Part shown: positions 1 through 42,139 of the stretch, in pieces | How the letters are laid out: each line of letters starts with the position of its first letter | How positions within the stretch are numbered: the first letter of the stretch is position 1 | DNA from: a virus | Virus record (IMG/VR): IMGVR_UViG_3300048687_000086 | Location: 1-42,139 of that record | DNA: 42,139 nt | Strand: one strand, 5' to 3' | Made by a program: the position numbers and the translations under genes | Notes under the pieces: model-generated | What the model was told of the DNA's origin: nothing | Databases searched by the model: none | What the model saw: the letters and a program-made list of their open reading frames with translations, nothing else

Positions 1-125
1 CCATACCCGGCCCGGCAGGTCCTCGAGGACCGGCCGGGCAGGACGGGGAGACTGGCCCGCCCGGTCCCGCGGTGACCGGGCCACCCGGTGCTACCGGCGC
101 GCCCGGGCCAGCCGTGACCGGTCCG
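1..125. repeat. Terminal direct repeat (circle-closing overlap), left copy
   Basis: Bases 1-125 are identical to 42015-42139 at the other end. The collagen-like reading frame passes through the repeat in the same frame at both ends, so the two ends join without breaking a gene. This is what an assembler produces from a circular or circularly permuted molecule. A true phage terminal repeat would not be expected to interrupt a coding frame. The unit genome is 42,014 bp. Confidence 0.95.
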
Positions 126-368
126 GCAGGAGCTGACGGCAAAAACGGAGCCGACGGCAAGGACGGCAAGGACGGAGCCGACGGGGCGCCTGGCCCTCGA
201 GGACCTGCAGGCCCGTCATGCCCGGAGGGCTACACCCTGCAGCCGCCGCCCGGTGACCCGGACGGCCTGATGTGCCGGCGGACCGACGCACCCCCGCCCA
301 CCTCTCCCGACCCTGCTACGCCCACGTCGTCACCGGCCGCCCTCGTACCCGAGCGCCGGCGCCCATGA
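1..368 (+). CDS. Membrane-anchored collagen-like protein, C-terminal part (continues from 41702)
   Basis: This is the 3' part of a gene that starts with GTG at 41702 and crosses the circle junction; joined length is 226 residues. Visible here are Gly-X-Y triplets (GPPG, GPAG, GKDGKDG) covering roughly residues 106-178 of the joined protein. A short tail with two cysteines (SCPEGY and LMCRR) and a Pro/Ser/Thr-rich end follow. Collagen-like stretches are common in tail fibres and surface proteins of actinophages. Here the N-terminal membrane segment and the position after the holin suggest a cell-envelope role late in infection. It is the last late gene before the stem-loop at 373-411. Confidence 0.85.
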
Positions 369-372
369 GATC

Positions 373-411
373 GGCCCCTGCCCACCCCTTCACCGGGGGC
401 GGGCAGGGGCC
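373..411 (+). terminator. Late-operon stem-loop terminator
   Basis: An 11-bp perfect stem (GGCCCCTGCCC at 373-383, GGGCAGGGGCC at 401-411) with further C/G pairing inside the loop is followed by TATTT. It starts five bases after the collagen-like gene stops, so it most likely ends the late transcript. Confidence 0.8.
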
Positions 412-467
412 TATTTCTGCGTCTGGCACATGCCGCGCATCGTCGGCCGGTACGCTGGCCAACGACC

Positions 468-494
468 GCCCCCGAGGCCCGACTCCTCGGGGGC
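468..494. terminator. Second stem-loop after the late operon
   Basis: A 10-bp perfect stem (GCCCCCGAGG at 468-477, CCTCGGGGGC at 485-494) with a 7-base loop and no T tract. It lies between the late terminator and the small gene at 532. It may be a back-up terminator or a leader structure. The 369-531 interval holds nothing else I can support. Confidence 0.5.
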
Positions 495-531
495 GTGGCC
501 ATGTCTGCGCCTGGTATTACGATCGGGCGCC

Positions 532-744
532 ATGACCCAGTACCTGATTCGATACATGATCATCCCGCCGGGCGTCGGCCCGGACGACTACGAGCCGGCA
601 GACCTCGAGACGCGCAACGAGCTGGTCGAGGTGCCCGGCACCTCGCCGACCGTGGAAGAGATCCACACCGCAGTCGTGGCGCGGCTTGCGCCAGGGTCTG
701 GCGCGGCAATCCTGGCCGTCCGCGACCCGGAGCGGCAGGGCTAA
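532..744 (+). CDS. Small hypothetical protein (70 aa)
   Basis: The ATG at 532 is chosen because residues upstream of it in the same frame are low-complexity Arg/Pro, and the two stem-loops lie upstream. The product (MTQYLIRYMIIPPG...) has a plausible beta-alpha composition but no motif I recognise. No strong Shine-Dalgarno sequence is seen; TATTAC at 515-520 could be a -10 element for a transcript with almost no leader. Its stop overlaps by 4 bp the end of the leftward regulator gene, so the two are convergent. It is the first gene of the block that would be prophage-end cargo. Confidence 0.55.
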   Translation: MTQYLIRYMIIPPGVGPDDYEPADLETRNELVEVPGTSPTVEEIHTAVVARLAPGSGAAILAVRDPERQG

Positions 745-1784
745 CTGGCCCGCTGCTGCGCGTACTCCATCCGGGCCTGGTAGTACGCCCGGTCGCGCGG
801 GTACCCGTCCAGGCCTGGCAGCGCCGTACGCATTCCGTCCACTGCGGCCTCCCAGTCCTGGCACGCGTACGCCGCGTCCGCAGCCTGCAGCTGTGCCCGG
901 TCAGGGCCCAGCCAGTACAGCCACCCCGGCCGGTCTGCCTCGTCCGGCACCTGCAGGGCGAGCTGGTACGCCTCGTCCGCCAGGCGCCGGGCCCGGTCCC
1001 GTTCGCTCAGCGCCGCCGCGGCAATCGCTGCCTGATGAGTGGCCGCTGATTCCGCAGCAGGGGACAGACCAACGCCGAACCGGGCGGCCTCCGCCGTGCG
1101 CAGCGACCGCACCGGATCCCCATGGACCAGCGAGTAGTAGGAGCGGATCCGGTGGGCCCATGACGCCATGTCGGCATGGCCCCCGTCGATCGCCCATCCC
1201 AGCGCCACCTCGATCCAGGCCAGGGCCGCGCCCTTCTTTCCCTCCTGCGCGGCGACCCACGACAGCCAGTGGGCATGCTCGGCGGCCAGCAGCATCAGGC
1301 GATCGGCGGCCGGCCCCGCAGTGCCCGGGATGAGGAGCGTGACGGCATCGAGCTGGGAGCGCACGACCGGCCAGAGAGCACGGCCGCCCACCTCGTCCTC
1401 GGCGCGCCGGTGCTGCGCGAGGACCTCACCGATCCAATCCGCCGTACGCATGTCGGTGCGGCCGATGCTGTGACCGTGGGCGATCCGGTCGCGGAGCTCG
1501 GTCGGCGGTCCCCACTCCTCGAGGTCCGGTCGGTTGGCAGCGGCTGTGAGCTCGGGCGGCACGTGGAGTCCTTCGGTGATGCGGGCCATCACCTCGGCGG
1601 ACGTCACCTGCCGGCGGCCCGACTCGATTGCGGAAATGTGCGGCTGCGGCATCCCGACGTACGGCTCCAGCTCGCGCTGCGAGAGGCCCGCAGCCCGCCT
1701 GTATTCGCGCAGAATCGCAGCCCAGTCCTGACGCACCCACGCGGCGCGCAGGCGGACGTCTGCCCAGAGTCCCCGACTACCCAT
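741..1784 (-). CDS. XRE-type helix-turn-helix regulator with large C-terminal sensor-like domain (347 aa)
   Basis: Residues 22-78 form a Cro/C1-type helix-turn-helix (AGLSQRELE, then PQPHISAIESGRR). The remaining 270 residues are Ala/Arg-rich, mainly helical and tetratricopeptide-like. This size and architecture are typical of the abundant Streptomyces chromosomal XRE regulators, not of compact phage repressors. The ATG at 1784 is the first start after the GATAC-repeat intergenic region. It is divergent from the 54/223-residue gene pair, which it may control. It could be a second repressor, a lysogenic-conversion regulator or a passenger acquired from a host. Target and ligand are unknown. 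Confidence 0.85.
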   Translation of the reverse strand: MGSRGLWADVRLRAAWVRQDWAAILREYRRAAGLSQRELEPYVGMPQPHISAIESGRRQVTSAEVMARITEGLHVPPELTAAANRPDLEEWGPPTELRDRIAHGHSIGRTDMRTADWIGEVLAQHRRAEDEVGGRALWPVVRSQLDAVTLLIPGTAGPAADRLMLLAAEHAHWLSWVAAQEGKKGAALAWIEVALGWAIDGGHADMASWAHRIRSYYSLVHGDPVRSLRTAEAARFGVGLSPAAESAATHQAAIAAAALSERDRARRLADEAYQLALQVPDEADRPGWLYWLGPDRAQLQAADAAYACQDWEAAVDGMRTALPGLDGYPRDRAYYQARMEYAQQRAS

Positions 1785-1792
1785 GGGCGGAC

Positions 1793-1822
1793 GATACGCC
1801 GGGGTGATACGGCGGGTGTATC
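1793..1822. promoter_or_regulatory. GATAC/GTATC operator candidate between divergent genes
   Basis: Three copies of one 5-base half-site lie within 30 bp: GATAC at 1793-1797, GATAC at 1806-1810 and inverted GTATC at 1818-1822. The last two form GATAC-N7-GTATC. The cluster is 9 bp upstream of the leftward XRE gene and about 70 bp upstream of the rightward gene pair, as expected for an autoregulated divergent control region. Confidence 0.5.
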
Positions 1823-1889
1823 GGATCGCCGAGATGCCATCCGGACGATGGACCTCCTAGCCGAGTCGGGTCGGAGAGAGGCCACCACG

Positions 1890-2054
1890 ATGGCAGTCAC
1901 CACAGAACCAGCCGTCACTGATGCCGGGCAAGCTGCGTACATAGAGCTGCTCAGGCACACAAGCCCCCGCACGGAGTGCGCCGCTTGTGCCACCCAGTCG
2001 AGATGCGCCGAGCGAGCGCGCCTGCAGCAGGTGTGGAAGGCGGCTCGCCGGTGA
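1890..2054 (+). CDS. Small Cys-containing Streptomyces-family protein (54 aa)
   Basis: The ATG at 1890 has a good ribosome-binding site, GGAGAGAGG at 1873-1881. An earlier in-frame ATG at 1848 lacks one. The protein contains ECAACATQSRC, a compact three-cysteine motif that could bind a metal. Small proteins of this type (LLRHTS...CAAC...C) recur next to XRE regulators in Streptomyces genomes, as I recall them. Its stop overlaps the GTG start of the next gene (GTGA), so the two are translationally coupled. Function unknown. Confidence 0.75.
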   Translation: MAVTTEPAVTDAGQAAYIELLRHTSPRTECAACATQSRCAERARLQQVWKAARR

Positions 2055-2722
2055 CCCCGCTCATCCCATACATCACCCTGCGCGAGGACGAGGAACCCTG
2101 CCCGCTCTCGCTCCTCCGCGCGCGCTTCACGCCCGATGGCCGCCACAGCCTCGGCTACTGGGACCAGACCGCCGACGACTCGGGACCTGGCGGCGAGCTG
2201 TGGGGGCGATGCGCTCAGCGCATCGGTAGCGACGGCATGCCGACCGGGCGCCCGCTATGGAGCATGGTTCACCCTGCCCGGCAGCGCGAGTGCATGCTGA
2301 AGTTTCGCTGCCAGCTGTGCGTGGCCTCAACCAAGACCGCCGAAGGCTGGCTGTTCATCGAGAGCACGGCTGGCGCCCCCTCCCCGGCGTGCAAACCGGT
2401 GCTCACTGCTCAGCCGCCGGTCTGTCTCGCGCACGCACTCGCTGCGACGCAGCAGTGCGCGCACCTCTCCAGCTTCGGCTACCGGGCCCTGCTGGTCCGC
2501 AAGGCGCCGATATTCGGAGTGATCGGCACGCCCTACCAGTGGGGCGCCTCGGGGTGGACGGCGCTGCCCACCGACGACACTCCCGTGCCGTACAGCGACA
2601 AGGCCGGCCTACGCGTACTGCTGGCCTCACAGCTGGTGCGGGAGCTCCGGGAATACAGCGTCGTCGATCTGACCGAGCTCACAGCGGGCAGCGCGAGATC
2701 CACTCTCCTGGCCGCTCCCTGA
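2051..2722 (+). CDS. Streptomyces-family hypothetical protein (223 aa), cargo gene
   Basis: The GTG at 2051 overlaps the preceding stop. The product opens with TPLIPYITLREDEEP and contains GMPTGRPLWSMVHPARQ, a CQLC pair and a QPPVCLAHA segment. I recognise this pattern from a widespread Streptomyces family of unknown function, often encoded beside a small Cys protein like the one at 1890 and near an XRE regulator. The CxxC, a later cysteine and histidines suggest a metal-binding fold. No enzyme motif is evident. Its place between the late terminator and attP argues for a lysogen-expressed accessory role, possibly defence or host modification. Confidence 0.75.
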   Translation: MTPLIPYITLREDEEPCPLSLLRARFTPDGRHSLGYWDQTADDSGPGGELWGRCAQRIGSDGMPTGRPLWSMVHPARQRECMLKFRCQLCVASTKTAEGWLFIESTAGAPSPACKPVLTAQPPVCLAHALAATQQCAHLSSFGYRALLVRKAPIFGVIGTPYQWGASGWTALPTDDTPVPYSDKAGLRVLLASQLVRELREYSVVDLTELTAGSARSTLLAAP

Positions 2723-2724
2723 GT

Positions 2725-2763
2725 CTCCGCCCGCGGCCGACGCCGATCCGGGCGCGGGCGGAG
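2725..2763. terminator. Bidirectional terminator between convergent genes
   Basis: An 11-bp perfect stem (CTCCGCCCGCG at 2725-2735, CGCGGGCGGAG at 2753-2763) begins just after the stop at 2722 and ends next to the stop of the leftward gene at 2764. It fills the 41-bp gap between two convergent genes. Confidence 0.7.
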
Positions 2764-3078
2764 CTACTCCCGGACCAGGTCCGCGACAGTCACCTTCAGA
2801 GCGTCGGCGAGCAGCGCCAGGTCGCTGTACCTCGGATCACTCGTGCCCCGCTCGATTCGCTGCAGGGTGCGCCGGTCGATGCCGGTCGTCTCTGCGAGGG
2901 CTTCCTGCGTGAGGCGCAGCCCCTTGCGCAGGTCCCGGATGCGATCCCCGAGGTCCTGCCGCTGCTGGTAGATCCGGTCGGGGAGGTCGCGGGGCACTCG
3001 ACAACCGTCTGACCTGCGTGATTTCGTGTCAGCGTCACGCCTGACGCTTTTTGGGCCCCGCGAGGGTAATTCGTTCAC
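2764..3078 (-). CDS. XRE/Cro-type DNA-binding protein (104 aa)
   Basis: A classical helix-turn-helix occupies the C-terminal two thirds: RIRDLRKGLRLTQEALAETTG, then RTLQRIERGTSDPRYSDL and an LLADALKVTVADLV tail. The start is uncertain. GTG at 3078 gives 104 residues with a basic N-terminal extension. GTG at 2997 would give a compact domain of about 77 residues but has no Shine-Dalgarno sequence. The 3078 start falls inside an 18-bp palindrome (3074-3091), which suggests a leaderless autoregulated transcript. It is divergent from the zinc-ribbon gene at 3176 and probably controls it. It is a candidate second repressor of the phage. Confidence 0.8.
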   Translation of the reverse strand: MNELPSRGPKSVRRDADTKSRRSDGCRVPRDLPDRIYQQRQDLGDRIRDLRKGLRLTQEALAETTGIDRRTLQRIERGTSDPRYSDLALLADALKVTVADLVRE

Positions 3079-3091
3079 ACGTTCGAGTGAA
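3074..3091. promoter_or_regulatory. Operator candidate TTCAC-N8-GTGAA
   Basis: A near-perfect palindrome, TTCACnCGnnCGnGTGAA, overlaps the start codon of the leftward XRE gene. Its position and symmetry suit a dimeric HTH repressor acting on its own gene and on the rightward gene at 3176. Confidence 0.5.
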
Positions 3092-3132
3092 GCTACGATT
3101 CAACCTTGAACAGTTGCATGAGGCGTGGTGAG

Positions 3133-3148
3133 CTGACTCCAGAGTCAG
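3133..3148. promoter_or_regulatory. Inverted repeat upstream of the zinc-ribbon gene
   Basis: CTGACTC-CA-GAGTCAG, with perfect 7-base arms, lies 16 bases before the AGGAGAG ribosome-binding site of the gene at 3176. It could be an operator or a leader hairpin. Confidence 0.4.
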
Positions 3149-3175
3149 TAAGCGGCGCCGACCAGGAGAGCAGAC

Positions 3176-3448
3176 GTGATCAGGGACCCGGAGGCATGGA
3201 CGCCTGACGTGATCCTGGCGGCCTACGAGTGGCGCTCGGCAGGGACCTGCTTCCGCTGCAAGGACGAGGGCAGAGCTGTGGCCGTAGTCGCTACTGTGCG
3301 GTCGATGGAGTTCCTGATGTGCGGAAGCTGCGTCCTGCGCGAGGAGGAGCGGCGCCGGACGAGGGCAGTCGCCCGGGGGCTGCCGTACGCCGCCGGCCGA
3401 ATCGGGCAGTCGCCGCGAGGGCGAAGCGGGGAGAATCCTGGGAGATGA
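3176..3448 (+). CDS. Small zinc-ribbon protein (90 aa)
   Basis: The GTG at 3176 follows AGGAGAG at 3164-3170 with ideal spacing. Two CxxC pairs (CFRC near residue 25 and CGSC near residue 50) predict a zinc ribbon. The C-terminus is Arg-rich and basic, so DNA or RNA binding is possible. It is divergent from the XRE gene at 2764 and is the last gene before the attP terminator. In a lysogen it would therefore be the gene nearest one attachment end. Function unknown. Confidence 0.7.
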   Translation: MIRDPEAWTPDVILAAYEWRSAGTCFRCKDEGRAVAVVATVRSMEFLMCGSCVLREEERRRTRAVARGLPYAAGRIGQSPRGRSGENPGR

Positions 3449-3490
3449 TCAAGCGCGGCAGGCCGATCTGAACCTCGCGAGACCTCTGCA

Positions 3491-3539
3491 AACCGAAGGC
3501 GCCCCCGGCACACGCTGTGTGCCGGGGGCGCCTTCGGTT
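3491..3539. terminator. Very strong bidirectional terminator beside attP
   Basis: A 23-bp perfect stem (3491-3513 and 3517-3539) with a 3-base loop. It lies downstream of the rightward gene at 3176. On the other strand it lies 52 bases past the stop codon of the ino1-like 3' end. After integration it would terminate both the cargo transcript and the restored host gene. Confidence 0.9.
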
Positions 3540-3549
3540 CCGTTTCAGC

Positions 3550-3578
3550 GACCTGCTGATCGGATATCAGTGCAGGTC
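3550..3578. repeat. Inverted repeat between attP and the terminator
   Basis: GACCTGC (3550-3556) and GCAGGTC (3572-3578) flank an inner TGATcggATATCA. It sits 14 bases from the ino1-like stop codon. It may be an integrase or accessory-factor binding site, or part of the host sequence carried in attP. Confidence 0.4.
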
Positions 3579-3591
3579 AAAGCCCTATGAT

Positions 3592-3683
3592 TCAGCGCTC
3601 GACGTCGCCGGCGATGAACTTCTCGACGTTCTCACGGGCCTCGTCGTCGAAGTACTGCACCGGCGGGGACTTCATGAAGTAGT
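3592..3683 (-). other. attP: Probable attP: copy of the 3' end of host ino1 (inositol-3-phosphate synthase)
   Basis: Read leftward, the bases after the integrase stop encode YFMKSPPVQYFDDEA, then roughly ENVEKFIAGDVER and a TGA at 3594-3592. I recognise this as the C-terminus of actinobacterial inositol-3-phosphate synthase; the M. tuberculosis Ino1 C-terminus, as I recall it, also reads YLMKSPPEQ near its end. An isolated gene tail directly beside an integrase is the hallmark of an attachment site that restores the target gene on integration. The crossover must lie within or near this 92-bp segment. The fragment is also in the integrase reading frame just past its stop, which is probably chance. 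Confidence 0.85.
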
Positions 3684-3693
3684 AAGTCCCTAC

Positions 3694-5301
3694 TCACGCA
3701 GTCCATTTGGATAGGTGCAGGTCAGGCACCATGTCCATGGCTCGGATGGCCTGGGAGATTACCCGCTGGGGAGAATTCTGGGAGAGAAGGTACTCCGACT
3801 GCTCCTGCAGCAGACGGTCCAGGACTGCCACGGGAGACCTGGGAGACATCGCCGCCCGTGCGGCAAGGGACTCTGTCCACAGCTGCGAGAGCCCGGCCAG
3901 CATACGGTCCCGCATGCCCTGCGTGATGTGCTTGTACCGAGCGGACACGGAGCCGTCGAGGTGGCCCATCCGCTCATCGATGAGGATCGACGGTGTCCCG
4001 AGGTCCTCGAGCCACGTGGAATGACAGTGCCTGAGACCGTGGTTGGTGAGCCCGGCCGCCACCGGTGCCCAGCAGGCGTCCGCCTGGGTGGCCGACCACC
4101 GGCCACGGACCACGGCGCCAGGCCAGCGGTCGCCGGCCACAATGCACACCGGCCGCGCGGGCTCTGCCGCCCCGTGCCTCGGGTACCAGCCCGACGCGGC
4201 CGGCTCGGTCACCTGAGACCGGTGGTCGTCCCGCGTCCAGTGCGGCAGCACATGCTGGGGCCCCGTCTCCTCGAGCACATCCAGGTCCACCATCGCGGCG
4301 AGCACCCGGTCCGTAGTCGCCTGGCTGACGGCCTCCGGGCGAATCCGGACCCGGGACACAGTGGCAGGGCTGACCCCAGCGAGCTCCGCGATCCGAGCTC
4401 GCGGTACCCGCAGCTCCTGGCGGACGGTGGCCGACCGGAACATCGTCCGCATGCCGTGGCACGGACAGGTCTCCGGAGGACAACGCCGCTTCTGCTCGGC
4501 CAGGAGCATGGACAGAAACTCGGGGACGTCCAGGTCCCGCATGCTGTCGTCCTTGGGTGGGCACCGTTCAAAGACGCCGCCGTCCAACTCGTACAGCTGC
4601 CACTCGATTCGGAGACTGCTGGGTCGGACGTATCTGTGCTCCAGACCGACTACCTCACCCCACCGCGCGCCTGTGTACGCCGTCGTAACCGTCTCGATGA
4701 ACTCGTCGTCGCGACCGGTCAGGATGGCTGCCCGCTCGGCGACCAGAAGGGCGCCCAGCGGCGTGGTGACTACCTTCTCGGGACCACGGTTCTGCGCCCG
4801 CCGACCGGCTCGCTTTCCGCGACCGCGCCGCCGCGCCGCCGGGTTGACCAACATGGCCGGCACATCCTCGACTGCGTCCTGCAGGATCAGGTGCAGCACG
4901 CTGCGGTAGGTCGTGACGCTGGACGACGCATACAGCGCGCGCTGCTCCTTCTCCCAGGCGGCGATGTCGGCCCGTGTGATCGAGGTGATCAGCTTGTCGC
5001 CGAAGTACGGCAGGAGGTGCCCCTGGATATGCGAGGGGTAGTTCTGCATCGTGGACACGGCCAGGTCCTGCGTCGGCCACCACGTCCGGTTGACGTACTC
5101 CCCGAACGTGGGAACCGCCGTCGGATCAACATGCGTTCCGGCCCGGACTGCCGCCTCGGCTGCGTCTGCAGCCTGCTTCGCCTCCCGCTTAGTCCGGTAC
5201 CGGATCGTCTGACCCTGGCTGTCTTTGACCGTGCCGTACGTACCGCCAGCGAGCTTGTACCGCCCCCGGTAGTACGCCCCGCGGCCCTCCGCGTACCCCA
5301 C
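3694..5301 (-). CDS. int: Tyrosine integrase with inserted LacI-like HTH (535 aa)
   Basis: Site-specific recombinase expected to act at attP directly after its own stop. The catalytic residues are visible: Arg213 (TGARWGE), His421 and Arg424 (HGLRHCHST), His447 (MGHLDGS) and the nucleophile Tyr456 (SARYKHIT). An SAM-like core-binding domain spans about residues 63-150. Between Arg213 and His421 is an insertion of about 130 residues. It holds a CPCHG motif and a LacI-type helix-turn-helix at 302-340 (RIAELAGVSPATVSRV). Similar integrases occur in Streptomyces integrated elements, as I recall them, but the insertion is absent from lambda-like integrases. The GTG start at 5301 has AGGAGG upstream. 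It reads leftward with the gene at 5586. Confidence 0.95.
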   Translation of the reverse strand: MGYAEGRGAYYRGRYKLAGGTYGTVKDSQGQTIRYRTKREAKQAADAAEAAVRAGTHVDPTAVPTFGEYVNRTWWPTQDLAVSTMQNYPSHIQGHLLPYFGDKLITSITRADIAAWEKEQRALYASSSVTTYRSVLHLILQDAVEDVPAMLVNPAARRRGRGKRAGRRAQNRGPEKVVTTPLGALLVAERAAILTGRDDEFIETVTTAYTGARWGEVVGLEHRYVRPSSLRIEWQLYELDGGVFERCPPKDDSMRDLDVPEFLSMLLAEQKRRCPPETCPCHGMRTMFRSATVRQELRVPRARIAELAGVSPATVSRVRIRPEAVSQATTDRVLAAMVDLDVLEETGPQHVLPHWTRDDHRSQVTEPAASGWYPRHGAAEPARPVCIVAGDRWPGAVVRGRWSATQADACWAPVAAGLTNHGLRHCHSTWLEDLGTPSILIDERMGHLDGSVSARYKHITQGMRDRMLAGLSQLWTESLAARAAMSPRSPVAVLDRLLQEQSEYLLSQNSPQRVISQAIRAMDMVPDLHLSKWTA

Positions 5302-5340
5302 AAAGTCCTCCTCGGCGCCCCCGCAGCGCCAGGTGGACGC

Positions 5341-5586
5341 TCAGTGGTGACGTACGTGATGCAGCAGTGACGGCTCGTCCAGGAGATCCCCGAGCTCCAC
5401 GATCTCGCCGTTCCACATCTGGAAATGCGGCACGGCGGCTAGAGCCTCCCGTGACCCTGCGTTGAGGGCCGCTGCCTGTTCTGGCAGGAATATGCCTCGG
5501 TTGAGGACGAAGGTCATGCCCCCCCGGTACACCTTGGTGTAGGCCGGTCCCGGGAGGTCGCTCTCTGCAAGCCGGAAGGTGATCAC
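5341..5586 (-). CDS. Small hypothetical protein upstream of int (81 aa)
   Basis: The GTG at 5586 follows GAGGACGGGGCAC. The gene ends 39 bp before int, so the two are likely co-transcribed. The product (MITFRLAESDLPG...) is mixed alpha/beta with no clear helix-turn-helix. Its position suggests a recombination directionality factor or integration helper, but the sequence does not show this. The leader (5587-5680) is distinctly A+T-rich for this genome, with GCATATGC and TATATGTATC tracts, and probably holds the promoter for this gene and int. Confidence 0.65.
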   Translation of the reverse strand: MITFRLAESDLPGPAYTKVYRGGMTFVLNRGIFLPEQAAALNAGSREALAAVPHFQMWNGEIVELGDLLDEPSLLHHVRHH

Positions 5587-5680
5587 GTGCCCCGTCCTCG
5601 CGTAGATGCATATGCCAAACGAATGTCTGTTCGGTCACGATACATATACTGGGCGTGATCATGAATAGGATTGGACGAGG

Positions 5681-6124
5681 TCATTCCTGTTGGCGGGCCC
5701 GCTCGTCCGCCTCGATCATTGCCCTCCAGCGCCGGGCGTCCTCCTCGGACATGTCCGCCAGGTGGGACACGATGATGCGCACGTCATCGGAGAAGCTCGT
5801 CAACTCCCGCCCCTCGTAGCCGAGGAACTGACGGGCCGCTGCCCGCCTCACGGCCTGCACGTGGGTGCCCAGGCCCGCCGCGATGCCGGGCAACTGCCGG
5901 CGGTCTGGCGCCTTGGATACGGCATTGGTCCCCAGCTTCTGGAAATAGGGCTTGCTAACCGACCAGCCAGCGGCAGCGGCCCGGTCCGCCATGTCCTGGT
6001 ACGAGACCCCCGAGTCGTTGACCCGGCGCACGAGCTGACTGAGGTCATCGGTGTCCATCTCTTGCGCTAGCCGAGAGGGGATGTCGGTGTCGTGATCTCG
6101 TCGCCGTGTCGGCTCGGCTCCCAT
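5681..6124 (-). CDS. Probable immunity repressor (147 aa)
   Basis: Residues 27-90 form a helix-turn-helix region (LVRRVNDSGVSYQDMADRA, then WSVSKPYFQKL). An extended helical tail ends in ADERARQQE. This arrangement is common for actinophage and integrated-element repressors. The ATG at 6124 is preferred because GGAGAGG precedes it with correct spacing; GTG at 6163 would add 13 residues without a ribosome-binding site. It is divergent from the Cro-like gene at 6382, with three inverted-repeat operator candidates between them. That is the lysis-lysogeny switch layout. It lies upstream of the int operon on the same strand. Confidence 0.75.
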   Translation of the reverse strand: MGAEPTRRRDHDTDIPSRLAQEMDTDDLSQLVRRVNDSGVSYQDMADRAAAAGWSVSKPYFQKLGTNAVSKAPDRRQLPGIAAGLGTHVQAVRRAAARQFLGYEGRELTSFSDDVRIIVSHLADMSEEDARRWRAMIEADERARQQE

Positions 6125-6234
6125 GACTGCCTCTCCGCGCCTCCCGGCGCCGTGTTTCTCCACTCGCTCTGTCTCGGTGTGACCATCAGTCCCTCTTCAA
6201 AGATGCTGGTCAGCGCGTACAACCATGTCGGATC

Positions 6235-6253
6235 TGTAGACGAACCGTCTACA
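6235..6253. promoter_or_regulatory. Operator candidate O1
   Basis: TGTAGACG-AAC-CGTCTACA: perfect 8-base arms around a 3-base centre. It is in the 5' leader or transcription-start area of the leftward repressor gene. Confidence 0.7.
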
Positions 6254-6310
6254 CCTCACGGTACAGCGGAGCGCGCTTTCACAAAAACGCCACATCCGGC
6301 CGTTCGGATT

Positions 6311-6329
6311 CGTAGACGAACCGGATACG
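6311..6329. promoter_or_regulatory. Operator candidate O2
   Basis: CGTAGACG-AAC-CGGATACG shares the 12-base GTAGACGAACCG with O1. Its right arm is imperfect, so binding would be weaker. The centre-to-centre distance from O1 is 76 bp. Confidence 0.65.
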
Positions 6330-6358
6330 TTGTGCTTAAGTGTTCCCGAACGTAGTCG
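6330..6358 (+). promoter_or_regulatory. Candidate early rightward promoter
   Basis: TTGTGC (6330-6335), a 17-base spacer and TAGTCG (6353-6358), which is only partly like a vegetative actinobacterial promoter. It is bracketed by operators O2 and O3. It would give a leader of about 17 bases ahead of the GTG at 6382. Confidence 0.35.
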
Positions 6359-6367
6359 TGACGTTCG
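6347..6367. promoter_or_regulatory. Operator candidate O3
   Basis: CGAACGT-N7-ACGTTCG: perfect 7-base arms with a sequence different from O1/O2. It overlaps the presumed -10 element and may be the site of the Cro-like protein. Confidence 0.45.
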
Positions 6368-6381
6368 AATCTGGAGCCGCT

Positions 6382-6714
6382 GTGAGAGTCCGCTACACCC
6401 TCCGCGATCGAGGCATCCTCGCCTGGGTCATGGAACACCCGGGCCGAGGCGCCCCGTACAGCATTCGTGCACTTGCGGACGCTGTAGGGCTACCGCACGC
6501 GACGGTCGGGCACCTGGTCAGCGGGCGCAGGACGACGTGTGATCCGGAGTCGGCTCACGCCATAGCGGAGGCGCTGGGGGTGGCGCTCCTGGTCCTTTTC
6601 GCGCCCCCGTCGTCTCCGAATAGGAACGAAGCGACTCCGTCATCGCACCAAGAATCCAGTGACACCCGAAGGGATGAGTCATGCGAACACGCCCGTGCCC
6701 CCCACCCGGTTTGA
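6382..6714 (+). CDS. Cro-like XRE regulator, first early gene (110 aa)
   Basis: A helix-turn-helix spans about residues 30-75 (YSIRALADAVGLPHATVGHL, then HAIAEALGVALLVLF). A hydrophilic tail rich in Ser, Glu and Arg follows. GTG at 6382 is chosen because GGAG (6373-6376) precedes it at ideal spacing. GTG codons at 6340 and 6358 are in frame but have no ribosome-binding site and fall in the operator region. It is divergent from the repressor at 5681-6124 and likely opposes it. It overlaps the next gene by 34 bp. Confidence 0.75.
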   Translation: MRVRYTLRDRGILAWVMEHPGRGAPYSIRALADAVGLPHATVGHLVSGRRTTCDPESAHAIAEALGVALLVLFAPPSSPNRNEATPSSHQESSDTRRDESCEHARAPHPV

Positions 6715-6893
6715 TCTATATCGCAGACACAGCGTCCGGTCCCGGAATCGCATCACGCCTGGGCATCACCCCCGGAACGCTCCGCAAATGGCGGATGAAG
6801 GGATGCGGCCCGGCCACCTTCAAGATCGGTGGACGCGTCGTCGCGCACGAGCACGCGGTGGCTGAATACATCGCCGGCCAGGAGCGCGCCTGA
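6681..6893 (+). CDS. Small excisionase/AlpA-type DNA-binding protein (70 aa)
   Basis: A winged-helix/MerR-like motif spans residues 23-66 (ASRLGITPGTLRKWRMKG, then FKIGGRVVAHEHAVAEYI). This matches the AlpA/excisionase class that binds attachment or promoter DNA. The ATG at 6681 lies inside the preceding gene. It is one of two candidates for the excisionase (Xis); the other is the next gene. Either might instead be an early regulator. Confidence 0.75.
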   Translation: MRTRPCPPPGLIYIADTASGPGIASRLGITPGTLRKWRMKGCGPATFKIGGRVVAHEHAVAEYIAGQERA

Positions 6894-7174
6894 TGAGCCT
6901 GCCCACGCTTCACACCTCCGAGGACGTAGCGACCGCGCTGCAGGTCTCGGCGTGGTGGGTGCGGGAGCAGGCCAAGGCAAAGCGCGTGCCCGCCGTGAAG
7001 GTCGCGGGTGCTTGGCGTTTCACCGACCACCAGTTCCAGCTGCTGGTGGACCTGCACACCACAACTCAGGAGATCGCTCCGGCCGCCGAGGTCAACCCTC
7101 GCCGCCGCGCGGACTCTTCGCCCCCCGCGCTGGCACTCGTCCCCAGACTTCCGCGCCGCGCAGCTGGCCAGTAA
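6893..7174 (+). CDS. Excisionase-type helix-turn-helix protein (93 aa)
   Basis: Residues 5-50 fit an HTH_17/excisionase-family winged helix: LHTSEDVATALQVSAWWVR, then VPAVKVAGAWRFTDHQFQ. The C-terminal third is Arg/Pro-rich and probably disordered. Its ATG overlaps the preceding TGA (TGATG), giving coupled translation with its HTH partner. The tandem pair suggests a heterodimeric or dual control role in excision. Confidence 0.75.
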   Translation: MSLPTLHTSEDVATALQVSAWWVREQAKAKRVPAVKVAGAWRFTDHQFQLLVDLHTTTQEIAPAAEVNPRRRADSSPPALALVPRLPRRAAGQ

Positions 7175-7260
7175 CGGCCGCGGGGCCACCCGGACCGGGC
7201 GTGGTCCGTGGCAGCCCCCTACCGGCACACCTCAACCCGCCTAAGAGATCGAGGTACACC

Positions 7261-7626
7261 GTGACCACTGAGATTACCGACTCCACCCTGACCCTGAGCA
7301 CCTCCCGTCGCCCTGAGCAGATGGACGCGTTGATGCACGCGCTGGCCGTCTCCGAGGAGGCCGTCAGCGTCCTGCAGGTGGTGATGCCCACGGACGTCAG
7401 CCTCTCTGAGAACGGCGAGAGGTACGACGTCAGCCTGTACTTCCCGCAGCAGCCGACTCGGGTCATCGAGTTCGCCACGGCGTGGGACTCCCAGGTCGAC
7501 CGCGTCAAGCACCAGACGCGCGAACACGCCCAGTACACCGAGGCCAACGTCATCATCCGTGGCGTACGAGTCCGCGCCTGGACCATCACTGAGGACACCG
7601 ACACCCCGGCCGGTGGCGACGCGTGA
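7261..7626 (+). CDS. Hypothetical early protein (121 aa)
   Basis: GTG at 7261 with GAGG upstream. The product has an acidic N-terminus (TTEITDSTLTLS) and alternating beta-like segments, with no known motif. Its stop overlaps the start of the next gene (GTGA). The 86-bp gap before it contains nothing obvious. Confidence 0.7.
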   Translation: MTTEITDSTLTLSTSRRPEQMDALMHALAVSEEAVSVLQVVMPTDVSLSENGERYDVSLYFPQQPTRVIEFATAWDSQVDRVKHQTREHAQYTEANVIIRGVRVRAWTITEDTDTPAGGDA

Positions 7627-8264
7627 ACGTCCGCCGCATCGCCGCCGCCTCCCGCGTGATCCTTGCCGCACAGAAGAACGGTGTCGGCCTGGCCGCCACG
7701 CTCGCCATGGCGCTGGAGTCGGAGCAACTGCTGCAGTTCCCCGAAGCCGTCGCCGAGCACGCCGCACTGCAGGCCAGATTGGCCGAGCTGGAGAAGGACA
7801 CCACGGCTAAGACCGAGGCGACGTCCACTCCGCTGACCCTGGGCCGCGCGCAAGCATTCGCCGAGGCCGCCGCAGCTGTGGACGAACTCAGCATGACCGT
7901 GGAACAGGCAATCAGGCTTCGCGAAGTCGGCCCGCTGACTGCCCTGCAGGACGCCGCGGACCTGCTGCGCCGCCTGGCCGGCGCGACCGAACCCCGGTCT
8001 GTCCTCACCTACCGCGCTTCGCACGGCGTGATCGAACTCAGCCGCTACACCACGGCCGGAGAAGCACAGCGCCACTGCGAGGCGTTCGCCTCGCGCGAGT
8101 TCCCCGGAACCGTGACGTTCGACTGGCTGGCCGACGAGGAGGACGAGGACCTGGCCGTGGCCGAGCTCGTCGTCCAGACCGCCGATGGCGAGGAGGTCGA
8201 GACCGGCTACACCGTCACCCCGCTCGAGGTCGCCACGGCGTACGACCCGGACGCCGACGAGTGA
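7623..8264 (+). CDS. Hypothetical early protein, helical plus acidic tail (213 aa)
   Basis: GTG at 7623 overlaps the previous stop. Residues 1-130 are strongly helical with coiled-coil potential (LQARLAELEKDTTAK). The C-terminal third is beta-rich and very acidic (ADEEDEDLAV, DPDADE). An acidic tail with a helical head could indicate a DNA mimic or an interaction partner for a basic protein, but this is speculative. It ends overlapping the small membrane gene at 8261. Confidence 0.7.
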   Translation: MNVRRIAAASRVILAAQKNGVGLAATLAMALESEQLLQFPEAVAEHAALQARLAELEKDTTAKTEATSTPLTLGRAQAFAEAAAAVDELSMTVEQAIRLREVGPLTALQDAADLLRRLAGATEPRSVLTYRASHGVIELSRYTTAGEAQRHCEAFASREFPGTVTFDWLADEEDEDLAVAELVVQTADGEEVETGYTVTPLEVATAYDPDADE

Positions 8265-8386
8265 ACGGCGAGGCCTGGTTACTCCTCGCCGTCCTCGCGC
8301 TCGGCCTGGTCGACCTGGCCGTCATCATCACCGGCTGGCTCGCCGACCGGCACCTCACCCACACCGCACATCGCAGCAAGGAGTAG
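8261..8386 (+). CDS. Single-span membrane miniprotein (41 aa)
   Basis: GTG at 8261 overlaps the preceding stop (GTGA). Residues 5-24 form a clear membrane helix (WLLLAVLALGLVDLAVIITG), followed by a basic, His-rich tail. Stop-start overlap on one side and an immediate ribosome-binding site for the next gene on the other support it as real. Confidence 0.65.
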   Translation: MNGEAWLLLAVLALGLVDLAVIITGWLADRHLTHTAHRSKE

Positions 8387-8388
8387 CC

Positions 8389-8697
8389 GTGGCTGCTGCT
8401 GGATTCAACACCCCGCCGAAGAAGAGGCCCCCGAAGTCGAGGGACCAGAGTGACCCGACTTACGGCATGCCGCGCCCGCCTGCTCACCCGGAGATCCCCG
8501 GTACCTGCACGACGCCCCGCTGCGGAGTCGCTGCGGACAGCGTCGACGAGGCGGAGCTGCCGGGCGGGTGGGTGCGCGCCGGCGTGTACGGATCGACCGA
8601 CCCGGACCGCATCTGGTGCTCCGGCCTCTGCTCCATGCGTGGCATCGCCCTGGCCGAGCTCCGCGTGAAGACGACGCGGAGGCGGGCCAATGCCTGA
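8389..8697 (+). CDS. Small Cys-containing early protein (102 aa)
   Basis: GTG at 8389 with AAGGAG just upstream, inside the end of the previous gene. The Lys/Pro-rich N-terminus is followed by a cysteine-spaced region (TCTTPRCG, then WCSGLCSMRG) that looks like a small zinc-binding fold. Function unknown. It overlaps the next gene by 8 bp. Confidence 0.7.
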   Translation: MAAAGFNTPPKKRPPKSRDQSDPTYGMPRPPAHPEIPGTCTTPRCGVAADSVDEAELPGGWVRAGVYGSTDPDRIWCSGLCSMRGIALAELRVKTTRRRANA

Positions 8698-8968
8698 CTG
8701 GCTGATCATCGCCGCGATCTCCGTCACCCTCACCGGTGTCGTCGCCTGGGCCGTCGTCGTCGCGCTGCTCGCCATCGCCGCGTGCCGCGCCCTGGCCCGC
8801 CTGTTCGGCCGCGCTCAGCGTCAGGACGTCGGCATGGACCCGCGTACCGGTCTGATCTGGCAGGCCTGCCACTCCACCCGGTGCGGTCACCTGCAGACCG
8901 AGCACGAGGAGCTGAAGACCGGCGACCGGCAGTGCACCCGCTGCCAGCTGGTGACCCCCGCCCCGTGA
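8690..8968 (+). CDS. Membrane-anchored zinc-ribbon-like protein (92 aa)
   Basis: An N-terminal membrane segment (residues 4-36, LIIAAISVTLTGVVAWAVVV onward) is followed by a soluble domain with C-x4-C-G-H and CTRC motifs, suggesting a metal site facing the cytoplasm. ATG at 8690. Its stop overlaps the next start (GTGA). Confidence 0.7.
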   Translation: MPDWLIIAAISVTLTGVVAWAVVVALLAIAACRALARLFGRAQRQDVGMDPRTGLIWQACHSTRCGHLQTEHEELKTGDRQCTRCQLVTPAP

Positions 8969-9180
8969 GCGGATCCATTCAGGCCTGCGAGACGCCACCG
9001 CCGTGCGGGATCCACTACGCCCGCCTCTACCCGCGCGGCTGGTGCTGCGACCGCCACACCCCCGCCGCCCTGCAGGGCCGCCCCGAGCCCCCGCCGGGCC
9101 CGGGTTGGCCCGCCGGGTCCTACCTCCACCTCGCCGCCCAGGCCGAGGCCGAACAGTCCGAAGAACAGGAGCAGTCGTGA
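8965..9180 (+). CDS. Small Cys/Pro-rich protein (71 aa)
   Basis: GTG at 8965 in a GTGA overlap. It contains CETPPPCG, then RGWCCDRHTPAA, a Cys/His spacing like a degenerate zinc finger. A Pro-rich stretch and an acidic Glu/Gln tail follow. It ends in a GTGA overlap with the winged-helix gene. Confidence 0.65.
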   Translation: MSGSIQACETPPPCGIHYARLYPRGWCCDRHTPAALQGRPEPPPGPGWPAGSYLHLAAQAEAEQSEEQEQS

Positions 9181-9635
9181 CCACTGCTGCAGCACCCCGC
9201 CGACCGTCCCCCGCCGACATGGCCCGCAAGACCACGGCCGCCGCCAGCGACCGACGGCTCACCGCACCCGGCACCGCGCCCACCGGCATGGCGTACCGGG
9301 CCCTGTACGAGCGGGCCATCCTCGGCTCCGGCATGACGCCGCACCCCCGTCTCGTCGCGATCGCCCTGGCGACGCACGCCGACGTGGCCGGCCACATCAC
9401 CCAGCAGCCCCGCCTCGTCGGCCTGGTCCACGACACCGGCCTGCACGCCGGGCAGGTCGTCGTCGCGCTCAACACGCTCCGGGGCCGCGGGTGGATCCGG
9501 CAGACGCCGCCCCGCGCCCAGTACGACACCGCAGACCTGGCCCTGACGATCCCGAACCACGTCCTGAACAGCCTCCGCCGCAAGACCACCACGGAGAACA
9601 CCGCCGCCCAGCAGACCGCCCAGCCCACCACCTGA
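9177..9635 (+). CDS. Winged-helix protein upstream of the replication initiator (152 aa)
   Basis: GTG at 9177 in a GTGA overlap. Residues 50-118 look like a winged helix: MAYRALYERAILGSGMTPHP, then HTGLHAGQVVVALNTLRGRGWI-like spacing. This resembles the N-terminal domains of plasmid and phage replication proteins. The ends are basic and disordered. Its place directly before the initiator gene suggests a replication accessory or regulator. Confidence 0.65.
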   Translation: MTTAAAPRRPSPADMARKTTAAASDRRLTAPGTAPTGMAYRALYERAILGSGMTPHPRLVAIALATHADVAGHITQQPRLVGLVHDTGLHAGQVVVALNTLRGRGWIRQTPPRAQYDTADLALTIPNHVLNSLRRKTTTENTAAQQTAQPTT

Positions 9636-9651
9636 CTTACCGGAGATCCCG

Positions 9652-11244
9652 TTGACCACCGCCGTCGCGTACGCAGGAGCAGCCCCGGCTGCTGCTGCGC
9701 CGTGCCCTCAGCCGCAGTGCGCGGCCGAGGCACGGCCTCGCGTCGGCGGTGTTCGTGTTCGTGTGCCCCTGCGCCTGGTTGTAGGCGGTCAGTACGGCGA
9801 TGCCGCCCTGACCGTCTACATCAAGATCGCAGCACTCGCCATGCGGCCGGAGAACTGCCGTGCCGCCGTCGCCACGATCGCCGAGTACCTCGGCCTGTCC
9901 AAGTCCGCAGTCGAGCGTGCGCTGACGCAGCTCACCACGCCCGGCACCGATGGCGTCGCCGAGGTCGTCACGATCCGGCACACCGCCCGCGACGGAGAGG
10001 GCGAGACCGCCGAGCGGTACGTCCGCACGATGGACAAGGACGAGCTGTTCGTCTGGCTCCCCGCCCGCGCCGCAACGTCCCTGACACCACGTCAGCTGCG
10101 CCTGTACGCCGCTATCAGCTACGCCCAGGCCCGCCGCATCCCGCTGGCTCTCTCGGACCTGCAGGACGTCGTACGTCACCAGTACGGCGAGAGTGCCGGT
10201 GAGCGGCTGGGCGAGCGTCAGGTGATGCGCCTGGTCGACTCCCTCGAGGACCTCGGCTGGGTCACCGTCCACCGCCGCCAGGGGCCGCGCGGACGTCACG
10301 CCTACGAGGCCCACCAGCGCCCGCTGCACACCGTCCCGGAGACCACCGAGCCCGTGCAGGAGGCCCTTTTCGAGCCTGCCGCGTCTCCTGACACACATGA
10401 CGGATCGGCTCCCCGCATAGCTGACGGATCCCCGTCTAAGGAAGACCACACGACTGACCGACTGTTGACGAAAAAGCGGGTGGGTGGGGGGATCCGCCGG
10501 AGGCGAACCGCGGGTAGTTACCGGGCTGCGCCTGTGGATAACTCGGCTGGGCCGACGTTCCGCGCTGCGGGTCACGACGAAAAGCGCAGCAACACCAGCG
10601 GAGCCGGGACGTACTCCGGGCCGGGACTGCAGCTATCGCCCCGGGTGTGGCGGGTCCTCGAGCCCGTACGCCACCACCTGCCCGAGATCAGCACGTACGT
10701 CATGCGCCGCATCGGCCAGGAGATCGGCCGACAGCTGTGCGCCGGCACCGGCGAACACCGGCTCACCGACCGGCTGCGCCTGCGCTACGCCACGACCGAA
10801 GCCCCGCGGGGCGGCGACGTTGGTCGGTGGATCCTCGGCGCCGCCCTCGTGCGCCACGGCTGCTACCTCGACAGCTGCGAGAGCGGGTTCACCTGGTCGA
10901 CCGGCGCCCCCTGCCCGGTCTGCATCGCCAACCAGCTGGCCGCCGCCGACGCCGGTACGCCCGCCGATCCGGACGGGGCGCAGCAGCAGCGGCCGGTGCC
11001 GGAGGAGCGGCCCCTCCGGCAGGTGGTGACCGACTGGGTGCCCCGGCCCGCCCCGGCCGCCGAGCCTCCGCCGACGTCGGACCTGACCGGCGAGCAGCTG
11101 CGGGAGCTCCGTGCAGCCGCCACCCCCGACGCCGTCCGCCAGGCCGTCGCCGAGCACGGGCGCACCCGCGCGCTCTACCTCTACGGCCACCGCCTGGTCC
11201 TGCCCCACCTCACCGAGTCCGACCCCGAAGGGAACCCAGCATGA
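9652..11244 (+). CDS. Plasmid-type replication initiator / replisome organiser (530 aa)
   Basis: TTG at 9652 with CGGAG upstream. Residues 48-110 form a first winged helix (ATIAEYLGLSKSAVERALTQL) and about 145-215 a second (LVDSLEDLGWVTVHRR), the two-wing arrangement of plasmid and phage initiators. A low-complexity linker (about 235-320) follows. It encodes PVDN through a perfect DnaA box at 10533-10541. The C-terminal domain has cysteines (CYLDSCESG, CPVC) and ends with a helical ATPDAVRQAVAEHGRTRALY segment. An origin inside the linker would parallel lambda O. No helicase or primase gene was seen nearby. A transcriptional-regulator role is the alternative. Confidence 0.7.
   Translation: MTTAVAYAGAAPAAAAPCPQPQCAAEARPRVGGVRVRVPLRLVVGGQYGDAALTVYIKIAALAMRPENCRAAVATIAEYLGLSKSAVERALTQLTTPGTDGVAEVVTIRHTARDGEGETAERYVRTMDKDELFVWLPARAATSLTPRQLRLYAAISYAQARRIPLALSDLQDVVRHQYGESAGERLGERQVMRLVDSLEDLGWVTVHRRQGPRGRHAYEAHQRPLHTVPETTEPVQEALFEPAASPDTHDGSAPRIADGSPSKEDHTTDRLLTKKRVGGGIRRRRTAGSYRAAPVDNSAGPTFRAAGHDEKRSNTSGAGTYSGPGLQLSPRVWRVLEPVRHHLPEISTYVMRRIGQEIGRQLCAGTGEHRLTDRLRLRYATTEAPRGGDVGRWILGAALVRHGCYLDSCESGFTWSTGAPCPVCIANQLAAADAGTPADPDGAQQQRPVPEERPLRQVVTDWVPRPAPAAEPPPTSDLTGEQLRELRAAATPDAVRQAVAEHGRTRALYLYGHRLVLPHLTESDPEGNPA
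10533..10541. other. ori: DnaA box, candidate replication origin
   Basis: TGTGGATAA is the complement of the consensus TTATCCACA. It lies in the linker-coding part of the initiator gene. The preceding 150 bp are less G+C-rich than the surroundings, with two TGACGGATC repeats (near 10398 and 10421) and a TTGACGAAAAAG tract. This is a likely but unproven origin. Confidence 0.45.
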
Positions 11245-11555
11245 AGCCGAGCACTGCCCACATCACCACCTGCCGCGGCTGCCGCGCCCGGATCTGCTGG
11301 GCGCTCACCACCGCGAACGGCAAGAGGCAGCCGATCGACGCCGAGCCCACCGCTAAGGGGAACCTCGCCGTGATGGTCGGAGCGGACGGGCTGCTGTACG
11401 TGCGCAGCATCACCGCGGCCCGACCGGAGATCCGCCCCGGCGAGTGGCAGGCCATGCCCCATCACGCCACCTGCCCCGTACCGCCGCCCCGGCGCAGCAG
11501 CAGTGGGCAGCGTGCCCGGTCCGGTGTGCGGCCGGCCCCGTGGCGGTCCCTGTGA
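11241..11555 (+). CDS. Zinc-ribbon early protein (104 aa)
   Basis: ATG at 11241 overlaps the initiator stop. CRGCRARICWA near residue 11 and HHATCPVP near residue 74 give a C-x2-C...H-x3-C metal site. The segment NGKRQPIDAEPTAKGN matches a family common in Streptomyces phages, as I recall it. It is thought to bind nucleic acid or a partner protein, but no activity is known. The C-terminus is basic. It overlaps the next gene by 4 bp. Confidence 0.7.
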   Translation: MKPSTAHITTCRGCRARICWALTTANGKRQPIDAEPTAKGNLAVMVGADGLLYVRSITAARPEIRPGEWQAMPHHATCPVPPPRRSSSGQRARSGVRPAPWRSL

Positions 11556-11881
11556 TCGCCTCGCCGTTGTGCCGCGCCCCGGGGTGCGAGAGGCAGCGTG
11601 CCCGCCGCTGCAGCCTGTGCTGGACCCACCGTGAACGGTGGCGCACGCACAGGGACTTCGACCACAACGAGTGGACGACCGCGGACCGGGACGACGTTGC
11701 AGCCGCAGCCGCCGCCCGGAGGTTGCTCCCCGGGATGACGCGCAGGGAGCGGGTCCTGCTCGGCCTGGCCCTGACCGACCGCGGGCTGCCTGCCACCGAG
11801 GTCGCCCGCATTACTCGGGTCAGCCCGCGAACCGTCACCCGGTGGCGGGCAGCACGCCGCGCGCAAGGACAGGCGGCGTGA
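11552..11881 (+). CDS. Zinc-finger plus homeodomain-like HTH protein (109 aa)
   Basis: GTG at 11552 is chosen because it overlaps the preceding stop in the GTGA pattern used throughout this operon; GTG codons at 11540 and 11444 are alternatives. Residues 6-30 carry CRAPGCERQRARRCSLCWTH, a compact zinc finger. Residues 75-105 form a homeodomain-like HTH (LPATEVARITRVSPRTVTRW). It probably binds DNA and may regulate early genes. Confidence 0.7.
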   Translation: MIASPLCRAPGCERQRARRCSLCWTHRERWRTHRDFDHNEWTTADRDDVAAAAAARRLLPGMTRRERVLLGLALTDRGLPATEVARITRVSPRTVTRWRAARRAQGQAA

Positions 11882-11955
11882 CACGCGGCGACCCAGATGC
11901 ATTGCGCCACCCTGCGCCCGAGATCCCTCACGTCACCGCTGAGAAGAGGAAGTTC

Positions 11956-12372
11956 ATGCAGCCCAGCCCCGTACCCGGCCCGCGCACCCCTCAGGAAACT
12001 CCGACCAGCAGTGCCGCGCCTCTCCAGGTCGGCAAGCTCCTCGCCTGGGCCGAGGCCCACGAGACACGGTTCGTGGCCCGCAAGGGGGAACAGGCCCGGG
12101 CATTGCTCCGGGAGCTCCGCGGCCTGTACGCCGAGGCCGAGGAGATCGCCCAGGCCGACGCCGAGGAACAGCGCCTGGTCCAGCAGCTCGCCGAGCTCCG
12201 TGCCCGCAAAGACCGGCTGCGCCCGAGGCGGAGGACGTCAGCCCCCGGCTACGACCAGGCCGTCGTCAGAGCCTGGGCGCGCGACAACGGGCACGCCGTC
12301 TCGGACCGCGGTTCGATCCCGACGGCCGTGGTCGACGCGTGGCGTGCCGCGCAGGCCGGAGGCGCCCGGTGA
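11956..12372 (+). CDS. Lsr2-like (H-NS-type) DNA-binding protein (138 aa)
   Basis: The C-terminal 36 residues (98-133) match the DNA-binding domain of actinobacterial Lsr2: VRAWARDNGHAVSDRGSIP, then TAVVDAWRAAQ. The usual AT-hook-like RGR is RGS here (118-120), so minor-groove binding may be altered. The N-terminal part is not the Lsr2 dimerisation fold but a helical, coiled-coil-like region (40-88). ATG at 11956 has AGAGGAAG upstream; GTG at 11878 (GTGA overlap) would add 26 residues. Expected roles are silencing, nucleoid binding or countering host Lsr2. Confidence 0.8.
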   Translation: MQPSPVPGPRTPQETPTSSAAPLQVGKLLAWAEAHETRFVARKGEQARALLRELRGLYAEAEEIAQADAEEQRLVQQLAELRARKDRLRPRRRTSAPGYDQAVVRAWARDNGHAVSDRGSIPTAVVDAWRAAQAGGAR

Positions 12373-12689
12373 TATCTGCCCGCCTGCGGTACGCCGCCCT
12401 CATCCTGGCCGGCGCGACCTTCGCCGTCCTGGGCTTCCTGTACGCGACGGACGGCCGCCCGCTCGCCGTGCTGCTGTGCCTCGTCCTGACCGGCGGTTGC
12501 TGGGAGGCGGCCTCGTACGTCCGGCGCGCAGCCGAGGCGCTGCAGATCCTGCACCACCAGGCCCGCCAGCGCGCCCGCGCCGAGCTGCGCACCGGGATCG
12601 AGCCGTGGGCCAGCTGGTGCTGCGAGCCCGGGTTCCACACCCATGGCCGAGAGCACGACTCCACCACGTGCGTCCGGGAGCACCGGTGA
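12369..12689 (+). CDS. Two-span membrane protein with Cys/His tail (106 aa)
   Basis: GTG at 12369 in a GTGA overlap. Two hydrophobic helices (about residues 8-26 and 31-46) precede an amphipathic Arg/Glu-rich helix. A C-terminal WCCEPGFHTHGREHDSTTC motif follows that could bind zinc. Function unknown. Confidence 0.65.
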   Translation: MISARLRYAALILAGATFAVLGFLYATDGRPLAVLLCLVLTGGCWEAASYVRRAAEALQILHHQARQRARAELRTGIEPWASWCCEPGFHTHGREHDSTTCVREHR

Positions 12690-12910
12690 GCCTGTCCATG
12701 GTCGTGTCCTGCGACGACTCCGGCCCGTACGGCACCTGTGCGGCACGGCTGCACACCGGCGCCAGCACCGAAGCCGAGGCGTACGAAGCCGCCGCCCGCG
12801 CTGGGTGGGATGCCGGCGGCGGCTTCGACCTCTGCCCCCCTCATAGGTACCGACCCACGCACCCTGCACCACCGATCCGTCTGCACCCCGAGGAGACACC
12901 GAACCGATGA
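12686..12910 (+). CDS. Small hypothetical early protein (74 aa)
   Basis: GTG at 12686 in a GTGA overlap. It contains VVSCDDSGPYGTCAAR and a later GFDLCPPHR. The Cys/His spacing is again suggestive of metal binding. The Pro-rich tail ends in an ATGA overlap with the next gene. Confidence 0.6.
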   Translation: MSLSMVVSCDDSGPYGTCAARLHTGASTEAEAYEAAARAGWDAGGGFDLCPPHRYRPTHPAPPIRLHPEETPNR

Positions 12911-13041
12911 CCACCGACCAGATCAGCCCGGCACGGGCCGCCGCCGAGGACCTGCTGCACGCGGGCGAGCATGTCCATTACGTGAGCGAGAGCCAGGCCG
13001 TGTGCCTCTCCGGGCTCTGCACCACGGTGGTGGGCCCGTGA
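12907..13041 (+). CDS. Miniprotein (44 aa)
   Basis: ATG at 12907 overlaps the previous stop (ATGA), and its own stop overlaps the next GTG start. This double coupling is the main support. The sequence is helical at first (SPARAAAEDLLHAGEH), then contains CLSGLC. Function unknown. Confidence 0.6.
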   Translation: MTTDQISPARAAAEDLLHAGEHVHYVSESQAVCLSGLCTTVVGP

Positions 13042-13340
13042 CCGCCTACGCCCGCGGCTTCCGCCTCCACCTCCCTCACGGCCAGGTCCTGGACGGCGCT
13101 GAGTTCCCCACCGGGCGGGTCATCGTCATGGACGACCCGGAATGGGGGCTCTGCAGCGGCGCCCGTACCGCCGACCTGCTGACCGCCTGCTACCCGGGCT
13201 CCCGCATCGAGTGGCCCGACGACCAAGGCGCAGCAACCGACGTCAGCACGCCCCCGGCGCAGCCGTGCACCGACCTGCGCCACACCGGAGCCATCCGCGC
13301 GCAGCTCGGCTGCAGCGGACCCGACCCAGCCACCACCTGA
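13038..13340 (+). CDS. Hypothetical early protein (100 aa)
   Basis: GTG at 13038 in a GTGA overlap. The first half is beta-rich (GFRLHLPHGQVLDGAEFP, then GRVIVMDD). The second half is Pro/Asp-rich with scattered cysteines. No recognised motif. A 22-bp gap with a weak GGGAG follows. Confidence 0.6.
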   Translation: MTAYARGFRLHLPHGQVLDGAEFPTGRVIVMDDPEWGLCSGARTADLLTACYPGSRIEWPDDQGAATDVSTPPAQPCTDLRHTGAIRAQLGCSGPDPATT

Positions 13341-13362
13341 CCCACCGCACGGGAGCACGATC

Positions 13363-14124
13363 ATGGACACCACCACCTGCAGCATCTGCGGCCACGGCAC
13401 CGCCGAGGACCGGTATCTGTGCGACGGGTGCGAGCACAGGGCCCGTACCTGGCTGCGCGGGATGCCCGGGCAGGCCGCGCTGCTGCAGGTCTGCTTGCAG
13501 CCCGCGGCCGGCGCCGCGCAGCGCGGCGGCACCGGCCGCGCGCACTCACCCCTGCCGCTCGATCTGCGGTCCCTGGACCTGCTCGGCCCGGGCCAGCCGG
13601 TGCCTGTCGACGACCCGCACGGCGACGCCACCGGCGGCATCCCGATCACCGCGCTCCTCGCCGGGTGGGCGCACTACATCGCCGCCGACATCCCGGCCGT
13701 ACACCGCGACGCGCACGGCACGGCACGGATCGAGCGGCACGGGCACGCGGCAGCCTGGCCCCGGACCGGTACGGGCATCAGCGCCTGGTCGACGTGGCTG
13801 GTCGCCTACCTCCCGTACGCCGTCACCCGCCCGTACGCCGAGGAGCTCTACAGCCAGCTCGAGGACCTCATGCACCGAATTCAGCGCATCACGCACACCG
13901 AGGAGCGCCGCACGGTGAAGGACGCGCCTTGCCCTGTCTGTGACGGATGGGGCCTGGTCCAGCGGGAGGACCTGCTCCACATCACGTGCGAGGAGTGCGG
14001 GCACCGGCTCACCCCCGAGCAGTACGACGCCCACCGGGCCGCCGTCATGCCAGCCCTGGCCCGGACCGCCCTGCTCATGCAGGCGCAGCAGGAGAAGGCC
14101 CGTCGCGCTCAGGCCGCGGCCTGA
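13363..14124 (+). CDS. Double zinc-ribbon Streptomyces phage protein (253 aa)
   Basis: ATG at 13363. An N-terminal ribbon (CSICGHGTAEDRYLCDGC, residues 6-23) and a C-terminal ribbon (CPVCDGWG, then CEECGHRL, about 190-217) flank a helical middle containing WLVAYLPYAV and LEDLMHRIQRI. I recognise the overall pattern from Streptomyces phages and prophages, but no function is established. Two treble-clef-type ends suggest nucleic-acid or protein bridging. It is the last gene of the first early block and converges on the leftward gene at 14128. Confidence 0.75.
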   Translation: MDTTTCSICGHGTAEDRYLCDGCEHRARTWLRGMPGQAALLQVCLQPAAGAAQRGGTGRAHSPLPLDLRSLDLLGPGQPVPVDDPHGDATGGIPITALLAGWAHYIAADIPAVHRDAHGTARIERHGHAAAWPRTGTGISAWSTWLVAYLPYAVTRPYAEELYSQLEDLMHRIQRITHTEERRTVKDAPCPVCDGWGLVQREDLLHITCEECGHRLTPEQYDAHRAAVMPALARTALLMQAQQEKARRAQAAA

Positions 14125-14127
14125 GCA

Positions 14128-14346
14128 TCAGGGGGCGGTCCACACGTCCGGTCCGCCCCCGCGCCAATCGATCAGCTCGGAGCGCTCGACGTCGCTCGCC
14201 TCGAGGCCGTCCATGCCGGCGCGCCGCAGGAACTCTGCGACGTCCCGCATCGAACTGGCCAGGCCCAGGATTTCGCCGTCGACTCGCACCCGGCGGCCAC
14301 CGGTCGGCGACGGCGGGTACACGATGACGGGCAGATGACCGGACAT
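14128..14346 (-). CDS. Small Streptomyces-family protein (72 aa), leftward island
   Basis: ATG at 14346. The pattern VIVYPPSPTGGRRVRVDGEI, then LIDWRGGGPDVW is one I recall from small hypothetical proteins widespread in Streptomyces genomes and prophages. The first half is beta-rich and the second helical (DVAEFLRRAGMDG). Function unknown. It runs against the surrounding early genes and may be expressed separately, for example in the lysogen. Confidence 0.75.
   Translation of the reverse strand: MSGHLPVIVYPPSPTGGRRVRVDGEILGLASSMRDVAEFLRRAGMDGLEASDVERSELIDWRGGGPDVWTAP
14131..14160. terminator. Stem-loop between convergent genes
   Basis: GGGGGCGG (14131-14138) pairs with CCGCCCCC (14153-14160). 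It lies just after the 14124 stop and overlaps the 3' end of the leftward gene. It probably terminates the rightward early transcript. Confidence 0.5.
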
Positions 14347-14402
14347 GCGCCCAGCCTCACCCGAGACCGGCCCGCCCGCACCCGGACATAGGCTGCACGC
14401 AC

Positions 14403-14441
14403 AGCTGCGCCCCTCCCAACACTCCTGGGAGGGGCGCAGCT
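14403..14441. terminator. Terminator between the two leftward genes
   Basis: A perfect 15-bp stem (14403-14417 and 14427-14441) with a 9-base loop. It sits after the stop of the leftward HTH gene and upstream of the 14128-14346 gene, so the two island genes are probably separate transcripts. Confidence 0.75.
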
Positions 14442-14446
14442 TGCTG

Positions 14447-14752
14447 CTACTCAGCTGCCGGCGGCGCGTCCGCCCGCGGCCGGTGGACTCCTGAGCCCTT
14501 GTAGGCGCGGAATACGTCCTGCACCGTGCTCAGTTTGATGTCCAGCCGCGCGGCGATCTCCCGGTACGACAGGCCGTTCCCGCCGTCCCACATCTGCCGG
14601 ATCAGCTCGGACCGCTCGGCTGACCACTCTCGGTTGCGCCTGACCTGGTCGGCCATGATCCGGCTCTTGGCCCGCACCCGTGCCTCTGGGTCTGCGATGC
14701 GTTCCACGGCCTCCAGGGCGTCAGACACCTGCCGCACCTCCTCGTCGCTCAC
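14447..14752 (-). CDS. HTH protein of sigma-region-4/resolvase type (101 aa)
   Basis: GTG at 14752 is preferred. The longer frame to 14899 would read through the big palindrome at 14781-14822. The N-terminal half is charged and helical (EEVRQVSDALEAVERIADPE). Residues 55-88 form a helix-turn-helix (LSYREIAARLDIKLSTVQDVF). The palindrome 29 bp upstream is a natural operator for this protein. It may be a regulator of the membrane-gene block to its right. Confidence 0.7.
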   Translation of the reverse strand: MSDEEVRQVSDALEAVERIADPEARVRAKSRIMADQVRRNREWSAERSELIRQMWDGGNGLSYREIAARLDIKLSTVQDVFRAYKGSGVHRPRADAPPAAE

Positions 14753-14780
14753 AGCCGCACTCCTCCGTATCGGGCGTGCT

Positions 14781-14822
14781 GCTTGCCAAGACTGTAGGGG
14801 GCCCCTACAGTCTTGGGCAAGC
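14781..14822. promoter_or_regulatory. Long palindrome, operator or terminator candidate
   Basis: Perfect 13-base arms (AAGACTGTAGGGG at 14788-14800 and its complement at 14802-14814) around one central base. The pairing extends outward by GCTTGCC/GGCAAGC after a single bulged G, giving about 42 bp in all. It lies between the leftward HTH gene and the rightward gene at 14908, in the control region for both. Confidence 0.65.
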
Positions 14823-14845
14823 AGTCCGCACTGCTGATGCACAAC

Positions 14846-14880
14846 GGCCCCGGACGGAGTTCGCACCTCCGGCCGGGGCC
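14846..14880. terminator. Stem-loop upstream of the 14908 operon
   Basis: GGCCCCGG (14846-14853) pairs with CCGGGGCC (14873-14880), with additional partial pairing inside. It lies 28 bp before the ATG at 14908. It may be a leader attenuator or terminator. Confidence 0.4.
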
Positions 14881-14907
14881 AGCCATCCACCTGACTCACC
14901 AGGAGTG

Positions 14908-15252
14908 ATGACCGTGACCGATCGTATCCGTGGGGCCGCTGTACCGGCAGCCCGCACCGAGCTGGACGCCCGCCTGCTCGAGCTCACCTCCATGCCGAGC
15001 CTCGCCGCGCAGCTGCTCCTTCACGCCGCCGACCAGCTCACCGAGCGCCGCCCGGCCGATGACCTCACCATCACCGGCTGGGGCCGCACGCTCGCCCGCG
15101 CCGACCAGCGCATCCTGTCCGGCTACCCGCAGGCCATCGCCCACCACGCCGCCCGCCGCGCGATGAGCGCCCTGTCCGCCGACCTCTGGGCCAGCGCCCG
15201 GACCCGAGGCGATTGGGCCATCTGCCTGCGCACCGCCGCGAGGACCGTCTGA
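14908..15252 (+). CDS. Hypothetical helical protein (114 aa)
   Basis: ATG at 14908 with AGGAGTG directly upstream. The product is almost entirely alpha-helical (LDARLLELTSMPSLAAQLLL, then HHAARRAMSALSADLW). No known motif. It starts the second early block and overlaps the next start (TGATG). Confidence 0.65.
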   Translation: MTVTDRIRGAAVPAARTELDARLLELTSMPSLAAQLLLHAADQLTERRPADDLTITGWGRTLARADQRILSGYPQAIAHHAARRAMSALSADLWASARTRGDWAICLRTAARTV

Positions 15253-15416
15253 TGGCCCGCCAGCAGGCCCAGCCCGTCACGCCCGAGCGGCGACCCGGCA
15301 GCGTCATCTCCGAGCCCGCCACCGTCGAGGCCTGCCGCCGCGACTACCAGGCCGGCGCCGAGGGGCGTGCCGCCATGGCCCGCGCCGCCCAGGCCGCCCG
15401 CGCCCGCCGCTCCTGA
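15252..15416 (+). CDS. Small basic protein (54 aa)
   Basis: ATG at 15252 in a TGATG overlap. It is an Arg/Ala-rich helical protein ending in ARAAQAARARRS. A nucleic-acid or membrane-surface role is possible. Function unknown. Confidence 0.6.
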   Translation: MARQQAQPVTPERRPGSVISEPATVEACRRDYQAGAEGRAAMARAAQAARARRS

Positions 15417-15429
15417 CCCCGCCCCCTTC

Positions 15430-15461
15430 CGCCCGGGCCGCGCACCATCGCGGCCCGGGCG
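15430..15461. terminator. Intergenic stem-loop
   Basis: A perfect 13-bp stem (15430-15442 and 15449-15461) with a 6-base loop, CACCAT, lies between the small basic gene and the membrane-protein operon. It is likely a terminator or a processing hairpin that separates expression levels. Confidence 0.55.
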
Positions 15462-15467
15462 CATATC

Positions 15468-15481
15468 GCTCCTGAAGGAGC
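15468..15481 (+). promoter_or_regulatory. Hairpin that hides the ribosome-binding site
   Basis: GCTCCT-GA-AGGAGC places the AGGAG Shine-Dalgarno sequence of the gene at 15488 in the 3' arm of a 6-bp stem. This could limit translation of the membrane-protein operon. Confidence 0.35.
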
Positions 15482-15487
15482 ACCAAC

Positions 15488-16777
15488 GTGACCACTGACC
15501 AGATCGCCACCTGGGCGGTCCACCACCCATGGCCGACCGCCGGCATGGCCGCGGCCGTCCTCCTGGCCGTGCTTGGCGCGGGGTGGGGCGCCGTCCGTAC
15601 GTTCCGTTCCTGGACCTGGCCGCCGGCGCCCGTCCTCGTTGCCGCGGCCGGCGCCCTCGTCTGCACCGCCTACACCGCGGACACGTCCTGGCGGTTCGCT
15701 GCGCACCATCTCGGCATGCGCGACACCACCGAGCGCATCATCATGTTCGCCGCCGCCGAGGTAGCCCTACTCGCCTGCGCTCTCATGGCCCGCTCGAACA
15801 AGGCCGCCACCGCCACCGCCGACCACGCAGGCACCCCCGGGGTACCCGGGGTACTCGTCTGGGTCATCACCGGGGTACAGATCATCCCGGCCTACTCCGA
15901 GTCCGGGATCGTCGGCGGCACGGTCCGCGCAGTCATCGGCCCCGTCATGGCTGGCCTGCTCTGGCACCTCGCCATGGGCCTGGAAATCCGCGTCGTCCGC
16001 CCCGACGCCCTGTCGACCGGCCTGCCCGCCATGATCGGCCGCGAGCTCCGCGAGCGCTTGCTGTCCTACCTCGGCCTCGCGACCCGGGACCGTACCGCGG
16101 AACAGATCACCCGCGACCGCGCCTCGACCCGCGCCGTACGCCTCGCCTCCCGCACCAAGCTGCGCCCGTGGGGACGCCACCGCCTGGCCGCAGCAGTCGC
16201 CCGCTCCGGCGCGGCCACTGACCCCGCCCAGCGCGACCGCCTCATGCAGGAGCTCGCCGCCCGGCGCAGCGCCAAGGAGTTGTCCACCATCGCGATCACG
16301 TCCCCCTGGACGGCCTCTACCCCGCCCCAGGTCACCCTGGAGCGGGTAGCCGAGGTAGGCCTACCCGAGGCGCAGCAGGTAGCCCTACCCGCCGGAGTAG
16401 CCCTACCCGCGCAGCAGCAGGTAGCCCTACCCGCACCGCCTCACACCGTGCCCGCCGGGGCCCTGCTGCTCCCCGTCATCTGCCGCCGCAGCATCCGCCC
16501 CCGCACCCCTGTCCACGCCGCAGCAGGTAGCCCTACCCGTACCGCCGTGCACGCCCAGGTACCCCCACCCGAGACACCCGAGGTACCCCTACCCGACGAG
16601 GAAGAACCGGAGGGAGACAGGGACGTCCCGGATCCCGACCCGCTCATCGAGCAGGCCCGCGCCGACTTCCCCGGCGAGGTACCCGGGGTAGGGCGCCTCA
16701 AGGGCACGTACCGCATCGGCCAGCCGCGTGCCCAGCGCATCCGAGATGCCCTCACCGGAGGGTCCGCTACCTCATGA
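15488..16777 (+). CDS. Polytopic membrane protein of the Streptomyces plasmid/ICE type (429 aa), DUF2637-like
   Basis: GTG at 15488. Hydrophobic segments lie at about residues 18-38, 48-65, 84-101, 119-135 and 148-166. The segment RAVIGPVMAGLLWHLAMGLEIR recalls the DUF2637 membrane proteins of Streptomyces plasmids and integrative elements. After the membrane part come a basic helical region and, from about residue 289, a repetitive QQVALPA/VPLP tract encoded by the DNA repeat array. The C-terminus (FPGEVPGVGRLKGTYRIGQP) resembles an HTH-like region found at the end of such proteins. The role is unknown; in plasmids, neighbours of this kind act in transfer or spread. Confidence 0.65.
   Translation: MTTDQIATWAVHHPWPTAGMAAAVLLAVLGAGWGAVRTFRSWTWPPAPVLVAAAGALVCTAYTADTSWRFAAHHLGMRDTTERIIMFAAAEVALLACALMARSNKAATATADHAGTPGVPGVLVWVITGVQIIPAYSESGIVGGTVRAVIGPVMAGLLWHLAMGLEIRVVRPDALSTGLPAMIGRELRERLLSYLGLATRDRTAEQITRDRASTRAVRLASRTKLRPWGRHRLAAAVARSGAATDPAQRDRLMQELAARRSAKELSTIAITSPWTASTPPQVTLERVAEVGLPEAQQVALPAGVALPAQQQVALPAPPHTVPAGALLLPVICRRSIRPRTPVHAAAGSPTRTAVHAQVPPPETPEVPLPDEEEPEGDRDVPDPDPLIEQARADFPGEVPGVGRLKGTYRIGQPRAQRIRDALTGGSATS
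15841..15853. repeat. Outlying copy of the GGTACCCGGGGTA motif
   Basis: GGTACCCGGGGTA here is identical to 16678-16690 in the main array. Both are inside the same gene. Confidence 0.6.
16354..16693. repeat. Array of GGTAGCCCTACCC-type repeats inside a gene
   Basis: Thirteen-base units lie at 16354 (GGTAGGCCTACCC, containing a perfect 12-base palindrome), 16378, 16396 (first base A), 16420 and 16526 (GGTAGCCCTACCC). Diverged copies are at 16558 (GGTACCCCCACCC), 16582 (GGTACCCCTACCC) and 16678. Most starts are 18, 24 or 32 bp apart. The copy at 16526 is in a different codon frame from the others, so the DNA is conserved where the protein is not. A binding site such as an iteron, partition site or operator is possible. 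Confidence 0.7.
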
Positions 16778-17424
16778 GCGACGACGAGAAGACGATCCGC
16801 GACCGGCTGCGCCGCATCATCGACGGCCCGCCGGTTGACGAGGAGCAGCCGCCGGCCCCTCTCGTCCAGGTCCACGTCATCCCCGAGTCCACGGCACCCG
16901 CCACGCCCGAGGCCGAGGAGGACCAGGACGACGAGGACGACCAGGAGGAGCAGCCCGAGGCGGCGCGCCCCTGGTGGTACGTGCTTCCCCGCCCGTTCGG
17001 CAGCAGCCCGACCCCGGCCCCCGAGCCCACCGCTCAGGAGCGCCTCGCGGCCACGCCCGGTATCCACGTCACCGTCCATCAGCCCCCGCCGCCCCCGTGG
17101 GTCCCGCCCGTCGACCCGGCCGCCGCCCAGGCCGCCGAACGTCTCTACCGGCGCCGCCTCTGGGTCGTCTACCACGCAGGAGCAGCCGGGACCGGATGGT
17201 TCCTCGGCCTGCCCCAGCAGATGGCCGAGCTCCTGGCCGACGCCGGCCGAGCCGGAGCCCCCGTCGGGATCGCCCTCGGCCTGGTCACGTACATCGTCGC
17301 CAGCTACCTCCCCGGCCTGCCCTACATGCCGCCCGCGCTGCACCCCGTCACCGTCTGGGCCGCCCGCATCCCCGTCTGCTCCGCCGCCCTCGCCTTGGCG
17401 CTCAACGCGCCCAACGCCCTGTAG
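16774..17424 (+). CDS. Membrane protein with long acidic/Pro-rich N-terminus (216 aa)
   Basis: ATG at 16774 overlaps the previous stop (ATGA). Residues 1-120 are hydrophilic: DRLRRIIDG, a run of Asp/Glu (EEDQDDEDDQEEQ) and a Pro-rich stretch. Two or three hydrophobic segments follow between about 135 and 216 (VGIALGLVTYIVASYL and IPVCSAALALAL). The cytoplasmic disordered head plus membrane anchor resembles Spd-type proteins of Streptomyces plasmids. It is probably part of one complex with its neighbours. Function unknown. Confidence 0.6.
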   Translation: MSDDEKTIRDRLRRIIDGPPVDEEQPPAPLVQVHVIPESTAPATPEAEEDQDDEDDQEEQPEAARPWWYVLPRPFGSSPTPAPEPTAQERLAATPGIHVTVHQPPPPPWVPPVDPAAAQAAERLYRRRLWVVYHAGAAGTGWFLGLPQQMAELLADAGRAGAPVGIALGLVTYIVASYLPGLPYMPPALHPVTVWAARIPVCSAALALALNAPNAL

Positions 17425-17437
17425 GAGAACCGCAGTC

Positions 17438-17896
17438 ATGTACCTCGCAGCGCCCAGCAGCGGCAGCAGCATCTTCGGATTCATCGGCTCCGGCGGCCTC
17501 GCCGTCATCCTCACCGCCTTCCTGGTGTTCGGCGTGATCGGCAAGGGCAAGGTCAAGTTGACGACCGGCCGTGCCGGGTTCGTCGCGTTCCTCACCGGCT
17601 CCGCCTATACCGCCGCGGGCGAGATCTGGACCCACGCCGACCAGTTCGTCCAGCAGGGATGGGCCGGCCTCGGCGTAGGCGCAGGTGGCGGACCGTTCGG
17701 GGAAATCGGGATCGGCGCAGCGTCCCTGCTCCTGCTCATCCTGATGGTGGTCGCACCGCTTAATCCCGTGCGGGCCACCTTCCTCTGCCTCATCGCTGCG
17801 TTCACCTGGCCCTCAGCCGGAGACGGCTCCGTGTGGGCCATCCCCCGCCAACTGGTCGGCGCCCTCTTCATGATGCTCGGGGAGCGTGTGGCGTGA
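17438..17896 (+). CDS. Small polytopic membrane protein (152 aa)
   Basis: ATG at 17438 with AGGAG (17423-17427) upstream. Four hydrophobic segments are visible: GGLAVILTAFLVFGVIG, a weaker one around FVAFLTGSAYTA, IGAASLLLLILMVVAPL and ATFLCLIAAFTW. There is almost no soluble part. It resembles small membrane proteins that accompany DUF2637-like proteins in Streptomyces elements. Its stop overlaps the next GTG. Confidence 0.65.
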   Translation: MYLAAPSSGSSIFGFIGSGGLAVILTAFLVFGVIGKGKVKLTTGRAGFVAFLTGSAYTAAGEIWTHADQFVQQGWAGLGVGAGGGPFGEIGIGAASLLLLILMVVAPLNPVRATFLCLIAAFTWPSAGDGSVWAIPRQLVGALFMMLGERVA

Positions 17897-18729
17897 CGTA
17901 CTGGATCGCGTTCTGGAGCGCCCTCTGGGTCGGATCATCCCGCCTCAGCCACCGGACCGTTGACTGGCTCTGCAACGCCAGCCCCAAGCCCGCCGCCACC
18001 CCCGAAAAGCCCACGAAGGAACAGTCCGAGGGCGCCCCGGAGGACAGCGCGGGGGAGCAGCCCAAGCCCTCGAGGAAGACGACCCCGAAGCCTCCGGCGA
18101 AGCAGGCCGCCGAGGGCTCGGCGCTGCTCCGCTGGGTGGGCCTCCTCATCACCGCAGCCGCCGCGAAGGGCCTGCCGTGGACCACGGCTATCGCTCTCGG
18201 CCTGGCCACCGGCTGGGTGCTCACCTCACTCGTCCTCGGCTACGCCGCCGCCCTCCCCGCCAAGAAGCCGGCCGCCGACCCCGAGAAGGGGGCCACCGAG
18301 GAGCCCCCGGCCGGGAAGCCTCACCCGGCCGAGCTCCTCACCCGTGAGCACGTCGCGCTGCTCCTGGCCGACCTCTACACCGAGGGCTCCGGCGTCCACC
18401 TCGCCACCCTCGCCGAGCACCTCACCCGCACCCCCCTGATGGGCCTCCCCGCCACCCCGTGGGCCACCCGCGACGTGCGCGCCCTCCTCACCCGCCACGG
18501 GGTCCGCGTGAGGGATGGCGTACGGGTGCCCCCCAAAGGCGGCCGCGAGGGGGTCCACCGAGATGACTTCCCACCCCTCCCCCGGCCCCCTTCTGACCCC
18601 CCTGCTGTTGGCGTTGTTGTCCCAGGTCAGAGCAACAACAACAACCAGAGCAACGGCTACCCGTTCACCGTCACCGACGACCCGGAAAACCCGGCCCGGC
18701 ACACCGTGCTGCACACCGAGAGGACCTGA
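17893..18729 (+). CDS. Membrane protein with C-terminal winged-helix-like domain (278 aa)
   Basis: GTG at 17893 in a GTGA overlap. A short hydrophobic N-terminus (YWIAFWSALWVGSS) is followed by a Lys/Pro/Glu-rich linker. Two membrane helices come next (about residues 78-118, WVGLLITAAAAKGLP and TGWVLTSLVLGYAAAL). A soluble domain follows at about 150-220 (HVALLLADLYTEGSGVHLAT, then DVRALLTRHGVRVRDGVRVP), resembling a winged helix seen in Streptomyces integrative-element proteins. An Asn repeat (QSNNNNQSN) and TVTDDPENPARH end it. It may bind DNA at the membrane. Confidence 0.65.
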   Translation: MTYWIAFWSALWVGSSRLSHRTVDWLCNASPKPAATPEKPTKEQSEGAPEDSAGEQPKPSRKTTPKPPAKQAAEGSALLRWVGLLITAAAAKGLPWTTAIALGLATGWVLTSLVLGYAAALPAKKPAADPEKGATEEPPAGKPHPAELLTREHVALLLADLYTEGSGVHLATLAEHLTRTPLMGLPATPWATRDVRALLTRHGVRVRDGVRVPPKGGREGVHRDDFPPLPRPPSDPPAVGVVVPGQSNNNNQSNGYPFTVTDDPENPARHTVLHTERT

Positions 18730-18732
18730 CCC

Positions 18733-18834
18733 ATGTCACTCAAGAAGCAGATCAGCATCGGCGACCTCGCCAGGAAGAACGAGGAGACCAAGAAGGCCCA
18801 GGCCGCCAGCAAGGGCACCGCGAAGCCCAAGTAG
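18733..18834 (+). CDS. Small basic Lys-rich protein (33 aa)
   Basis: ATG at 18733, three bases after the previous stop; GAGAGGACC, in the end of that gene, is a fair ribosome-binding site. The sequence is MSLKKQISIGDLARKNE followed by a Lys/Ala-rich tail (KKAQAASKGTAKPK). It is probably a structured helix that binds nucleic acid or the membrane. It closes the membrane-protein operon. Confidence 0.6.
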   Translation: MSLKKQISIGDLARKNEETKKAQAASKGTAKPK

Positions 18835-18901
18835 CGGCCCCTGCTGTCAGTGCTGCGCCGTACCGTCTGAGGCGTCCAAGAGCCGCTTGCTACTCGGACC
18901 C

Positions 18902-18935
18902 GCGCCCCCGCCCGGAGCTCCCCGGACGGGGGCGC
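18902..18935. terminator. Terminator at the end of the membrane-protein operon
   Basis: GCGCCCCCGcCCGG (18902-18915) pairs with CCGGaCGGGGGCGC (18922-18935), 13 of 14 positions. It lies 68 bp after the small basic gene. Confidence 0.65.
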
Positions 18936-19006
18936 ACCGCGTCCCGCTGGACAAGATCAGCAATCAGCGTCACACTGCTGCCAGCGCCACACGTGTGCCC
19001 ACACCG

Positions 19007-19031
19007 AGCCCCTGACCGACGGCCAGGGGCT
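19007..19031 (+). terminator. Second terminator before the late-side genes
   Basis: AGCCCCTG (19007-19014) pairs with CAGGGGCT (19024-19031), followed by TTCGC. With the stem at 18902-18935 it brackets a 71-bp segment in the 18835-19054 gap. I see no gene there; it is a reasonable place for a promoter or small RNA. Confidence 0.6.
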
Positions 19032-19054
19032 TTCGCATGCCCGGACGGAGGCCC

Positions 19055-19306
19055 ATGACCCCCACCCTGCTCACCGCCGCCCAGGCAGCCACACACGCCG
19101 ACCGGGCCCGCCAGGCGCTCAGCGCCGGCGCTGCGCACATCAGGTCCTGCACCATCCGGCAATGGAGCAGCCGCGGGCACCTCGCACCCGCAGGCCTCGC
19201 CGACGACGGCCGCACCCGCCTCTACGCCCTCGCCGACGTCGCCCGCGCCGAGCGCGCCACCCGCAGCCGCGCCCTGCGCCTGGTCGGCATGGCCGAGACC
19301 CACTGA
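19055..19306 (+). CDS. MerR-like helix-turn-helix protein at the early-late boundary (83 aa)
   Basis: ATG at 19055 is preferred over ATG 19037 because GGACGGAGG (19042-19050) precedes it. TIRQWSSRGHLAPAGLADDG, then LYALADVARAERATRSRALRL fits a MerR/excisionase-type winged helix common in Streptomyces phages. It stands alone between two terminators and the lipoprotein gene, just before the packaging genes. A late-gene activator role is plausible. Confidence 0.75.
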   Translation: MTPTLLTAAQAATHADRARQALSAGAAHIRSCTIRQWSSRGHLAPAGLADDGRTRLYALADVARAERATRSRALRLVGMAETH

Positions 19307-19371
19307 CCCCAGGACACCAGCCCCCGCGCTGCGCCACGATGGCCCCTCACCGTTCAGTCCCAGGGGGGACC

Positions 19372-19641
19372 ATGCGCACCAGACTCACCGCCGCCGCCAT
19401 CGGCACCGCACTCCTGCTCGCACTCACCGGCTGCGGCTATACCGCCGACGACTGCGCAGCCGCCATCGATGAGACGTCGACCAAGACCAACCGGCCCACC
19501 GAGTGCCAGGACATCTCGGACGACGACTACGAGACGCTGATCATGGGCTACATCCTCGAGAAGGAAGGCCTCGGCAACCTGGGCGAACATCCCGAAGACC
19601 TCGAGGACTACGCCGAGGACGGCGAGGTCGACGGCAACTGA
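19372..19641 (+). CDS. Small secreted lipoprotein (89 aa)
   Basis: ATG at 19372 with CAGGGGGGA upstream. The N-terminus is a classical lipoprotein signal: RTR, a hydrophobic stretch AIGTALLLAL and the lipobox LTGC, so Cys21 would be lipid-modified. The mature part is small and very acidic (DISDDDYETL, EHPEDLEDYAEDGEVDG) with two further cysteines. Phage-encoded lipoproteins of this size often act in superinfection exclusion at the cell surface. That is the leading inference, with no direct motif for it. It stands just before the HNH and terminase genes. Confidence 0.8.
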   Translation: MRTRLTAAAIGTALLLALTGCGYTADDCAAAIDETSTKTNRPTECQDISDDDYETLIMGYILEKEGLGNLGEHPEDLEDYAEDGEVDGN

Positions 19642-19662
19642 CTGAGTGAACGGGGGCACGCC

Positions 19663-20046
19663 GTGGCCCGACGCCGAGCACTCACCGTCTGCACCGTGGA
19701 CGGCTGCCCCCACCTCACCACCGCCGGCCGCTGCGCCGCGCACCGCGCCGAGGCCGAGCAGCAGCGCGGCAGCGCACGACAGCGCGGGTACGGGCGAGGA
19801 CACGAACAGCGCTTCCGTCCTGGTGTCCTCGCCCGCGACCCACTGTGTGTCTGCACCGACCAGGCCCACGGCCACCCCTCCCCGTGTGCCCGCCCCTCCG
19901 TGCACGCCGACCACTGGCCGAAGAGTCGGCGCGAGCTCATCGCGCTCGGCGCCGACCCTGACGATCCCCAGTACGGACGCGGCCTCTGCCCTCCCTGCCA
20001 CAGCAGCGAGACAGCACGGCACCAGCCAGGGGGGTGGAACCAGTGA
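19663..20046 (+). CDS. HNH endonuclease, packaging-associated (127 aa)
   Basis: GTG at 19663. The HNH motif is HADHWPKSRRELIALGADPD (81-100), then GLCPPCHSS (108-115), with zinc-binding cysteines at 62, 64, 109 and 112. Small HNH proteins encoded directly upstream of the terminase genes assist terminase cleavage at cos in HK97-type phages. This supports cos packaging here. The N-terminal region is Arg-rich with CTVDGCPHL. It is followed without a gap by two coupled small genes. Confidence 0.9.
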   Translation: MARRRALTVCTVDGCPHLTTAGRCAAHRAEAEQQRGSARQRGYGRGHEQRFRPGVLARDPLCVCTDQAHGHPSPCARPSVHADHWPKSRRELIALGADPDDPQYGRGLCPPCHSSETARHQPGGWNQ

Positions 20047-20204
20047 ACGAACTGCAGTCGGCCGGCACCGAGCTCCACATCCAACGACTGCACGACCAGA
20101 CGCACCGCACGCTGCGCACCACACACCGCGGCCGTGCTGCCCTGCTGCTCCTCGCGCTGCCGTCTCTCGCCCGACGACGTCGACCAGGAAGGCGGAGCAC
20201 ATGA
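20043..20204 (+). CDS. Small basic protein coupled to the HNH gene (53 aa)
   Basis: GTG at 20043 overlaps the HNH stop (GTGA), and its stop overlaps the next ATG (ATGA). The product is helical and Arg/His-rich (HIQRLHDQTHRTLRTTHRGR), with a short hydrophobic stretch (ALLLLALPSLA) and a basic end. The coupling on both sides supports it. Function unknown. Confidence 0.55.
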   Translation: MNELQSAGTELHIQRLHDQTHRTLRTTHRGRAALLLLALPSLARRRRPGRRST

Positions 20205-20518
20205 GTACGCGCGTCCTCGTGACCATCACCGAGCAGGCCATCGACAGGCACCGCGAGGCGCTCTGCGCATGGGCTACGGCCAACGGCATCGACCCGAGGC
20301 GCATCGCCTCCAGGCCCGGTCTCACGATCGAGCGCAGCGGCCGGCGCGGGCTGTCCATCGTCTACCGAGAGCTGCAGCGGGACGTTGACGGCCGGTGGCT
20401 GCCTGACCCGGACCGCCCGGACGAGGTCTGGACGGTCCGCAAGGCCACTCCCATGACCCGCCCCCTGGCCGAGTTCGGACTGACTGCCAGTGATCTTGAT
20501 GGTCACCCTGGGTCATGA
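20201..20518 (+). CDS. Hypothetical protein upstream of the terminase (105 aa)
   Basis: ATG at 20201 in an ATGA overlap. The product is alpha/beta (STRVLVTITEQAIDRHREAL, then GLSIVYRELQRDVDG) with no known motif. As the last gene before the 178-bp gap and terminase, it may serve in packaging or be an early gene left in this position. Confidence 0.65.
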   Translation: MSTRVLVTITEQAIDRHREALCAWATANGIDPRRIASRPGLTIERSGRRGLSIVYRELQRDVDGRWLPDPDRPDEVWTVRKATPMTRPLAEFGLTASDLDGHPGS

Positions 20519-20696
20519 TCACCCCGGGGGAGGGCCCCCTCCATGATCATCCGGGGGACCGCCGGGGAGGCAGCTCGCTGTGTGTACGGGTCTGGAGGGT
20601 CCGCGACGACGCGACCAACGTGACCCGCTGTAACCCTGCTCGGCCGCGACGGCCGGGCGCTGACGTGCCGCGACGGCACCCAGGGAGGGATATCCA
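20519..20696. other. cos: Intergenic segment, candidate cos region
   Basis: This is the only sizeable gap between HNH and terminase. CATGATCA occurs at 20514-20521 and 20542-20549. Between the two copies is a G/C palindrome, GGAGGG-CC-CCCTCC. GGGGGA/TCCCCC-type tracts are repeated near 20526 and 20553. In HNH-type cos phages the cut site lies in this position. No read-end evidence is available, so this is inference. AGGGAGG near 20682 is the ribosome-binding site for TerS. Confidence 0.35.
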
Positions 20697-21290
20697 ATGG
20701 CAGGCAACGGGCCCGCACCCAACCCGACCAGCAGGCGCCGCAACGCACAGGTCGCAATGACCAAACTGCCGGCCTCCGGCCGTACGGGACCTCCCCCGCG
20801 CTGGCCGCTGCTCGACGACGTCACCATGACGGCTCGGCGCGACGCCGCTCGCCGCCTGGCAGACGAACTCGAACTGCAGCTGCTCGAGCCGGAGCTGACC
20901 GGACGCCGCAAGAGCGCCGTGCAGAAGAAGCTGGACGCCGCGCAGACCGAGGCGAACATCCTCGCCAAGAAGCTGGAGGCCGCTCAGGCCGTCGAGGCGG
21001 AGCTCTGGGCCGATCTGTGGCACACCCCGCAGGCCGTGGCGTGGGAGCGCCTCGGCTGGACGCGGGAGGTTGCGCAGTACGTCCGCTGGAAGGTCCAGGC
21101 GGAGATGGGTGACCTGGACGCGTCCAAGGAAGCCAGGATGCTGGCCGACCGCCTGGGTCTCAACCCGCTGTCGATGCTCCGCCTGCGCTGGGAGGTGTCC
21201 GCAGACGAGGTGGGCGCCCAGCGCGCCGCCCGCCCTCCCCGCGGGGGCAAGGACGTGCGCTCGCGCCTCCGGGCGGTCGGTGAGGAATGA
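20697..21290 (+). CDS. terS: Terminase small subunit (197 aa)
   Basis: ATG at 20697 with AGGGAGG upstream. The Arg/Pro-rich N-terminus is followed by long helices with coiled-coil character (ARRLADELELQLLEPELTGR, then LDAAQTEANILAKKLEAAQA), as in the oligomerisation core of TerS. A C-terminal region (MLADRLGLNPLSMLRLRW) is typical of actinophage small terminases. It recognises phage DNA and loads the large subunit. Its stop overlaps the terL start (ATGA). Confidence 0.85.
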   Translation: MAGNGPAPNPTSRRRNAQVAMTKLPASGRTGPPPRWPLLDDVTMTARRDAARRLADELELQLLEPELTGRRKSAVQKKLDAAQTEANILAKKLEAAQAVEAELWADLWHTPQAVAWERLGWTREVAQYVRWKVQAEMGDLDASKEARMLADRLGLNPLSMLRLRWEVSADEVGAQRAARPPRGGKDVRSRLRAVGEE

Positions 21291-22903
21291 GGACGCCGGG
21301 CGTCCGCCGTTCTCTCGGCTACGCCCTGGCGGACTGGATCGAGTTCTATCTCCCCCACGGCCCCGGTGACGTCCAGGGCCAGGAGATCGAACTCGACTCG
21401 GAGATGATCGAGTTCATCGTCTGCGCCTACGCCATCGACGGCTGCGGGCGCCGGCGCTTCGACGAGGTCATGCTGTCCCGGGCCAAGGGACGCGCGAAAT
21501 CCGAGATCGCGGGCATGATCGTGGTGGCCGAGGCCCTGGCCCCGGTCCGCTTCGATCACTGGGCCGAGCCGGGCGAGGTCTCCGACTGGGGCTACGAGTA
21601 CGAGACCGGCGAGGCGGTCGGTGCTCCGGTCACCTATCCGTTCATCCGGTGCCTGGCCACCGAGGAGACACAGGCCGGGAACACGTACGCGAACGTCACG
21701 TACATGCTGTCCCACTCGGACCGGCTTGCCGAGGACTACCCCGGTGTCGACATCGGCAACGACTGGCAGACCAGCACTCGGGTGTTCCTGCCGGACGGCG
21801 GCGAGATCCGCCCGTCCACCGCGAGCTCGGCGGCCAAGGACGGCGGCAAGGAGAGCTTTTCCGTCGCGGACGAGACGCACCTGTACGTGTCGCCGGAGCT
21901 GCGGGACATGTACGAGACGGTGGAGCGGAACACGATGAAGCGGAAGGCGGCCGAGCCGTGGTTCCTGCAGACGTCGACGATGTACGCGATCGGCGAGGAC
22001 TCCATTGCCGAGCGCACCCACCGCAACCACAAGGCCGGCAAGGCGCCGCGGCTGCACTTCAACCACGTGGCGGCGCCTGCGCGCCTCCTCGAGGACCAGG
22101 CGTACGAGGACCCGGGCGAGCTCAAGCGCGGACTGATGCAGGCCTATGGGCCGTTCGCGCAGCACATGGACCTGGACCGCATGATCGCCTTGGCCCACAA
22201 GCCCACCCAGGACCGGGCGAAGTTCCGCAGGTACTTCCTCAACCTGCCGGTCTCCCTCTCCGAGACGTGGCTGTCCAAGCACCTGTGGGAGCGGTGCGAG
22301 CTTCGGCAGGACGTGGCGCCGGGCGAGCGGATCACGGTCGGGTTCGACGGGTCCGACCACGACGACTGCACGGCCATCACGGCCTGCAGGATGTCCGACG
22401 GGTACGTGTTCACGCCGACGTTCCCGGACGGGCGTCCGATGATCTGGACGAAGTGGGACGACGGCGACCCGGAATCCTGGCGCGTGCCGCGCGCCGAGGT
22501 GAAGGCCGGCATGACACACCTGCGCAAGACCTTCCGTGTGGAGCGCGCGTACGGGGACCCGCCGGACTGGCGTGACGAGTGCGACGGCTGGGCCGAGGAG
22601 TTCGGCGAGGAGATCTTCCTGATCTTCGAGACCCGGATTCCGACCCGTATGTGTCCAGCCCTGGACCGGCTGAAGACGGCCACGCTGTCCGGGGAGCTCA
22701 CGCACGACGGCAACGCCACGATGGCTGAGCACGTCGGCAACGCCAAGCCGATCCGGCGTCCGTCCGGGATCGCGATCACGAAGCCGTCCCAGGACCGAAA
22801 GATCGACACCGCCGTCACAGCGGCCCTCGCCGTGGAGGCCCGCGCGGACGCCATGAAGCTGGCCGCGTCCGCGATCAGCAACTCGTTCTCTGCCTACGGA
22901 TAG
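21287..22903 (+). CDS. terL: Terminase large subunit (538 aa)
   Basis: Packaging ATPase and nuclease. A variant Walker A is at residues 64-73 (SRAKGRAKSE). The Walker B with catalytic Glu is at 191-198 (FSVADETH). The nuclease domain starts near Asp354 (VGFDGSDHDD), with later acidic residues in the C-terminal domain (RKIDTAVTAALA). The length is normal for the family. ATG at 21287 overlaps the terS stop. It is followed by portal after a 10-bp gap that contains AGGAGG. Confidence 0.95.
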   Translation: MRTPGVRRSLGYALADWIEFYLPHGPGDVQGQEIELDSEMIEFIVCAYAIDGCGRRRFDEVMLSRAKGRAKSEIAGMIVVAEALAPVRFDHWAEPGEVSDWGYEYETGEAVGAPVTYPFIRCLATEETQAGNTYANVTYMLSHSDRLAEDYPGVDIGNDWQTSTRVFLPDGGEIRPSTASSAAKDGGKESFSVADETHLYVSPELRDMYETVERNTMKRKAAEPWFLQTSTMYAIGEDSIAERTHRNHKAGKAPRLHFNHVAAPARLLEDQAYEDPGELKRGLMQAYGPFAQHMDLDRMIALAHKPTQDRAKFRRYFLNLPVSLSETWLSKHLWERCELRQDVAPGERITVGFDGSDHDDCTAITACRMSDGYVFTPTFPDGRPMIWTKWDDGDPESWRVPRAEVKAGMTHLRKTFRVERAYGDPPDWRDECDGWAEEFGEEIFLIFETRIPTRMCPALDRLKTATLSGELTHDGNATMAEHVGNAKPIRRPSGIAITKPSQDRKIDTAVTAALAVEARADAMKLAASAISNSFSAYG

Positions 22904-22913
22904 GAGGTGGCCC

Positions 22914-24380
22914 GTGCCGGTTACCCCAAAGGAAGCGCTCCGCATCACCTCCGTCCTGGAGCAGGAGCTGGACCGCAGGCAAGCGGACATCACCCTGTGG
23001 AACAACTTCTACAAGGGCCTGCACAACCTGGGATTCGCCAGCGACCGCTTCAAGGCAGCGTTCGGCGGCCTCTTCGAGAACTTCGCGGACAACTGGTGCG
23101 AGGTGGTGTGCGACGCCCCTGCCGAGCGGCTGACGCCGGTCGGTTTCCGATTCGGGACCGGAGACGAGGCGGACCCGCCCCAGGCCGACAAGGACGCACA
23201 GCGCATCTGGCAGGCCTCGTCCATGGACGCCTGGTCCCGCGTCGCGCACACCGAAGCGTCGGTGAAGTCCCGGGCCTTCGTCCTGGTGTGGGCGCAGGAC
23301 CCGGACGCCGACGAGGTCGAGCCGGAGATCACGGTGGAGGACGCCACGCAGTGCATCGTGGCGTACGAGCCCGGCTCGCGCCGCCACCGCAAGGCCGCCT
23401 TCAAGCGGTTCGCGGGTGAGGACGGCTTCGAGTACGCGACCCTGTACCTGCGGGATGAGCTGTGGAAGTGGCGCCGGGCGAAAGCACCCTCCGGGCTGAT
23501 CCTCCCGTCGTCGTACGCGCTGAACCGGTGGCTGCCTCGAGGGGACGAGCCGGAGCAGCAGCGCATCCCCAACCCGATGGACCGGGTGCCGCTGGTCGAG
23601 CTGCTGAACAAGCCGCGCTTGACCGATGACCCGGCGCCCGAGCACCGGCAGATCATCCCGATCCAGGGCGCCCTGAACAAGCTGATCGCGGACATGCTCA
23701 CCGCGTCCGAGGCCGGCGCGTTCCCCGCACGGTGGGGAACCGGCATCGACCTTCCCAAGGACCCGCTGACCGGGCAGGAGATCGACGACCCGGAGCTGTG
23801 GCGCCTGGCCGTGAACAAGATGCTGCGCGCCTCCAACCCGGGCGCGAAGTTCGGGAACTTCGAGGCCGCGGACCTGTCCAACTTCGTCGCCGGGATCACG
23901 CTGCTGACCGAACACATCAGTGCCCTCTCCCGGACCCCGCCCACCTACTTCATGGGCAAGGTCCAGAACGTGTCCGCGGACGGCCTGACCGTCGCGGATG
24001 CCGCCCTGGCCTCCAAGTGCCGGGACAAGACCGGTTTTCTGGGGGAGGACTGGGAGGAGGTCATGCGCTTGGCGTTCCTGGTCAAGGGCGACGAGAAGCG
24101 CGGCCGCAACCCGCTGGCGGAGACCATCTGGCGCGACGTCGAGTACCGCACCGAGGCTCAGCACATCGACGCCGTCATGAAGAAGAAGGCCTTGGGCGTG
24201 CCGTGGCGTCAGCTGATGGAGGACGCCGGGTACACCCCGACTCAGATCGACCGCATGGAGACGATGCTCGAGCAGGACGCCAACCGCGCGGCCCGGGCGC
24301 TTGCGTTCGCTGGCATGACGGGCGACGTCCCGGCCGAGGAGGACGCCGCGACGCCGGAGGCTGACGGGGCGCTGGTCTGA
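22914..24380 (+). CDS. Portal protein (488 aa)
   Basis: GTG at 22914 with AGGAGG upstream. The protein has the SPP1-gp6-like portal pattern: DITLWNNFYKGLHNLG, then FADNWCEVVCDAPAERL, and later GFLGEDWEEVMRLAFLVKG. A dodecameric portal forms the DNA entry vertex and binds terminase. The C-terminal tail is acidic. It overlaps the MuF-like gene (TGATG). Confidence 0.93.
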   Translation: MPVTPKEALRITSVLEQELDRRQADITLWNNFYKGLHNLGFASDRFKAAFGGLFENFADNWCEVVCDAPAERLTPVGFRFGTGDEADPPQADKDAQRIWQASSMDAWSRVAHTEASVKSRAFVLVWAQDPDADEVEPEITVEDATQCIVAYEPGSRRHRKAAFKRFAGEDGFEYATLYLRDELWKWRRAKAPSGLILPSSYALNRWLPRGDEPEQQRIPNPMDRVPLVELLNKPRLTDDPAPEHRQIIPIQGALNKLIADMLTASEAGAFPARWGTGIDLPKDPLTGQEIDDPELWRLAVNKMLRASNPGAKFGNFEAADLSNFVAGITLLTEHISALSRTPPTYFMGKVQNVSADGLTVADAALASKCRDKTGFLGEDWEEVMRLAFLVKGDEKRGRNPLAETIWRDVEYRTEAQHIDAVMKKKALGVPWRQLMEDAGYTPTQIDRMETMLEQDANRAARALAFAGMTGDVPAEEDAATPEADGALV

Positions 24381-25360
24381 TGGCCGGGCCCACCACGGCG
24401 GCCGCCGAGCGCGCCCGCCGCCAGGAGGCGCTTGCCCTGCAGACGGTCCGGTCGGTGGATGACCTGTGGCGGCGCGTGAACGGGCGGACCATCTCCGCGT
24501 CCTGGCGGCAGATCGCTGATCAGCTGCTCGCCATAATGGTGGCCGCGCAGTACGCGGCCGCGCAGGGTGCCCAGGAGTACGTAGGCGACTCGGTGGCGGA
24601 GCTCGGCGGTGTCTCGGATCCTGCAGGGCGGGTGAACCCCGCTGCTTTCGCCGGGTGGGCCGCTGACGGCCGCTCGCTCGCCTCGCTGCTGGACCTGCCG
24701 CGCATCACCGCGCTGACGGGGATAGCCGCTGGCATGCCGCAAGGGGCGGCCCTGCAGGCCGGGCGTAGCCAGCTGCTGCGGATCGCGTCCTCGGAGGTGG
24801 CCGACGCGGGCCGGGTGGCGTCCGGGGTGGCGATCGCCTCGAACCGGGGCTGCACCGGGTACGTACGGGTCATCGCCGGTGGGGCGTGCTCGAGGTGCGT
24901 GATCCTGGCCGGGATCGTCTATGGCAGCGCCGTGGCGTTCAAGCGCCACCCTCACTGCCACTGCGTCCACCAGCCGGTGACCCGTGGCAACCGGCGGCCG
25001 CTGGTCACACCGAGCAGCTACTTCAACCAGCTGTCCCGGGCTGATCAGGACCGCACTTTCGGCGCGGCCGGCGCCCGGGCCATCCGCGACGGCGGCGATA
25101 TTTTCGCCATCGTCAACGCCCGCCGCGGGATCTACACCACCACCGCCTACGGCCGCCGCGTCGCCGCGACAACCGAGGGCACCACGCGGCGCGGTGCTTT
25201 CTACCAGGCCGAGCGGCGGCGAGCGGTCGCCGCCGGACAGGCCACCCGGCAAAGCTTCCGCCTCCGTACCCCCCGGCTGCTGCCGGAGGAGATCTACGAA
25301 CTGGCGGAGAACCAGGCCGAGGTGCTCGCGATGCTGCAGCGCTTCGGCTACGTGCGATAA
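24380..25360 (+). CDS. MuF-like minor head / head morphogenesis protein (326 aa)
   Basis: ATG at 24380. A conserved Cys/His signature, CSRCVILAG (170-178), then RHPHCHC (189-195), matches the MuF/VG15 minor capsid fold found after portal genes. The N-terminal part is helical. The C-terminus (RLLPEEIYELAENQAEVLAM) is helical and might interact with portal. Expected location is inside the head at the portal. Confidence 0.88.
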   Translation: MAGPTTAAAERARRQEALALQTVRSVDDLWRRVNGRTISASWRQIADQLLAIMVAAQYAAAQGAQEYVGDSVAELGGVSDPAGRVNPAAFAGWAADGRSLASLLDLPRITALTGIAAGMPQGAALQAGRSQLLRIASSEVADAGRVASGVAIASNRGCTGYVRVIAGGACSRCVILAGIVYGSAVAFKRHPHCHCVHQPVTRGNRRPLVTPSSYFNQLSRADQDRTFGAAGARAIRDGGDIFAIVNARRGIYTTTAYGRRVAATTEGTTRRGAFYQAERRRAVAAGQATRQSFRLRTPRLLPEEIYELAENQAEVLAMLQRFGYVR

Positions 25361-25406
25361 CCCCCGGAGCGGCGCGACGCCGCCCCCGATCCCCATGGAG
25401 AGCGCG

Positions 25407-26204
25407 ATGCTCAGCACCACCCTGCCCCGCCATCCCCGCACCGGCATGCTCGCCGTCATGCTGCGCAAGGCCCGCCCCGGCGAGGACCCGGGCCAGCTGT
25501 ATCCCGTCTGGCCCATCCTCGGCGGCGACGGCCGAGGGGAGGGAGACGGCGGCGACGGCGACGGGGACGGCGGCTCCGACGGAGACCAGGGCGACCAGGA
25601 CGGCGACGGAGACAGCGACGACCAGGACGACGACCGCGACGGCGACGACCAGGACGACGACACCGACAAGGACCTCGGCGACAAGGGCCGCAAGGCGATG
25701 CGCGCGCTCCGAAAGGAGAACCGCGGCCTCAAGGCCCAGCTGCGCCAGCAGAGTGCCCGCGACGCCGCGAAGACGCCGCCGGGCAAGGCAGGCGGCAAGG
25801 CAGGCGGCAAGGCCGGGGACGCGGACGGCGACCAGGGCGACGACGACCCGGACACCATCCGGGAGCGCGCCCGCGAGGAGGCCCGCGCCGAGGTCTGGGG
25901 CGAACGGGTCGAGTCCGCGGCGATCGCTGCTGCAGCTGGCCGTCTGGCCAACCCGCAGCTGGCCGCCCGGCTGCTGGACCTCTCCGAGATCGGAGAGAAC
26001 GACAAGGGCCGCCCCGACCGGGACGCGATCACTGAACTGATCGACGAACTGCTCGAGGACGAGCCCTACCTGGCGGCACCCGCGAAGGGTGACGGCCGGC
26101 GCTTCCAGGGCGGTGCCGACGGCGGCGCCCGCAAGACCCACAAGAAGTCCGCGGCCAACCTCGGTGAGGCGGTCGCTGCCCGACTCGCCGGGAAGTCCGG
26201 CTGA
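25407..26204 (+). CDS. Scaffolding protein with long Asp/Gly-rich segment (265 aa)
   Basis: ATG at 25407 is preferred over ATG 25395 because GGAG (25398-25401) serves it. Residues 40-95 are an extreme acidic repeat of Asp and Gly (DGDGDGGSDG, DDQDDDRDGDDQDDD). A charged coiled-coil region (RKAMRALRKENRGLKAQL) and a helical C-terminus (IRERAREEARAEVWGERV) follow, with a basic end that would bind the coat. The position directly before the major capsid gene supports scaffold. No protease gene is present. Confidence 0.85.
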   Translation: MLSTTLPRHPRTGMLAVMLRKARPGEDPGQLYPVWPILGGDGRGEGDGGDGDGDGGSDGDQGDQDGDGDSDDQDDDRDGDDQDDDTDKDLGDKGRKAMRALRKENRGLKAQLRQQSARDAAKTPPGKAGGKAGGKAGDADGDQGDDDPDTIRERAREEARAEVWGERVESAAIAAAAGRLANPQLAARLLDLSEIGENDKGRPDRDAITELIDELLEDEPYLAAPAKGDGRRFQGGADGGARKTHKKSAANLGEAVAARLAGKSG

Positions 26205-26220
26205 AACCCAGGAGTAGACC

Positions 26221-27201
26221 ATGCCCGTCACGCTCGCCCAGGCGAAGCTGAACGCGACCGATGACCTGGACACCCAGGTGATCGACGAGTTCGCGAAGAA
26301 CAACTACCTGCTGTCCACCCTGACGTTCGACGACGTCGTGAATCAGGCCGGCGCCGGGGCCACACTCACCTACGGCTACAACCGGCTGATCACCCAGGCC
26401 GATGCCGCGTTCCGCGCGATCAACAGCGAGTACGTGCCCGCTGAGGTCACAAAGCAGAAGTACACCGTGGACCTCAAGCCCCTCGGTGGCAGCTTCCAGA
26501 TCGACCGCGTGCTGAACCGCGTTGCCGCGGCAGCGGAGACCACGCTGCAGATGCAGCAGAAGATCAAGGCCACCAACGCCAAATTCAACGACGCCGTCGT
26601 GAACGGAGACACAGCCGTCGATGCCAACGGGTTCGACGGGCTCTCCAAGTCCCTGACGGCCTCAAGCACCGAGTACGGCGCGGCGCTCTCCACCGACTGG
26701 CGAGGCGCCACCATCGGCTCCGACGCAGGCAAGGCCAACGACGCGCTGGACGCCCTCGATGCGTGGCTGGCGATGCTGGACGGCACCCCGGACGCGATCC
26801 TCGGCAACATCGACGCCATCGCCCGCATCCGGTCCCTGGCCCGCCGCGCCGGGTACTACGACCGGGCCTCGTCCGCGTTCGGCGCCCAGGTGGAGTCCTA
26901 CCGGGGCATCGCCCTGGTGGACCTCGGCGCGAAGGCCGGCAGCAGCAACCTTGTCATCCCGACCACGTCCAAGACCGTGGCGACGGTGGCCGGCAACTAC
27001 ACCGACATCTACGCCGTCAGGTTCGGTCTGGACGGGTTCCACGCCGTGTCCATGTCCGGGTCCCCGCTGGTGCAGACGTGGATGCCCGACTTCACCACCG
27101 CCGGCGCAGTCAAGACCGGCGAAGTCGAGCTCGGCCCGGCTGCCGTCGTCCTCAAGGCCACCAAGTCCGCGGCCGTGTTCCGCAACATCCTCGTCCGCTG
27201 A
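26221..27201 (+). CDS. Major capsid protein, HK97 fold (326 aa)
   Basis: ATG at 26221 with CAGGAG upstream. The N-arm (ATDDLDTQVIDEFAKNNYLL) is followed by a P-domain-like FNDAVVNGDTAVDANGFDGL and the A-domain segment (AYGVRFG-type region IYAVRFGLDGFHAVSMSG). No cleavage peptide is obvious, and the scaffold is encoded separately. Expected to form the icosahedral shell. Confidence 0.93.
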   Translation: MPVTLAQAKLNATDDLDTQVIDEFAKNNYLLSTLTFDDVVNQAGAGATLTYGYNRLITQADAAFRAINSEYVPAEVTKQKYTVDLKPLGGSFQIDRVLNRVAAAAETTLQMQQKIKATNAKFNDAVVNGDTAVDANGFDGLSKSLTASSTEYGAALSTDWRGATIGSDAGKANDALDALDAWLAMLDGTPDAILGNIDAIARIRSLARRAGYYDRASSAFGAQVESYRGIALVDLGAKAGSSNLVIPTTSKTVATVAGNYTDIYAVRFGLDGFHAVSMSGSPLVQTWMPDFTTAGAVKTGEVELGPAAVVLKATKSAAVFRNILVR

Positions 27202-27215
27202 TCGGAGACGCTGAC

Positions 27216-27728
27216 ATGGCACGCATCACCACCCCGGTGCCCGGCTACAGCGGCCAGGGCCCCGGCAACATCATGTTCCAGGACGGTGTCGGCGAGTCCG
27301 ACGACCCGGCGGTCATCGCGTACTGCCAGGGCGCCGGGTACGGCATCGACGCCGACCCGCCCGCCCGGCAGACCCCGGAGCCCCCGGACCCCCGCAAGGT
27401 GGAAGAGCGGAGCTCGGCACCGCTGCGGGACGCCGCGGTCGACCCGCGCCCGGAGGACTTCCGGGCACCGTCCAACGCCGGGGAGGCCAACCCGCACGGG
27501 CCCCTGGTCGTCGCCCCCGGCATCGCCGACGGCTCACCGCCCGCCGCCCCCCAGGAGGCCGAGGGCAAGGAGAAGCACGACGAGCCCGAGGCGCCCCGGC
27601 CTCCGCAGTCCGCACCGGTCGCCGACTGGCGGGCCTACGCCCTCACCCAGGTCGACAACGACCCGGCCGTTCACGCCGAGATCGAGAAGGCCACCAAGGC
27701 GGAGCTGATCAAGACGTACGGGAGCTGA
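27216..27728 (+). CDS. Hypothetical head-region protein with Pro-rich centre (170 aa)
   Basis: ATG at 27216 with CGGAGA upstream. The N-terminus is compact (FQDGVGESDDPAVIAYCQGA). A long Pro/Ala/Glu-rich disordered region follows. The end, HAEIEKATKAELIKTYG, resembles a small LEM/SAP-type helical motif seen at the ends of such phage proteins. Its place between capsid and connector suggests a minor head or connector-associated role. Confidence 0.75.
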   Translation: MARITTPVPGYSGQGPGNIMFQDGVGESDDPAVIAYCQGAGYGIDADPPARQTPEPPDPRKVEERSSAPLRDAAVDPRPEDFRAPSNAGEANPHGPLVVAPGIADGSPPAAPQEAEGKEKHDEPEAPRPPQSAPVADWRAYALTQVDNDPAVHAEIEKATKAELIKTYGS

Positions 27729-27734
27729 GCTGAC

Positions 27735-28280
27735 ATGGTTCTGGGGCCGTTCGCGACGTCCGCCGACCTCCGCATAGGCCGGGACCTGACCGCAGCCGAG
27801 CAGTCCCAGGCCGATCGGCTCCTGGCCGACGCGTCCAACATGATCCGGATGACGGCCGGATACCAGCAGATCACCCGCGTCGACAACGACGTGGCCACCC
27901 TGCGGGGATCCGGCACCTCCGTACTCAGACTGCCGCAGCGGCCCGTACGGGATGTCACGGCCGTCGCCGGGCTCACTGCCGAGGAGTGGTGGTGGGACGG
28001 CTTCGACAAGCTCTGCCGCCACCGTGGGGGCATCTGGTGGGGGCCGGTCACCGTCACCTACTCGCACGGCTTCAACACCGACGACACGGCCTACCAGGTC
28101 GCCGTATCGGTAGCGTGCGACGCGGTGAAACGGGTCCTGACGAACCCGGAACTGACCCGGCAGCGCAGCATCGACGACTACTCCGAGACCCTCGTCGATG
28201 CCCGGGCATCGCTCCTGCAGGGCGAGCAGGACACCATCCGGCAGGCCTTCGGCGTGAGCGCCTGGGGGGTGACCTCGTGA
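27735..28280 (+). CDS. Head-tail connector / adaptor (181 aa)
   Basis: ATG at 27735 with GAGCTGA nearby. The helical start (LTAAEQSQADRLLADASNMI) and later VTYSHGFNTDDTAYQVAVSV match the gp6/gp15-type adaptor family that attaches under the portal. It overlaps the next gene by 4 bp. Confidence 0.85.
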   Translation: MVLGPFATSADLRIGRDLTAAEQSQADRLLADASNMIRMTAGYQQITRVDNDVATLRGSGTSVLRLPQRPVRDVTAVAGLTAEEWWWDGFDKLCRHRGGIWWGPVTVTYSHGFNTDDTAYQVAVSVACDAVKRVLTNPELTRQRSIDDYSETLVDARASLLQGEQDTIRQAFGVSAWGVTS

Positions 28281-28690
28281 GGGACCTGTCCGCGTTCCTG
28301 GCACGGGCCCGGGCCGCGCACCAGGAGCTCATGACCGAGGAGGTCCGCCTGTACGCGCAGGGCGCCGATGTCTTCGACCGGACCACCGGCACGACCGCGC
28401 CCGGCCCGCAGACGACGCTCTGCACGGGCCCTGCGCGGGTCAAACCGGTGGCCCAGGCCACCGGGACCGAGGAGCAGGCCGGAGAGCGGCAGGTGTCCCT
28501 GCGGGACTACGAGGTGGCCCTACCCTGGGCCACCGAACTCCCGCCAGGCGTACGGGTACTGCCCGGGCACCGTGTCGAGGTCCTGTCCTCGAGCGACCCG
28601 CGCATGCCCGGCCTGGTCCTCTACGTCACCGGGGCCCAGTACCACGGGACCGCCTCGGCCTGGCGGATCACGGCGGAGGACCGGTCATGA
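28277..28690 (+). CDS. Head-closure protein, DUF6093-like (137 aa)
   Basis: GTG at 28277 in a GTGA overlap. A helical N-terminus (FLARARAAHQELMTEEVRLY) is followed by beta strands (REYEVALPWATELPPGVRVL-like region, then VLPGHRVEVLSSSDPRMPG). Position and pattern match the head-closure family often annotated DUF6093 in Streptomyces phages, as I recall it. Confidence 0.75.
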   Translation: MRDLSAFLARARAAHQELMTEEVRLYAQGADVFDRTTGTTAPGPQTTLCTGPARVKPVAQATGTEEQAGERQVSLRDYEVALPWATELPPGVRVLPGHRVEVLSSSDPRMPGLVLYVTGAQYHGTASAWRITAEDRS

Positions 28691-29094
28691 CCGCCGGGCA
28701 GAACCCGTTCAACATGGGCGACGTCCGCCGCCTGCAGCGTCATCTCGCTCGCGTTGTCCCGCAGGCTCGGCGTGACACCCGGGCCGTCATGATGCACGGC
28801 GCGATGAACATCAAGCGCGGCTGGCAGCAGAACGCCCGCCAGTCCGCCCCGCAGCACGCGCCGGCCTACCCGCGCTCCATCGGATTCGACCTGCTCGCGT
28901 TCGGGCCGGACCAGCTGCTCGCCATCATCGGCCCCGACAAGGGGGCCAAGCAGGGCGCGCTCGGCAACATCCTCGAATTCGGGTCGGTCAACAACCCGCC
29001 GCACCACGACGGGCACCGCGCCCTGTGGGACGAGCTGCCTGCGTTCGAGGCCCAGATGGCGCTGATCCAGCAAAGGGGGCTGACCTGGTGGTGA
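28687..29094 (+). CDS. HK97-gp10-like neck protein (135 aa)
   Basis: ATG at 28687 overlaps the previous stop. It contains MMHGAMNIKRGWQQNARQSA and ILEFGSVNNPPHHDGHRALW, the typical ending of gp10-like tail-completion proteins. It lies between closure and tail terminator. It overlaps the next gene by 4 bp. Confidence 0.85.
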   Translation: MTAGQNPFNMGDVRRLQRHLARVVPQARRDTRAVMMHGAMNIKRGWQQNARQSAPQHAPAYPRSIGFDLLAFGPDQLLAIIGPDKGAKQGALGNILEFGSVNNPPHHDGHRALWDELPAFEAQMALIQQRGLTWW

Positions 29095-29501
29095 CACCGA
29101 CACCGACCGTTCTGCCGCACGTCGACGCCGTGAAGGCGGCCCTCGAGGACCAGGGCTTGACCGTCTACATCGGCGGCACCCCCGGCGGCACCTGGTCCCC
29201 ACCGGACCGGTTCGCTGTCCTCTACCCCGACCCCGGAACAGCTGGCCGGGCCTCCCTCGCCGGGGAACGCACGGATTTCCGGCACCTGTGCCAGATCACC
29301 TGCGTGGGCGGGGACCCCGAGCGTGCCCTGTGGGTCGCCGACGAGACCCGCAAGGCCCTGGCCGGGCCGTTGGCCGTGGACGGGCGGGCCACATGGTTGC
29401 CGGAGGACCAGGGGGGCCCGCCGCTGCAGCGCGACGACGACGTCACCCCGCCCCTGTGGTACGTGCCGGTGCTCTACCTCATCCAGTCCATTCCCTCCTG
29501 A
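29091..29501 (+). CDS. Tail terminator-like protein (136 aa)
   Basis: GTG at 29091 overlaps the previous stop; GTG 29088 is directly before it. The helix-then-strand pattern (LPHVDAVKAALEDQGLTVYI) and WVADETRKALAG resemble tail-terminator proteins that cap the tail tube. Position supports this. Confidence 0.75.
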   Translation: MTPTPTVLPHVDAVKAALEDQGLTVYIGGTPGGTWSPPDRFAVLYPDPGTAGRASLAGERTDFRHLCQITCVGGDPERALWVADETRKALAGPLAVDGRATWLPEDQGGPPLQRDDDVTPPLWYVPVLYLIQSIPS

Positions 29502-29514
29502 TCGGAGACTCGCT

Positions 29515-29844
29515 ATGCCCCTCCTGACCCCTCAGACCGTGAGCCTGGCCGGGCTCACCCCCACCTACGGGGCCGCAGCCGCGTCCACCACCGTGCCCTG
29601 CGGTGAGCGCACGTTCCTCCACATCAAGAACACCTCGGGCACCCCGACGACCGTCACCCTGACCTCGACCGCGCGCGTGCGCGGCCAGCTCGCCGCCGAC
29701 CTCGTCGTCACCGTGCCGGCCACCACCGGCGAGAAGCTGATCGGGCCGATCCCGGCCGAGCTCTTCGCCGACCCCGTGTCGGGCAACTGCGCCGTGGGCT
29801 ACTCCTCCACGACGTCCCTGACGGTCGCCTGCCTGCGCATCTGA
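29515..29844 (+). CDS. Beta-rich structural protein (109 aa), decoration or tail component
   Basis: ATG at 29515 with CGGAGA upstream. Almost entirely beta strands with Thr/Val/Ala (TVTLTSTARVRGQLAADLVV, then SSTTSLTVACLRI), like a small Ig or jelly-roll domain. It could be a decoration or tail-tube-associated protein. Its position next to the major tail gene favours tail. Confidence 0.7.
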   Translation: MPLLTPQTVSLAGLTPTYGAAAASTTVPCGERTFLHIKNTSGTPTTVTLTSTARVRGQLAADLVVTVPATTGEKLIGPIPAELFADPVSGNCAVGYSSTTSLTVACLRI

Positions 29845-29871
29845 CCCCCCGCCTGCCTCTCATCTCCGCCC

Positions 29872-29891
29872 GCCCCGCCAGGGGCCTTTTT
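29872..29891 (+). terminator. Weak terminator before the major tail gene
   Basis: GCCCC-GCCA-GGGGC is followed by CTTTTT. The 5-bp stem with a T run suggests partial termination, perhaps to adjust expression of head versus tail genes. Confidence 0.5.
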
Positions 29892-29910
29892 CATGCCCCA
29901 AGGAGGGCCC

Positions 29911-30390
29911 ATGTCCGACCTGATCAGTGACGGCAAGACCCGAGTGGTCTGGGCGTCGTCCATCGCGAACATTTCCGCGCCGACCGTGGCCGAGCTCACT
30001 GCGGCTGCCGACTACACCAAGCGGATCACGCCCGACGGCCTCAAGATCGACCCGACCACCGCCGACGTCGACAACTCCTCGCTGGCCTCCCGCTACGACA
30101 CGAAGACCGTGGGCCGGGTCGGGTTCGACCCCGAGATCACGTTCAAGCGCGGTACGACCCCGGCCGAGGACGCCCCGTACAAGACCCTGAAGTACGGCAC
30201 CTCTGGCTACCTCGTCGTGCGCCGCGGGGTGGACTTCGAGGTCGCGTGGGCCGTCGGCCAGGACGTCGAGGTGTACCCGATCACGTGCGGCGAGCGGGCC
30301 AACATCTCGCCGGCGGCGAACGAGGTCGCCAAGTTCAGCAGCCCCATGAAGGTGACGGACCAGCCCGCGACCGATGCCGTGGTCGCCTGA
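29911..30390 (+). CDS. Major tail tube protein (159 aa)
   Basis: ATG at 29911 has a strong AAGGAGGG; ATG 29893 lacks one. The content is largely beta (RVVWASSIANISAPTVAELT, then YGTSGYLVVRRGVDF and DVEVYPITCGERA), with short length as in small actinophage tail-tube subunits. It is followed by the two chaperone genes and the tape measure, which fixes its identity by order. It overlaps the next gene (TGATG). Confidence 0.88.
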   Translation: MSDLISDGKTRVVWASSIANISAPTVAELTAAADYTKRITPDGLKIDPTTADVDNSSLASRYDTKTVGRVGFDPEITFKRGTTPAEDAPYKTLKYGTSGYLVVRRGVDFEVAWAVGQDVEVYPITCGERANISPAANEVAKFSSPMKVTDQPATDAVVA

Positions 30391-30911
30391 TGCCCGACAT
30401 CAAGGCCCTGCTGGCCAAGGCCAAGCCCCGCGAGGGGTCGGCGAAAATCTTGTTGGACGGACAGATCGCCGGGGAGATCGAGCGCCTGGAAGCCGAACTC
30501 CTCGAGGTGGCCGGGGACTGGGAGCCCACCGACCTCGCCGAGCAGCACCCAGGGCGCAAGATCTCCCAGCGGCTTGCCGAGCTCCGGGAGCAGGCGAAGG
30601 CCTCTGAGGCGGTGTTCCGGTTCCGGTACATCGGCGATGAGGCGTACTCCAGCCTGATGGCCGCTCACCCGTCGACGGATCCGCAAGAGGGATTCGACAA
30701 CGTCACCTTCCCTCGCGCGCTGATCGCTAAGTCAGCCATCGACCCGGTCATGACCGAGGGCGATGTGCGGGACCTCTTCGAGGTCATCTCCCAGGGCGAG
30801 ATCAAGAAGCTGTTCGACACCGTCTGGGACGTGCACAACTCCAGCGGGCTCGTCCCTTTCTCGTTGGCCGCCTCCGCTCTCCTGGCGGCGGCCGGTGGCG
30901 GCGAGAAGTAG
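30390..30911 (+). CDS. Tail assembly chaperone, G-type (173 aa)
   Basis: ATG at 30390. It is helical with acidic patches (ERLEAELLEVAGDWEPTDLA) and a conserved FRYIGDEAYSSLMAAHPS region typical of siphovirus tail chaperones. In frame near the 3' end is the slippery heptamer C CCT TTC (30854-30860). Ribosomes that do not slip stop at TAG 30909-30911; those that slip -1 continue into the T part. It binds the tape measure during tail assembly. Confidence 0.88.
   Translation: MPDIKALLAKAKPREGSAKILLDGQIAGEIERLEAELLEVAGDWEPTDLAEQHPGRKISQRLAELREQAKASEAVFRFRYIGDEAYSSLMAAHPSTDPQEGFDNVTFPRALIAKSAIDPVMTEGDVRDLFEVISQGEIKKLFDTVWDVHNSSGLVPFSLAASALLAAAGGGEK
30854..30860 (+). promoter_or_regulatory. -1 ribosomal frameshift site
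   Basis: The heptamer C CCT TTC in the chaperone frame (V-P-F codons) fits the X XXY YYZ rule exactly. The -1 frame is open from here to 31228 without a stop. This matches the gpG-gpGT arrangement of siphoviruses. Confidence 0.8.
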
Positions 30912-31228
30912 AGACCGCACGTGCGTGGAACACCCCGCGCTCGGTGTTCCTCGGCCGCGTCGTGGCTCCTGGTGAGCCGCTGTGGACCGAGGAGGACCGG
31001 GCGTGGGCCCTGGCCCTCGCCGAGGCCGAGGCGGACACCTGCCCCGACTGTGGGCAGCCCTGGTCCGAAGCCACCCAAAAGAAGAACGAGTTCGCCTATG
31101 GGGCCGAACTGATCATTTGCTTCGCCTGTGCCACCTCGGCGAAAACTGTCCGCGCCCACCAGGACGGCAAGGGCAGCACTGACGGGCTCCACGTCCACCT
31201 CGAGCACCGCAAGAAACCAAGGGGGTGA
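30860..31228 (+). CDS. Tail assembly chaperone T extension (made by -1 frameshift)
   Basis: After slipping, the -1 frame reads LVGRLRS, then REVETARAWNTPRSVFLGRV and VAPGEPLWTEEDRAWALAL, a pattern I recall from Streptomyces phage T domains. A zinc-like CPDCG...CFAC follows, then a C-terminal HLEHRKKPRG. The extension adds about 123 residues to most of the G protein. GTG 30944 has no clear ribosome-binding site and is unlikely to be an independent start. It is followed four bases later by the tape measure start. Confidence 0.8.
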   Translation, partial: LVGRLRSPGGGRWRREVETARAWNTPRSVFLGRVVAPGEPLWTEEDRAWALALAEAEADTCPDCGQPWSEATQKKNEFAYGAELIICFACATSAKTVRAHQDGKGSTDGLHVHLEHRKKPRG

Positions 31229-31231
31229 GCC

Positions 31232-34200
31232 GTGGCCGTCCGCACCGTCACCGTCCGGCTCCGCGCCGACATCAGCCAGTACACCCGGGGCATGCGGCAG
31301 GCCTCTGACACCACCTCGCGGCTGGCCAACGCGGGCGCTGCGGCCGGCGCCACCATGCTCGCCGGGTTCGCCGTAGCCGCAGCAGCTGCAGCCCGGTTCG
31401 ATAAGGCGCTCAGCAACGTTCGCGCTGTGACGGGCGCCAATGCGTCCGAGATGGGCAAGCTCCGCGCCGCGGCGCTCGAGGCTGGCAAGACCACCTCGTT
31501 CACGGCGACCGAGGCGGCGAACGCCGAGGCCGAGCTGGCGCGCGCTGGCATTTCCACCGCCAACATCATCGGCGGAGCCCTCAAGGGCGCCTTGGCGCTC
31601 GCCGCATCCGGCCAGGTCGACCTCACCGAGGCCGCGGTCGTCAGCGCGCAGGCCATGAACACGTTCGGCCTCGCCGGCCGCGACGTCACGCACATCGCGG
31701 ACCTCCTCGCCGCCGGCGCGAACAAGAGCGCCGCGGACGTGCACGGGCTGGCCATGTCGATGCGCATGGGTGGGCTCCTCGCTCACCAGACGGGCCTGTC
31801 CATTGAGGACACCGTCGGCACGTTGGCCGCTTTCGCCGACCATGCCCTGATCGGCTCGGACGCGGGAACCTCGCTCAAGGTCATGCTGCAGAGGTTGGTG
31901 CCGCAGTCCAAGGAGGCCGAGGCCGCCATGGAGGCGATCGGCTTCACCGCCTACGACTCGAAGGGCGAATTCGTCGGCCTCTCCGAGATGGCCGGCCGTA
32001 TGAAGGCGTCGTTCTCCAAGCTCACCCCGGAGGCCCGCAACGCCGCGATGGCCACCATTTTCGGTGCGGACGCGGTGCGCTCGGCGACGATTCTGTACGA
32101 GCTCGGCTCCGAGGGCATCGACCGGTACGTGGCAAGCGTCGACGACACCGGCGCCGCCCAGCGCATGGCAGCGATCCAGACGGACAACCTCGTCGGCGAC
32201 CTGGAGCGGCTGCGCGGCGCCCTGGAGGTCGCGCTCATCGAGGGCGGGTCCGCGGCGAACGGGACGCTGCGTCAGATGACGCAGTGGATCACCTCCCTCG
32301 TCAACGCCTACAACAATTTGCCGCCGGGGCTGCAGCACGCCGTCACCGGCTTCATGGGGGTCGGCGGGGCCATTGCCCTGGCAGGCGGCGCCATGCTGCT
32401 GCTCCTGCCCCGCATCGCAGCCACCCGGGCCGCCCTCGTGTCCATGGGTGTCACGGCCGGGCGCGCCAGGTCCTCGCTCATGGTGCTGGGGCAGGTTGGT
32501 GCCGTCGTGGCAGGCCTCGAGCTGATCTCCTACGCCTCCAAGCGTGTGCAGGAGACGTTCAAGGACGCCCCGCCCAGCACTGCGAAGATGGCAGCGAGCC
32601 TGGTCGACCTCGGCCAGAAGGGGAAGGTGGCCGGCGCCGCCTACGACACCTTCGGCAAGGACCTGGACGGTTTCGGGAAAGCCGTCCAGCGCATCGCGCA
32701 CCCGTCCGGGCAGAACCGCACGACGGACATCGTCAACTCGCTGACCTTCGATCTGACCGAGGGCCTGGCCGAGACAGACATTGCCCTGCAGGACGCGCAC
32801 GACCAGCTGACGAGCGTGGACGAGGCGCTCGGCTCACTCGTGTCGAGCGGACATAGTGACGTCGCCGCCAAGGCATTCGACAGCCTCGCCGAGAGCGCCG
32901 AGGCGCAGGGCACGTCTGTCGAGAAGCTGATGACGCTCCTGCCGAACTACAGCGATGCCCTGGCGAACAACAGCGTTCAGGGCAAGCTCGGAGCCGACGC
33001 GCAGGGCGAGCTCGGCGACGCGGCGGCACTGACCGCTGACCAGATGAAGGACGAGCGCACCGAGGCCGAGAAGCTCACGGACGCGCTCAAGACCCTCAAC
33101 GGGGTCGCGATCAGCACGGCCGAGAGTGAGATCGGATTCCGGCAGTCCCTCGCTGATCTCAGTGACGCGGTGAAGGAAAACGGCACGTCGCTGGACGTCA
33201 CGACGGAGAAGGGCCGGGCGACGAAGTCCGCGTTCCTGGACTCTGCAAAAGCGGCCATGGAGTACGCCCAGGCCATCGCCGAGCAGACCGGAAGCCAGGA
33301 GCAAGGCCAGACCGCCCTGGAGAAGAACGTCGGCCTCCTCCGGCGGCAGATGACCGCGGCTGGATTCTCGAAGGACGCCATCGACAAGCTCACCTCGGCG
33401 TATCTGCAGCTGCCGCCCGTCGCCACCACGAAGGTGGCGGCCGACACTAAGGCCGCAGTCACGGACCTGCAGGCGGTCCAGGCCAAGATCCGGGGCACCA
33501 AGGGCAAGTCCTTCACGATGAAGGCCTTGACCGGGACGGCCGAGAAGCAGCTGAAGACACTCGGATTCAAGGTCACGCACATGAAGGACGGCTCGGTCTC
33601 GGTGACCGTCCCGACAGGTACTCCGATCTCTCAGGTGGGCGCGATCCAGCGGGCCATCAACGGGATTCAGGGCAAGCCCGTCGGGATCGGGGTCTACCTC
33701 AAGGCGACCGCGTCTGACTCTGACGCCAACGGCGTCCCGGACATGATCCAGGCCCGCGCCCAGGGCGGCATCGTGCGCCGGGCCGGCGGCGGCGCGGTCC
33801 AGTACTACCCCGAGGGCGGGGCCGTGTTCGGGCCCGGCACAGGGACCTCAGACAGCATCCCGGCGCTCATCAGCAACGGTGAGTACGTCGTGAAAGCGGC
33901 GAGCGTCCAGAAGTATGGCGTGGCCATGTTCGACCGGCTCAACGCGGGACGGTTCGCCTCCGGCGGCCTGAACGGATTCACGTACTCCCCGACCAGCACC
34001 CCGGCGCTCGGCGGCCAGGGCGACGGCATGCAGCGCTACACCGACCTCGTCGACAAGCTGCGCGACGCGTGGAAGGAGTACAAGGACGCCCTCCGGGAGT
34101 TGGACAAGGTCCTCAAGGACAAGAAGTCGACCAAGAAGGAGCGCGACGCAGCCCGCCGGAAGGTGGCTGACGAGTACGCCGACGTGAAGGTCTACGACAA

Positions 34201-35197
34201 GGCGCTCGGGTTGAAGGCCGGCGCGCAGGCTCCGAAGACCTTCAATCTCAGCGCCTACCAGGTGCAGCTCACCAAGTCGCTGTCCGCGACGACGAAGTGG
34301 CGCAACAACCTGGCGAAGATCGCCCGGCGTGGCGGGCAGGACGTCGCGGACATGCTCGCAGGCATGGGCGAGGAGGGCTACGCCCTCGTCAACAGCCTGG
34401 CCGGTGCGTCCACGAAGCAGTTCAACGACATCATCAAGAAGCTGCAGGCCACCGGGGAACTCGCCAAGGCGACCCTGGCAGATTTCACGAAGCAGCTCGG
34501 TGCGTCCACGAAGGAGAGCGGGCAGTTCGCGAAGGACTTGCAGACGCTCGCAGCGCGGGGGTTCGGCGACCTGGCCCAGGCCCTCGCCGCTCAGGGCGAC
34601 GCCACCGCGATGCAGCTGGCGCACCAGGCGGCCACCGGATCGGCGGACGATGTGAAGGCGGCCAATGCCGCGGTCGCCGCGAATCAGGCCGCCCTGTCCG
34701 GGGAGGACCTCGTGAACAGCCTGATTTTGCTGTCCACGCTCCGCAGCAAGGCTGGTGCCGGGTACGCGGACCTGATCGCGGCCGGTCTGGACACGGCCGT
34801 CATCAAGGCTCTGGTGCCGCGCATGCTGGGCCAGATCAAGGCCCTGCCTGCCGCCTACCGGGACAACTTCCTGCGGCAGTACGCCGGTCAGGGCGGCACC
34901 GTCGCCATGGCCCAGGGCGGCATCCTGCGCGCTCCCATGGTCATCGCCGGGGAAGCCCGAATCCCGGAGGCGTACATCCCCATCAACGGGACCGCGCGGT
35001 CGCGGGCCCTGCTGGCCACGACCGCGCGCCTGATGGGCTACGACGCACGGCCTGCCGGCCGGTGGGGTCAGAGCGGGACGGGACGGGGCGGCCCGTATTA
35101 CGACCAGCGCAGCACCACGGTGACGCTGAACGGGGCCAAGCAGTCCAGCGGCGAGCAGGCCGCGGATGTTGCCCGGCACATCAATTTCGTCGGCTGA
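31232..35197 (+). CDS. Tail tape measure protein (1321 aa)
   Basis: GTG at 31232 with AAGGGGGTGAG upstream. A TP901-type minor tail domain (FDKALSNVRAVTGANASEMG, then AAEAELARAG-like helices) opens the protein. Long helices and a hydrophobic region (about residues 370-440, AVTGFMGVGGAIALAGGAML) follow. A Gly-rich segment (GGIVRRAGGGAVQYYPEGG) and a charged coiled coil (KLRDAWKEYKDALRELDKVL) lie near the C-terminus. At about 0.15 nm per residue the tail would be roughly 200 nm, by the usual rule. It is the largest gene in the window. Confidence 0.95.
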   Translation: MAVRTVTVRLRADISQYTRGMRQASDTTSRLANAGAAAGATMLAGFAVAAAAAARFDKALSNVRAVTGANASEMGKLRAAALEAGKTTSFTATEAANAEAELARAGISTANIIGGALKGALALAASGQVDLTEAAVVSAQAMNTFGLAGRDVTHIADLLAAGANKSAADVHGLAMSMRMGGLLAHQTGLSIEDTVGTLAAFADHALIGSDAGTSLKVMLQRLVPQSKEAEAAMEAIGFTAYDSKGEFVGLSEMAGRMKASFSKLTPEARNAAMATIFGADAVRSATILYELGSEGIDRYVASVDDTGAAQRMAAIQTDNLVGDLERLRGALEVALIEGGSAANGTLRQMTQWITSLVNAYNNLPPGLQHAVTGFMGVGGAIALAGGAMLLLLPRIAATRAALVSMGVTAGRARSSLMVLGQVGAVVAGLELISYASKRVQETFKDAPPSTAKMAASLVDLGQKGKVAGAAYDTFGKDLDGFGKAVQRIAHPSGQNRTTDIVNSLTFDLTEGLAETDIALQDAHDQLTSVDEALGSLVSSGHSDVAAKAFDSLAESAEAQGTSVEKLMTLLPNYSDALANNSVQGKLGADAQGELGDAAALTADQMKDERTEAEKLTDALKTLNGVAISTAESEIGFRQSLADLSDAVKENGTSLDVTTEKGRATKSAFLDSAKAAMEYAQAIAEQTGSQEQGQTALEKNVGLLRRQMTAAGFSKDAIDKLTSAYLQLPPVATTKVAADTKAAVTDLQAVQAKIRGTKGKSFTMKALTGTAEKQLKTLGFKVTHMKDGSVSVTVPTGTPISQVGAIQRAINGIQGKPVGIGVYLKATASDSDANGVPDMIQARAQGGIVRRAGGGAVQYYPEGGAVFGPGTGTSDSIPALISNGEYVVKAASVQKYGVAMFDRLNAGRFASGGLNGFTYSPTSTPALGGQGDGMQRYTDLVDKLRDAWKEYKDALRELDKVLKDKKSTKKERDAARRKVADEYADVKVYDKALGLKAGAQAPKTFNLSAYQVQLTKSLSATTKWRNNLAKIARRGGQDVADMLAGMGEEGYALVNSLAGASTKQFNDIIKKLQATGELAKATLADFTKQLGASTKESGQFAKDLQTLAARGFGDLAQALAAQGDATAMQLAHQAATGSADDVKAANAAVAANQAALSGEDLVNSLILLSTLRSKAGAGYADLIAAGLDTAVIKALVPRMLGQIKALPAAYRDNFLRQYAGQGGTVAMAQGGILRAPMVIAGEARIPEAYIPINGTARSRALLATTARLMGYDARPAGRWGQSGTGRGGPYYDQRSTTVTLNGAKQSSGEQAADVARHINFVG

Positions 35198-35210
35198 GAG
35201 GAGGCGCAGC

Positions 35211-36086
35211 GTGTACGCACCCGGGACGGTGCTCGGCGGTATGTCCGTCAGCCTCGGCGACATCATGTTCGGGGCGGTCGATGCGGACGGGGTGGCGTGG
35301 CGGGTCCAGGCCGAGGACGGGCTGCAGGGGTGGGACTCGCCGGAGATCCGGGCCGAGCTCACCCAGCGGGTCGGTGATCACGGGTCGTGGGCTGACCCGG
35401 TCCTGCTCGGCGAGCGGCCTATCACCCTGGCCGGGCTGATCGACGCTCCGGATCCGGCACGCCTGGACGATGCGATGGAGCGGCTGCGGGACGCTGTCTC
35501 GCTGACTCCCACGCCGCTGATCGTGTACGAGACGACGCCGAAGCGAGCCCTGGTGCGCCGCTCGGCGAAGTTGCTGCTGACGTACATCACGGACACGCAG
35601 GCCAAGTTCTCGGCACTGGTCACGGCCGAGGATCCGCGCCGGTACGAGGTGGACGAGCAGACCGGCAGTACGGGCCTGCCGTCCACCACCGGCGGGCTCA
35701 CGTTCCCTGTCACGTTCCCGGTCGCGTTCTCCGCGGTGACGGTGGCCGGGGAGATCCGAGCCGACAACGTCGGGGGTTTCGAGACGCGGCCGGTGCTGGT
35801 CATCGACGGGCCGGTGGTCGCCCCGTCGGTCATCGCCCAGTACCCGGACGGGTCGGTGCGCCAGCTGGCGTACTCCCAGACGCTGGCCACTGGTGACCAG
35901 CTGGTCATCGACACTGACGCTCACACGGTCCGCCTGAACGGCGACGTCAGCAGACGCCGGTACCTGGCCGCGCCGGCCGGGTGGCCCGCCATCCCAGCCA
36001 AGGGGTCGCTGCTCATCCAGTTCCGGGCCAGCACCTACAACGCCAACTCCATGCTGACCGCCCGGTGGCGCTCGGCGTGGATGTGA
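35211..36086 (+). CDS. Distal tail protein (291 aa)
   Basis: GTG at 35211 with GAGAGGAGG upstream; an earlier in-frame ATG at 35166 lies inside the tape measure. The start VYAPGTVLGGMSVSLGDIMF and IAGLIDAPDPARLDDAMERL-type spacing match Dit-like proteins that join tube and baseplate. Strands and loops dominate the second half (RPVLVIDGPVVAPSVIAQYP). Confidence 0.82.
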   Translation: MYAPGTVLGGMSVSLGDIMFGAVDADGVAWRVQAEDGLQGWDSPEIRAELTQRVGDHGSWADPVLLGERPITLAGLIDAPDPARLDDAMERLRDAVSLTPTPLIVYETTPKRALVRRSAKLLLTYITDTQAKFSALVTAEDPRRYEVDEQTGSTGLPSTTGGLTFPVTFPVAFSAVTVAGEIRADNVGGFETRPVLVIDGPVVAPSVIAQYPDGSVRQLAYSQTLATGDQLVIDTDAHTVRLNGDVSRRRYLAAPAGWPAIPAKGSLLIQFRASTYNANSMLTARWRSAWM

Positions 36087-36096
36087 GGAGAGACCG

Positions 36097-37173
36097 ATGC
36101 CTGTAGACGTGTGGGCCCTGGACGGGCTCACCCTGGACGGCGCCGAGACGCGCCGTACGGACGCCTCCACTGTGATGGCCACCGGGGTCGCGGCCGGGGC
36201 CCGGTCCGGGGTCCGGCCAGGCGACCCCGGGCTGACGGTCACCCTGGCCGGAGCGACGATCAACGTGTCCGCGGGCGTCGCGATGATCGGCTACGCCGGA
36301 CAGGGCGTGTACCGGGTGGCGCTGCCCTCGACGACGTCGCCCGGGACGCTGACCGCGGCGCACGCGACGCTGGCCCGTATCGACCTGGTGTACCTGCGGG
36401 TCTGGGACAACGCGGTCGACGGGGCGGGCCTGGCCAAGGGCGACGTCGTGTACCTGGCCGGGACTGCGGCGGCGAGCCCGACCGCGCCAACCCCGGCGGG
36501 GACCATGATCTACATGCCGCTGGCCACGATCACCGTGCCCGCGTCCGGCGGCGGGTCGGCATCAGTGTCCAGCGCGGTCCGCCCAGTCACTGTTGCTCCT
36601 GGCGGAATCGTCCCCGACCCCGCGGCAGCCGGAAGCTACGTCGGGCAGTACCGGGACAACGGGCAAGGGTTGCAGCGCTGGAATGGGACGTCCTGGTCCT
36701 ACCCGGCCCCGCTCGGTATCGGTCGAAGCCTGTTCGTCCGCAAGCCGGCGAACACGGCCAGGACCAGCGCCACAATGTTCGCTGACGACCATCTGTCCCT
36801 CGCGGTCGAAGCCAATTCCGTGTACACCATCGAGGCACTGCTGCACTGGACGACGACGGACGAGTCCACCGCAGACCTGTCCATGGCGTTCACCGTGCCC
36901 TCGGGGGCCACCGGCACCTACCTGGCCCCCTCCCAGTCCATCTCTGCCACGAGCGTGCAGGGTCAGGTCAGGACGATGTCCACGGACATTGCCGCCTCAC
37001 GGTCCTACGGTGCGCTGACCGACACGGCCAACCCGCTGGGCGTCGTGTTCCGAGGCCTCCTGATCACGGGGGCCAGCGCGGGGAGCTTCACGATGGTGTT
37101 CGCCCGTACGGGAGGGTCCGGCACCGTCACCATGCTGGCCAACTCCTGGCTGCTGCTGACGAAGCAGGCCTGA
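36097..37173 (+). CDS. Minor tail / fibre protein (358 aa)
   Basis: ATG at 36097 with GAGGAGAGA upstream. The N-terminal half carries a baseplate-wedge-like pattern (INVSAGVAMIGYAGQGVYRV, then LARIDLVYLRVWDNAVDG), common in actinophage minor tail proteins. The C-terminal half is a beta-rich domain (SVYTIEALLHWTTTDESTAD) that may bind the host surface. Its stop overlaps the next start (TGATG). Confidence 0.75.
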   Translation: MPVDVWALDGLTLDGAETRRTDASTVMATGVAAGARSGVRPGDPGLTVTLAGATINVSAGVAMIGYAGQGVYRVALPSTTSPGTLTAAHATLARIDLVYLRVWDNAVDGAGLAKGDVVYLAGTAAASPTAPTPAGTMIYMPLATITVPASGGGSASVSSAVRPVTVAPGGIVPDPAAAGSYVGQYRDNGQGLQRWNGTSWSYPAPLGIGRSLFVRKPANTARTSATMFADDHLSLAVEANSVYTIEALLHWTTTDESTADLSMAFTVPSGATGTYLAPSQSISATSVQGQVRTMSTDIAASRSYGALTDTANPLGVVFRGLLITGASAGSFTMVFARTGGSGTVTMLANSWLLLTKQA

Positions 37174-38258
37174 TGGGCGGCGCCCCGGTCGACCTCGCCT
37201 GGTTCGGCTGCGACTTGGCCACCGGCGGCATCATCGAGGACCTCCGGTCCCTGAAACCGTCCGGGCCGCTGTCCCGGCGCTTGGGTGACTCGACCACTCT
37301 GCAGCTCGACCTGGCCCTGGCCGGCGCACCCGCCGGGTGGGAGGCGGCAACCGTGCCCGGGCAGTGCATGGCCGTCGCCGTCGACACGGCGATCGACGAG
37401 CCGATCTGGGCCGGCCTCTTCCTGCCCCGCGAGGGAGGATCCGCCCCCACGCTCAGCCTCGGCGCGGCGACACCCGAGCGGTACCTGGACAACCGATTCC
37501 CCGGCACGGTCCGACTCTTCGGAGCCGACCAGGCCGACGTCGTCACCGCCCTCGTCACTCCGGCGCTCACCGCCGGCATTCCGATCGTCCTGGACGCGCC
37601 GCCGACCGGCGTCACCATGGACTACGAGGTCGACGACACCGACGACAAGTCCAGCCTGTCGTGCCTGCAGGAGGTCATGGCCCTGGAAGGCGGACCCGAG
37701 TGGACGATCGACGTCGCCTGGAACGCCCAGAAGACCGGGTTCGTGCTGCCGCTCAGGGTGCGCACTGCGATCGGGCTGCAGACCAGCGAGCCCGAGGGCA
37801 CCTTCGACTACCCGGGATGCGTCTCCTCCTACTCGCTGCTGGAGTCCTACGAGCAGGGCAAGGGCGCCACCCGCATCATCGCCCGCGGCGAGGGCGAGGG
37901 CGTCTCGCGCCTCACCTCACAGCCGCAGGACGCCACCGCCCTGCTTGCCGCGGGGTGGCCCGTCTGGGAGCACCGCTACACACCGGCGTCCGGCGTCACC
38001 GACCCCGACCAGCTGACCGCGCACGCGGCCCGCTCCGTAGCCCTCATGGCGCAGGGTGCCCAGGTGTGGACGGTGGACGCCGTTGCCTCCCAGGCACCTC
38101 GGCTCGGCCGGGACTGGGGGCTCGGCGACACCATCCGCCTGGCCGTTGACCACTCACCCCGCCACCCCGCCGGTATCGACGTCACGGCCCGCGCGTGGGC
38201 GTGGGAACTCGACGTCGGCGGCGACACCGTCAAGCCCATCCTGGTGGAGGAGACATAG
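37173..38258 (+). CDS. Tail hub / minor tail protein (361 aa)
   Basis: ATG at 37173. The pattern DLATGGIIEDLRSLKPSGPL, then AATPERYLDNRFPG and MALEGGPEWTIDVAW is one I recognise from Streptomyces minor tail proteins resembling the gp37/Tal-like hub. It lies between two fibre-like genes. No peptidase motif is evident. Confidence 0.8.
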   Translation: MGGAPVDLAWFGCDLATGGIIEDLRSLKPSGPLSRRLGDSTTLQLDLALAGAPAGWEAATVPGQCMAVAVDTAIDEPIWAGLFLPREGGSAPTLSLGAATPERYLDNRFPGTVRLFGADQADVVTALVTPALTAGIPIVLDAPPTGVTMDYEVDDTDDKSSLSCLQEVMALEGGPEWTIDVAWNAQKTGFVLPLRVRTAIGLQTSEPEGTFDYPGCVSSYSLLESYEQGKGATRIIARGEGEGVSRLTSQPQDATALLAAGWPVWEHRYTPASGVTDPDQLTAHAARSVALMAQGAQVWTVDAVASQAPRLGRDWGLGDTIRLAVDHSPRHPAGIDVTARAWAWELDVGGDTVKPILVEET

Positions 38259-39161
38259 ATGCCCACACCACTGGACCAGCTGCCCGGCGGCACCAACGGC
38301 CTGGCGCTGAAAGTGCGCGCCCTCGAGCGGCAGCTGCGCGAGCACCGTGCAGCGAAGCGACTGGGCGCGTCGGCGTTCGAGGGCGCGCTGCGCGTCGTCG
38401 ACTCCGACGGCAACACCGTTGCCGAGATCGTCTCCGACCTGAATGGTCGGGCCGGTCTCGTCGCGTACGACACCCGGTCCGGGCAGGAGTACTACGCCGC
38501 TCTCACCGCAGGCGACGTACGGATGGGCGTCGTCGGGGAGACCGACCCCGGCGCCGAGGCGGGACTGATCTTCTCCGACCTCGGCACCGGGATCTACGAA
38601 CTCCTGCTGCGCTCGGGCCGGGTGGGCGGCACGTCGGCGGCGGAGGTCGCCGCGTACTCCGAATCCGAAGCCGGCGCCGGAGACTCCCGCCTCGTTCTGA
38701 ACGCTCATCGCATCCAGGTCACCGGCACGCTGCAGGTCGACGGCCAACAGTCAGTGTCCGCCGCCCAGCCCGGCCCCTACACCGTCACGTCCACCACCTA
38801 CACCACGGCGACCACCAGCGGCACGTATGTCGACTGCGGGGTGGTGTGGGTGGCGCCCCCGTCCGGCCGGGTCACGATCACCACGACCGCCCGCATGATC
38901 AACGCCACGGCCGGGTCCGGCACTCTCGTCTCCCCCGAGACCCGCACCGACGGCACCATAGGCGCGGGCACCAGCGTGGAGGGCGCGGCCGACGGCGCCG
39001 GCATCTCCAACTACAGCGACTCGTTCGCCCGGCTCAGCGGCGTACACCACCTCACCGGCCTCACCCCCGGGGCCACCTACAACACCCGCCTCCTGCACCG
39101 CGCGTCGGCGAACACGTCGACGATCGCGCTGCGCGAACTCATCGTGGAGCCTGCCGCATGA
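38259..39161 (+). CDS. Minor tail / receptor-binding protein candidate (300 aa)
   Basis: ATG at 38259, two bases after the previous stop. A short coiled coil (LALKVRALERQLREHRAAKR) is followed by beta-rich domains: EGALRVVDSDGNTVAEIVSD, then TTYTTATTSGTYVDCGVVWV and HRASANTSTIALRELIVEPA. The trimerising helix plus strands suits a fibre or receptor-binding protein. It overlaps the next start (ATGA). Confidence 0.75.
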   Translation: MPTPLDQLPGGTNGLALKVRALERQLREHRAAKRLGASAFEGALRVVDSDGNTVAEIVSDLNGRAGLVAYDTRSGQEYYAALTAGDVRMGVVGETDPGAEAGLIFSDLGTGIYELLLRSGRVGGTSAAEVAAYSESEAGAGDSRLVLNAHRIQVTGTLQVDGQQSVSAAQPGPYTVTSTTYTTATTSGTYVDCGVVWVAPPSGRVTITTTARMINATAGSGTLVSPETRTDGTIGAGTSVEGAADGAGISNYSDSFARLSGVHHLTGLTPGATYNTRLLHRASANTSTIALRELIVEPAA

Positions 39162-39700
39162 CGACCATCAACGCATCCGGTCCGCTGACCCTCATAGGTC
39201 TGCACGCGAACTCGGACGTGGTCCCCCCGAACCTGGTCATCGACCTGCCGACCACAACATGGAGGGTGATCCTTCGCCACGTGGTTCCCGTTGCAGCCGG
39301 TGACGTCCTGGACGTGGACGCCTGGTTCAAGGTCACCAACGACACCGTCGGCCGCTACACCGTCGGCGTCGGCGCGCACCTGTGGGCCTACGACGTCGAC
39401 GACGGGAAGGGCGCGGCCCGCACCGAAGCGGACTGGTGGAAGCTGGACGCCGATCCCGGCGCCGGGTCGCCCGGCATGAACGTCACCCGGGACCTGCACC
39501 ACCTCGTCATGAGTTTCGGTGAGACCTACATCGTCCCCGACACCTGGCCGGAGGGGCACCGCATCGTGATCGCCCTGCGCGCCGACGCACATTCCACCGC
39601 CTGGGACCAGGACGGAAACGGCCGCGCCGACGACAAGCTCACCGTCGACCCGTGCGGGCGGATCCGGGTCCGCCGCTATGCCCCGCCCGTCACCGCCTGA
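39158..39700 (+). CDS. Minor tail protein (180 aa)
   Basis: ATG at 39158 overlaps the previous stop. Mainly beta (VILRHVVPVAAGDVLDVDAW, then GRYTVGVGAHLWAYDVDD) with a Trp-rich centre and a WDQDGNGRADD calcium-loop-like Asp motif. Probably a tail tip or carbohydrate-binding domain. It is the last structural gene before lysis. Confidence 0.7.
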   Translation: MTTINASGPLTLIGLHANSDVVPPNLVIDLPTTTWRVILRHVVPVAAGDVLDVDAWFKVTNDTVGRYTVGVGAHLWAYDVDDGKGAARTEADWWKLDADPGAGSPGMNVTRDLHHLVMSFGETYIVPDTWPEGHRIVIALRADAHSTAWDQDGNGRADDKLTVDPCGRIRVRRYAPPVTA

Positions 39701-39718
39701 CCCCTGTCGACCCATCCC

Positions 39719-39742
39719 GCCCCGGCGCCACCAACCCGGGGC
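39719..39742 (+). terminator. Stem-loop between tail and lysis genes
   Basis: GCCCCGG (39719-39725) pairs with CCGGGGC (39736-39742) around a 10-base loop. No T tract. It may partly terminate tail transcription before the endolysin gene. Confidence 0.4.
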
Positions 39743-39763
39743 ATCGTCATGTCTGGAGACCTG

Positions 39764-40684
39764 ATGGCCACACCTATGACCGCAGCGAGATTCCTGGCCG
39801 TGCTCCAGAGCGCCGGCCTTACCGTCGTGCAGGTGGGCGACTGGCGTACGCACAACCGCAACCACAAGGGCGCCTGGGGGCCGGTGCACGGGGTGATGCT
39901 CCACCACACCGTCACCACTGGTACGGCCCGCACTGTCGACATCTGCCAGCACGGATACAGTGCGCTGCCCGGCCCGCTCTGTCACGGCGTCATCGCGAAG
40001 GACGGCCGGGTCCACCTGGTCGGGTTCGGCCGCGCGAACCATGCGGGCCTGGGCGACGACGATGTCCTCCAGGCCGTGATCGCCGAGAAGACGCTGCCGG
40101 CGGACGACGAGTCGAACACCGATGGCAACCGGCACTTCTACGGGTTCGAGTGCGAGAACCTCGGCGATGGCAAGGACCCGTGGCCCGCGGCCCAGGTCGA
40201 CGCGATGGTCCGCGCCTCGGCCGCGATCTGCGCCGAGCACGGGTGGGGCGCGGAGTCCATCATCGGCCACCTCGAGTGGCAGCCCGGGAAGATCGACCCC
40301 AGGGGCCCCGGGTTCCCGGGCATGCCCGCGATGCGGGCACGGGTCGACGAGCGCCTGGACGACGAGCAGCCGCCGACCAAGCCCACCACCCCGGCCAAGC
40401 CTCCGGCCGCCAAGCCCCAGGCGCCGCCCTTCCCGGGGCGGACGTACTTCACGGTCGGTGCCCGCAACAAGTACGCGCTGCAGCTGCAGGGCTGGCTGCA
40501 CAAGGGCGGCTGGGGACCGGCGTACACCGTCGGCCCGTCGATGCTCATGACGCCCAAGGACCTCGAGAAGGTCCGCGCGCTGCAGCGCCACTACCTGTCC
40601 AAGCTCGGCCCCGCTGACGGCGGGGTCGGGCCGCTCACCTGGCAGTACGCGTTCGAGGTCGCCAACGGCCTCCGGAAGAAGTGA
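39764..40684 (+). CDS. Endolysin: N-acetylmuramoyl-L-alanine amidase with peptidoglycan-binding domain (306 aa)
   Basis: ATG at 39764 is preferred because GGAG precedes it; ATG 39749 is upstream. An Amidase_2/PGRP-type domain (about residues 25-195) has the zinc ligands His47 (VMLHHTV), His169 (GHLEW) and Asp178 (GKIDPRG). A Pro/Lys/Ala linker (200-222) leads to a C-terminal domain (225-306) with YALQLQGWLHKGGWGPAY, resembling a peptidoglycan-binding fold. It cleaves the amide between muramic acid and the stem peptide. No signal peptide is seen, so release needs the holin. Confidence 0.93.
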   Translation: MATPMTAARFLAVLQSAGLTVVQVGDWRTHNRNHKGAWGPVHGVMLHHTVTTGTARTVDICQHGYSALPGPLCHGVIAKDGRVHLVGFGRANHAGLGDDDVLQAVIAEKTLPADDESNTDGNRHFYGFECENLGDGKDPWPAAQVDAMVRASAAICAEHGWGAESIIGHLEWQPGKIDPRGPGFPGMPAMRARVDERLDDEQPPTKPTTPAKPPAAKPQAPPFPGRTYFTVGARNKYALQLQGWLHKGGWGPAYTVGPSMLMTPKDLEKVRALQRHYLSKLGPADGGVGPLTWQYAFEVANGLRKK

Positions 40685-40691
40685 GGACACC

Positions 40692-40934
40692 ATGAGCGAG
40701 CACAACGACGGCCAGGCGCTGCGGCACCCGGCTACGGAGCACCTGCTCCGTTTCTTCGAGCATGACCACCTGCCCGCCCACCTGCAGGCCGTGAGCGCCC
40801 CGTGCGGCGACCTCGCGCAGCAGATGGTGGCCGCGCTCCCGGATGGGCCGGAGCTGTCCGCCGGTCTCCGCCGGCTGCTCGAGGCGAAGGACTGCTTCGT
40901 GCGCGCCGCCCTCGACGCCCACCGCGAGGAGTAG
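40692..40934 (+). CDS. Small helical protein, Acb2/Tad1-like candidate (80 aa)
   Basis: ATG at 40692 with GTGAGGA upstream. The pattern FxxHLPxxLQxVSxP, then LAQQMVAALPDGPELSAGLR and RLLEAKDCFVRAAL matches, in my recollection, the helical hairpin of the Acb2/Tad1 family. Members of that family sequester cyclic nucleotides and block CBASS or Thoeris signalling. Homologues with the same spacing are common near lysis genes in actinophages, often with no assigned role. The evidence is motif resemblance only. Confidence 0.5.
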   Translation: MSEHNDGQALRHPATEHLLRFFEHDHLPAHLQAVSAPCGDLAQQMVAALPDGPELSAGLRRLLEAKDCFVRAALDAHREE

Positions 40935-40936
40935 TC

Positions 40937-41089
40937 GTGTCTGTGGACGCGGTGGTGCCTCCGATCCTCGCGCACCGGCTGTACGAGCCGGTGCCCCAGG
41001 AGGTGGTGCGCCAGTACCTCGAATCCCGTACGGCCGCCCCCAAGCTCCCGGCTACGTTCCGGGGCCCCAACTGGAAGAAGGACGCATGA
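40937..41089 (+). CDS. Small hypothetical protein in the lysis cassette (50 aa)
   Basis: GTG at 40937 with GAGGAG in the end of the previous gene. The product has VPPILAHRLYEPVPQEVVRQ and a basic GPNWKKDA end, with no membrane segment. Its stop overlaps the holin start (ATGA). Function unknown. Confidence 0.6.
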   Translation: MSVDAVVPPILAHRLYEPVPQEVVRQYLESRTAAPKLPATFRGPNWKKDA

Positions 41090-41307
41090 AGATCCCCGCT
41101 ATGGCCAAGAGCCTCGTGTCCGGCGTCGCGGCCGGAGCCACGGCCGCCGTCACCGCAGTACAGGACCAGGTCCTCACCACCGGCGAGACAGTCACGATCG
41201 TGCTCGCCGTCCTCGGCGCGTGGGGAATCACCTACGCCGTACCCAACCGGCCCGCCCAGGACGACGACCTGATGACCACCACGTACCGCGGACCGTCGGG
41301 CACCTGA
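41086..41307 (+). CDS. Holin candidate (73 aa)
   Basis: ATG at 41086 overlaps the previous stop. A basic N-terminus (MKIPAMAKS) is followed by two hydrophobic stretches (LVSGVAAGATAAVTAV, then TVTIVLAVLGAWGITYAV) and a polar tail. Size and two-span shape fit a small class II holin, close to the endolysin gene. Confidence 0.78.
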   Translation: MKIPAMAKSLVSGVAAGATAAVTAVQDQVLTTGETVTIVLAVLGAWGITYAVPNRPAQDDDLMTTTYRGPSGT

Positions 41308-41372
41308 CTCCCGCCGTAGTCCTGGTGAGCTCGGCCGGGGTGTGACCGCCCCATGCACAGGAGGTACAGCAC

Positions 41373-41705
41373 GTGGACGCTGCGACGCTCGGCGCCGTTG
41401 GGGCCATCGTCGTCGGGCTCGCAACGGCCGCAGCCGCTCTGATCGGGCAGCGCACCAGCGCCCGGGCCACGCACCAGGGGGCCGTGATGACCGGCTACGG
41501 CGGCCTCGTCGACAACCTGCAGGAGGAACGCGACGCCCTGCGGACCGAGCGCGATGCGCTGCGGGCGGAGCTCGCCGCGGCATACGCCGAACTGACCGCT
41601 GAGCGCGCGGACAAGGCAGGCCTGCACACGCAGATCGCGCAGCTGCAGGCGGATATCGCCGACCGTGACCGACAGATCGCTGCCCTGGGAGGGCCGACAT
41701 CGTGA
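41373..41705 (+). CDS. Membrane-anchored coiled-coil protein (110 aa)
   Basis: GTG at 41373 with CAGGAGG upstream. An N-terminal membrane segment (ATLGAVGAIVVGLATAAAAL) leads to a long coiled coil (NLQEERDALRTERDALRAEL, then LHTQIAQLQADIADRDRQIA). It may act as a second holin, antiholin or envelope-spanning lysis factor. It overlaps the next GTG. Confidence 0.75.
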   Translation: MDAATLGAVGAIVVGLATAAAALIGQRTSARATHQGAVMTGYGGLVDNLQEERDALRTERDALRAELAAAYAELTAERADKAGLHTQIAQLQADIADRDRQIAALGGPTS

Positions 41706-42139
41706 CGACCCACACCGAGCCGAGGCACCGTGCTACGGGGATCCTGGCCAGGCGTTGGCGGTCGCTGGCCGTGACAGCTGTGCTGGCCATCTTGGCGGGG
41801 GCGATCGTCCTGGTGTGGCTGCGGATCGAGGCCGAGGCGGACCGCACTCTGCAGGTGGCGGCCGAGGCCGACCGGCGTGGGGCCGCGGTGTCCACGCTGG
41901 CCGGTGACGTACGGGTCCTGCGCGCTCAAATCCAGGCGAAGGGTGGGACGCCAGCGGCCCCGGACCCGGCGGCTGCGGTCGAGGACCTCCCGGACAGGGT
42001 CGAGGTGCCCGTGCCCATACCCGGCCCGGCAGGTCCTCGAGGACCGGCCGGGCAGGACGGGGAGACTGGCCCGCCCGGTCCCGCGGTGACCGGGCCACCC
42101 GGTGCTACCGGCGCGCCCGGGCCAGCCGTGACCGGTCCG
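41702..42139 (+). CDS. Membrane-anchored collagen-like protein, N-terminal part (continues at 1-368)
   Basis: GTG at 41702 overlaps the previous stop (GTGA). Basic residues precede one membrane helix (LAVTAVLAILAGAIVLVWL, about 22-40). A helical region (DRTLQVAAEADRRGAAVSTL) and then the Gly-X-Y collagen-like stretch begin before the circle junction. Joined across it the protein has 226 residues. The envelope-anchored, extended rod suggests it reaches through the cell wall during lysis or alters the surface. A tail fibre is less likely because of the membrane anchor. Confidence 0.85.
   Translation, partial: MTTHTEPRHRATGILARRWRSLAVTAVLAILAGAIVLVWLRIEAEADRTLQVAAEADRRGAAVSTLAGDVRVLRAQIQAKGGTPAAPDPAAAVEDLPDRVEVPVPIPGPAGPRGPAGQDGETGPPGPAVTGPPGATGAPGPAVTGP
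42015..42139. repeat. Terminal direct repeat (circle-closing overlap), right copy
   Basis: Right-hand copy of the 125-base overlap. It lies in the collagen-like Gly-X-Y coding region of the gene that starts at 41702. Confidence 0.95.

Follow-up and report, generated by a model that had tools for sequence, protein, structure and literature searches.

The DNA analysed here, a viral stretch of 42,139 nucleotides (the window), carries an attachment site whose core is the 3' end of a Streptomyces ino1 gene, and from comparison with related prophages we put at about 96% the probability that this attP and the adjoining integrase direct integration at the chromosomal ino1 3' end in a manner that restores the gene. 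Positions 3429-3785 almost certainly constitute the attP of the window phage, and its parts are as follows.

3592..3681, minus strand: attP core, the ino1 3' end (29 codons and stop), the identity block shared with attB
3694..5301, minus strand: tyrosine integrase, 535 amino acids, with an embedded LacI-type helix-turn-helix (HTH) at residues 304-340 (Pfam and PHROGs)
3717..3724, minus strand: core-flanking site TGACCTGC, integrase side; TGACCTG at -42 to -43 in all three phages compared
3572..3579, minus strand: core-flanking site TGACCTGC, distal side; TGACCTG at +103 to +104 in all three phages
3769..3785, minus strand: paired arm-type TCTCCC-N5-TCTCCC in the 3' end of int; -103/-92, within 1 bp in the three phages
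3429..3445, minus strand: paired arm-type TCTCCC-N5-TCTCCC, distal arm; +237/+248 from the core
3491..3539, no strand assigned: inverted repeat with a perfect 23-bp stem, lying between the core and the distal arm; a strong hairpin
3675..3681, minus strand: predicted 7-bp overlap (crossover) TACTTCA, where the identity block begins on its 5' side
3670..3674, minus strand: predicted right core-type half-site TGAAG; the ino1 and tRNA-Pro blocks have NGAAG at an identical offset
3682..3686, minus strand: predicted phage-side core-type half-site CTTAC

The ino1 tail and the phage that carries it

On the minus strand, positions 3592-3681 encode YFMKSPPVQYFDDEARENVEKFIAGDVER followed by a stop codon, which corresponds to the last 29 codons and stop of Streptomyces ino1, a bacterial gene required for inositol synthesis. 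The homology covers 90 bp including the stop codon and has sharp edges on both sides. An earlier sequence-only reading had recognised an Ino1 C-terminus on this strand, and ino1 matches of up to 99% DNA identity bear it out; the span it proposed, 3592-3683, does hold the tail, but the homology stops at 3681. With reference ino1 genes picked independently by Pfam PF01658 in 11 actinobacterial genomes, BLAST aligned the core to the genuine Streptomyces ino1 3' ends of the 11 test genomes at 87-94% identity over 90 bp. In two separate larger draws, the core found a match in all 393 Streptomyces genomes and in 394 of 395 Streptomycetaceae genomes, with a top match across these draws of 99% DNA identity over 90 bp (E 1.8e-39). 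Judged by these alignments, the similarity of the core to ino1 is far above chance.

The core thus matches a host gene 3' end with both frame and stop codon kept. The three closest host genomes (L101, L102 and L103) encode the same 29 residues as the phage tail, with one to three third-position differences, all of them synonymous. The tail also shares with these three the ending FIAGDVER, which is rarer than FIKGEVER. Since only synonymous changes separate the phage tail from these genes and the FIAGDVER ending is common to them, the host of the window phage probably belongs to this Streptomyces subgroup.

The window has PHROGs-identified genes for terminase, portal, head protease, major head and tape measure, and almost certainly represents a temperate Streptomyces siphophage. 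Its ends form an exact 125-bp repeat (1-125 and 42015-42139) in a collagen-like Gly-repeat coding stretch. Because of this exact terminal repeat, the window is most simply read as a complete circular genome of 42,014 bp with an internal attP; that the overlap sits in repetitive collagen-like sequence counts against this support, and the first 60 bases of the repeat are present only at the two ends.

The integrase gene is intact and ends 12 bp from the attP core. Its R213, H421-x-x-R424, H447 and Y456 are conserved among 11 aligned family members, so that an integrase with the R-H-x-x-R-H-Y residues lies directly beside the attP. The LacI-type HTH sits between the first catalytic arginine (R213) and the HxxR motif and was present in all four integrase relatives scanned (E-values 1e-10 to 1e-16); no description of a LacI HTH inside a tyrosine integrase was found in the literature searched. 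Structure prediction for the integrase was poor (pLDDT 59).

The core could in principle be functional in the window phage in some other way, with a regulatory or decoy role such as that of a C-terminal Ino1 peptide. Its reading frame has indeed stayed intact under synonymous change, but such conservation is also to be expected if lysogens are selected for a restored Ino1. Moreover, a peptide would have no start codon other than an ATG inside the tail, and the catalytic residues of the integrase are conserved, all of which makes a role other than integration highly improbable.

Under the integration reading, the integrase would recombine the 90-bp ino1-tail core with the chromosomal ino1 3' end, joining the 5' part of the host gene to the 29 terminal codons and stop supplied by the phage. 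Ino1 would be rebuilt in the lysogen with an equivalent C-terminus, while the host's own tail would be displaced to the opposite border, next to int and ahead of the host MFS gene.

Prophages at the ino1 3' end

About 700 distinct Streptomycetaceae genomes (393 Streptomyces in one draw and about 307 new ones in the other) were searched for a further copy of the core. Two of them, G561 and G699, carried phage-related prophages (43.6 kb and 37.4 kb, respectively) exactly at the ino1 3' end, and in both the prophage borders were 94-bp identical direct repeats. The sequence-only reading had looked to identical repeats of 20-90 bp at the prophage borders for confirmation, and the two independent lysogens supply repeats of this kind.

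In G561, two core copies in the same orientation (3336915-3337008 and 3380466-3380559) agree at all 94 bp and lie 43,551 bp apart. The intervening DNA is for the most part colinear with the reversed window, with patches of 65-75% nucleotide identity, and its products include homologues of the rep, terL, portal, protease, tape measure and several tail-region proteins of the window. In G699, the prophage forms a 37,540-bp contig (C11; L153, L154) with the core at both ends and with terL, portal, major head and tape-measure genes; it has exact 127-bp overlaps with the contig that ends in ino1 and with the contig that starts with the downstream MFS gene. The integrases of the G561 and G699 prophages are each 52% identical to that of the window.

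Each lysogen genome has a single ino1 (PF01658), located directly before the first repeat. Where the site is unoccupied, an MFS gene comes directly after ino1; in both lysogens this gene comes after the distal repeat. The displaced copy in the lysogens is accordingly the ino1 tail next to int, with the rebuilt ino1 at the opposite border. These relatives are therefore repeat-flanked prophages at ino1, one flank of which holds the gene intact. The earlier proposal that the attP core restores ino1 is borne out in them, the rebuilt gene standing before the proximal repeat.

Both prophages are distant relatives of the window phage, which itself would likewise integrate at ino1; no lysogen of the window phage was present among the approximately 700 genomes, from collections that may omit near-identical records. 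In most Streptomyces genomes that gave two matches, the second was weak (56 bits or less) and was set aside as a chance or paralogous match rather than a prophage border. G629 was dropped as a candidate lysogen because its second match covered 39 bp at 82% and lay 57 kb away.

In a further genome, G608, the ends of two contigs (C6 and C33; L157, L158) both begin inside ino1, one leading to the usual MFS gene and the other, by eye, to an ilvD/edd-like gene. This genome was not counted as a lysogen, as inspection of 7 kb by eye revealed no integrase ORF.

G699 and the window share the integrase, the attP and a 3' gene (window 39749-40684), and most of their structural genes differ. As G561 shares structural genes with the window and G699 mostly does not, the integration module, judged from gene content, moves between phage backbones.

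Putative arm sites and a possible change of target

We compared the window attP with attPs joined from the G561 and G699 lysogens, with distances taken from the core start. The spacing was nearly fixed across all three: motif pairs lie on both sides of the core at conserved distances, as expected of putative arm sites, with the distal TCTCCC pair at +238/+249 in G561 and +240/+251 in G699. The TCTCCC-N5-TCTCCC pair occurs twice in the whole window when both strands are counted, and both occurrences are in the attP. Of 93 integrase relatives whose downstream sequence was long enough, 17 had a TCTCC pair within 260 bp of int (0.1% in shuffles) and 24 had TGACCTG within the same distance (1.4% in shuffles). 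Because of this enrichment over shuffles, we regard the TCTCC pair and TGACCTG, on sequence grounds, as traits of the integrase family; which motif is bound by the N-terminal domain of the integrase is a choice that we infer.

That the ino1 tail is a passive scrap left by transduction or recombination, with no attachment role, might be favoured by the lack of a known lysogen of the exact window phage among the genomes surveyed, but it is refuted in practice by the duplication of the core at either end of the G561 and G699 prophages, by arm sites conserved around the core in two other phages, and by functional segment edges (a stop codon, with int 12 bp away), and we give it next to no credence.

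The hairpin between the core and the distal arm recurs at the same place in the relatives, as a 14-bp perfect stem in G561 and, by eye, as a stem with a 14-nt loop in G699. In a lysogen the hairpin would come right after the rebuilt ino1, where it could act as a terminator of ino1 transcription.

The identity block starts at the TACTTCA position in the window, G561 and G699, and TACTTCA would be the exact crossover. The predicted phage-side half-site reads CTTCC in both relatives. An arrangement of CTT/GAAG core arms with a 9-bp spacer was dropped, since tRNA attR sequences put the phage-side arm off by one base; of the core-type arms, our proposal is accordingly limited to the GAAG side.

The closest integrase relative in the genomes searched was 57% identical. 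The majority of relatives lie near tRNA-Pro(CGG) and a few near other tRNAs, and the ino1 tail was absent from the first 80 relatives examined. The window, G561 and G699 integrases form one clade (SH-aLRT 100), a grouping to be read with some caution given its long branches and quick method. No tRNA gene was present in the window, whose core is ino1. Searches of phage GenBank returned no match, and two further IMG/VR integrase scans gave a tRNA-Ala relative without an ino1 site and one weak match. A KSPP-type pattern search of IMG/VR yielded solely L137 (IMGVR_UViG_3300022723_000094), which on its minus strand has a whole divergent ino1-like gene, tail motif at 2127-2150, possibly a phage-borne metabolic gene.

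The borders of the tRNA-Pro elements are identical from the anticodon loop on (TTCGGGAC then GAAG), their identity block beginning at the 7-nt loop TTCGGGA, and the ino1 block begins TACTTCAT then GAAG. Both blocks therefore start 8 bp before GAAG, a comparison made post hoc and on a shared match of four bases; by eye, the tRNA-Ala relative L188 has GAGG at this position. From this alignment, the overlap may be the first 7 bp of the block, with NGAAG as the shared half-site. Since both blocks start 8 bp before GAAG, the comparison suggests that the integrase target switched from tRNA to ino1. A fuller scenario, in which the LacI-HTH integrase clade, with relatives that enter tRNA anticodon stem-loops, was retargeted to an important protein gene by exchange of only the 7-bp overlap (TTCGGGA to TACTTCA) with NGAAG and arm sites kept, and the module then moved between structurally different phages, is one we put forward tentatively, at somewhat under even odds. 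In the tRNA-Pro elements int is located 3' of the block; the ino1 phages and a tRNA-Pro phage contig (L131) have it on the 5' side.

Relation to known integration systems

With ino1, a core-metabolism gene conserved across Streptomyces joins the attB sites of tyrosine integrases. Since the ino1 3' end was matched in every one of the 393 Streptomyces genomes, the attP-integrase pair could be developed into a vector that integrates across the genus without disrupting its target and is orthogonal to phiC31 and tRNA sites. With its ino1 branch and its tRNA-Pro branch, the integrase family also amounts to a natural experiment on target change.

The mechanism is classical, and ino1 is a new site for a known kind of system. 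The suggestion that it may be a new attB holds insofar as no report of an ino1 attB was found in the open-access literature searched.

The textbook counterpart is the e14 prophage of E. coli, which resembles the window phage (PMC6379469, citing Hill et al. 1989) in using a tyrosine integrase at the 3' end of a metabolic gene, icd (isocitrate dehydrogenase), that the phage restores: e14 supplies the last icd codons (163 bp), and the displaced tail stays at the other border. It differs in host phylum, gene and integrase family, and the core of the window phage is 90 bp.

Within actinobacteria, Int-Y prophages of M. abscessus use non-tRNA attB sites in protein genes, and one replaces C-terminal residues of a host protein (PMC8092301). 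They share with the window phage a tyrosine integrase and a protein-gene attB but differ in having cores of 3-25 bp and other target genes, and inositol is unmentioned in the text of that paper.

Closest in integrase are the Streptomyces and other actinobacterial elements at tRNA-Pro(CGG) (L002, L005, L007, L022, L024, L056, L057 and L076), which may be compared with the AICEs, the actinobacterial conjugative elements, of PMC3218068. Their integrases belong to the same family (about 50-57% identity) and have the embedded LacI HTH, as in the window; beside the core stand the same TCTCCC pair and TGACCTG motifs, and the block restores the 3' end of the target. In contrast with the ino1 phages, their target is a tRNA, and those measured span about 9-26 kb between the tRNA-tail copies.

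Follow-up and report, generated by a model that had tools for sequence, protein, structure and literature searches.

A distant relative of the Acb2/Tad1 hairpin proteins encoded behind a phage endolysin gene is a candidate counter-defence sponge

We analysed a 42,139-nucleotide stretch of viral DNA from a Streptomyces-type phage (IMG/VR record IMGVR_UViG_3300048687_000086, positions 1 to 42,139), here called the window. Behind its endolysin gene lies a small gene (40692-40934, plus strand) whose 80-residue product is, judging from family comparison and predicted structure, a helical-hairpin protein distantly related to the Acb2/Tad1 hairpin proteins. We consider it highly probable from sequence profiles that this protein is a distant homologue within the Acb2/Tad1 hairpin superfamily. 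That it acts as a sponge-type counter-defence protein is the reading we favour, and we hold it as probable, with less assurance than the homology.

The reading frame is intact from an ATG start to a TAG stop and begins 7 nt past the endolysin stop codon. Its leader (40679-40691, plus strand) overlaps the endolysin stop region and has a Shine-Dalgarno-like GAGG directly upstream of the ATG. The GC3 of the gene is 0.94 (94%), similar to that of the neighbouring genes. Compared with nine homologues, the frame gave dN/dS values of 0.13-0.33, indicating purifying selection; thus 40692-40934 is a gene under selection rather than an open frame that arose by chance.

A preliminary description of the window had singled out the spacing HLPxxLQxVS...LAQQM...LPxGxE...LRRLLEAKD in the 80-residue product. 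The pattern is present and characterises a large, conserved family. By tblastn, homologues were found in 368 of 50,697 phage records, spread over hundreds of unrelated phages, including those of Vibrio, Mycobacterium, Erwinia, Acinetobacter, Brevibacterium, Gordonia and others, and the hosts of the phages that carry them (at least 368 records) belong to Actinomycetota, Pseudomonadota and other groups. Viral contigs held at least 587 homologous stretches on more than 500 contigs, and a genome scan found 78 bacterial loci in 78 genomes of many phyla. Nearly all of the sampled annotations read "hypothetical protein". A homologue in Ochrobactrum phage OH (L083, 765-1133) is annotated "anti-TRAP domain-containing"; it has a cysteine-type N-terminal domain, with a sub-threshold Anti-TRAP/DnaJ match, and the family hairpin at its C-terminus. 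By score, the window protein falls clearly within phrog_5120 (2.8e-32) and phrog_1761 (6.9e-30), two PHROG families listed as "unknown function", the latter with about 75 additional N-terminal residues relative to the window protein. In an alignment of 44 family sequences, F22, H26, A42, E54, R60, L62, E64, K66, D67, V70 and R71 are invariant. Among 151 diverse family sequences, E64, K66, D67 and V70 are kept at 100%, R71 and E54 at 99%, and R60 at 98%.

Used alone, the window protein had no match in Pfam, NCBIfam, PDB or PADLOC searches. An HMM search against the Acb2/Tad1 hairpin family, proposed in the preliminary description as a check of its idea, fails for the window protein, which has no match to PF24729 (Acb2_Tad1_hairpin, cut-off 27 bits). 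The best PF24729 score among 44 relatives was E 0.013, and the divergent relative L226 reached 13.6 bits, below the cut-off. The family profile by itself gave chance hits only in the PDB. T4 Acb2 and Pseudomonas Acb2 match each other by phmmer at E 0.026 only, which indicates that a single-sequence test is insensitive within the Acb2/Tad1 superfamily. One 281-kb jumbo-phage contig encodes, besides a family member (L043), another and different protein that matches PF24729 weakly (L082, 1234-1686; E 0.002 in the genome search and 0.019 by hmmscan). PF24729 hairpins in several Paenibacillus phages (L295, 1-186; H73, H82 and H89) carry the annotation "(putative) phosphomannomutase", apparently in error.

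Homology was accepted only once deeper alignments of hairpin-only PF24729 proteins were used. Against a reference set of 15 hairpin-only phage proteins (A2; 15/15 match PF24729), the family gave E 2.2e-6 with 89% probability by hhalign. Deeper alignments gave E 1e-6 and a score of 34.0, with probabilities of 89-91% over the comparisons. The highest scores of the shuffled controls were 18.6 for 300 column shuffles and 24.7 for 200 seven-column block shuffles, which preserve the local helix pattern. Unrelated families scored up to 11 compared to 27-35 for the real pairs, a weak control of five families only. A second hairpin set taken from viral contigs only (A3) matched the family at E 1.2e-5 and the Acb2 alignments at E 1.3e-9, and the PDB hits of its profile were "Acb2 homolog 43" (9PTQ, 1.3e-6) and Tad1 (about 5e-4). 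The family also matched the printed 9PTQ segment at E 3.4e-4, exceeding 300 shuffles. Another PHROG family, phrog_1454, serves as a bridge, since it matches a PF24729 hairpin (2.4e-22), T4 Acb2 (7e-4) and relative L226 (3e-4). Weak matches to phrog_1454 were found for 26 of the 44 family members (best 3e-4), compared to 3 of 44 for the next unrelated PHROG. HMMER, hhalign and MAFFT gave an identical alignment register.

Direct hhalign comparison of the family with Acb2 (T4 Vs.4 and p26) was not significant (probability 0.15-2.4%); against small Acb2-only alignments it was again not significant, and shuffles reached equal scores. The link to Acb2 runs through the hairpin-only PF24729 proteins. 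On these alignments the relationship is real but distant, and the hairpin-only PF24729 branch is nearest. Like the family, the hairpin-only PF24729 proteins, including 9PTQ, have about 60-80 residues, an F-x-Y/aromatic element ahead of helix 1, helix 1 itself, an LP(D/E)G-x-E turn and a helix 2 with L..LEEA. Helix 1 is about one turn shorter in the family. The segment SREKSLAxTxLEEAxMWANA of the PF24729 hairpins is replaced by GPELTAGLRKLLEAKDCFVRAAL in the family, whose score is far under the Pfam cut-off. Common to the family and the Acb2/Tad1 hairpins are F-x-aromatic and then LP(D/E)G-x-E...L..L/E-E-A. The kinship that the preliminary description had read from the spacing of the motifs therefore stands as distant homology, carried by the profile-profile comparisons, the phrog_1454 bridge and the fold neighbours described below, but the HLPxxLQxVS part is private to the family.

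AlphaFold on the family alignment gave a pLDDT of 90.9 with helices at residues 13-20, 29-48 and 53-79, a model that predicts one short helix and a two-helix antiparallel hairpin. Acb2 is laid out as one short helix and two long antiparallel helices (PMC12043709), and the helix layout of its structures (T4 Vs.4, PDB 7UQ2; Pseudomonas phage p26, PDB 8H2J and 8IXZ) resembles that of the model of the window protein, with a much shorter helix 1-helix 2 loop in the window protein. In a Foldseek search of viral models (BFVD), the top hits were family members. Next came proteins that carry the name "Acb2/Tad1 hairpin domain-containing"; these nearest named neighbours outside the family had probability 1.00 and E values of 0.08-0.12, followed by several more. 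No Acb2 or Tad1 was listed when the model of the window protein was compared with the PDB. As a positive control, a bona fide PF24729 hairpin was put through this search; Tad1 and Vs.4 took ranks 1-3, at E values of only 0.4-0.9, so the absence of Acb2 from the PDB fold search carries little weight.

Amphipathic helices might have converged on this likeness in an unrelated helical hairpin. Such an origin would agree with the missing PF24729 match of the single sequence, the failed direct comparison with Acb2 and the PDB fold hits without Acb2. We regard it as improbable, since the real scores lie above the 300 column-shuffled and 200 block-shuffled controls, three programs agree on the register, and the fold neighbours are Acb2/Tad1 hairpins.

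We then compared the positions that contact the ligand in known proteins with those of the family, which appears homologous to them. For Acb2 the comparison covered the cyclic-dinucleotide site, with Tyr8/Tyr11, F82 (T4), the lysine of helix 1 and T68. The Y8A mutant of T4 Acb2 loses binding (PMC12657218, PMC12657230). The Tyr8 column corresponds to residue 24; about 92% of the family have Tyr, Phe, Trp or His there, and the window protein has His24. The helix-1 lysine of the Acb2 ligand site, which we take to be K26 in Pseudomonas p26 numbering, falls in a column that has Ser35 in the window protein and Ser in 90% of the family. T68M weakens T4 Acb2 binding (PMC12657230), and the T68 column holds the invariant Arg60 in the family. 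F82 of Acb2 stacks on the base (PMC12657218), and its column holds Leu74 in the window protein; in the Arg79 column the arginine is kept (Arg71). Because the candidate pocket appears rebuilt, the ligand cannot be read from the alignment. The C-terminal hairpin of Tad1 (PDB 7UAV) belongs to the same superfamily, as the A3 profile matches Tad1 chains, but the N-terminal beta-sheet domain of Tad1 is absent from the window protein, which is all-helical in the model. Neither similarity at the Acb2 level nor the Tad1 beta domain was found when we looked for them; thus the window protein should not be filed as either. Related actinophage hairpins have been annotated as Acb2 by others, namely Statler gp57 (PMC13348362) and those of Xandras and BigBubba (PMC11953737). 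That the window protein works like Acb2 is still the best hypothesis.

The upstream neighbour of the gene (39749-40684, plus strand) encodes the endolysin, an N-acetylmuramoyl-L-alanine amidase (Amidase_2, Pfam PF01510, E 1.5e-21). Its DNA is 77-80% identical over about 500 bases to endolysins of Streptomyces phages, and the closest DNA relatives of the window in the phage collection, all Streptomyces phages, match part of the endolysin gene only. Downstream are a 50-residue frame with a GTG start (40937-41089, plus strand; GC3 0.88) and a putative small membrane protein of 73 residues (41086-41307, plus strand), a holin candidate by its hydrophobic stretch and position; neither has a Pfam match. 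A further frame at 41702-42139, cut off by the end of the window, encodes an N-terminus that resembles a membrane anchor, and it has G-P-x repeats like those of collagen. With an amidase upstream and a putative membrane protein downstream, the lysis-cassette location given in the preliminary description is fair for this window; in other phages the homologues mostly lie elsewhere.

The surroundings of the homologues bear on whether the gene is a lysis-cassette accessory, that is, a small helical protein that would regulate holin or endolysin, such as an antiholin-like or lysis-timing protein. The gene follows the amidase gene both here and in close relatives of the window, and lysis genes are neighbours in Gordonia phage Jumbo, where the homologue lies between two lysin A genes, and in Brevibacterium phage AGM1, where it is next to the holin. 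Other homologues follow head-tail genes (Gordonia phage Ruthy) or lie between head genes (Acinetobacter phage Ab105-2), near the major capsid gene (Vibrio phage 1.237.B), among minor tail genes (Gustav) or in early or replication regions (Reynauld and Erwinia phage SNUABM_16). Their presence in head, tail and early modules shows that the position between endolysin and holin, which the preliminary description took as frequent in actinophages, is not general. The homologues of the head, tail and early modules carry the same invariant residues, which argues against a lysis regulator, as do the lack of a membrane segment in the 80-residue protein and its homology to sponge hairpins. Positions scattered over head, tail and early modules as well as lysis modules suit an accessory gene more than a regulator of lysis. 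We rejected the latter role on genomic context and give it very little chance.

A helical hairpin is a simple fold, and function is not proved by homology alone. Under the sponge reading, the gene product would be a standalone hairpin protein from a separate and widespread branch of the Acb2/Tad1 superfamily that the Pfam model misses. In this phage its expression would come late, together with that of the lysis and structural genes, and it would most likely assemble into a small ring, probably a hexamer. We infer that the ring would sequester a cyclic-nucleotide-type second messenger of host defence (CBASS, Thoeris, type III CRISPR or similar), and with the messenger sequestered the defence effector would not be triggered. 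The pocket may have been rebuilt on the family-specific invariant residues Arg60, Lys66, Asp67, Arg71, Glu54 and Glu64 together with His26 and Phe22, and its preferred ligand may then differ from those of the characterised Acb2 and Tad1.

The same superfamily could also have supplied a module that serves oligomerisation, or the binding of a housekeeping nucleotide or a partner protein, with no part in counter-defence. In keeping with such a module, several known ligand residues are not kept, the invariant charged residues could form structural ion pairs rather than a pocket, and some phages have the hairpin joined to a further domain (prohead protease in L188, Multi_ubiq in L017). However, the characterised phage proteins of this fold, Acb2 and Tad1, are immune-signal sponges (PMC12043709, PMC12657218), and the scattered single-gene distribution suits an accessory anti-defence gene. 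We therefore judge a role outside defence to be unlikely and retain the sponge as the preferred reading.

The fusions are described here in their own right. In a Rhodococcoides fascians prophage (L188, 4992-6866), one continuous frame joins the hairpin to a prohead serine protease and capsid protein (matches to Peptidase_S78 and Phage_capsid_4), and no start codon lies between the hairpin and the protease/capsid part; L141 and L217 have the same kind of extension. On one viral contig (L017, 5010-5447), the family hairpin is followed by a multiubiquitin domain at the C-terminus (PF14452, E 6e-7, a match that passes the cut-off). Type II CBASS employs ubiquitin-like conjugation, which makes this fusion striking. 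It is the only clear case found; apparent second and third multiubiquitin fusions (Mahdia and L451) span separate frames and were rejected.

Should the family members act as sponges, counter-defence of this type would reach considerably further than is now known, and the gap in automatic annotation would be explained, as Pfam misses this branch. The altered pocket would offer a direct route to new defence signals, above all in Streptomyces and Mycobacterium relatives, and for guards that sense sponges, such as Panoptes, the family would be a candidate trigger. More tentatively, and with odds that we put clearly against it, the family could be a separate sponge branch whose rebuilt pocket (R60, K66, D67, R71 and H26) takes a signal that is not handled by the characterised Acb2, Tad1, Tad2 and Acb4. 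If so, a bacterial defence signal or system would exist that has not yet been matched to a phage antagonist.
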